Assembly (NCBI GenBank): GCA_905234915.1
Contig: CAJOJP010000009.1
Span: forward strand, 1-33,961
Direction: 5' to 3'
DNA: 33,961 nt
From: Candidatus Gastranaerophilales bacterium
GTDB taxonomy: Bacteria; Cyanobacteriota; Vampirovibrionia; Gastranaerophilales; Gastranaerophilaceae
The notes under the pieces were generated by a model. It ran no database searches and had not been told where the DNA came from. It worked only from the letters and a program-made list of their open reading frames with translations. Made by a program: the position numbers and the translations under genes. Shown one piece after another: positions 1 to 33,961 of this stretch; position 1 is the stretch's first letter, and each line of letters opens with the position of its first letter.

Positions 1-39
1 GCATGTAGTGCGAGAGGCGAACTTTCGGTGGCTCTTTAG
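1..39 (+). pseudogene. 3' end of a probable TnpB (IS200/IS605 family), cut by window edge
   Basis: Frame 1 is open from the first base and ends at TAG 37-39, encoding ACSARGELSVAL. A short small-residue tail running straight into a chain of hairpins is how many tnpB genes end. Only 12 codons are visible, so the call rests on context (the hairpins at 30-98) rather than on any catalytic motif. The bulk of the gene, if it exists, lies upstream of the window. Confidence 0.4.
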
Positions 40-110
40 AGCCAAGCAGGTAACAGCGGCTTATAGCCGCAGAACAAACCACCGGCTAAGCCGGTGGTCG
101 TGATTTCAAA
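1..110 (+). ncRNA. Right end of IS200/IS605-like element; candidate omegaRNA scaffold
   Basis: Three perfect hairpins follow one another: GGCTCT/AGAGCC (30-35 with 38-43), GCGGCT/AGCCGC (56-61 with 65-70) and a 9-bp stem ACCACCGGC/GCCGGTGGT (78-86 with 90-98). They are joined by the AAGCAGG-type linker and followed by CGTGATTTCAA. This layout, overlapping the tnpB 3' end, is typical of IS605 right ends, where the transcript serves as the guide RNA of TnpB. The guide would then start near 107-112 in the flanking DNA. Family assignment is inferred from the pattern. Confidence 0.5.
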
Positions 111-283
111 AACAAAAAAAGAAATCCAAATAAGCAAGACCGTTGACGAACTTCTTTAAAAATTTTTAATAAAACAACAGAAAAAGTCCGTTTGTTAAGT
201 ACCTTGATGGTACTGTATAGCACTATTTCTGTCTCTGAGTCGATAATTGGCTAATTCGATATATAGTTCCCTTTAATTAATCA
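111..283. other. Intergenic region downstream of the IS end
   Basis: No open frame of note. It holds one small perfect hairpin, AGTACC-TTGAT-GGTACT (198-214). The stretch around 181-203 (AAAAAGTCC followed by TTGTTAAG) weakly resembles the inner end of the inverted repeats of the MITE-like element at 29463. The minus-strand WG-repeat gene ends at 284 without an obvious intrinsic terminator. Confidence 0.3.
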
Positions 284-1699
284 CTATTTTTTTTCAGCTG
301 ATAAAAATGCTGCAAAGATTTCATTTGCTTTTTTCATATTAGAAGCATTAAATCCAAAACGCTTATATTCATAAGTGCCATCATCAAATACTTCTATTTC
401 ACCTATTTTTTTATTATTAAATGAAACCATATATATGTTATCAACATTATAATATTCATACTTTCTTAACGGAGTAAAAACATCAATTTTGCCCTGATAT
501 CTTTTTGCCATAATGTCGCCGTTTGCCGAGTATAATTTTGCGCCTTTATCGTTAACGGCAGCAATTATTTCTTTTGAATTTACATTTTTAATTTTTAGCA
601 TTTTATATTGAGCAGGGATTAATTCTTTTCCTTTTCTTGTTTGCAAACCTAATTTGCCTTTATAGTTAACAATATAATATGATTTTTTATTTAAAGTAAT
701 AACCTCTGCTGCCTCATTATCTTTTTGAGTTTTTACAGGTTTATCAACTTTGGTATTATTTACATTTTCGGTTATTTTATCCTGTTCAGTTTTAATTTGT
801 TTAGGTTCTTGTTTATAATAATTATGAGATCTTACGGTTACTTTTCTAACCATAGGGGGAACAGGATATTTCGCAATTTCAATAATAGAGTCACTTTCAG
901 GCGCATAATTTGTATAGACGATAGAAGATTTTTTATAAGTTTTTTGTTCTATTTCACCTGTATCAGGGTGTCTGAGTATTGTAGGAATCGGGAGTTCTTC
1001 TATTTCTGTATCTAAAATAACCGTTTCTGTGATGTAAGCGGTTTCTACTCCTGCAAGAGTTTCTTTTACCGTTTCTCTGTATTCTTTTAATGCGGGATTT
1101 AAATTTTTTACAATAGATGTTCCGTAGGTGGTTTTATCTATTGCGGAAAAATCACTGCCGGAAACAAGTTTTCCGTCATTGTAAAAAACATTATATTTTT
1201 TATCTGATTTTGCTATTAAATATTCGGTACCGTCATATTGAGTAACTGATACCCGTTCATATTCCGGAAGAACAATCACTTTACCTTTTTTATCAGTAAT
1301 ACCGAATTTATCATCTTTTTTTACTTTTAGATATTTGTTGTCTAAAATATAAATATCATCAAAATGTGATAAAAAAGTATCGCGGGTAACTAAATTCATA
1401 TATCCGAGCATATCACCCGATTTTATTTTATATTCAAAATCGTTGTTTTTAACAAATTTATAAATTCCGTCCAATACCGGTTTTACAATATATTGATTAT
1501 TTTGTTTATCAAAAACACCATATTTATTGGCTTTTTTAAAAATTCTAATCTGCGAAGTTTCATAAACTGTCATTTCAGGAGCTTTTATTTCCGATTTTAC
1601 GGAAGACGACCCGCCTGTTTGTGTTTCAGCAACATTAACATTTACTGTATTAAATAGAAATATACAAATTAAAATCGAATAAATAACTATCTTTTTCAT
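284..1699 (-). CDS. Secreted WG-repeat protein
   Basis: 471 aa. The start was set at ATG 1699 because AAGGAGAG lies just upstream; the frame continues 12 codons further 5' without a better start. Residues 1-25 form a signal peptide (MKK, then a hydrophobic run, with probable cleavage after NVNVA). WG (KWG) repeats are visible as 'KYGVFDKQ', 'KFGITDKKGKVIVLPEYERV' and near the C-terminus 'KLGLQTRKGKELIPAQYK'. Between the repeat groups is a Lys/Gln/Thr-rich linker. WG repeats are beta-rich modules in surface or periplasmic proteins of mostly unknown function. An exported structural or binding role is inferred; no catalytic motif is seen. Confidence 0.8.
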   Translation of the reverse strand: MKKIVIYSILICIFLFNTVNVNVAETQTGGSSSVKSEIKAPEMTVYETSQIRIFKKANKYGVFDKQNNQYIVKPVLDGIYKFVKNNDFEYKIKSGDMLGYMNLVTRDTFLSHFDDIYILDNKYLKVKKDDKFGITDKKGKVIVLPEYERVSVTQYDGTEYLIAKSDKKYNVFYNDGKLVSGSDFSAIDKTTYGTSIVKNLNPALKEYRETVKETLAGVETAYITETVILDTEIEELPIPTILRHPDTGEIEQKTYKKSSIVYTNYAPESDSIIEIAKYPVPPMVRKVTVRSHNYYKQEPKQIKTEQDKITENVNNTKVDKPVKTQKDNEAAEVITLNKKSYYIVNYKGKLGLQTRKGKELIPAQYKMLKIKNVNSKEIIAAVNDKGAKLYSANGDIMAKRYQGKIDVFTPLRKYEYYNVDNIYMVSFNNKKIGEIEVFDDGTYEYKRFGFNASNMKKANEIFAAFLSAEKK

Positions 1700-1755
1700 A
1701 AACTCTCCTTCATAATATATTGTTAATAATATCACTTTTTTTAGGTTTTTGGCAA

Positions 1756-2796
1756 TTATAAAACCACATGTGATATTATTTTTTTTATTTCTTCGGTTAT
1801 ATCCGTTTCATATTTAACATTTTGCGCAATTATTTTTGCCAGTTTCGACTTTTTAAATTCGCCTAAATGCCTTGTTCTATAAAACGCTTCAATATTATTG
1901 CACATTTTTTCGGATTTACGCAAATCAGAAATATTTAGAGGTACAGCGGGTAAATATTCATTATTTAATGCTCTTTTTATTAAATTAATTTGTAAAATAT
2001 CTTCAAATTCTCCATGTTCTATTAATATATATTTATCCTTTTTAAGTAAAATATCTTTTAAATTTGTGCAGATTTCTTTTGCATCTTCATCAAATAACAT
2101 AATTACGGGGATTTTTAATCTGTTCTTTAATTTCAAATATAAAGAAGGACTTTTGCTTTTACCGCCTGCTCCAAGTATAAAAATTCCGTTTTTATTAAAA
2201 TTTTTCTTTAGTTTATCGGCAAATACGGGAAGCAAAATTTCTTCCGTTATGCCTTCAACTATTAAAAGTTTTTCTACGGGAAAACACAGGGAATATTTTT
2301 CTCTTATGTATTCAAAAGTCATACCGTCATTTTCATGCTCAAGCAATTTCATTAAAAATTTTAAGTTTAAAGGTATCTGTTCATAATTTAAATTTTTTAA
2401 AACAGAAGCAATATTTAAATCTGTATTTAAAAATATTTTAGTTCTTTCATCAATGTTTTTAAATGTATTTTTTATGAGTGATTTTAATGCAATATTTGGA
2501 AAATTACTATTGCTCCTGATTTTACAAACTTTTGAAACGGAGTCATTCCAAATTAATTTAACTGTTTTGGCAATAAATTCGGCTTTTTGATTTTCAATAT
2601 CATTTTTTGATAACCTAGGTTCAATAAGATGTTTTAAAATAATTGAATAAAATACGCGGGGGAAAGATTCCTCAGGCAGTTTAAAACGTGATAATCTGTC
2701 TAAATTTATAACAAGTTCATCAAAAGAAAGTAAATTATATTTTATAGAACTTTTAAAAATCAAAAATACCCCAAAAAACAAAGGAGTGATATACAC
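1756..2796 (-). CDS. Orphan TOPRIM-domain protein (OLD nuclease C-terminal-like)
   Basis: About 346 aa if started at the GTG at 2796. The C-terminal half has a TOPRIM domain: 'LLIVEGITEEILLPVFADKL' supplies the glutamate, and 'IPVIMLFDEDAKE' supplies the DxD-type acidic motif. The spacing resembles the TOPRIM of OLD-family nucleases, but no ABC ATPase domain precedes it; the N-terminal ~170 residues are helical and unrecognised. The 5' end is uncertain: the GTG lies inside the terminator hairpin of the upstream ycf23 gene and no ATG occurs before residue ~140. TTG codons just inside the frame are alternatives, with AAAGGAG at 2780-2786 as a possible binding site. It could be a degraded OLD gene or a stand-alone metal-dependent nuclease/primase-like protein. 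Confidence 0.6.
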   Translation of the reverse strand: MYITPLFFGVFLIFKSSIKYNLLSFDELVINLDRLSRFKLPEESFPRVFYSIILKHLIEPRLSKNDIENQKAEFIAKTVKLIWNDSVSKVCKIRSNSNFPNIALKSLIKNTFKNIDERTKIFLNTDLNIASVLKNLNYEQIPLNLKFLMKLLEHENDGMTFEYIREKYSLCFPVEKLLIVEGITEEILLPVFADKLKKNFNKNGIFILGAGGKSKSPSLYLKLKNRLKIPVIMLFDEDAKEICTNLKDILLKKDKYILIEHGEFEDILQINLIKRALNNEYLPAVPLNISDLRKSEKMCNNIEAFYRTRHLGEFKKSKLAKIIAQNVKYETDITEEIKKIISHVVL

Positions 2797-2808
2797 TCCT
2801 TTGTTTTA
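2774..2808 (-). terminator. Intrinsic terminator of ycf23
   Basis: A perfect 14-bp stem (2775-2788 with 2794-2807, core CAAAGGAGTG/CACTCCTTTG) with a 5-nt loop. On the minus strand it runs into TTTTTT. It sits directly after the ycf23 stop and overlaps the apparent 5' end of the TOPRIM frame. Confidence 0.85.
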
Positions 2809-2813
2809 AAATA

Positions 2814-3572
2814 CTACACATTTAATAATTCGTGGTTTTGTTTATGTTTAATACATTCAACAAGCGATTTTACAACTGCAACCATAGCGATTACGGAGTT
2901 TAATTTGTTTATGCAGGAACCAACGCCTATTGCGCTTGCACCGGCTGCAAAAGCTAAAGGTGCGGTTGTTGTAGTAAGACCTGATGCAGTCATTATCGGA
3001 ACAGAAGTGTTTCTTGCTAATTCAATTGTATTTGAAATTGAAACTTCTGCCGTTTGCAATAAACCTCTTGCGCCTGATTTTGAAGGATTTATTGTTGCTG
3101 CACCTTCTGTTTGAATTAAATCAATGCCCATTTCCTCTAATTTCATAGCGAGAGCAATTTGTTTCGAAATTTCTATGTGTCCCGGAACTGTAACACACAT
3201 AAATGTTTTCATATCGCCAAGCATTTTTTTTGTTTCGCGGACAATATCCATAACATCATCAGCAGATACTCTAATGCCTTTTTTATACATAGCATCAAAA
3301 TTGCCGACTTCAATTGCATCAGCTCCTAATCTGACTGCATTTGCAAGTTCAGAAGGAACAACCGACGAAACAAATACAGGAAGGGTTGTCATTTCTTTGA
3401 CTATAGAAATAATTTCTTCGTTGTAACAAATATCAACTGCACTGGCTCCGCCCATTTCAGCTGCACTTACAACATTTTTTACTCTTTCTATATCAAAATT
3501 ATCAATACCGGAAATAACTTTGATTGCTCTTTTTTCGTCAAGGTGTCTTTTAAACATTTCAATTCTGTTCAT
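2814..3572 (-). CDS. ycf23: Ycf23/DUF561 family TIM-barrel protein
   Basis: 252 aa from ATG 3572, which has GGAG 6 nt upstream; the frame opens earlier at a TTG. The order of conserved stretches matches Ycf23 of cyanobacteria and algal plastids: 'AIKVISGIDNFDIERV', 'AAEMGGASAVDICYN', 'LPVFVSSVVPSEL', 'LGADAIEVGNFDAMY', 'VTVPGHI', 'GIDLIQTEGA', 'VPIMTASGLTTTTAPLAFAAGASAIGVGS' (shown in parts), ending with 'KLNSVIAMVAVVKSLV'. The alternating beta-alpha pattern and the late Gly-rich phosphate-binding loop ('ASAIGVGS') indicate a TIM barrel. The biochemical role of Ycf23 is not established. Its presence here is the best lineage marker in the window. Confidence 0.85.
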   Translation of the reverse strand: MNRIEMFKRHLDEKRAIKVISGIDNFDIERVKNVVSAAEMGGASAVDICYNEEIISIVKEMTTLPVFVSSVVPSELANAVRLGADAIEVGNFDAMYKKGIRVSADDVMDIVRETKKMLGDMKTFMCVTVPGHIEISKQIALAMKLEEMGIDLIQTEGAATINPSKSGARGLLQTAEVSISNTIELARNTSVPIMTASGLTTTTAPLAFAAGASAIGVGSCINKLNSVIAMVAVVKSLVECIKHKQNHELLNV

Positions 3573-3606
3573 AACATTCTCCAATAATAATCTAAATACG
3601 GGGGTT

Positions 3607-3612
3607 ATTATA
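3607..3612 (-). promoter_or_regulatory. Probable -10 box for ycf23
   Basis: TATAAT on the minus strand, about 35 nt upstream of the chosen ycf23 start. No convincing -35 hexamer is seen, so this is a single-element assignment. Confidence 0.35.
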
Positions 3613-3796
3613 ACACAAAATTTTCAGAATGTTTATATGATAAGAATACTTAATTTTTTAAAAAAGATTGGCAAAAACTCAAAAATGCCTTTGTAATAAA
3701 GTCTAATCAAGGGTGCAAATGGCGATATACTTATAAATAATAAAGAACAATATCTTAAAAACAAACGATTGATTAAAATAACGTGCCGTAATTTTT

Positions 3797-5032
3797 TTAT
3801 ATATTTATTACAAAAACAGTTTCATTTTTATTTGAAGAAATAAGGTTGATATCGCCATTTACCGATTTTAATTGCGCTTTACAAAATGATAAACCGAGTC
3901 CGTTGCCTTTCTCTTTTGTTGTAAAATTTTCTTCAAAAATTCTGGGCTGAACGTTTTTCGGTATTTCTTCCCCGTTATTTTTTATATATATTTTTTTGTC
4001 TTTAGTATTTATTTCTATTTTTTTTGCATGAGCATCAATTGCATTAAATATAATATTTGTTATTGCACATTGAACTTTTACTTTGTCTGTTGTTGCAATT
4101 GTATTATTTAATTCATTTATTATGAGTTCAACACCTGAATTTTCTGTTTTTAATTTACAAAGCTCAACAGTTTCTTCTATTAAATTTTTTATATTTATTT
4201 CTGATTTGAAAGGCTCTGACATACATCTTAAATCATTAATCAAATATGAAATATTTTCGGAGGCAGAGGTAATATTTTTTAGTGCATTTTGTATTGACTT
4301 AATATTTTCTTCGTCGCCTTTAATTTTCGCAAAGCGTTTATTTGCTATTGCAGAATATAAATTAATAATTGAAAGATGATTTTTTATTTCGTGTGAAATA
4401 AATTTAGCTTTATCTTTTACTGTTTGTGCTGTTTTTATTGTATCTTCATCATTTTCCAAACTGATTTTTTCTTTATTATTAAAAATATATTCTTCATTTT
4501 TTGCATTTAACATAGAAGCTATACTCTGTATTGATTTATTTAGGGCAGAATTTTCACGTCTGTCGGGAACATATTTTTTTATATACTCCTGAATATCTTC
4601 TTTTGAATTTTCAGCAATGCTTTTTGCTATATCAAGTATTATTCTTGAATTATATAAAAGGCAGACTCTGGAACTGTCTTTTATTTCACTTTGTGAATAA
4701 TCCCAAATAAGAGCAGCGGAATATCTTCCGCCAAGCACAACTATAAACTCCGTATTATTCCAGATATTATTTTTTTCTAAATTTTTATGTTCCTTTGTAA
4801 TTGGTATATTACTAAAATTATAAATTTGCACTTTTGAAAAAAATAATCTTTTAAAATATGAAGCTTTATCTTCAAAATCAAAGATTCTTAAAAGTATAAC
4901 GGCTTCAACTTTTTGATTTTGAACAAGAGGCTCTAAAACAGCACAAAAGAGATCGTTAACGGTCTCTTTACGATGCGGTTTATCGGAATATTCATATAAG
5001 TAAGTAAGTAAATTATTATATTTATTGTTCAT
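3797..5032 (-). CDS. Sensor histidine kinase (soluble, DICT-like sensory region)
   Basis: 411 aa, no membrane segments. The phospho-acceptor region is 'FISHEIKNHLSIINL' with His about residue 214. The catalytic domain has an N box 'NIIFNAIDAH', a G1-type 'IKNNGEEIP' and a G2 box 'GNGLGLSF'. The N-terminal ~140 residues ('EFIVVLGGRYSAALIWDYS', then 'LLYNSRIILDIAKSI') resemble the DICT sensory region common in cyanobacterial signalling proteins; this is a weak, pattern-based match. It starts 7 bp after the stop of the response regulator gene, so the two form an operon and a cognate pair. A cytoplasmic signal is expected. Confidence 0.85.
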   Translation of the reverse strand: MNNKYNNLLTYLYEYSDKPHRKETVNDLFCAVLEPLVQNQKVEAVILLRIFDFEDKASYFKRLFFSKVQIYNFSNIPITKEHKNLEKNNIWNNTEFIVVLGGRYSAALIWDYSQSEIKDSSRVCLLYNSRIILDIAKSIAENSKEDIQEYIKKYVPDRRENSALNKSIQSIASMLNAKNEEYIFNNKEKISLENDEDTIKTAQTVKDKAKFISHEIKNHLSIINLYSAIANKRFAKIKGDEENIKSIQNALKNITSASENISYLINDLRCMSEPFKSEINIKNLIEETVELCKLKTENSGVELIINELNNTIATTDKVKVQCAITNIIFNAIDAHAKKIEINTKDKKIYIKNNGEEIPKNVQPRIFEENFTTKEKGNGLGLSFCKAQLKSVNGDINLISSNKNETVFVINI

Positions 5033-5039
5033 ATATTTG

Positions 5040-5750
5040 CTATATAGCTATCTTTAATTTTTTTCTGTTTGCAAAGCCGTTATTGATTGCATATAAAACA
5101 GCCTGTGTTCTGTCATTTACCTGTAACTTTTGGAATATATTATTTACGTGTGTTTTTACGGTAGTTTCACTTATAAACAGCTGATTTGCAACACCTTTGT
5201 ATGTTATTCCCTTTGTTAAAAGTTCCAGTACTTCTTCTTCTCTTTGGGTAAGATATTGAAGTAAATTTTCCTCCTGTGTATTTTCAGCTTTTTCTTCTTT
5301 GCTTGATTTTTGGAAGTATTCAAAGAATCGTGAGGATAAACCTGACGGCAAATAAATTTTACCCTGCAATACTTCTTCAATAGCAAAAATTAATTGAGAT
5401 GATGCCATTGTTTTTAGAATATAGCCTTTTGCTCCTATTTTCATTGCTCTATAGATTAAATCCGGATCATCATATCCTGTCAGGGCAATAATTCTTGTAT
5501 TTAATTCCAGTTTTTCAATTTCGCTTATTGACGTTAAACCGTCTTTTTCAGGCATATTGATATCCATTAATACAATATCGGGCTGATATTTTTTTATTTG
5601 ATTTATTGCTATATCAGCTCCTGCTGCTGTTGCTACAACCTCAAAATTTGTTTCGGTATGAATTAATTCTCTTATACCCAATAAATGTTCAAAATTATCA
5701 TCCACCAGAACAATTTTTACTTTATTTCCAAATCCGGCTGCCCTTCTCAT
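5040..5750 (-). CDS. NarL/FixJ-type response regulator
   Basis: About 236 aa from ATG 5750; a GTG two codons upstream is possible, and GGGGAG lies 10 or 4 nt before these. Receiver domain: acidic pair D17/D18, phospho-acceptor D63 ('DIVLMDINMPEKDG'), T91 and K113 ('YILKT'), all canonical. The C-terminal LuxR-type HTH reads 'LTQREEEVLELLTKG', then 'ISETTVKTHVNNIFQKL'. It is a DNA-binding regulator, probably phosphorylated by the kinase encoded immediately downstream. It lies beside the CpaE/CpaF-like pair, separated by the terminator at 5847-5876, so common function with those genes is only suggestive. Confidence 0.92.
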   Translation of the reverse strand: MRRAAGFGNKVKIVLVDDNFEHLLGIRELIHTETNFEVVATAAGADIAINQIKKYQPDIVLMDINMPEKDGLTSISEIEKLELNTRIIALTGYDDPDLIYRAMKIGAKGYILKTMASSQLIFAIEEVLQGKIYLPSGLSSRFFEYFQKSSKEEKAENTQEENLLQYLTQREEEVLELLTKGITYKGVANQLFISETTVKTHVNNIFQKLQVNDRTQAVLYAINNGFANRKKLKIAI

Positions 5751-5846
5751 ATACACCGCTCTCCCCTCTATATACCTTTCTTACATTATTAATATAAGAC
5801 TTTTGGCATCAGGACTCATCCATATAAAGTAGAATGTTTGAATTAA

Positions 5847-5876
5847 AAAAGGTTTAGATTAAGATCTAAACCTTTT
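5847..5876 (-). terminator. Intrinsic terminator of the CpaE/CpaF-like operon
   Basis: A perfect 13-bp stem (5847-5859 with 5864-5876, AAAAGGTTTAGAT/ATCTAAACCTTTT) with a 4-nt loop. It is followed on the minus strand by a T run. The stop codon of the CpaF-like gene (5866-5868) lies inside the hairpin. Confidence 0.88.
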
Positions 5877-6768
5877 GATTAATATTCGTTTGCATTGCTA
5901 ACTTTTTTTGCCGTGATTTTTCTTTTAAAATCTGATATTTATTGGGTTTTTGCTCTTTTTCAATTTTTGTTTCTTCTGTTTTATCTGCCTTAATTTCATG
6001 CTTTTCAATTATTTCCGATTGTTGTTTATTATTATCTTCTTTTACTTCTTCCTCTTTAATATCCAATATATTAAATACCGGTTTTTCTTTTTCTTTTGTT
6101 TCGTTATTTTGAATTGGCGGCAGAATATTTTTTTCAAGTGTTTCCTTTGGTATTTCCTCTTTTACTTCATTAAATGTAAAGATATTATTTATAACGAGTT
6201 CATTTTCAACATATTGAATTTCATCAATTTGAGATATATATAATAATCCGTTGTTATTTTTTGAAAAATATACAACCAGAGGATTTGAAGCTCCTATTAA
6301 AGTTGTAATATTTTCCTGTGAAAGATTTACGCAATTTAATGCAATTACTGCTTTTAATTTATTGATTATATTATCATAAGTTCCTAAATTAAAACCGAAT
6401 ATAAAAGAACTATTGCCATATAAAATCTGTTCAAATATTTTTACAATTGTTTTAATTGAAGGATTTGGAATTATATTTATTATTCCGTTTAATTTATCAA
6501 TATTATTTTCTATATCATCAGTTATTACGGTTTTTGTATTTTTTAGAAGTGAACTTAAGTATTCTGAAATAATTATCTTATCAAATGATTTATTACTGAC
6601 TGTTATAATATTTCTGTTATTTTGCGCCTGTTCAACAAAATAGTTTTTTGTTTCCTGCGAGTCAGTAAAAATATCGGAAAATGAAATTTTTAATTTACAT
6701 TTTTTTACTTGTTTTTCAATAATTTCATTTTTAGTATTATCGTTTTGTAATCTCTCTTTTATTTTCAT
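5866..6768 (-). CDS. CpaF/VirB11-like protein lacking ATPase motifs (pseudo-ATPase)
   Basis: 300 aa. Residues ~50-200 align by eye with the C-terminal half of CpaF/TadA secretion ATPases. 'NRNIITVSNKSFDKIIISEY' sits where CpaF has NILISGGTGSGKTTLLNAL, and 'VITDDIEN' matches 'VTIEDSAE'. 'LYGNSSFIFGFNLGTYDNII' matches the GHDGSLTTVHAN...DAL stretch. The 'VIALNCVNLSQENITTLI' and 'YISQIDEIQ' segments match the family C-terminus. The Walker A glycines are gone, the Walker B region is unrecognisable, and the N-terminal domain of CpaF is absent. Residues 200-300 are a charged Lys/Glu-rich tail. It starts 3 bp after the CpaE-like gene and is probably translationally coupled to it. A structural or regulatory partner is inferred; homology needs a profile search. 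Confidence 0.6.
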   Translation of the reverse strand: MKIKERLQNDNTKNEIIEKQVKKCKLKISFSDIFTDSQETKNYFVEQAQNNRNIITVSNKSFDKIIISEYLSSLLKNTKTVITDDIENNIDKLNGIINIIPNPSIKTIVKIFEQILYGNSSFIFGFNLGTYDNIINKLKAVIALNCVNLSQENITTLIGASNPLVVYFSKNNNGLLYISQIDEIQYVENELVINNIFTFNEVKEEIPKETLEKNILPPIQNNETKEKEKPVFNILDIKEEEVKEDNNKQQSEIIEKHEIKADKTEETKIEKEQKPNKYQILKEKSRQKKLAMQTNINQKV

Positions 6769-6771
6769 TTT

Positions 6772-7887
6772 TTAATCTCTGTTTACAATACATTTTGCGA
6801 GTTCAAAATAAGCATCAGCTATTTCAGTGCCTTCGGCAATTTCTTTAATAGTTTTGTTACCGTTCAGTGCATTATTTGAAACAGTATAGTTTTTAGGAAT
6901 TTTCCAAAATATTTCGCGGCTTAAAGAAGTTTGAATTTTTTCTATTTTGTAACTATCTCCTACTGTATATTTATTTAAAATTATTTTCACATTTTTATCT
7001 TTGCAATAAGTTTCTAAATCTTCTTTTATTTTATCAAACGAACTTATTGCAGGGGAAATTATACAAAAAATTTCGTCGGAAAGGTTAATTATTTCTTCAT
7101 TATCAACCGTATCCTCCTCTTGTGATTTATCAATAAGAATATATTTAAAATGATGTTTTAAAATATTCAGAGCATTTTGTAATTTATCTTTTTTTATTAT
7201 GCCCGTTTTATTTTTTGTAAAGCTGTTTGCCATAATATATAGAGATGATTTTTTATAATCTGAAACAGTAGATAAAAGGGCTTGAGCATTATCTTCAGTT
7301 AAATTATTTATGTAATAGCTTGTATTATGCATAATATTAGAATTTAAAAGCAGTGAGATACTTTCCTGCGAGCTGTTAAAATCGAGCAAAAGAACTTTTT
7401 CCAAAGAAATATCAGCTATTTCTTTTGCAAGATTAATCAAAAATCCTGATTTACCCTCGCCTTTACGATTGGAAATTGCCGTAAATATTTTTCCTGCCGC
7501 ATTAATATTCGTTTTATTTATATATTTTTCATAAACAGCCTGAACAGTATTAATAAAATCATCTTTTAACAGAGGTTTTACCAAAAAATCTTTTGCCCCT
7601 GCTCTAAATGCCTTTACCTGTAGATTTGAGCCGCCTTCATAAGACATAGCAATAATTTTAATTTTTCTGCTGCAGCTGTAGTGTGAAATTTCTTTAAAAA
7701 CAGTGTTATCTGTATCATTTATATTCATTAATACTATTTTAGGAATAGTATTATCTTCAAAAACTTCCGGCATAAATTGGTTATATTTTTGCAGATTACA
7801 AGGAAAAGATAAGCCGCTTAAATAGCTTTCTATAAGTGTCGCTGTAAGTTCTTCTTCATCAAATATGATAATATCGACATTTTCCAT
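6772..7887 (-). CDS. CpaE/TadZ-like protein (degenerate receiver + MinD-type ATPase)
   Basis: 371 aa. Residues 1-120 form a receiver-like domain in which the phospho-acceptor Asp is replaced by Asn ('IVLMNIND', N55) while K104 ('LVKPLL') remains, as in TadZ/CpaE proteins. Residues ~132-365 form a MinD/ParA-type ATPase with deviant Walker A 'RKGEGKSGFL' (141-150), 'VLLLDFNSS' and 'YILIDKS'. The 'FWKIPKNYTVSNNALNG' segment corresponds to the CpaE C-terminus. CpaE/TadZ localises Tad pilus assembly machinery. Here the only neighbour of that system is the degenerate CpaF-like gene; no pilin, prepilin peptidase or TadB/C is in the window. No Shine-Dalgarno is seen before the ATG, so a leaderless mRNA is possible. 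Confidence 0.75.
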   Translation of the reverse strand: MENVDIIIFDEEELTATLIESYLSGLSFPCNLQKYNQFMPEVFEDNTIPKIVLMNINDTDNTVFKEISHYSCSRKIKIIAMSYEGGSNLQVKAFRAGAKDFLVKPLLKDDFINTVQAVYEKYINKTNINAAGKIFTAISNRKGEGKSGFLINLAKEIADISLEKVLLLDFNSSQESISLLLNSNIMHNTSYYINNLTEDNAQALLSTVSDYKKSSLYIMANSFTKNKTGIIKKDKLQNALNILKHHFKYILIDKSQEEDTVDNEEIINLSDEIFCIISPAISSFDKIKEDLETYCKDKNVKIILNKYTVGDSYKIEKIQTSLSREIFWKIPKNYTVSNNALNGNKTIKEIAEGTEIADAYFELAKCIVNRD

Positions 7888-7893
7888 ATAAGT

Positions 7894-7923
7894 ATTTTAT
7901 AGCATAAAAATAAATTCTGCAAA
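7894..7923 (-). promoter_or_regulatory. Candidate promoter of the CpaE-like gene (leaderless)
   Basis: On the minus strand TATAAAAT (7894-7901) lies 6 nt before the ATG, with TTTGCA (7918-7923) 16 nt upstream as a possible -35. The distance would put the transcript start on or next to the start codon, consistent with the missing ribosome-binding site. Confidence 0.35.
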
Positions 7924-8000
7924 TATTGTGCCTGTTCATAATATATTTGACAAAATATACAACAGAAAGTTATTTAAATAATTTTTATTTTTATTAATTG

Positions 8001-8031
8001 ATAAAAAAAGGCGGGAGTTATTAATTCCCGC
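8001..8031 (-). terminator. Intrinsic terminator, minus strand
   Basis: GCGGGA (8011-8016) pairs with TCCCGC (8026-8031). It is followed on the minus strand by CCTTTTTTT. It lies 60 bp downstream of the small Cys-rich frame ending at 8091. Confidence 0.75.
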
Positions 8032-8090
8032 GCTGCGTAAAATATAGTTTTTGGCTATAAAATTGTTTTTGTTGGGTTTCACTCAATAGA

Positions 8091-8420
8091 CTATGTATAA
8101 GTACACCTATATGCATAACCATTCCCGCCATCAGTGTATCCAAACTGATTATAAGTGCGACACCAACAAATATCATTAGGATACGCCCAAGCTCCATTAT
8201 GATGAGTAGTGCAAAAGGCTCTGCAACGAGAATCGTTAAGTAAACCCAATCCTTTTTCTTGAAGTATAATACAACCTCCAAAATGCGCAGCTCCAATCCA
8301 AACAATATAACTACCAGTGAAACAAACACATTCACTTATATAATGCCCCTGTTCTACTATTTCATTATAAAATTCAACAATGTCATTATTTTCAAGACTA
8401 TTAATATTTTCAAAATCCAT
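8091..8420 (-). CDS. Small Cys/aromatic-rich hypothetical protein
   Basis: 109 aa from ATG 8420, with AAGGGG 6 nt upstream, starting 9 bp after the reconstructed TupA-like stop, so it looks like the second gene of that broken operon. Eight cysteines occur, several in CxC or CxxxC pairs ('ECVCF', 'SRCRAFC', 'DICWC'), and the C-terminus is rich in Gly, Tyr and Asn. No signal peptide or known domain is recognised. An overlapping frame (8021-8335) encodes a hydrophobic 104-aa product and reaches the terminator. A frameshift joining the two cannot be ruled out, but the ribosome-binding site supports this start. Confidence 0.4.
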   Translation of the reverse strand: MDFENINSLENNDIVEFYNEIVEQGHYISECVCFTGSYIVWIGAAHFGGCIILQEKGLGLLNDSRCRAFCTTHHNGAWAYPNDICWCRTYNQFGYTDGGNGYAYRCTYT

Positions 8421-8429
8421 AATTTCCCC

Positions 8430-8706
8430 TTATATTTTTATCCAACTGCCCATTTTTAAATTCCACTTTTTATCAAAAGTGCTAAACCCGCTGTAGGGTG
8501 TAAACGTTAATTCTTCAAATACAATTTATCCTCGTGTATCATCCAATCAACACGTACAAACCTGAAATCTTTCGATAACTTTTTACTTAAATCAATTGAT
8601 TGTTTTAATATATCGTCAGAGGGAAATTCTTTCATTAATTCTCTATCATCAGGTTTTAATGCTAAATCCGCATAACTGAAATCTTCATTATAAGTACAAA
8701 TTCTGA
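8430..8706 (-). pseudogene. C-terminal remnant of a TupA-like ATP-grasp gene, frameshifted
   Basis: Reading from ~8706, the minus strand encodes 'YADLALKPDDRELMKEFPSD' and 'LSKKLSKDFRFVRVDW', then in a shifted frame 'FEELTFTPYSGFSTFDKKW', ending at TAA 8430-8432. These match the end of TupA-like ATP-grasp proteins (FxxVRVDxY...I.F.ELTFTP.SGF). One base appears missing near 8523-8530, in a GATAAATTG context; the uncorrected frame stops at 8507. Everything N-terminal is absent and the frame upstream of ~8706 is unrelated. The family acts in cell-surface polymer (teichuronopeptide/glycan) synthesis. This copy is almost certainly dead. Confidence 0.7.
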
Positions 8707-8740
8707 CATAGGAAAAATAATAGGGCTGGATAGACAAGCC

Positions 8741-9085
8741 ATGAGTGGCAGAGCTGCAAGAAATACGGTTTTTAAAAACTCTGAAATAGAAAAAATCGAG
8801 CAGCATTTTAATATCGATTTATCAAGTATATTGATTAACAATAATTCACTAAAACGTCATTATTTGAATGAATTGGTTTTAAACAGACAAGAGTGTGCCC
8901 AAAGAATAAATTTTATTAAAACAAAAAATAATCTTTCAAATTTACAAATGGCTGTATTGCTGAATATATCCGAAAATGCTTTAAATGATATATTACAGGG
9001 AAAAGCTCTGCCCGATTTAAATATGCTGAATAATATGAAACAAAATTTTGAAGTTTCACTTGATTGGATTTTATACGGAAAATAA
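8741..9085 (+). CDS. XRE-type HTH protein, probably 5'-truncated
   Basis: 114 aa from ATG 8741. The C-terminal part 'RINFIKTKNNLSNLQMAVLL' followed by 'NISENALNDILQGKALPDLN' is a Cro/CI-type HTH, ending 'VSLDWILYGK'. The N-terminal part 'FKNSEIEKIEQHFNIDLSS' and the codons just upstream ('IGKIIGLDRQAM') look like a further HTH segment, so the true beginning lies before the ATG. In-frame TAA at 8663 closes that route and no ribosome-binding site precedes 8741. The gene therefore seems to have lost its 5' end at the same breakpoint that removed the 5' part of the TupA-like gene. Confidence 0.55.
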   Translation: MSGRAARNTVFKNSEIEKIEQHFNIDLSSILINNNSLKRHYLNELVLNRQECAQRINFIKTKNNLSNLQMAVLLNISENALNDILQGKALPDLNMLNNMKQNFEVSLDWILYGK

Positions 9086-9182
9086 TATATAACTGCTTTA
9101 TAAATCTTTAATTTGACCTTTTTTTTCTTATTTTTTAAAATTTATGTTGTACAATCAAATAAGAAGAAACATTGGAGAAGTG

Positions 9183-10187
9183 ATGAGATTGCATAATGTG
9201 GCAGTTATAGGCTGCGGTATATGGGGAAAGAATGTTGTAAGAAATTTTTATAATCTTGATGCATTACATACCGTTTGTGATTTGGATGAAGAAAACAGAA
9301 AAAATTTAAAGCTGCAATATCCTGATATAAACATAATTTCCAATTCGGAAGAGATTTTCGCTAATCCCCAAATTGATGCTGTTGCAGTTGTAACACCGAG
9401 TCATACACACTATAAGTTGGTCAGAAAAGCAATAGAAGCAGGAAAACATGTATATGTGGAAAAACCGCTTTCTACTGTTTCTGCCGAGGCAAAAATGCTG
9501 AGTGATTTTGCAGAAAGAAATAATATTGTACTTATGGTTGGACATCTTCTAATGTATCACCCTGCCGTAAACCGTCTTAAAATGCTCATAAATGAAGGTA
9601 TATTGGGAGATATACGCTACGTTCAAAGCGACAGGCTGAATATTAATCATTTTAAAAATGACAGAAGCGTTATGTGGGATTTGGCTCCTCATGATGTTTC
9701 CATGACAAGCTATATTTTGGGAAAAGAGCCTTTAAGAGTTATCAGCGCAGTTGGAGCTTCAAGTGATAATAACGAAATTATGGATATAACTCATCTTACG
9801 ATTGAATATGAAAACGGCATCATCGCCCATATCTCCGATAGCTGGATACATCCGGTTAAAAGAGTCAATCTGCTTGTTAGAGGAACAAAAGCAAGTGCTA
9901 TTTTCGATGATACTTTAATGGAAAATAAACTTCAAATTTTTGAAAGTTCTTTTCCTAAAACGTCTAAAACAGAAGTTCTTGATTATATTGAAATAGAACC
10001 GTTAAAGCTTGAATGCAGACATTTTTTAAGCTGTATAGAACAGGGAAAACCTGCAAGAAGCGACGGGCATAACGGGTTTAACGTCGTAAAAGTTTTAGAA
10101 GAAGCTGAAAAAATAATGCTTGGAGATAAAGTGAAATCTTTAGATAATGTTAATTTCGCATTATCAAGAAGTAAAAAACAATTATAA
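9183..10187 (+). CDS. Gfo/Idh/MocA family NAD(P)-dependent oxidoreductase
   Basis: 334 aa. ATG 9183 was chosen because GGAG lies 5 nt upstream; the frame is open 13 codons further 5'. The N-terminal Rossmann fold has 'VAVIGCGIWGKNVVRNF', the substrate/cofactor motif 'HVYVEKPLST', and 'GHLLMYHPAV' with 'WDLAPHDVSM' in the second domain. Length and motifs fit sugar dehydrogenases of the WlbA/WbpB kind, acting on nucleotide-linked uronic sugars for surface glycans; exact substrate is not readable. First gene of a five-gene plus-strand run to 13180, with pgsA-like following after 18 bp. Confidence 0.85.
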   Translation: MRLHNVAVIGCGIWGKNVVRNFYNLDALHTVCDLDEENRKNLKLQYPDINIISNSEEIFANPQIDAVAVVTPSHTHYKLVRKAIEAGKHVYVEKPLSTVSAEAKMLSDFAERNNIVLMVGHLLMYHPAVNRLKMLINEGILGDIRYVQSDRLNINHFKNDRSVMWDLAPHDVSMTSYILGKEPLRVISAVGASSDNNEIMDITHLTIEYENGIIAHISDSWIHPVKRVNLLVRGTKASAIFDDTLMENKLQIFESSFPKTSKTEVLDYIEIEPLKLECRHFLSCIEQGKPARSDGHNGFNVVKVLEEAEKIMLGDKVKSLDNVNFALSRSKKQL

Positions 10188-10205
10188 AAAAAGGACTTAG
10201 TTATT

Positions 10206-10841
10206 ATGGCAAATTTATTAACAATTTTAAGAATTATATTGTGTATAATAGCAATAGAATTTTTATTTTCAGGGCGTCCGGAACTTGCTCTTGCCGCATT
10301 TTTCATAACTCTTATTGTTATTATACTTGACGGGCTTGACGGAGTTGTGGCGCGCGCATTAAACGAACAGTCAGAATTTGGCTCGGTATTTGATATTATT
10401 GGTGATAGAATTGTTGAAAATTTATATTGGATTGCCTTTGCACTTCTCGGCTGGGTCGGTATCTGGGTTCCAATGGTTGTTGTCACCAGAGGAATTTTAA
10501 CGGACGGGTTAAGAAGTATCGCTCTTTCCAAAGGTTATACGGCTTTTGGAGAACATACCATGATGCAAAATAAAGTTATGCATTTTTTAACGGCTTCAAG
10601 AATTTCAAGGGCAGTCTATGGAACTGCAAAAGTTCTTGCATTCCTTGCTGTTATTATTGCCAATATTCCCAATATTGAATTTTTAGATATATTTACTATA
10701 CAACAATATCAGGTTTATACGGCAATTCAGCCTAATTTGATATTTACGGCAGATATTCTGGTGTATATTACTATAGCAATGTGCATAATAAGAGGTATTC
10801 CCGTATTAATAGAAAGTAAAAAATATATCAATGCCAAATAG
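10206..10841 (+). CDS. pgsA: CDP-alcohol phosphatidyltransferase (PgsA-like)
   Basis: 211 aa integral membrane protein with about five or six hydrophobic helices. The diagnostic motif DGx2ARx8Gx3Dx3D is complete: 'DGVVARALNEQSEFGSVFDI' continuing to IGD. It most likely makes phosphatidylglycerophosphate from CDP-diacylglycerol and glycerol-3-phosphate. Other alcohol acceptors cannot be excluded from sequence alone. AAGGAC lies ~9 nt before the ATG. The 3' end overlaps trmL by 11 bp, indicating translational coupling. Confidence 0.85.
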   Translation: MANLLTILRIILCIIAIEFLFSGRPELALAAFFITLIVIILDGLDGVVARALNEQSEFGSVFDIIGDRIVENLYWIAFALLGWVGIWVPMVVVTRGILTDGLRSIALSKGYTAFGEHTMMQNKVMHFLTASRISRAVYGTAKVLAFLAVIIANIPNIEFLDIFTIQQYQVYTAIQPNLIFTADILVYITIAMCIIRGIPVLIESKKYINAK

Positions 10842-11289
10842 TAAGTTTAATGTAGTGCTGTATGAACCTGAAATACCGCAAAATACCGGAAATATCGCTC
10901 GTTTATGCGCTTGTACGGGGGCAAATCTATATTTAATAGGCAGACTCGGATTTTCATTATCCGATAAATATATGAAACGCGCCGGTTTAGATTATTGGAA
11001 CAGTGTTGAAATTAAAAAATATGATACACTTGAAGATTTAAAACAGGAATTTCCTAATGCTTCTTTTTACTATTTGACTACTAAATCAAAAAAATTATAT
11101 ACTGATTATAAATTCAAAGACGGCGATTTTTTTGTTTTCGGTCCTGAAACAAGAGGTATCCCTGAGGCTATATTAAACGCTAATCCTGATACTTCAATTA
11201 CAATACCTATGGTTGAAGGACAAAGAAGCTTAAATCTTTCAAATTCGGTTGCAATAGTTATTTATGAGGCAATAAGACAAAATGGTTAA
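10831..11289 (+). CDS. trmL: tRNA (cytidine/uridine-34 2'-O)-methyltransferase TrmL
   Basis: 152 aa, the usual TrmL length. SPOUT family motifs: N-terminal 'VVLYEPEIPQNTGNIARLC', middle 'KRAGLDYW', then 'FFVFGPETRGIPEAIL' and 'IPMVEGQRSLNLSNSVAIV', which form the knotted SAM-binding site. The enzyme methylates the ribose of the wobble base in tRNA-Leu isoacceptors. The start lies inside the end of the pgsA-like gene and the stop overlaps nnrD. Confidence 0.93.
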   Translation: MPNSKFNVVLYEPEIPQNTGNIARLCACTGANLYLIGRLGFSLSDKYMKRAGLDYWNSVEIKKYDTLEDLKQEFPNASFYYLTTKSKKLYTDYKFKDGDFFVFGPETRGIPEAILNANPDTSITIPMVEGQRSLNLSNSVAIVIYEAIRQNG

Positions 11290-12148
11290 AACTATAGATA
11301 AACAGCTTGTGTCAGGTAAAATGCCTCTACGCAGTGAAAACTCTAATAAAGCAACTTTTGGAAAAATATTAAATATAGCCGGCTCTTTAAATTATATAGG
11401 AGCGGCATATCTTTCATCAATATCGGCATTAAAAACCGGAGCAGGATATTTGACTCTCGCTTGTCCCGAAGAAATAGCAAGTACAATTGCAATAATGGCA
11501 CCTGAAATAACATATAAAAGACTAAATTCCAAAAATGGAGCAATATCAATTGATAACGACCTTGGTAATTTAACGGATTACAATGTGCTTTCTATCGGCT
11601 GCGGCATTACAAATACCGGAGAAACAAGAGAGTTTATCTTTAATATCTTAAAAAAACGAAATCCTATACAAAACATGGTTTTGGATGCTGACGGTATAAA
11701 TATTCTTGCTTCAAAAAATGAAATTATTTCTCTTAAAAATACTGTAATAACTCCTCATCCAAAAGAACTTTCAAGACTTTTAAAGGTTAATATTGAAGAA
11801 ATAAACTCAAACAGAGAAAAATATGCAAAAGTTGCTTCTCAAACTTATGAATGCATAACGGTGTTAAAAGGTCATAACAGTATCGTTACGGACGGAAAAG
11901 AAGTTTATGTTAATACTACAGGTTCGTCTGCACTGGCAAAGGCAGGCTCGGGAGATGTGCTTACAGGTATAATATCGGGACTTTTGGCGCAAAAATTATC
12001 ACCGATAGACTCAGCTGTCACAGGAACATTTCTCCACGGCTTATCAGGTGATATTGCAGCCATAAATCTCACAAAATATTGTGTTATGGCTTCTGATGTT
12101 ATTAACTGCCTTCCGTTTGCCATAAAACAAATAATAATTGATAAATAA
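11282..12148 (+). CDS. nnrD: ADP-dependent NAD(P)H-hydrate dehydratase (stand-alone NnrD domain)
   Basis: 288 aa, ribokinase-like fold. Recognisable pieces: 'NIAGSLNYIGAAYLSSISAL' near the N-terminus, 'LSIGCGITNT', 'VLDADGINILAS', 'VITPHPKELSRLL', 'TVLKGHNSIV' and 'AKAGSGDVLTGIISGLLAQ'. The last is the phosphate loop; it is GSGD where GTGD is usual, a mild change. The protein repairs damaged NAD(P)HX. Bacterial Nnr proteins are often fused to an N-terminal epimerase (NnrE); that half is missing here and would have to be encoded elsewhere. It overlaps trmL by 8 bp. Confidence 0.9.
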   Translation: MVKTIDKQLVSGKMPLRSENSNKATFGKILNIAGSLNYIGAAYLSSISALKTGAGYLTLACPEEIASTIAIMAPEITYKRLNSKNGAISIDNDLGNLTDYNVLSIGCGITNTGETREFIFNILKKRNPIQNMVLDADGINILASKNEIISLKNTVITPHPKELSRLLKVNIEEINSNREKYAKVASQTYECITVLKGHNSIVTDGKEVYVNTTGSSALAKAGSGDVLTGIISGLLAQKLSPIDSAVTGTFLHGLSGDIAAINLTKYCVMASDVINCLPFAIKQIIIDK

Positions 12149-12157
12149 AGGAAGATA

Positions 12158-13180
12158 ATGAAACAAGAAGAAATAAATGCTTTAAAAGCAAGAATAGAAA
12201 AAAATCCACAGGATTATGAAGCTGTTGAAGCTTATGCAGTTGCTCTTTCCGATATGGGGGAGAATGAAGAAGCACTCAAAAATTTTATTTTTTTAAAAAA
12301 TCAGTTTCCCGATAATGCAATGAATTATTATAATATCGGAATAATATTAGAAAAACTTAAAATGAATAATGATGCAATTTTGGCCTATGAAAAAGCGCAT
12401 GAGCTCGATAGCGAAGATACCGATTTTATGTATAATCTTGCAATAGTTCTTATTAAAGCAGATAGGCACGATGAAGCCGAACAATTGCTTTTAAAAGTTA
12501 TTGAAACTGATAATGAAGACGAAAATTCTTATTTTCACTTAGGTGAAATTTATACAAGGAAGAAAGATACTCAAAATGCAATTAAATACCTGTCAAAAGC
12601 CGTAGAACTTGATAACAACGATGCAATAGCCAAGTTTTATTTGGCATATCAATGCAAAGAAGCAGGTTATATCGATGATGCAATAACTTTATATGACCAG
12701 GTTATAAGCCAAAGTCCCGATTACAGCTGGGCTTATTATAATCTTGCTGCAATATATACCGAGCAGGGAGATGAACATAAGGCTATTATGTGCTTAAACA
12801 GCACAGTAAAAACAAATCCGTCAGATATTAAAGCGGTAAAACTTCTCGTAAAACTGCTTTGTAAACAAAATCAGTATGATAAGGCACTGCATCATCTTGA
12901 AAATACACTAAAAATACTGCCTGATGAAGCGGATTTATACTATCTTATGGCGGAAATTAACAAACAAACCGGTAATAAAGAAGCTTATTCAAAATATATA
13001 TCATCAGCTTACGAAAAAAAATTAACCTTCACGGGTGATGAAAAGGCATTAGAGGCTGAATATAAAAAACTGCAAAATGAAATTCAACCTCCGCCAAAAG
13101 AAGAAAAAAAAGAGGAGCCTAAAAAACAGGCTCAAGCTGCTCAAACTCAAAAAAATACACCGAAAACTTCCAAGACATAG
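12158..13180 (+). CDS. Tetratricopeptide-repeat protein
   Basis: 340 aa, about seven TPR units between residues ~15 and 275. Examples are 'AMNYYNIGIILEKLKMNNDA', 'DFMYNLAIVLIKADRHDEAE', 'NSYFHLGEIYTRKKDTQNAI' and 'SWAYYNLAAIYTEQGDEHKA'. The C-terminal ~35 residues are a disordered Pro/Lys/Glu/Gln tail. No signal peptide or membrane segment, so cytoplasmic. It has a good ribosome-binding site (AAAGGAAG) 9 bp after nnrD and is the last gene of the operon. TPRs mediate protein contacts; partners cannot be told from the sequence. Confidence 0.9.
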   Translation: MKQEEINALKARIEKNPQDYEAVEAYAVALSDMGENEEALKNFIFLKNQFPDNAMNYYNIGIILEKLKMNNDAILAYEKAHELDSEDTDFMYNLAIVLIKADRHDEAEQLLLKVIETDNEDENSYFHLGEIYTRKKDTQNAIKYLSKAVELDNNDAIAKFYLAYQCKEAGYIDDAITLYDQVISQSPDYSWAYYNLAAIYTEQGDEHKAIMCLNSTVKTNPSDIKAVKLLVKLLCKQNQYDKALHHLENTLKILPDEADLYYLMAEINKQTGNKEAYSKYISSAYEKKLTFTGDEKALEAEYKKLQNEIQPPPKEEKKEEPKKQAQAAQTQKNTPKTSKT

Positions 13181-13486
13181 TGTAATGAAAGCGGCAATCC
13201 TGCTGTTAAAAATAATTTTAGGTAATTATATACGATACACGTACATTTATCTAATTTGCTTTCAACCCCGGCACCATGTCATTATTGGATAATATTTGTC
13301 TTATTTATTGGCAATTTTTATCCGGAAAAATACTTTATATAAATGTATAAGATTGAAGATATAGTTGCAATTTTTTGTATAATTGGTGTGAAGTGTCTGA
13401 AATTTTGTATTTAAGTGTTCTTGTTTAAAAAAGATTACTGTAAATTGAATACTTAACAATAAAATACGAAAAAAAAAAGGAAAGAA
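13181..13486. other. 306-bp intergenic region, candidate promoter for the EndoU-like gene
   Basis: No credible gene and no strong hairpin terminator after the TPR gene. A TTGAAG (13353-13358) and a perfect TATAAT (13378-13383) are separated by 19 bp, a weak promoter candidate reading toward 13487. The last bases before the ATG are a long A tract with AAAGGAAAG, a usable ribosome-binding site. Confidence 0.35.
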
Positions 13487-14065
13487 ATGATGGTTAATTT
13501 TATCTCATCGTTAAATTTTCATGCGAATGAAACGCAAATAAACAATACAGCACAAAATAATTCTGCCTCAGCCTTAAATAACAGATATATGACAAACGTT
13601 TTAGACTGTGATACCGTTAGTTTTACACACAATAATGAAGCTGTGGAAACATCTAATCAAAATACAATAGCAAAAAATGTTATAAATTTTGCAAATAAAA
13701 TAAAAAATTTTTTCCGTTTTGATTTACAAAGATTTGCACCTCAAGATGAAAAAACAAATATACGTGCCGTAAAAGATATTGAAAATGATTGGAAAACAAA
13801 TAAAAATAAAATTAAGGAATATAAAGAAGAATTTAAAAATGAAATAAGTCTGGGGAAAGATGCAGATGATAACAAAATAATGAATTATGCAAAATTTATA
13901 GCCCTAAAAGATAAAGAAGATGAAGAACTGACTGAAGAAGAAAAAAATTTTTTGAATACAAATTCTGACGTTAAAAAATTTCAAGAATTAGATGAAGATG
14001 AGCAAGAATTAGCAGAATTAATACTTTCAAGTTTAAATGATGAAAACAATATAAGAGCAGATTAA
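13487..14065 (+). CDS. N-terminal part of an interrupted toxin/effector-like protein (FDLQRFA motif)
   Basis: 192 aa up to TAA 14063-14065, but the same frame continues without another stop to 15409, so this is probably the N-terminal third of one 640-codon gene. Residues 1-60 are Asn/Ser/Thr-rich with 'DTVSFTHNN'. Residues ~75-85 contain 'FFRFDLQRFAPQ'; FDLQ(R/L)FA is a short peptide I recall from N-termini of phage structural and large surface proteins in Firmicutes, function unknown. The remainder is an acidic helical region ('DEDEQELAELI'). AAAGGA precedes the double ATG. No classical signal peptide. Full-length readthrough, nonsense mutation or sequencing error are the options for the TAA. 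Confidence 0.65.
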   Translation: MMVNFISSLNFHANETQINNTAQNNSASALNNRYMTNVLDCDTVSFTHNNEAVETSNQNTIAKNVINFANKIKNFFRFDLQRFAPQDEKTNIRAVKDIENDWKTNKNKIKEYKEEFKNEISLGKDADDNKIMNYAKFIALKDKEDEELTEEEKNFLNTNSDVKKFQELDEDEQELAELILSSLNDENNIRAD

Positions 14066-14074
14066 AAAAAAGAA

Positions 14075-15409
14075 TTGACAGACTCCTTAATATCAGATAC
14101 AAAACAAGAATTTCCGGAGTATCTTGATAATAATGAAAAAACAGAGTTAAAAGATGAAATAGCTGACTCTTTAATAGAAAATGTAAAAAAAGATAAGTCC
14201 CAAAAAACACAGGAAATGCTCAATAGTTTAAAAAATACAGTTAAAATTGATGAACAATTAAATGTAAATACTGTAAATAAAAATATAGATGATTATATGA
14301 ATAAAGTAGGTAAAGAGATTTTGAAAAATGATGCAGCTCATAAAAATAAAAATCCGCTTGCCAAAAATCGTTCCTATAGACTCCAAAATTATTTCAATGA
14401 CTTGAACAAAGATAATTTAACAGGTTTGGATAAAGAACTCTATGATGTATTGAATGAAGGAAACAGACTTCCTGATTTAGAAGAAAAATTAAAAAGGATA
14501 GAAATTAATAAAGATGCCGAGGAAGGCGAATATTCCGAATTGGCATTAAATAAAAGTGAATTAAATAAACTTATACAAAAATATTCAAATGAAAAAATTT
14601 CCTGGAAAGAAATGCCCGAATTTATAAATACTTTAAATAATGTTCTTAATACTGTTGAAGATATAGAAAAGTGTCATGGCGATATAAATTCAAAACAAAA
14701 AGACATCGATGATACAATTATTGACAAGTTAGAACGAAAAGATAACACCGGCAGAAGATGCTGGAATATTACGCAGGGTGATCCTGTTGCTGCAAATATA
14801 GATAATCACGTTAGACAAGGTGAAGTGGATTATCATACCGGTCAAATTACAGGATGTCACAGTAAAGAATTTTTAGATAAATTATTTACCGATGACTCTG
14901 TTACAACAATTAATTTCCCTCGTAAAGGCAGTAATGAGTTAATAGAGGCAGAAGTAGTTAATCGAACAGCCGATGAAATTCACATAAAAATCCCTAATGA
15001 TAACGGATATGCATACAATGTTATTAAGCGTAATAATGAAAATGCATTTTCAAAATATAACTTTAAATTTTATAAATATGAAGAAGATTATAATAATAGG
15101 ACTAAACCTACAGATGAAAATGCAAAATCTGTAATGCCCGAAAATGTTATAAAACAGATAGAAGAAAAATTGGAAAATAAAGAAATCGAAATTGTAGAAG
15201 ATGAAATAAAAAATCCTATTACAAAAAAGATAATTAATAAAAAAATATTTGCAGTACTTGATAATAAAAATAATATGCACTATTTTCAGGTACAAAAAGA
15301 AAATGACGGTAATGTCAGTTCATTTTATCCGATTGCTTCAGGCGAAGTTAATCCGAAAATGAAAAAATATTTCCAATATATGTATAGTTCTAAAGATATT
15401 GTATGGTAA
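14075..15409 (+). CDS. C-terminal part with EndoU-like RNase domain (putative toxin)
   Basis: 444 aa from a TTG at 14075, in the same frame as the preceding gene and separated from it only by TAA plus three codons. No Shine-Dalgarno precedes the TTG, arguing against independent translation; the next ATG is at residue 48. The first ~220 residues are charged and helical. At 245-262 'HVRQGEVDYHTGQITGCH' matches the bacterial EndoU signature HxxxGE...GxxxGxH, with the two catalytic His (H245, H262) 17 apart. K305 is a possible third catalytic residue. EndoU domains are common RNase warheads of LXG and CdiA polymorphic toxins. Fold assignment is by motif; the ~180 residues after the second His are somewhat longer than usual. 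Confidence 0.55.
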   Translation: MTDSLISDTKQEFPEYLDNNEKTELKDEIADSLIENVKKDKSQKTQEMLNSLKNTVKIDEQLNVNTVNKNIDDYMNKVGKEILKNDAAHKNKNPLAKNRSYRLQNYFNDLNKDNLTGLDKELYDVLNEGNRLPDLEEKLKRIEINKDAEEGEYSELALNKSELNKLIQKYSNEKISWKEMPEFINTLNNVLNTVEDIEKCHGDINSKQKDIDDTIIDKLERKDNTGRRCWNITQGDPVAANIDNHVRQGEVDYHTGQITGCHSKEFLDKLFTDDSVTTINFPRKGSNELIEAEVVNRTADEIHIKIPNDNGYAYNVIKRNNENAFSKYNFKFYKYEEDYNNRTKPTDENAKSVMPENVIKQIEEKLENKEIEIVEDEIKNPITKKIINKKIFAVLDNKNNMHYFQVQKENDGNVSSFYPIASGEVNPKMKKYFQYMYSSKDIVW

Positions 15410-15411
15410 AT

Positions 15412-15903
15412 TTAAGATTTAATTTTTTCAATTAATTGGTCAGTAAGTTTATTATAATTATCTTCTTCCTCCGGATACTCCTGTATATGTATATCTTTCG
15501 CTTTATTTAAAATATCAATAAATTCATCAGCGGAATAATTATAAAAATCAGAATGATCTTCTGAGTTTTGTATTCTGACAGTAACAGGTTTTTCTTCTTT
15601 TTTATCAATGCTGATACCGAGTGAAACCATTCCGACAGAATTATCTTCTAACAAACAAGAAACAACATTTTCATAATCACAAAAATATAAAGCCCCGACA
15701 ACATCTGCTTTTTCAATTTCTTTTTGTAGTTTTAAATTTTCCTTCTCCTGCATTTTAGTTTTATCAGTGCTGCCCTGCTGTTTTCTTGAGCTGAAAAATA
15801 CATCCTTTGGTAAGCCACTGCAATTTGTATTTTTGTTTTTTAGATTATTTATATTCAAATTATTAAATAATAAAGGTCTAAAACCAATTGAATCAATTAA
15901 CAT
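15412..15903 (-). CDS. Hypothetical protein convergent with the EndoU-like gene
   Basis: 163 aa from ATG 15903, preceded by GAAGGG at 8 nt; the frame opens earlier without a good start. The stop is 2 bp from the stop of the EndoU-like gene, tail to tail. The N-terminal 45 residues are Asn-rich and end in 'DVFFSSRKQ', comparable to the leaders of the 13487 and 27106 products. Then comes a Lys/Glu helix and a small alpha/beta domain ('ADVVGALYFCDYENVVSCLL', 'VGMVSLGISIDKK', 'YSADEFIDILNKA'). No family recognised. Position makes it a candidate immunity protein, but immunity genes normally follow on the same strand and a leader-like N-terminus is unexpected for one. Confidence 0.7.
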   Translation of the reverse strand: MLIDSIGFRPLLFNNLNINNLKNKNTNCSGLPKDVFFSSRKQQGSTDKTKMQEKENLKLQKEIEKADVVGALYFCDYENVVSCLLEDNSVGMVSLGISIDKKEEKPVTVRIQNSEDHSDFYNYSADEFIDILNKAKDIHIQEYPEEEDNYNKLTDQLIEKIKS

Positions 15904-15993
15904 AACACATTCCCTTCTTAATATTGCGCTTAAACAGCACGAAATCAGATATATTTTATTATAAATCAATAAAATACAATTAAAACAATTTTC

Positions 15994-16016
15994 ACTTGCA
16001 AGTTTTACAATTGTAA
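15994..16016. promoter_or_regulatory. Twin palindromes upstream of nrdD
   Basis: ACTTGCAAGT (15994-16003) and TTACAATTGTAA (16005-16016) are perfect palindromes side by side, just upstream of the nrdD promoter and of the divergent 15412-15903 gene. They have the form of operator half-site pairs. They do not look like an NrdR box, so the regulator is unknown. Confidence 0.35.
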
Positions 16017-16028
16017 TAATTAAATCTA

Positions 16029-16057
16029 TTTACAGTCATGCAGAATTGTTGTATATT
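16029..16057 (+). promoter_or_regulatory. Sigma-70-type promoter of nrdD-nrdG-leuC
   Basis: TTTACA (16029-16034), a 17-bp spacer, then TATATT (16052-16057). This gives a leader of about 75 nt before the nrdD ATG. It is the best-formed promoter noticed in the window. Confidence 0.6.
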
Positions 16058-16138
16058 AGGAGAATACAAAGGAAAGTGCTTATAGTTGATATTTATTTAA
16101 CTTTCTAATGTAAAAAATAAAAATATTGGGGATTGACT

Positions 16139-18280
16139 ATGGAAAACATTACATCGGAAGGATTATGTGTCATAAAAAAAGACGGCACGAAAGAAAATTT
16201 TAATATTCAAAAGGTTGTAAATGCCGTAAAAAAGTCGGCAAGACGTGTTTTAACCGAGTTCTCACAAGAACAGCTTGATAAGTTATGCTCTATTGTAAAA
16301 ACAGAAGCCGAAAATATAGGTAAAAAAGAACTTTATATTCAGGATATGCATAATATTGTTGAACACGCACTTGAAGAAGTAAATCACAAGGTATGCGAAA
16401 GCTACAGAAATTATCGTAATTATAAACAAGACTTTGTCAGAATGCTTGATAAAGTTTATCAGGAAAGCCAAAAGATTATGTATATCGGGGATAAAGAAAA
16501 TTCCAACTCCGATTCTGCTCTTGTTTCAACTAAACGTTCTTTGATATTTAATCAGTTAAACAAAGAACTTTATAAAAAATTCTTTTTAACGGTTGAAGAT
16601 TTGCAGGCTATTCGTGACGGTTATATCTATATTCATGATATGAGTGCAAGACGTGATACGATGAATTGCTGTTTGTTTGATGTGGCAGAAGTACTTCGAA
16701 ACGGTTTTGAAATGGGCAATCTGTGGTATAATGAACCAAAATCGCTTGCAGTTGCATTTGATGTAATAGGTGATATAGTTATGGCAGCAGCAAGCCAGCA
16801 GTACGGAGGTTTTACCGTTCCCGAAGTCGATAAATTGCTCGCGCCTTATGCTGAAAAAACTTATGAAAAACAATATTCGAGATATATTTCAATAGGATTA
16901 AATTTTGAACAGGCAAGAAAAGAAGCTTTAAAAGATGTTCAGACTGACTATGATCAAGGATTTCAGGGCTGGGAATATAAATTTAATACCGTTGCTTCTT
17001 CAAGAGGCGATTATCCTTTTATAACAATTACACTGGGGTTAGGTACCGGTGAATTTGAAAAAATGGCATCAATCTCGGCTCTTAATACAAGGAAAAACGG
17101 ACAGGGCAAAAAAACTTGTAAAAAACCTGTTTTATTTCCTAAAATAGTATTTTTATATGATAAAAATCTTCACTCAAAAAATGGAGTGCTTGAAGACGTA
17201 TTTGAAGCAGGACTTGAATGCTCGCAGCGTTCAATGTATCCTGATTGGCTTTCTTTGACCGGAGAAGGCTATGTCGCAGATATGTATAAAAAATACGGCA
17301 GAGTAGTTTCTCCTATGGGCTGCAGAGCCTTCTTATCACCCTGGTACGAAAAAGGAGGAATGAAGCCTGCCGATGAAAACGATAAACCTGTTTTTGTAGG
17401 AAGATTTAATATCGGAGCAGTCAGCCTTCATCTGCCTATGATTTATGCAAAAGCTAAAAAAGAAAGTAAAGATTTTTACGAAGTGCTTGATTATTATCTG
17501 CAATTAATCAGAAAAATTCATATAAGAACTTATGATTATTTGGGTGAAATGAGAGCTTCAACAAATCCTCTTGCATATTGTGAAGGCGGTTTCTACGGCG
17601 GTCATCTGGGTTTTCACGATAAAATAAAACCTCTCTTGAAAGCTGCAACTGCATCTTTTGGAATAACAGCACTCAATGAACTTCAGGAAATTCATAACGG
17701 AAAATCTCTGGTTGAAGACGGGCAGTTTGCTATTGAAGTAATGGAATATATAAATAAACGCGTGACAGAATTTAAGGAAGAAGACGGAAATTTGTACGCT
17801 TTATACGGAACACCGGCAGAAAGCCTTTGCGGACTCCAAGTTACTCAATTCAGAGAAAAATACGGAATTGTTACTAATGTATCAGACAGAGGTTATGTTT
17901 CAAACAGTTTCCATTGCCACGTAACAGAAGACATAAGTCCTATTCAAAAACAAGATTTAGAAAAGCGTTTTTGGAATTTAATGAACGGCGGTAAAATTCA
18001 ATATGTTAAATATCCGATTTCATATAACAAAGAGGCAATAAGAACATTGATTGAACGAGCTATGGATATGGGCTTTTATGAAGGAGTAAATCTTTCTTTG
18101 TCATATTGTGATGATTGCGGTCACCAGGAATTAAATATGGATGTATGTCCGAAATGCGGAAGTAAAAATCTTACAAAAATAGACAGGATGAACGGTTATT
18201 TATCGTATTCCCGCGTTAAAGGCGATACAAGGCTGAATGCCGCTAAAATGGAAGAAATTAAAGACAGAGTAAGTATGTAG
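16139..18280 (+). CDS. nrdD: Anaerobic (class III) ribonucleoside-triphosphate reductase
   Basis: 713 aa from ATG 16139 with GGGG 7 nt upstream; the frame opens two codons earlier at a TTG. An N-terminal ATP-cone (residues ~8-95, 'CVIKKDGTKENFNIQKVVNA') gives allosteric control. 'DTMNCCLFD' and 'SPMGCRAFLS' (C395) carry the active-site cysteines. The Zn site is C657/C660/C670/C673 ('YCDDCGHQ', 'DVCPKCGS'). The glycyl radical residue is G686 in 'DRMNGYLSY'. It reduces ribonucleotides to deoxyribonucleotides under anoxia and needs NrdG, encoded 2 bp downstream. It implies an organism that replicates without oxygen. Confidence 0.96.
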   Translation: MENITSEGLCVIKKDGTKENFNIQKVVNAVKKSARRVLTEFSQEQLDKLCSIVKTEAENIGKKELYIQDMHNIVEHALEEVNHKVCESYRNYRNYKQDFVRMLDKVYQESQKIMYIGDKENSNSDSALVSTKRSLIFNQLNKELYKKFFLTVEDLQAIRDGYIYIHDMSARRDTMNCCLFDVAEVLRNGFEMGNLWYNEPKSLAVAFDVIGDIVMAAASQQYGGFTVPEVDKLLAPYAEKTYEKQYSRYISIGLNFEQARKEALKDVQTDYDQGFQGWEYKFNTVASSRGDYPFITITLGLGTGEFEKMASISALNTRKNGQGKKTCKKPVLFPKIVFLYDKNLHSKNGVLEDVFEAGLECSQRSMYPDWLSLTGEGYVADMYKKYGRVVSPMGCRAFLSPWYEKGGMKPADENDKPVFVGRFNIGAVSLHLPMIYAKAKKESKDFYEVLDYYLQLIRKIHIRTYDYLGEMRASTNPLAYCEGGFYGGHLGFHDKIKPLLKAATASFGITALNELQEIHNGKSLVEDGQFAIEVMEYINKRVTEFKEEDGNLYALYGTPAESLCGLQVTQFREKYGIVTNVSDRGYVSNSFHCHVTEDISPIQKQDLEKRFWNLMNGGKIQYVKYPISYNKEAIRTLIERAMDMGFYEGVNLSLSYCDDCGHQELNMDVCPKCGSKNLTKIDRMNGYLSYSRVKGDTRLNAAKMEEIKDRVSM

Positions 18281-18282
18281 CC

Positions 18283-18798
18283 ATGAATTATCATAATATT
18301 ACAAAAGATGACATGCTTAATGGCGATGGCTTAAGAGTTGTTTTATGGGTTGCAGGGTGCAATCATCAGTGTCAGGATTGCCAAAATCCCGTTACCTGGG
18401 ACTTGGCAGGAGGCTTAGAATTTGATGAAGCAGCTGAAAATGAGCTTTTTGAAGCTCTTAATAAGCCATATATTGCCGGAATAACTTTTTCTGGCGGAGA
18501 TCCTTTACATCCTTTTAACAGGGCAACAACTTTCCGTCTTATGCGAAAAGTTAAGGAATTATATCCTTCTAAAACGGTTTGGGTTTATACGGGATTTTTA
18601 TGGGAGGATTTTAAACAAAATCCTAAAATGAAGTATATAGATGTTCTTGTTGACGGAAGATTTGTAAAATCCTTAAAAGATGATAAGCTTTGCTGGGTTG
18701 GAAGTTCTAATCAGAGAATTATTGATGTTCAAAAAACTTTGCAAAAAGGTGAAGTTGTTTTGTATTACGATAATAATAAAAATGAGGGAATTTTATGA
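18283..18798 (+). CDS. nrdG: Anaerobic ribonucleotide reductase activating protein
   Basis: 171 aa radical SAM activase. The cluster motif CxxxCxxC is C26/C30/C33 ('[12 protein letters not shown]'), followed by '[10 protein letters not shown]' of the SAM-binding site. It generates the glycyl radical on NrdD. It follows nrdD after 2 bp and its last codons overlap leuC by 4 bp. Confidence 0.96.
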
Positions 18799-20063
18799 CA
18801 AGACCTATGAATATTACGGAAAAGATTTTAGCTGAACACTCCGGACTTGATGAAGTACATGCAGGAGAGTTAATTACTGCAAAAGTCGATATAACGCTTG
18901 CTAATGATATAACAGGTCCTGTTGCCGTAAATGAGTTTAACAAAATTGGAGTTGAAAAAGTTTTTGATAAAAAAAGGGTTGTATTTGTAGGTGATCATTT
19001 TGTGCCTAATCGTGATATAAAATCAGCAGAGCAAATGAAACTGATACGTGAATTTTCTCATAAACACGATATAGAGCATTTTTTTGAAGTCGGCAGAATG
19101 GGTATTGAGCACGCATTATTGCCTGATAAAGGTATAGTTACGGCAGGTGATATTGTTATAGGAGCAGATTCTCATACCTGCACTTATGGAGCAATAGGCG
19201 CATTTTCAACCGGCATGGGTTCTACAGATATTGCCTGTGCAATGGCATCAGGTGATACCTGGCTTAAAGTACCTTCTGCTATTAAGGTTGAATTTAACGG
19301 TAAACTTAATAAATGGGTAACAGCAAAAGATTTAATTCTTTATTTAATAGGTCAAATCGGTGTGGATGGTGCATTATATAAAACACTGGAAATTGGAGGT
19401 TCCGCTATACGGGAAATGCCAATGGACGGAAGATTTACAATTTGCAATATGGCAATTGAAGCAGGAGCAAAAAACGGTATTATTGAACCTGATGAAAGAA
19501 CAAAAAAGTATCTTGAAAAAAGAAGTATAAGGACTCCTAAATTTTATTCAAGCGATAAAGATGCTCAGTATGAAAAAGTTATTACATACAATGTAGAAGA
19601 AATAGAGCCTGTTGTTGCATTTCCTCATTTACCGGAAAATACAAAACCTGTTTCTAAAGCAGGAAATATAAAAATTGATCAGGCTGTAATCGGAAGCTGT
19701 ACAAACGGGAGATTATCCGATATAAAAGCTGCTGCCGAAATTTTAAAAGGGAAAAAAGTACATAAAAATGTTCGTTTAATTGTTTTTCCGGCAACTCAAG
19801 AAATATATCTGGAAGCAATAAGGGCAGGATATATAGAAACAATTATAGAAGCAGGCGGAGCTGTATCAACTCCAACCTGCGGGCCATGTCTGGGGGGACA
19901 CTCGGGTATTCTTGCATCAGGAGAACGTGCAATTTCAACCACGAACAGGAATTTTGTCGGCAGAATGGGACATACCGAAAGTGAAGTGTATTTAGCATCA
20001 CCATATATTGCGGCAGCAAGTGCAATTGCGGGAAAAATAGCGTCGCCTGAGGATATTGCATAA
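18795..20063 (+). CDS. leuC: 3-isopropylmalate dehydratase large subunit (LeuC/homoaconitase-like)
   Basis: 422 aa, the length of the prokaryotic two-subunit form. [4Fe-4S] ligands are C302 ('[10 protein letters not shown]') and C362/C365 ('[13 protein letters not shown]'). Other aconitase-family blocks are 'GDHFVPNRD', '[15 protein letters not shown]' and '[15 protein letters not shown]'. It isomerises 2- and 3-isopropylmalate in leucine synthesis, although a homoaconitase-like substrate cannot be excluded. The ATGA overlap with nrdG shows co-translation with the reductase genes, an unusual partner. The small subunit leuD is not in this window: the next gene is convergent. Confidence 0.9.
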
Positions 20064-20116
20064 AACGGCATATTATCATAAAAAATCAAAAGCAGATTTA
20101 AAACTGCAAAACAAAA

Positions 20117-21109
20117 TCAGATAAATAAAGATTTGACAAGTCCTTTAAAAAATCTTACATCAAAGGAAAAAATAATTTTCTTATAAAGCATAATTAAATT
20201 TGCTTTATTGATTTTTTCCCTAAAATAATCTTTATTGGCAGTAATAAATTTAAACATTTGCAGTCTTATTTTTTTATTATTTCTGAAATAATTATTTTGC
20301 GTACGTTCTTTTAGATATTTTTTATTGCCCATAACAGGGTTAGCGAGTGAAAAATTGGAACCATGACGCCTGTATGCATATAAAACCTTATAAATAACCG
20401 CACTGGAGCCTATAAGATGACAAAATGAAAATATAAACTTATCAGCAGTTATTTTTAAACTTCTTGTTTTATCCAGCAATAACAGCATATCACATACGGA
20501 TTTGCGCATCATTGCGGAAGTAGTAGGCCCCCAGTGCCATGTTGCAAAACTGTATTTATCATTATCCAGAATTTTAACGCTGCTTCCTTCTTTATCAAGA
20601 CCTTTTGCCTGCCTGTAATTTTCAAATTCCTTAAATGATTTGTTATCAATAGAAAACATTTCCTGTTTTTTATGCGGACTATCAATAGAACTTAATGTAT
20701 GTATTATATTATTTTCATCAATTTCTGCCTGACGGCAGGTAGTCATTGCAACAGAAGTTTTCATGTGTGTTTCAAGATGCATAGCGCAATATTCGGGAAA
20801 AAGAAGGTCATCTCCGTCTATTGCGCATACAAACTGACCCGTTGCATATTTTAAGCCGTTTAAAAAAGAGGATAACTGACCTTTGTTACTTTTATTCCGA
20901 ATAAATTTAAAACTTAATTCCGGATTTTTTTTGTGGAATTCCTCTATTTTTTTTGCAGTATCATCTTTTGAACAATCATCGACAACAATTATTTCAATAT
21001 TTTTATAGGTCTGACTTTTAATACTTTCAAGGCAGTCACATATAAATTTTGTAAAATTATGTGTCATTACTACAAAAGATACTTTGGGTAATTTTAATAA
21101 ATTTTCCAT
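20117..21109 (-). CDS. Family 2 glycosyltransferase
   Basis: 330 aa. GT-A fold: 'KVSFVVMTHNFTKFICDCLE' at the start, 'IEIIVVDDCSKDDTAKKI' for the nucleotide site, and 'VCAIDGDDLLFPEYC' carrying the DxD-type metal motif. No membrane helices, so probably peripheral at the inner face of the membrane. Acceptor and sugar cannot be deduced; surface polysaccharide is likely. It is convergent with leuC and lies 40 bp downstream of gltX on the same strand. Confidence 0.9.
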   Translation of the reverse strand: MENLLKLPKVSFVVMTHNFTKFICDCLESIKSQTYKNIEIIVVDDCSKDDTAKKIEEFHKKNPELSFKFIRNKSNKGQLSSFLNGLKYATGQFVCAIDGDDLLFPEYCAMHLETHMKTSVAMTTCRQAEIDENNIIHTLSSIDSPHKKQEMFSIDNKSFKEFENYRQAKGLDKEGSSVKILDNDKYSFATWHWGPTTSAMMRKSVCDMLLLLDKTRSLKITADKFIFSFCHLIGSSAVIYKVLYAYRRHGSNFSLANPVMGNKKYLKERTQNNYFRNNKKIRLQMFKFITANKDYFREKINKANLIMLYKKIIFSFDVRFFKGLVKSLFI

Positions 21110-21149
21110 ACTATTCTTTTTATCCCTTCATCCTGAGGGCAGAAAAATT

Positions 21150-22619
21150 TTAGGCGATAGCTTTTTCTATACGATATTTTACCTTATCTTTTCCTAAAAC
21201 TTCAAGTATAACTCCCATATCAGCACCTCTGGTTCTTCCTGTCAGTGCTGCACGTATTGTCCACATTGTAACTTTTGGTTTTATACCATAATTTTCTTTA
21301 AAATAAGTTCTAAAATCAGCCATCTGCTGATGGAGTTTTTCAGGAACATCAAAATCATAGGTTTCAAGCTGTGAAGCAAAATATTTCAATATATTTTGAG
21401 CCTGTTCGGTATCAATATTTTCTTCTTTTACGCCTTCATCATATTCTATATCCTTTCCGAAGAAATAAGAAGTATCGTGTTCAAGCTCTGATAATACAGT
21501 TATGGGTTCTCTGGTTGCCGCTATAACTTTTTCAAGCTGTTCCTCCGTCAATTCGGCAAGATTATGTTTTTTTATAAACGGTATTGCTAATTTTGTTAAT
21601 TCTTTTATATCCATTTTCTTTATATATTGACCGTTCATCCAATTAAGTTTATCATATTCAAAAATTGAATTAGAAGATGAAACTTCACCAATTCTAAAAT
21701 CTTGAGCAATTTCATCAAGAGTTTTAATTTCGGCACCATCAGAAGGCGACCAGCCTAAAAGCGCAACAAAGTTTAAAAGAGCTTCTGTTAAATAGCCTTT
21801 TTCAACAAACTCCGATACTGCCGTTGCTCCGTGTCTTTTAGAAAGCTTGCTTCTATCAGGTGCAAGTATCATGCCCAGATGACCAAATTTCGGTATATCA
21901 GCTCCTAAAGCTTCATAAATGAGAATTTGTTTAAATGTATTTGAAATATGGTCTTCGCCCCTGATAATATGTGAGATTTTCATAAGCATATCATCTATGA
22001 CAACAGCAAAATTATATGTAGGTGTTCCGTTTGATTTCATTATTACAAAGTCGCCTATAAGACTTGTATCCTGATGTAAATCACCTTTAACAAGGTCATC
22101 AAAATGAAGAATTGATGAATTATGAAAAGCCTGCTGTGCTTTGGAAACAGAAAAACGAACTGCGGGTTTTCTGCCTTCAGCGCGTAATTGTGCCTTTTGA
22201 CTTTCCGTTAAATTTTCGCACTTTTTAGAGTAAACATAAGCCTGTTTATTTTTTGAAGCTTCTTCTTTTTCTGCTTCAAGTTCTTCAGGTGTACAAAAAC
22301 ATTCATAAGCAAAACCTTTATCAAGTAAAATTTGAGCATATTTAGGATATATATCAAATCTTTCAGACTGAGTATATGGTCCAAAATCACCGCCGACATC
22401 AGGACCTTCATCCCATTTCAACCCCAATGCTTTTAAACTGTCAAAAATATTATCTATATATGCCTGACTTGTACGTTCAGCATCGGTATCTTCAATTCTC
22501 AGAATATATTTCCCGTTATTTTTTTTAGCGAAAAGATAATTAAATAATGCTGTTCTTGCTGTTCCGATATGCAGATTGCCACTTGGTGACGGGGCAATTC
22601 TAACCCTTACTTCATCCAT
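21150..22619 (-). CDS. gltX: Glutamyl-tRNA synthetase
   Basis: 489 aa from ATG 22619, chosen because GGAG lies 6 nt upstream; an in-frame ATG four codons earlier lacks this spacing. Class I signatures: HIGH as 'PSGNLHIGTARTALFN' (H17) and KMSKS as 'RSKLSKRHG' near residue 250. 'YILRIEDTD' and 'WDEGPDVGG' are also typical. It charges tRNA-Glu; discriminating or non-discriminating status cannot be read by eye. Length and motifs are normal. Confidence 0.95.
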   Translation of the reverse strand: MDEVRVRIAPSPSGNLHIGTARTALFNYLFAKKNNGKYILRIEDTDAERTSQAYIDNIFDSLKALGLKWDEGPDVGGDFGPYTQSERFDIYPKYAQILLDKGFAYECFCTPEELEAEKEEASKNKQAYVYSKKCENLTESQKAQLRAEGRKPAVRFSVSKAQQAFHNSSILHFDDLVKGDLHQDTSLIGDFVIMKSNGTPTYNFAVVIDDMLMKISHIIRGEDHISNTFKQILIYEALGADIPKFGHLGMILAPDRSKLSKRHGATAVSEFVEKGYLTEALLNFVALLGWSPSDGAEIKTLDEIAQDFRIGEVSSSNSIFEYDKLNWMNGQYIKKMDIKELTKLAIPFIKKHNLAELTEEQLEKVIAATREPITVLSELEHDTSYFFGKDIEYDEGVKEENIDTEQAQNILKYFASQLETYDFDVPEKLHQQMADFRTYFKENYGIKPKVTMWTIRAALTGRTRGADMGVILEVLGKDKVKYRIEKAIA

Positions 22620-22726
22620 TTTTATCTCCATTTCATATAATTTATAAGCTAATTGTATAACAAAAACATAAAATAGAAACCATTCACAAAATTTTGCATA
22701 TTATTGCAAAATTCCGTTCGGGAGCA

Positions 22727-22770
22727 AAATATACTTCCTGATGTATATATTAACTTTAATAGTCTAATAT
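22727..22770 (+). repeat. Dispersed repeat A, copy 1 (44 bp)
   Basis: AAATATACTTCCTGATGTAT followed by ATATTAACTTTAATAGTCTAATAT (written in parts) recurs at 26969-27010 in the same orientation, with only a 2-bp AT difference. The first half contains the hairpin ATATAC/GTATAT. The two copies bracket the yhaN-yhaO operon. Confidence 0.85.
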
Positions 22771-22800
22771 AACGTCCTGTAATAACCAGACTATTTGAAA
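22766..22800 (+). repeat. Diverged MITE-type terminal repeat
   Basis: TAATATAACGTCCTGTAATA then ACCAGACTATTTG resembles the left end of the element at 29463 (TAGTATAACGTTCTGTAATT then AACTGGACTTTTT), roughly three quarters of positions matching by eye. The rest of an element is not recognisable here, so this is a relic or solo end. Confidence 0.5.
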
Positions 22801-22902
22801 CAATAAAAATATATAAATACAATTTTAAAATAACTTCGTCTATGGTCTTTCAATTCATATATTTTTATTTTATTTATTTACGGTTTAATGAAAAAATAGT
22901 TA

Positions 22903-25620
22903 TTAAAGATTTATTATATTTACTTTTAAATCATTTTCTTCTGTTAATTCTTCAAAATATTGCTTCATTATTCCGCTGTGGCAGGTAAAAAATAACACTT
23001 GATTTGTTTTTGCAAATTCTATAAGGCATTTTATGCTCTGACGAGTTCTTATTGCGTCAAAATTCACAAAAGCATCATCTATAATGAGCGGTAAATCTGT
23101 CTTTCCGTTAGGTTGTAATGTCAGTTTATCTTTTGTATAGTTTGAAGCATATCCCAGTCTTAATGATAAATATACCTGTTCTTTTGTACCGCGTGATAAT
23201 TCACTCCATTTTTTTGTTGTACTTCTGTCTGCACTTTGTATTTCTTCCAAATCTAAATTTATTATTGAATATTTTCCGTCCGTTAAAATTTCAAGATACT
23301 TCTGTGCATTTTTTAAATCAGGTTGAATTTTATCAAATCTGTTTTGTGCTGTTTGTATAACTTGCAATATCATTTTATTTTTTGCAAGTGTAAAAATTTT
23401 TTTTCTGTATTCTTCTAATAAAATTTCTTTTTTTATTTTTAAATCGTTTAAACCTTCAAAACTTTCTATTTGTCTTTTATTAAATTCAGCTTCTTTTTTT
23501 TGATTTAATTTTTCCTGTTTTAAATTTATAAGTTCTTCTTTAGTTATAATTTTATTTTCAAATTCAGAATAATTTATTTTTTTATTTTCTAAGATTTTTA
23601 TTTGATTGTTAATATTATCGATTTGAACATTTAAAACATCGATATTATTTTTTAGATTTAAATTTGTTTCGTTATAAGCCTTTAACCGCCGGAGATTTTC
23701 GGTATGATTTTCGCTTATATTGAAGGTTAGTCCGATTTCTTTAATAAAAATATTAAATTTATCAATAATTTTAATATTTTCGTTTTGTAGTTCAACAGAT
23801 TCTTTTATCAATAAATTTTTTGCTGCAATATTTTCTTTTAGTTTATTTATGGCGTCAACTGCCTTTATATAAATATCTAACGGGATTTCAATGTTATTCT
23901 CAATTGATTTTATTAAAGAATTTGCTCCTTCTTCTAAATTTTTTAGTTCTGTTTGAATTTGCAATATTTTATTTTTTGCAGCTTCAAGTTTATCTTCATT
24001 ATATGTAATTTCTGCTGAATTTTTTGATAATGTTTCTTTAACTCTGGTTAAATTTTGAATTTTATTTTGCAATTCTGTTTTTATATTTTCTATTTTTAAC
24101 AAAAAATATGAATTTTCGCTGTTTTCAATTTCTTTATAGTAATTTTGTAAATTTTCTTTTAATTGTATTATTATATTTTCTATTGAAGCTTTTGTCTGTT
24201 GTATTTCCAATTTAACAGAAGATTTACTTTTCAAAACAAATAAAAAAACTATCCCCGAGAAAATAAATAATGCCGTTAAGACTGCAAAAATACCTGCCAT
24301 TGCAGCATTATTATAAAAACATAAATATGCAACTATACATATCATTGCAAATAAAATAAAAAATAAAATAAACAAATTTCTGTAAGTATAATAGGATTGC
24401 AGATTTGTTTTTTTTGATTTTTCGATATCGTTTATTTTTGCCTGTAAATAATTTATTTTGGTTAAATTTTCGCTAATAAAGTCATAAAGCTCTTTTAAGT
24501 TGTCAATTTCGTTTTCTTGTTTTATATCCTGCGGAAACGGCAAAATTTCATGTTTTAATTTAAGTATATTTTCTTCTATATTTTCTTTATTTTGTTTTGC
24601 AGCTATATATTCTTTTTCAAGCTGATTTTTTTTCTCTGAAATAGTTTTTAACTGTCTTAATATACTGTAATCCACAGTAAAATTTTCAATATCTTTTTGT
24701 TCCGGATACAGTGCAAATTCACTTCTTAAATGGTTTAAGTCCGAATATATTTTTGAATTTAACTGTTCTGTTTTGGCTGAATTTTTTTGCAGGATTTCAT
24801 TATTAGCTTCTGTTCTTCCGGCTTCCTGTATTATAAGTGTATATTTTTCCTGATTATTAAAAAGCTTTTCATTAAATTTTATATATATAATATTTTTTTG
24901 TTCTGTAGTATCATTCAATTTTACAGTTAAATCATCAAGTTTTTCTTTAAGACTTATATATTCTTCCTGCTTATAAATTATTTCAAGTTCTTCGTTAATT
25001 TTATTCAATTCTTGAATAGTATTATTATATTTTGCTTCAAGATAAGAAAGTTCCTGAATTTTAGTATTTACTTTATTTATTTCATCTAAAATGCCTGCTG
25101 TTTCTTTTGTTAATCTGTTATTATCACCTAAAATTTTCTTAGACTCAAGCTTTATTTTATCAATAAGCAGAGATAATTTTTCGCCGGAAGGGTCTTTTAT
25201 TGTATTTACAAGCAGCTGAGTATCTTTATTTTGAATATTCATAAGGTCATCTAAATCAATGGTAAAGCCTTGTTCAAAATATTTCTTATTAATTGTATCT
25301 TCTATAAAATTATAGCTTACAGGATTGTTATCTTCGTCAAAAACCTTGCAGCGCAAATCAGCGGAACGATTATCGCAAATATCGGTTCTATAGTGTTTTT
25401 CACCTGTTTCACCGGTTATTTTAAAATATATTTTACCGTTATCTACACCTTTTACTTTAAAAAAACCCCGGCGGATAAATTGTAATAAAGCACTTTTTCC
25501 TGCTTCATTATTGCCGCAGATAAGATTTATTCCCTCTGTAAATTTTCTCATTATACCTGTTGGAATATCTTTATTACTTTTTTCTATTATTATATTTTCA
25601 ATTAAAAGCTTATTGCTCAT
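22903..25620 (-). CDS. yhaN: YhaN-like SMC/Rad50-type ATPase with membrane-spanning middle
   Basis: 905 aa. Walker A 'CGNNEAGKSALLQ' (G36-S43) is at the N-terminus. The C-terminus has the ABC signature 'WSELSRGTKEQVYLSLRLG' (from ~805) and Walker B 'LPLIIDDAFVNFD' (~844-852), the layout of Rad50/SbcC. Two long coiled-coil arms lie between. Where SbcC has a CxxC zinc hook, this protein has two hydrophobic membrane helices at ~410-462. That is the hallmark of the YhaN (SbcE) branch, tying a DNA-end or repair ATPase to the membrane. It overlaps yhaO by 11 bp. Motifs all look intact. Confidence 0.85.
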   Translation of the reverse strand: MSNKLLIENIIIEKSNKDIPTGIMRKFTEGINLICGNNEAGKSALLQFIRRGFFKVKGVDNGKIYFKITGETGEKHYRTDICDNRSADLRCKVFDEDNNPVSYNFIEDTINKKYFEQGFTIDLDDLMNIQNKDTQLLVNTIKDPSGEKLSLLIDKIKLESKKILGDNNRLTKETAGILDEINKVNTKIQELSYLEAKYNNTIQELNKINEELEIIYKQEEYISLKEKLDDLTVKLNDTTEQKNIIYIKFNEKLFNNQEKYTLIIQEAGRTEANNEILQKNSAKTEQLNSKIYSDLNHLRSEFALYPEQKDIENFTVDYSILRQLKTISEKKNQLEKEYIAAKQNKENIEENILKLKHEILPFPQDIKQENEIDNLKELYDFISENLTKINYLQAKINDIEKSKKTNLQSYYTYRNLFILFFILFAMICIVAYLCFYNNAAMAGIFAVLTALFIFSGIVFLFVLKSKSSVKLEIQQTKASIENIIIQLKENLQNYYKEIENSENSYFLLKIENIKTELQNKIQNLTRVKETLSKNSAEITYNEDKLEAAKNKILQIQTELKNLEEGANSLIKSIENNIEIPLDIYIKAVDAINKLKENIAAKNLLIKESVELQNENIKIIDKFNIFIKEIGLTFNISENHTENLRRLKAYNETNLNLKNNIDVLNVQIDNINNQIKILENKKINYSEFENKIITKEELINLKQEKLNQKKEAEFNKRQIESFEGLNDLKIKKEILLEEYRKKIFTLAKNKMILQVIQTAQNRFDKIQPDLKNAQKYLEILTDGKYSIINLDLEEIQSADRSTTKKWSELSRGTKEQVYLSLRLGYASNYTKDKLTLQPNGKTDLPLIIDDAFVNFDAIRTRQSIKCLIEFAKTNQVLFFTCHSGIMKQYFEELTEENDLKVNIINL

Positions 25621-26890
25621 TATCAGTTCCGTTACTCCCGTAAATCATACTGCAAAGATTTTTACATTCTTCTTTTGCATTATTTATTACCTTTATTTTA
25701 AACTCATTATATTCTTCATTTGTAAAATTACAGCAGGTTAACAGATTTTTAAAAGCTTCTTCAACAGTAATAAAAGATTTTTGCAGAATATCTTCCGATA
25801 TTGCAGTTCTATATATTTCGCCCGAAATTCCGTTATCCTGCATTAAAATTTCATTTTCAATTTTTGGTGAAATATTCCATTCCATTTGAGAAATATAAAC
25901 TTTTTGCGAAAAATCAGATTTTATTTTTTCTGCCAAAGTATTAAAAAATGCCTCGTTAATTTCATTAAAGAAGGAACAACAGCCTGTAATATAAGGTCTT
26001 ATAAGGTAAACTTCAACAGACTCCGAATTTATTGAAATTTTTTCACTTATTTTTTCTTCAATTATATTTAATACTTCAATCGTATCACCGGCAGATGTAA
26101 TATCGGCTGTAATATCTTCAAATCTTATAATATCCGTAGGAATAAAGGTATTTTTAGTTATTTTATTATCGTTTACTTTTATATATCTTATTCCGTGAGA
26201 ACCTGTTTCTTTTGTATTTCGTCCTTGAATGGTACCGGAATATTGAATATTTTCGGATAATTCGGAGGGAATATGAATATGACCCAATGCAAAATAATCA
26301 TAATTAAGGTCTTTAAGTTCGGATAATAAACAAGGAGCATAAGGACTTAAATTATCAGAATTTAAATCACAATGCAAAAGTCCTATGTTAAATCCGTTTT
26401 CTGCTCTTTTTAAATATTTGACAGGATTTTCATTAAATTTTTCCTCTCTGAAACTGATTGCGTGTAATAGAACTATTTTTTCACCTTTTCTGTTTTCAAC
26501 AGGTAATTCAATAAAATTATTTGTATTATAACCTATAATTTTTATGAGCGAATTTTCATCATAATTGAAGGTAGTTCTGCCGTAAGAACTTAACGGATCG
26601 TGATTACCGCAGATTAAATAAACTTTTATCTGAGCATTATTTAATTTTTCTAAGCCGCGTTTTAGTATCAGTTTAGAAGAAAAATCCTGTTCGCACGAAT
26701 CAAATGTATCTCCTGCAATTAAAACAAAATCAACATTTTTTAATACGGCAAAATCAATAATATTATTAAATGCACGTTCTGTTGCGTTTTTACAAAGCTT
26801 TGAAAGCTTATCATCAATGGAAAAATTATTCAAATTTGAAAAAGGTCTATCTAAGTGAATATCAGATATATGTAAAAAAGAAAATTCCAA
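25610..26890 (-). CDS. yhaO: YhaO-like Mre11/SbcD-family nuclease
   Basis: 426 aa from a TTG at 26890, supported by AGGAG 7 nt upstream; no in-frame ATG fits. Calcineurin-type metallophosphoesterase motifs: 'HISDIHLDRPF' (D10, H12), 'LIAGDTFDS' (D61), 'ICGNHDPLS' (N96, H97), 'LLHCDLN' and 'ALGHIHIPSE'. A C-terminal capping region follows, as in YhaO/SbcD. It is the nuclease partner of the coupled YhaN ATPase, together acting on DNA ends. A TATAAT (26912-26917, minus strand) lies ~20 nt upstream of the start. Confidence 0.88.
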   Translation of the reverse strand: MEFSFLHISDIHLDRPFSNLNNFSIDDKLSKLCKNATERAFNNIIDFAVLKNVDFVLIAGDTFDSCEQDFSSKLILKRGLEKLNNAQIKVYLICGNHDPLSSYGRTTFNYDENSLIKIIGYNTNNFIELPVENRKGEKIVLLHAISFREEKFNENPVKYLKRAENGFNIGLLHCDLNSDNLSPYAPCLLSELKDLNYDYFALGHIHIPSELSENIQYSGTIQGRNTKETGSHGIRYIKVNDNKITKNTFIPTDIIRFEDITADITSAGDTIEVLNIIEEKISEKISINSESVEVYLIRPYITGCCSFFNEINEAFFNTLAEKIKSDFSQKVYISQMEWNISPKIENEILMQDNGISGEIYRTAISEDILQKSFITVEEAFKNLLTCCNFTNEEYNEFKIKVINNAKEECKNLCSMIYGSNGTDNEQ

Positions 26891-26968
26891 AACTCATCTC
26901 CTATTTCTTTATTATACACTTTTTTTAATTTTTTGTATGTATTGTGCCGGTTCATAATAATTTATACT

Positions 26969-27010
26969 AAATATACTTCCTGATGTATATTAACTTTAAT
27001 AGTCTAATAT
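26969..27010 (+). repeat. Dispersed repeat A, copy 2 (42 bp)
   Basis: Same sequence and orientation as 22727-22770, minus 2 bp. It lies upstream of yhaO and of the divergent 566-aa gene. The DNA just before it (26941-26960, ATTGTGCCGGTTCATAATAA) also recurs at 7924-7942 upstream of the CpaE-like gene with one mismatch over the first 19 bases. Confidence 0.85.
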
Positions 27011-27105
27011 GTATTTAAATTATAATAAATATTTTTAGCAAAAAAAATTTTTTTTGTTTTTATTACGAGCAGAAGATTGAAAAATATAAGAAAGGAATGT
27101 ATAAA

Positions 27106-28806
27106 ATGGAAACCGGAAAAATCGGGGCAGTTTTGTATTCTGCTGATTTACTTTATAAAAAACCGATGCAATACAGCAGTAAAAATAATAATTTGAATAA
27201 TGAACACAAAAAATTTGAATTTCCCTCATATAATTTTTATAATGCCATAGCTTTTACGGGCGGTAAAAGTATGAATTTAGCGGATACCAAAAGGCAATTA
27301 GATAAATATAACGCTTACCCTTCCGAAGGACTGAGAGAAGAAATTAACGAAACCTTGGAAAAAGGTAATCCGGATAAAAAACTGCTTTTAGATATTCACC
27401 GGGAGTATTATTCCGATTTGAAAGACTGTAAAGAGTTATCAGATGTAACAATATATGATGAATTTAAAGATGTACTCTCTGATTCTGATAAAAGGGTCAG
27501 CTACCAAAAAGGCTCTTTTATAGATAAAGTTAAACACGGTGAAATAAAAGGCTTTGACCCTGATACCGATGTTTCTTTGCAGCTTCTTCAATTATACTGG
27601 GGCGAAGGGTTTTCACTTACCGCACTTCAAAAAGAATACGGTCAGAATATTGACGGAGTTTTAGATAAATTACAAATACCGAAAGTAAACAGAGTTTACG
27701 GACAGTATTTAAAGCTTTCAGATAAAGATTATAATGATAAATTTTCCGCATTTATGTCACAGAGAGCTAAAGAAATTGAACATAAAAAATCGTCTGCTAA
27801 AGTTGAAAACAAATCGGCAGAAAGTACGCAAGAAGCTGCTTCAAAAACAAGAATAAGTTCACCCGGAAGACCAATGAGCGAAGAACATAAACAGGCTATA
27901 AGAGAAGGAATAAAAAGAGGTTCTATTGAAAATCCCGAAAAAATAGCAGAGCTCACTTCATCCAAAAAAGAATTTTTTGAAAAAAACCCTGAAGAAAGCG
28001 AAAGATTTTCTCAGGTTTTACTAAGAGCCTGGAGCTATAAAGAGGCAGACTCCATAAAAAAGAGTATGTCTAAATTTATGAAAAAAAATTACGTAAAAAA
28101 CAGTGAAGATTTAATTAACGATACTCGCAGCAATGTAAGTTTGAAAGATTTCTGGGATAAAAATAACTGGGCAAGAAAGAGATTTTCCCTGTGTATGAAA
28201 AAATCCTGGGCAAGACAGGAGGAACTTTCACAAATGGGGCTTATATATGAACCGTTGTTTGTTGGAACATTAATGCCTAAGAGTTTAATAAAAGAACTTT
28301 CTAAGGATTTACAAATGCCTGATTTACAAAACGGATTTCAATATATAATCAAAGACCCGAGAGAAAAAGAGCATATTGAAGAAACACCAAAAATATACGA
28401 AAAACCTATATTAGTATCCTCAATAATAGACGATAATTTGGAAAAATACGGAATGTTATATCATAAATGGGGAACAGCAATGAGTTTCGGCATTCATAAA
28501 ACCATTGAAAAATATAAAAGTTCAGGTAAAGATATAGAACAATATGAACAACTTTTAAAAGTTTATATGGAGGAATCAAAATCAAATCAGCAAATGACTC
28601 CATTGAATTTTTATAAACAATTTATTGAAACCTGCCAAAAAAACGGAGATATTGAATTTATAAAAGAAGTTGATGACAATATTAACAGCTGTTTTGATAA
28701 ACTTAAAGATAAAAATGCAATGGAATCAATTAAATATTTAACTAAAGAATATGATAGTTTATTGAAAAAATATTACGGAAAAAGACTTGCCGTTGTGGAA
28801 TTTTAG
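27106..28806 (+). CDS. Hypothetical protein with Asn-rich leader and NUMOD-like segment
   Basis: 566 aa from ATG 27106 with AAAGGA 9 nt upstream; an ATG three codons earlier overlaps that site. The first ~55 residues form an Asn/Lys/Tyr-rich leader ending 'YNAIAFTGGKS'. Around residue 250 'GRPMSEEHKQAIREGIKRG' resembles the NUMOD3-type DNA-binding segment of homing-nuclease-associated proteins. Charged helical repeats follow ('NNWARKRFSLCMKKSWARQE'). No signal peptide, membrane helix or nuclease motif. The last 9 codons and the stop fall in the 44-bp direct repeat that flanks the ParDE cassette, so the gene end was copied or preserved by that event. Function unknown. Confidence 0.75.
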   Translation: METGKIGAVLYSADLLYKKPMQYSSKNNNLNNEHKKFEFPSYNFYNAIAFTGGKSMNLADTKRQLDKYNAYPSEGLREEINETLEKGNPDKKLLLDIHREYYSDLKDCKELSDVTIYDEFKDVLSDSDKRVSYQKGSFIDKVKHGEIKGFDPDTDVSLQLLQLYWGEGFSLTALQKEYGQNIDGVLDKLQIPKVNRVYGQYLKLSDKDYNDKFSAFMSQRAKEIEHKKSSAKVENKSAESTQEAASKTRISSPGRPMSEEHKQAIREGIKRGSIENPEKIAELTSSKKEFFEKNPEESERFSQVLLRAWSYKEADSIKKSMSKFMKKNYVKNSEDLINDTRSNVSLKDFWDKNNWARKRFSLCMKKSWARQEELSQMGLIYEPLFVGTLMPKSLIKELSKDLQMPDLQNGFQYIIKDPREKEHIEETPKIYEKPILVSSIIDDNLEKYGMLYHKWGTAMSFGIHKTIEKYKSSGKDIEQYEQLLKVYMEESKSNQQMTPLNFYKQFIETCQKNGDIEFIKEVDDNINSCFDKLKDKNAMESIKYLTKEYDSLLKKYYGKRLAVVEF

Positions 28807-28821
28807 TTGAATTGTTTTAAT
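28778..28821 (+). repeat. 44-bp direct repeat, left copy (gene 3' end)
   Basis: Begins GAAAAAGACTTGCCGTTGTG and covers the last codons (encoding RLAVVEF), the stop and 15 bp downstream of the 566-aa gene. It is identical at all 44 positions to 29418-29461; identity stops abruptly on both sides. Confidence 0.95.
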
Positions 28822-28827
28822 TGATAA

Positions 28828-29127
28828 TTAGTTTAATACTGCTAAAATATTTTGATATCTTGTTAATATCCTTAATATTTCAATTTTATCGAAATTAATT
28901 CTGTAAACTATAGCAAAGTTTTTCTTCATTATATAAATACGAACGGTTTTGTCGATTAAACCGTTCTTTTTTGTACCTGCCATAGGAAATTTTGATAACA
29001 ATTCAAACGTCTTATAAAAATTGTCTGCAATCAAAAAAGATGCAGACTTATTATCTTTAGCAATATATTCCGTTATTTGGGATATATCTGCTTTGGCTAT
29101 ATCTGTTATAAAAATAGCTTTATTCAT
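28828..29127 (-). CDS. parE: RelE/ParE-family toxin
   Basis: 99 aa. The ParE/RelE fold pattern is clear: 'ITDIAKADISQITEYIAKDN' (N-terminal helices), 'FELLSKFPMAGTKK', 'RIYIMKKNFAIVYRINFDKI' (beta sheet) and 'EILRILTRYQN' at the C-terminus. ParE-type members poison DNA gyrase and RelE-type cleave mRNA; the helical start and 'PMAGT' favour the ParE side. The start overlaps the antitoxin end by 8 bp. Only 6 bp separate its stop from the left 44-bp repeat. Confidence 0.88.
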   Translation of the reverse strand: MNKAIFITDIAKADISQITEYIAKDNKSASFLIADNFYKTFELLSKFPMAGTKKNGLIDKTVRIYIMKKNFAIVYRINFDKIEILRILTRYQNILAVLN

Positions 29128-29365
29128 ACTTAGCCTTTAATTCGTTCAAAAATTCAAATGCATCAGAAACATTACCTTTATTTGCGTCATCTATTCCTTT
29201 TTGAATATCGGCATTAAGCATATCAAGCTCCTCTTTAGAGATACAATCTTTTGCCAGTACTATGGAAAGAGTTGCATTAATTGCTTCATTTAATGAATCA
29301 TACAAACCCTCGGCAACTTTTATACGCAAAAATCTTTCAATATCGGGTGATAATGATATATCCAT
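29120..29365 (-). CDS. parD: ParD-like antitoxin
   Basis: 81 aa. 'DISLSPDIERFLRIKVAEGL' followed by 'YDSLNEAINATLSIV' is the ribbon-helix-helix dimerisation/DNA-binding domain of ParD antitoxins. The acidic C-terminus ('DAFEFLNELKAKYE') would wrap the toxin. AAAGGA precedes the ATG. It is first in the antitoxin-toxin operon and likely represses its own promoter. Confidence 0.85.
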   Translation of the reverse strand: MDISLSPDIERFLRIKVAEGLYDSLNEAINATLSIVLAKDCISKEELDMLNADIQKGIDDANKGNVSDAFEFLNELKAKYE

Positions 29366-29394
29366 CTGATAGTCCTTTATTTTATTTTTATATA

Positions 29395-29400
29395 ATTATA
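29395..29400 (-). promoter_or_regulatory. -10 box of the ParDE operon
   Basis: TATAAT on the minus strand inside the palindrome TATAATTATA (29391-29400), ~30 nt before the antitoxin ATG. The palindrome could also be the antitoxin operator. The -35 region would lie at the edge of the right 44-bp repeat. Confidence 0.5.
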
Positions 29401-29417
29401 TCAAAAAATTTATGTGA

Positions 29418-29461
29418 GAAAAAGACTTGCCGTTGTGGAATTTTAGTTGAATTGTTTTAAT
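29418..29461 (+). repeat. 44-bp direct repeat, right copy
   Basis: Perfect copy of 28778-28821, offset by exactly 640 bp and located just behind the antitoxin promoter. It carries a detached fragment of the 566-aa gene's 3' end with no reading function here. The MITE-like element starts within 2-7 bp of its end. Confidence 0.95.
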
Positions 29462-29462
29462 G

Positions 29463-29716
29463 TAGTATAACGTTCTGTAATTAACTGGACTTTTTATTTC
29501 CGAAATTTTAGAATACTGCAAAAAGAAAACACTTTTCGGAGCTGTTACACCCGCTTATTTCTTAAGCCGCACCAGCTATTTTTTTATTATTGATAAAAAA
29601 TAAATTAATGTAGCAAGGTGCTTGCTAAAGAAATGCGCGTGCTCAATGCTCTTCAAAGTATTTTCTTTTTTTCATTTTTTATTTCAAAAAGTCCAATTAT
29701 TTAAGGAACGCTCTAG
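29463..29716 (+). mobile_element. MITE-like element (~250 bp) with ~30-bp terminal inverted repeats
   Basis: The left end TATAACGTTCTGTAATTAAC then TGGACTTTTT (from 29466) is matched by the reverse complement of the right end, TAGAGCGTTCCTTAAATAAT then TGGACTTTTT (from 29715 leftward), at about three quarters of positions. TA dinucleotides border both ends, as expected for a Tc1/mariner-IS630 type target duplication. No transposase frame fits inside. The first 98 bp are identical at 33864-33961. Confidence 0.7.
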
Positions 29717-29840
29717 TGGTTATGTTATAATAAATTTATGGATGATAACAAATATGAATGATTTAAAAATTAAAGCTATTGAATTAAAAGTTTATCCGTA
29801 AAAATTGATAAATTAGTAAAGTTTGTGGAGAAACAATGAA

Positions 29841-29951
29841 ATGCAGATATTTGCTTTTTGCTTGATTATAATAGCCTTATTCGGTTTTGGATATACAATT
29901 ATCCGAACCGAAAGAATTTATAGTGAAACCGAAGAAATAAAACAGAATTAA
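29841..29951 (+). CDS. 36-aa single-span membrane peptide
   Basis: ATG 29841 to TAA 29951, GGAG 10 nt upstream. The product has a hydrophobic N-terminal half ('MQIFAFCLIIIALFGFGYTI') and a charged tail ending 'TEEIKQN', the shape of a small single-pass membrane protein. A short degraded frame lies just upstream (29756-29840: 'MNDLKIKAIELKV', then in another frame 'VKIDKLVKFVEKQ'). It sits between the MITE-like element and the Ala-rich gene. No homologue is known to me. Confidence 0.45.
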   Translation: MQIFAFCLIIIALFGFGYTIIRTERIYSETEEIKQN

Positions 29952-30046
29952 GTTTTTAACATTTTGTTACAATTTATGCCTATTTACTAAATAAATTTTC
30001 TGAATATGCCGATAAAGAACATGTGTAAACAGAAAAGGAAAATAAA

Positions 30047-31918
30047 ATGGCAGCAGTGGATGGAGCAGGCGGAATATTTGCAAGCAGTGGAGCAGGCAAT
30101 GTAGGTCGCGGCGGGAGTGTGCTTAGTGGTGGGAGCGTCAGACAGCTTACACCGCAAGAAATACAACGTCTTAAAGCACAGGGAGTTGAAAATCCTCAAG
30201 AGGCTCTTAAAACCGGCAAATTGTCCTGGCAAGAGGCAATTCAAATGTTAGCTGAAGCAAGTGATCCCGCTCATCCCGGAACTAATCCGACAGCAGATCA
30301 ACAAGCAGAGTGGGATGCTTATAATAATCTTACTCTTGGTGACATTGTTGATTTAGTAGCACTTGATACACTTCAAGTTCCAGTGGCACAGGAGGCTGAT
30401 GAAACACCTAAAGCACCTGAAGCCCCAAAAGAACCTAAAGATAAAAAAGCTGAAGGCGAAGGCGAAGGTGACGATATTGAAACTGATTTGGAGTTAGATT
30501 TAGGCGAAGGTGAGTTTGGCGGTGACTTTGGTTTCGGAGCAGGAGACTTTGCAGGTGCAGGAGGCTTTGGGCAAGGCGGTGGCGGTAGCGATGCAGGTGT
30601 CACTTTTAAAGATCTTAATGGAATGAACGGACAGGAATTACGAGCTGAACTGGGTCAAACAGTACAAGAAAGAGGAGAGGTACAAACAGAAGCATCAAAT
30701 CCTGATCAAAATCAAGACGTACGAGCAGCAGTACAAGACACTGGAAATGCAAGAATAAGTGATGAAACTGCAAAAGTTAATCGACAAACAGGCGAAGATG
30801 ATGTTGTAAGGGCAACAGGAAGCTCACGGCGAGCTGATGAAAGTAGCGATGCAGCAGGAAAAGAAGTACAAGCTCAGGAAAATGAATTGGGCGAAGTTAA
30901 ACAATTATTGGGAACTGCTACCCAAGCCGTAGAAACAGCAGATGCGGTTGTGAACGCTGTAACCGCATTAGTTAGAGCTGATGATGCTACACTTACTGCC
31001 TGTGAAGCTGCAGTAACAGCAGCAACTGCTGATTATACTGCAGCAGAAGCAGCAGCAGATGCGGCTGTAGGTACTCCCGCCGAACCGGGATTACGCGCAG
31101 CAGCAGAAGCTGAAAAAGCAGTATTAGAAATGGCAGAAAAAGAGCTTGAAATAGCAGAAGCTAAGTGGGAAGCGGATAATGGAACATTAGTAGGTGCAAA
31201 AGAATCACTTGATACTGCAAAACAAGGACTTGAAACTGTTAATAAAAATATGGAATATGTAGAAGCTGCTGTTCAAGCTGCTCAGGGTAATTTTGAAGCA
31301 CTGGAAGGTATTGCAATGCAAGAGCTTGAAAGTCTTGCAGCTAAACAAGAAAGCCTGCAGGGACTTGTTGAGGCAAAAGATCAGGCAGAAGAAATATTAA
31401 AACAGAAAGAAATGGCAGAAAATACCATAAAAGCTATAAAATCAGGTGATTTCAAACAGGTTCTGGGTGCGGCATTACAATATGAAGATCAAATAAAATC
31501 ACTTTTGAATAATAACCCTGATTCACAATTTGCTAAATCAATGGATTTCTTAGGAACAATGACAAGAGGTGCTCAGGGAGCTTTAGCCTTAGGTCAAATG
31601 GCACAAGGTAAACCCGTTGAAGAAAATGAATATTTAGCAATGTTTGCAAAAACAACTGATATGTTAAACGGAAAACCGAAGGAGGATGACAAAAAAGCCG
31701 GTGATAAAAAAGCCGGTGATAAAGGCGATAAAGCTAAACAAACTTCCGCAAAGCCCTCAGACACACCTAAACCGCAAACTCCACAGACTCCTTCTCAGCC
31801 TGTTCAAACACGGACTCCTACACCGGTACAAGTGCAAACTCCACAACCTGTATCAACTCCTTCAGCACCGAATATTTCATCAACACCGGTATCAACAACA
31901 CCTCAAGCCTCAATTTAA
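30047..31918 (+). CDS. Large Ala/Gly/Glu-rich low-complexity protein
   Basis: 623 aa; AAAAGGAAAATAAA precedes the ATG. Segments in order: a Gly/Ser start ('GGIFASSGAGNVGRGGSVLS'); a helical stretch 'LTPQEIQRLKAQGVENPQEA'; an acidic Glu/Gly/Asp tract (~130-160); a Gly/Phe-rich patch; ~280 residues of Ala-rich heptad-like coiled coil (~220-470); then a Lys/Asp repeat ('KKAGDKKAGDKGDK') and a Pro/Thr/Gln tail. No signal peptide or membrane span. The DNA is clearly richer in G+C than its neighbours, partly from the Ala/Gly codons. It could be a filament, surface or secretion-substrate protein; none is demonstrated. Confidence 0.8.
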   Translation: MAAVDGAGGIFASSGAGNVGRGGSVLSGGSVRQLTPQEIQRLKAQGVENPQEALKTGKLSWQEAIQMLAEASDPAHPGTNPTADQQAEWDAYNNLTLGDIVDLVALDTLQVPVAQEADETPKAPEAPKEPKDKKAEGEGEGDDIETDLELDLGEGEFGGDFGFGAGDFAGAGGFGQGGGGSDAGVTFKDLNGMNGQELRAELGQTVQERGEVQTEASNPDQNQDVRAAVQDTGNARISDETAKVNRQTGEDDVVRATGSSRRADESSDAAGKEVQAQENELGEVKQLLGTATQAVETADAVVNAVTALVRADDATLTACEAAVTAATADYTAAEAAADAAVGTPAEPGLRAAAEAEKAVLEMAEKELEIAEAKWEADNGTLVGAKESLDTAKQGLETVNKNMEYVEAAVQAAQGNFEALEGIAMQELESLAAKQESLQGLVEAKDQAEEILKQKEMAENTIKAIKSGDFKQVLGAALQYEDQIKSLLNNNPDSQFAKSMDFLGTMTRGAQGALALGQMAQGKPVEENEYLAMFAKTTDMLNGKPKEDDKKAGDKKAGDKGDKAKQTSAKPSDTPKPQTPQTPSQPVQTRTPTPVQVQTPQPVSTPSAPNISSTPVSTTPQASI

Positions 31919-31961
31919 AATAATATTTTTTCCTTTTCATATATGCCTATACACACATGCA

Positions 31962-31994
31962 AAAAGCAGTAACAAGAAATTTGTTACTGCTTTT
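31962..31994. terminator. Bidirectional intrinsic terminator
   Basis: A perfect 14-bp stem AAAAGCAGTAACAA/TTGTTACTGCTTTT (31962-31975 with 31981-31994) with a 5-nt loop. A and T tracts on both sides allow it to stop the Ala-rich gene on plus and the radical SAM gene on minus. Confidence 0.88.
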
Positions 31995-31997
31995 GAA

Positions 31998-33020
31998 TTA
32001 ATTTCTTATATTATGTTTATAATAATTTATTTCTTTTATTAAATTTTCAGGGGAAAAATCTGTAGTTTTTTTAAATTTTCTGTCACGTTCAGCATATAAT
32101 GCAGAATCATATAAATGATATTCTATTTCGTTTTCCTTGCAGAAGTGTTCTATATAATCGTTTAGAATAAAAATATGAGGGAATATTTTCCCTGCATTAT
32201 TGTTAGCATAAGCATATTCAAAATCGACAATAACGCTTTTTATATTTAATTTTTTTATTTTATTTAAAAATTCGGTTACTTCTTCAAAGTTATCATTAAT
32301 TCCGGGAATTATTATGTATTTTACTCTGACAAGTTTTGCTTTTTCGTCATTTAAACCGCGGCGGTAATGAATTATATTTTTCCAAACAGCTTCGGATTTA
32401 TCCACGCGTTTAATTTTTCTATATGTAATCGGTGATGCCGAATCAGGCGAAATAACAACGCTTACAACCCCTTTTTTTATACCGTTTCTAATTTCGCGGT
32501 TAAATAAAATACCCGAAGAATGTATTCTGACTCTGCAGCCCTGTTTTAAAAAAAGTTTCAAAAGTTCATTAAATTCTTTTAAAACGGTTGGTTCTCCGCC
32601 CTGAAAAGTAATTTCTCCGTTATTTCTGAATTTCCCCTTTTTTATTAAATCTTTCATTGCATTTAATGCATTATTTTTTGTTTTCGGTTTATTTTTATGA
32701 ACTCCGCAATAAATGCAGTGTGAATTACATTCACTCCAATGGTCAAAATTTACATAAGAAATATAATCTTCATCATCCCAATCTTCTTCACGTAAGTTAT
32801 AACAACCCTCACAGGCAGGTAAATCTCTTCCGTTTTTTTGGTGTGTACGCTGATTTCGTTTTACAAAAAATAAATGTTCCCAGTCTATTGTATTATTTTC
32901 AAATCTATGCTCAATCATGAGCATTCCTTTATTAAATTCACGTGATAAACAACAGGCTTTTATACTGTCTATATCAAGTGATATACCATGTTCTATAAGA
33001 TGACAGCTTTTATATTTCAT
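31998..33020 (-). CDS. Radical SAM protein with extra N-terminal cysteines
   Basis: 340 aa. The SAM cluster motif CxxxCxxC is C98/C102/C105 ('SECNSHCIYCGVH'), followed by 'EITFQGGEPTVLKEF' (GGE motif) and the later barrel strands 'VVSVVISPDSASPITYRKIK' and 'VKYIIIPGINDNFEEV'. Before the barrel, C6, C23/C24, C70 and C73 ('DLPACEGCYN') are placed like the ligands of an auxiliary Fe-S or SPASM-type cluster, but at the N-terminus. Substrate unknown. It starts inside the end of the upstream gene (11-bp overlap), so the two are co-translated and probably work together. Confidence 0.85.
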   Translation of the reverse strand: MKYKSCHLIEHGISLDIDSIKACCLSREFNKGMLMIEHRFENNTIDWEHLFFVKRNQRTHQKNGRDLPACEGCYNLREEDWDDEDYISYVNFDHWSECNSHCIYCGVHKNKPKTKNNALNAMKDLIKKGKFRNNGEITFQGGEPTVLKEFNELLKLFLKQGCRVRIHSSGILFNREIRNGIKKGVVSVVISPDSASPITYRKIKRVDKSEAVWKNIIHYRRGLNDEKAKLVRVKYIIIPGINDNFEEVTEFLNKIKKLNIKSVIVDFEYAYANNNAGKIFPHIFILNDYIEHFCKENEIEYHLYDSALYAERDRKFKKTTDFSPENLIKEINYYKHNIRN

Positions 33021-33804
33021 TATTTTCCTCTATGCGTAAAATGAATTTTTTTAATTTATGTCTGAAGGTTTCTTTTTTTGTTTTTTTCTTTTTGCATAAT
33101 TTTCTTAAAAATTCATTTTGCTCTTTATTTTTTACATCTATACAAAAATTATATTTTCTTGCTGTTTTAAAAAAATCAATAAAAATTCTGTTTAAATTTT
33201 CAGGGAAATTATAATATACACTTGAATCAAAATACTTGCCGTTTATTCTTAAACCTATTGTATTTATTCCTATTTTATACATAAGTTTAATAAAATCATC
33301 TATTCCTTTTTTATTAGCGGTATTTATATCATTAATAACGCAATGAACATTAATATTTTCTTTATCCTTTGCATTAGCAAGATATGTTTTCAGATTTTTA
33401 ACGGATTTTTCGTTTAATTTTTCGCCGTAATCCAATTTTAAGCACAGAGCTGCTTTTTGTTCTTTTAACATTTTTTCAATTAATTGATTATATTGCAGAT
33501 TTTTATTTATAAATTCAATTTTACAAAAACCGTTAATGCGTAAAATATCAAAAAGTTGATTATATATGTTTATTTTTGAAGAATCTCTGCAATTTAAACG
33601 CAAAACAAGCTTTTCTTTATCTAAAAGTCGATGCGAATAAAGCTCTGAAATTTGGTTACAAATATTATTTAAAATTTTTTTATTATCAGTTTCAAAAGAA
33701 TTTACTACTATTAAATTATATCTTTTATCGGATAATAAACCGCAATGCATTATTCCAAAAGGAGTAAATACAACAGAATTTTCACTAGCCCTGCAATTAT
33801 TCAT
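33010..33804 (-). CDS. Cluster-less paralogue/partner of the radical SAM protein
   Basis: 264 aa from ATG 33804 (AGGTGG 8 nt upstream; the frame opens at a GTG at 33816). By eye it parallels the downstream radical SAM protein. 'CRASENSVVFTPFGIMHCGL' matches 'CHLIEHGISLDIDSIKACCL', and later 'NVHCVINDINTANKKGIDDF' and 'KIGINTIGLRING' match its 'IIIPGINDNFEEVTEF' and 'KLNIKSVIVDFEY'. The CxxxCxxC and GGE motifs are absent, so it should not bind the SAM cluster. The C-terminus is Lys-rich. A degenerate scaffold or substrate-binding subunit is inferred. No family recognised with certainty. Confidence 0.65.
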   Translation of the reverse strand: MNNCRASENSVVFTPFGIMHCGLLSDKRYNLIVVNSFETDNKKILNNICNQISELYSHRLLDKEKLVLRLNCRDSSKINIYNQLFDILRINGFCKIEFINKNLQYNQLIEKMLKEQKAALCLKLDYGEKLNEKSVKNLKTYLANAKDKENINVHCVINDINTANKKGIDDFIKLMYKIGINTIGLRINGKYFDSSVYYNFPENLNRIFIDFFKTARKYNFCIDVKNKEQNEFLRKLCKKKKTKKETFRHKLKKFILRIEENNEI

Positions 33805-33863
33805 AATAATAACCACCTGTTAAAATTATAGCAATATAAGATATTTGTGGCAATATTTTGTGC

Positions 33864-33961
33864 TAGTATAACGTTCTGTAATTAACTGGACTTTTTATTT
33901 CCGAAATTTTAGAATACTGCAAAAAGAAAACACTTTTCGGAGCTGTTACACCCGCTTATTT
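33864..33961 (+). repeat. Second copy of the MITE-like element's first 98 bp, cut by window edge
   Basis: Identical at all visible positions to 29463-29560 and in the same orientation. The element may continue outside the window as another MITE or as a full insertion sequence that could mobilise it. Confidence 0.92.

What the first reader, a model, noticed from the sequence alone, without database searches (positions are those of the whole stretch)
28778..29461. ParDE cassette bracketed by a perfect 44-bp direct repeat taken from a host gene's 3' end
The repeat copies (28778-28821, 29418-29461) are identical and offset by 640 bp. The 596 bp between them hold almost nothing but ParD, ParE and their promoter: the toxin stop lies 6 bp from one repeat and the antitoxin promoter abuts the other. 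The left copy keeps the 566-aa gene's end intact. This is the outcome expected of site-specific or homology-driven insertion of a minimal toxin-antitoxin unit at a gene 3' end, yet no recombinase is inside. It may represent a mobile TA cassette that relies on outside machinery, or a recombination scar stabilised by the toxin.
Basis: partly seen in the sequence, partly recalled or inferred. Interest (0 to 1): 0.78.

Follow-up and report, generated by a model that had tools for sequence, protein, structure and literature searches.

The report
Toxin–antitoxin cassette inserted with long duplication
A bare two-gene toxin–antitoxin unit has been pasted beside the end of a host gene, leaving a 44-base copy of that end on both sides; close relatives of this unit sit the same way in many gut bacteria, which gives a rare look at how such units enter genomes.

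Summary
In detail: a perfect 44-bp direct repeat (28778-28821, 29418-29461), with no other copy in the genome, brackets a minimal parDE operon, and the left copy is the 3' end of the 569-aa gene. (1) A screen of 4,100 ORFs in ~2.1 Mb of the same genome gives this repeat pair and only two other real ones, both around small XRE regulator genes. (2) Of 61 usable parE relatives, 7 have flanking direct repeats of at least 18 nt versus 2 of 415 control ORFs (p=1.2e-5). Repeat sequences differ from site to site, while the parDE DNA (~650 bp, 80-96% identical in one subfamily) ends inside them. (3) Empty sites exist: for L230 a sister genome holds the joined flanks with one 77-bp copy in a single 98% match; for the XRE cassette L187 a sister genome shows an uninterrupted site. 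(4) Cassettes favour gene 3' ends, strikingly tRNA 3' ends (14/62 versus 1.2% expected). The closest known process is insertion with long target duplication, described for restriction-modification genes. No recombinase, attC or dif-like core was found. The window's own empty site was not found; the enzymatic step is inferred. New variant of a known kind.

The parts
27097..28806 (+). host gene, 569-aa (566 aa from the second ATG) uncharacterised protein; its 3' end is the likely duplicated target
   Evidence: ORF list; orthologues in four genus members with C-termini of other sequence ending near the same point
28778..28821 (.). left copy of the 44-bp direct repeat; includes the last codons and stop of the host gene
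28828..29127 (-). parE toxin, 99 aa
   Evidence: PF05016, 2.3e-10; 73 relatives
29120..29365 (-). parD-type antitoxin, 81 aa, overlapping parE by 8 bp
   Evidence: 42% identical to a ParD that passes PF03693; 40% to the ParD of cassette L230
29366..29417 (-). upstream region of parD with TATAAT-like hexamer at 29395-29400
   Evidence: sequence; not called by the promoter scan
29418..29461 (.). right copy of the 44-bp direct repeat
29462..29465 (.). left 4-bp target duplication (GTAG) of the MITE, directly after the right repeat copy
   Evidence: alignment of MITE flanks; most other copies have CTAG
29466..29715 (+). MITE, ~50 copies in the genome; right-hand target duplication GTGG at 29716-29719

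Best explanation
A ~600-bp parDE unit was inserted at the 3' end of the 569-aa gene, and the insertion duplicated 44 bp of the target, so the gene kept an intact end. Shown: the bracketing repeat; membership of a parDE family whose naked ~650-bp DNA occurs at dozens of unrelated sites; enrichment of bracketing repeats at those sites; an empty site with one repeat copy for a sister cassette, and an empty site for one XRE cassette of this genome. Inferred: DNA carrying parDE enters the cell (plasmid, phage or free DNA) and is captured at a break or pair of staggered nicks tens of bp apart near a transcript 3' end; filling in both ends gives the long, variable duplication. No enzyme of its own is needed. 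Post-segregational killing by ParE then selects against loss by deletion between the repeats. Equivalent outcomes by microhomology-driven template switching cannot be told apart.
For: Perfect repeat with no other copies. It stands with two XRE cassettes as the only real outliers among 4,100 ORFs, the repeat starting 2, 6 and 6 bp after the cargo stop. Direct repeats >=18 nt at 7/61 parDE loci versus 2/415 control ORFs, p=1.2e-5. Gapped repeats of 33-77 bp, e.g. L223 = last ~60 bp of a convergent gene, L251 = end of the upstream gene, L224 = tRNA-Ser 3' end. parDE DNA homology ends at about -340 and +5 to +48 (to +73 only in L262/L263), with different flanks. Empty site of L230: G262 matches the joined flanks 1-952 in one piece of 952 bases, 98%; occupied G339 gives 1-429 and 353-952, overlapping by exactly 77 bp with 688 bp between. 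L262: about ten genomes match as one piece through a single repeat copy into 19 bp of the far flank. L187 XRE cassette: one uninterrupted piece 3-636 in G009. Preference for gene 3' ends and tRNA 3' ends, 14/62 versus 1.2%, none 5'-facing.
Against: No empty site for the window itself: the gene is poorly conserved in the genus. Most parDE loci show no bracketing repeat (54 of 61 below 18 nt), so either repeats decay or other routes exist. L248, L262 and L263 repeats share a motif (TGACATTTAGTCA), and L235's repeat occurs four times in its locus, so some pairs may be dispersed repeats. The coincidence of the right repeat's end with a MITE boundary is unexplained. The enzymatic step is not observed.
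Confidence: 0.74

Rival explanations
1. Site-specific integration in trans: a tyrosine recombinase encoded elsewhere integrates a parDE circle at gene 3' ends, and the repeats are attL and attR.
For: 14/62 cassettes lie downstream of a tRNA with its 3' end facing; L224's repeat starts inside a tRNA-Ser gene; this genome has seven PF00589 matches and an integrase-free ~4.7-kb restriction-modification island at tRNA-Ser with a 69-bp repeat; 33-77 bp fits att blocks.
Against: Repeats of nearly identical cassettes differ and share no core, so the cassette does not carry a fixed attP; most repeats are at protein gene ends or terminators; no integrase between the repeats of the cassettes examined.
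Confidence: 0.13
2. Homology-facilitated illegitimate recombination: donor DNA already carrying the gene end next to parDE recombined by homology on one side and by end joining on the other, so the two repeats are donor and recipient alleles.
For: Copies differ by a few percent in several loci (94.8% identity in L230, 96.6% in L097, about 90% in L187), as donor and recipient alleles would; explains variable length.
Against: Needs a prior insertion in a donor at the same gene end for every site; window copies are identical; nearly every site is different.
Confidence: 0.08
3. Breakage at the neighbouring MITE captured parDE: a transposase nick at the MITE boundary opened the site, and repair joined parDE in and copied 44 bp.
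For: The repeat ends exactly where the MITE's 4-bp target duplication begins; my rough estimate of chance is 1e-4 to 5e-4.
Against: No other MITE copy has a duplicated flank; neither XRE cassette of this genome adjoins a MITE; the MITE may simply have inserted later.
Confidence: 0.05
4. Assembly artefact or remains of a tandem gene duplication with parDE between.
For: The genome is a 146-contig assembly.
Against: 44 bp is shorter than ordinary short reads, so reads can span both junctions; nothing beyond 44 bp of the gene is repeated; the same structure recurs in independent assemblies.
Confidence: 0.03

Closest known systems
Insertion with long target duplication of restriction-modification genes (Nobusato et al. 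2000; Furuta et al. 2010; summarised in PMC3874152 and PMC3031569)
   Same: An addiction-type gene unit inserted without a linked transposase, with long and variable target duplications (described as of the order of 100 bp), inferred from genome comparison
   Different: Cargo is a type II toxin-antitoxin pair (and lone XRE regulators) of only 0.3-0.8 kb; strong bias to tRNA and gene 3' ends; Gastranaerophilales instead of Helicobacter. I read of the two primary papers only through the later ones.
Chromosomal type II TA modules in intergenic sites, e.g. ccdO157 at folA-apaH and parDE at relA-mazG (PMC7167474)
   Same: Solitary TA modules at intergenic sites present in some strains and absent in others
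   Different: That review states that how they integrate remains unelucidated; here the insertion scar is visible
Integrase-free islands between att repeats at tRNA genes (cis-mobilisable elements; from my own knowledge)
   Same: Direct repeats at gene 3' ends, no integrase inside
   Different: Much smaller, no common att core, many different targets
Integron cassettes and pdif modules carrying TA genes (from my own knowledge)
   Same: Small mobile TA units between repeated sites
   Different: No attC hairpin in the 44-mer; no core shared between sites; no dif-like site

Membership tests
ParDE type II toxin-antitoxin | ParE toxin of PF05016 over its cut-off | tested here: met
   41.3 bits, cut-off 23; profile of its relatives matches PDB 6x0a, a plasmid stabilization system
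ParDE type II toxin-antitoxin | antitoxin with ribbon-helix-helix ParD domain upstream and overlapping | tested here: inconclusive
   No Pfam hit over cut-off for the window ParD; 42% identity over 81 aa to a ParD that passes PF03693; genes overlap by 8 bp
ParDE type II toxin-antitoxin | toxin poisons the cell and the antitoxin neutralises it | not testable with these tools
   needs expression
Insertion with long target duplication | long, variable direct repeat of target sequence on both sides | tested here: met
   44 bp in the window; 33-77 bp at sister sites
Insertion with long target duplication | empty site with a single repeat copy | tested here: inconclusive
   Met for sister cassette L230, indicated for L262 and for the XRE cassette L187; no empty site available for the window
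Insertion with long target duplication | no transposase in the inserted unit | tested here: met
   only parD and parE among ORFs of 60 aa or more between the repeats
Integron gene cassette | attC site with paired boxes and hairpin | tested here: not met
   44-mer does not fold (z=+1.23); repeats share no core between sites
pdif module | 28-bp dif-like XerC/XerD sites | tested here: not met
   window best match 14/28 to E. coli dif; other sites 11-17/28
Integrative element with tyrosine integrase | integrase gene within the element | tested here: not met
   no such ORF between the repeats
Integrative element with tyrosine integrase | same att core at every site of the element | tested here: not met

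The most novel reading that the evidence does not exclude
Minimal addiction and regulator cassettes (parDE, lone XRE genes) form a class of recombinase-free mobile units that insert preferentially at the 3' ends of transcripts, tRNA genes above all, with target duplications of about 33-120 bp, by one shared mechanism that can be reproduced in the laboratory.
Probability: 0.4. Interest if true: 0.85.

Novelty: new variant of a known kind. Interest (0 to 1): 0.7.

Why it matters
How solitary toxin-antitoxin modules enter chromosomes is described as unelucidated in a 2020 review (PMC7167474). Filled and empty sites with long target duplications give that question a concrete scar to test, tie TA mobility to the process proposed for restriction-modification genes, and explain why such modules can land at gene ends without harming the host gene. 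The duplication also gives a built-in route to loss, which the toxin would punish.

Tried and rejected
Second paralogue of the gene: only a 25% paralogue elsewhere. More copies of the 44-mer in this genome, in other family genomes, in GTDB contigs (exact 26-nt core) and in IMG/VR (exact 22-nt core): none. parE on plasmids or phages by tblastn: no match. Other parDE of this genome: no bracketing repeats. MITE flanks elsewhere: no duplications. attC and dif: not met. Short repeats inside the cassette ends (TTTATTTATA in some): not above what other loci give. Repeats around the SbcCD pair in the window: a dispersed repeat. The other sites went into one joined query; L243 and L229 were left out of what was sent. 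For L097 the empty-site search was inconclusive, its two flanks lying on different contigs of G009.

Full report
What is there. The window is the whole of contig C9 of a 2.5-Mb genome in 146 contigs. A perfect 44-bp direct repeat (28778-28821, 29418-29461) brackets parE (28828-29127, -) and parD (29120-29365, -). The 44-mer has exactly two copies in the genome at up to 3 mismatches and none in 382 other genomes of the family. ParE is PF05016. The antitoxin is related to a ParD that passes PF03693. The left copy holds the last codons of the 569-aa gene and 15 bp beyond. The right copy ends exactly at the 4-bp target duplication of a MITE with about 50 copies in the genome.

Is it unusual in its own genome? 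I took most of the genome in stretches (about 2.17 Mb with some overlap) and screened 4,100 ORFs of 55-450 aa for direct repeats shared between the 75 bp after the stop and the 350 bp before the start. Three real cases stand far above the rest, with exact cores of 49, 48 and 44 nt: two small XRE regulator genes (L097 on C18, L187 on C86; PF01381) and parE of the window. A further hit of 44 nt, and one of 23 nt, lie in a repetitive coding region, and everything else is 20 nt or less. In all three the cargo is convergent to the strand of the duplicated gene and the repeat starts 2, 6 and 6 bp after the cargo stop. In L097 the repeat is the 3' end of an XRE gene; in L187 it is the 5' part of a HAD-like gene. 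For L187, genome G009 of the same genus matches the joined flanks as one uninterrupted piece (3-636, 77%), so that cassette too is an insertion.

Does it recur? A profile of ParE found 69 loci in GTDB genomes and 4 in IMG/VR. Direct repeats of at least 18 nt bracket parDE at 7 of 61 usable loci, against 2 of 415 other ORFs with comparable windows in the same loci (Fisher p=1.2e-5). With gaps allowed the clearest pairs are 77 bp (L230, 95%), 63 (L223), 63-66 (L251), 45 (L248), 46-47 (L274, Fodinibius), 39 (L240), 37-38 (L263), 33 (L262) and 69-76 (L224). Several are neighbouring gene ends: in L223 the last ~60 bp of a convergent gene, in L251 the end of the upstream gene, in L230 the terminator and end of a convergent gene, in L224 the 3' end of tRNA-Ser. 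Longer repeats further out exist in L233 (197 bp), L283 (120 bp) and L253 (96 bp).

What moves? Comparing the loci at DNA level, in one large subfamily the parDE unit is 80-96% identical from about 340 bp before the parE match to 5-48 bp after the stop (to +73 only in the pair L262/L263), and nothing outside is shared for most pairs. So a naked unit of about 650 bp is mobile and the repeats lie outside it. The window cassette is a more distant member (68% protein identity to L221; 73% DNA over 562 bp). The repeats of different loci share no core, apart from L248, L262 and L263, which share a hairpin motif.

Empty sites. For L230 I joined the two flanks with one repeat copy (952 nt). In genome G262 this is found as one piece, 1-952 in 952 bases, at 98% identity. 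The occupied genome G339 gives 1-429 and 353-952, which overlap by exactly the 77-bp repeat, with 688 bp between. More distant genomes (G145, G375, G371) also match in one piece. For L262 about ten genomes match as one piece that passes through a single repeat copy and ends 19 bp into the far flank. For L223, relatives carry the repeat as the end of the right-hand gene, so that copy is probably the native one. No empty site could be found for the window itself, since the 569-aa gene is poorly conserved in the genus.

Where does it insert? Of 62 Gastranaerophilales or viral loci, 14 have a tRNA gene within 700 bp whose 3' end faces the cassette and none has one with its 5' end facing; random positions in the window's genome give 1.2% for each (p=1.8e-14; loci sharing a site were not merged in this count). 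Neighbouring features, tRNA genes included, face the cassette with their 3' ends 53 times and with their 5' ends 38 times, against 81 and 125 in other intergenic gaps (p=0.0035).

How it most likely works. Shown: insertion, duplication of target sequence, recombinase-free cargo, many targets, 3'-end bias. Inferred: capture of TA-bearing DNA at a break or staggered nicks tens of bp apart, with fill-in giving the duplication, followed by selection for retention through the toxin. A trans-acting tyrosine recombinase remains the main rival because of the tRNA bias and because the same genome has an integrase-free restriction-modification island of about 4.7 kb with a 69-bp repeat at tRNA-Ser. It is disfavoured because nearly identical cassettes are bracketed by unrelated repeats.

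Relation to what is known. Restriction-modification genes are reported to insert with long and variable target duplications of the order of 100 bp (PMC3874152, PMC3031569, citing Nobusato 2000 and Furuta 2010). For TA modules a 2020 review says the mechanism of integration remains unelucidated (PMC7167474). My searches of the held papers found no report of long target duplications around TA modules, but most subscription journals are not held. I therefore rate this a new variant of a known kind.

Noticed in passing
L097 (C18:7001-27000) 3837-3952 and 4293-4407: 3' end of an XRE gene duplicated around a convergent 73-aa XRE gene; the right copy has its own start codon and reads as a 35-aa ORF.
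   Followed up: partly
L187 (C86) 7069-7189 and 7531-7649: 5' part of a HAD-like gene duplicated around a 74-aa XRE gene; uninterrupted site in G009.
   Followed up: yes
L091 (C6:20001-40000) 15079-15155 and 19755-19831: tRNA-Ser 3' end duplicated (69 bp exact) around a ~4.7-kb island with methyltransferase-like and nuclease-like genes (by eye) and no integrase.
   Followed up: partly
window 29462-29719: MITE of ~50 copies whose target duplication begins exactly where the right 44-bp repeat ends; another copy runs off the contig end (from 33864).
   Followed up: partly
window 22727-22770 and 26969-27010: ~44-bp direct repeats around the SbcC/SbcD-like gene pair; a dispersed repeat with about 20 copies, many near contig ends.
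   Followed up: partly
window 28941-28966: Strong terminator-like stem-loop with T run inside the parE coding region, on the strand of the 569-aa gene.
   Followed up: no
L233, L283, L253: Longer direct repeats (197, 120, 96 bp) further out around parDE.
   Followed up: no
L248, L262, L263: Shared hairpin motif (TGACATTTAGTCA in L248 and L262) in the repeats, followed in L248 and L262 by CGGCAGAGTGA; may be a dispersed element favoured as target.
   Followed up: partly
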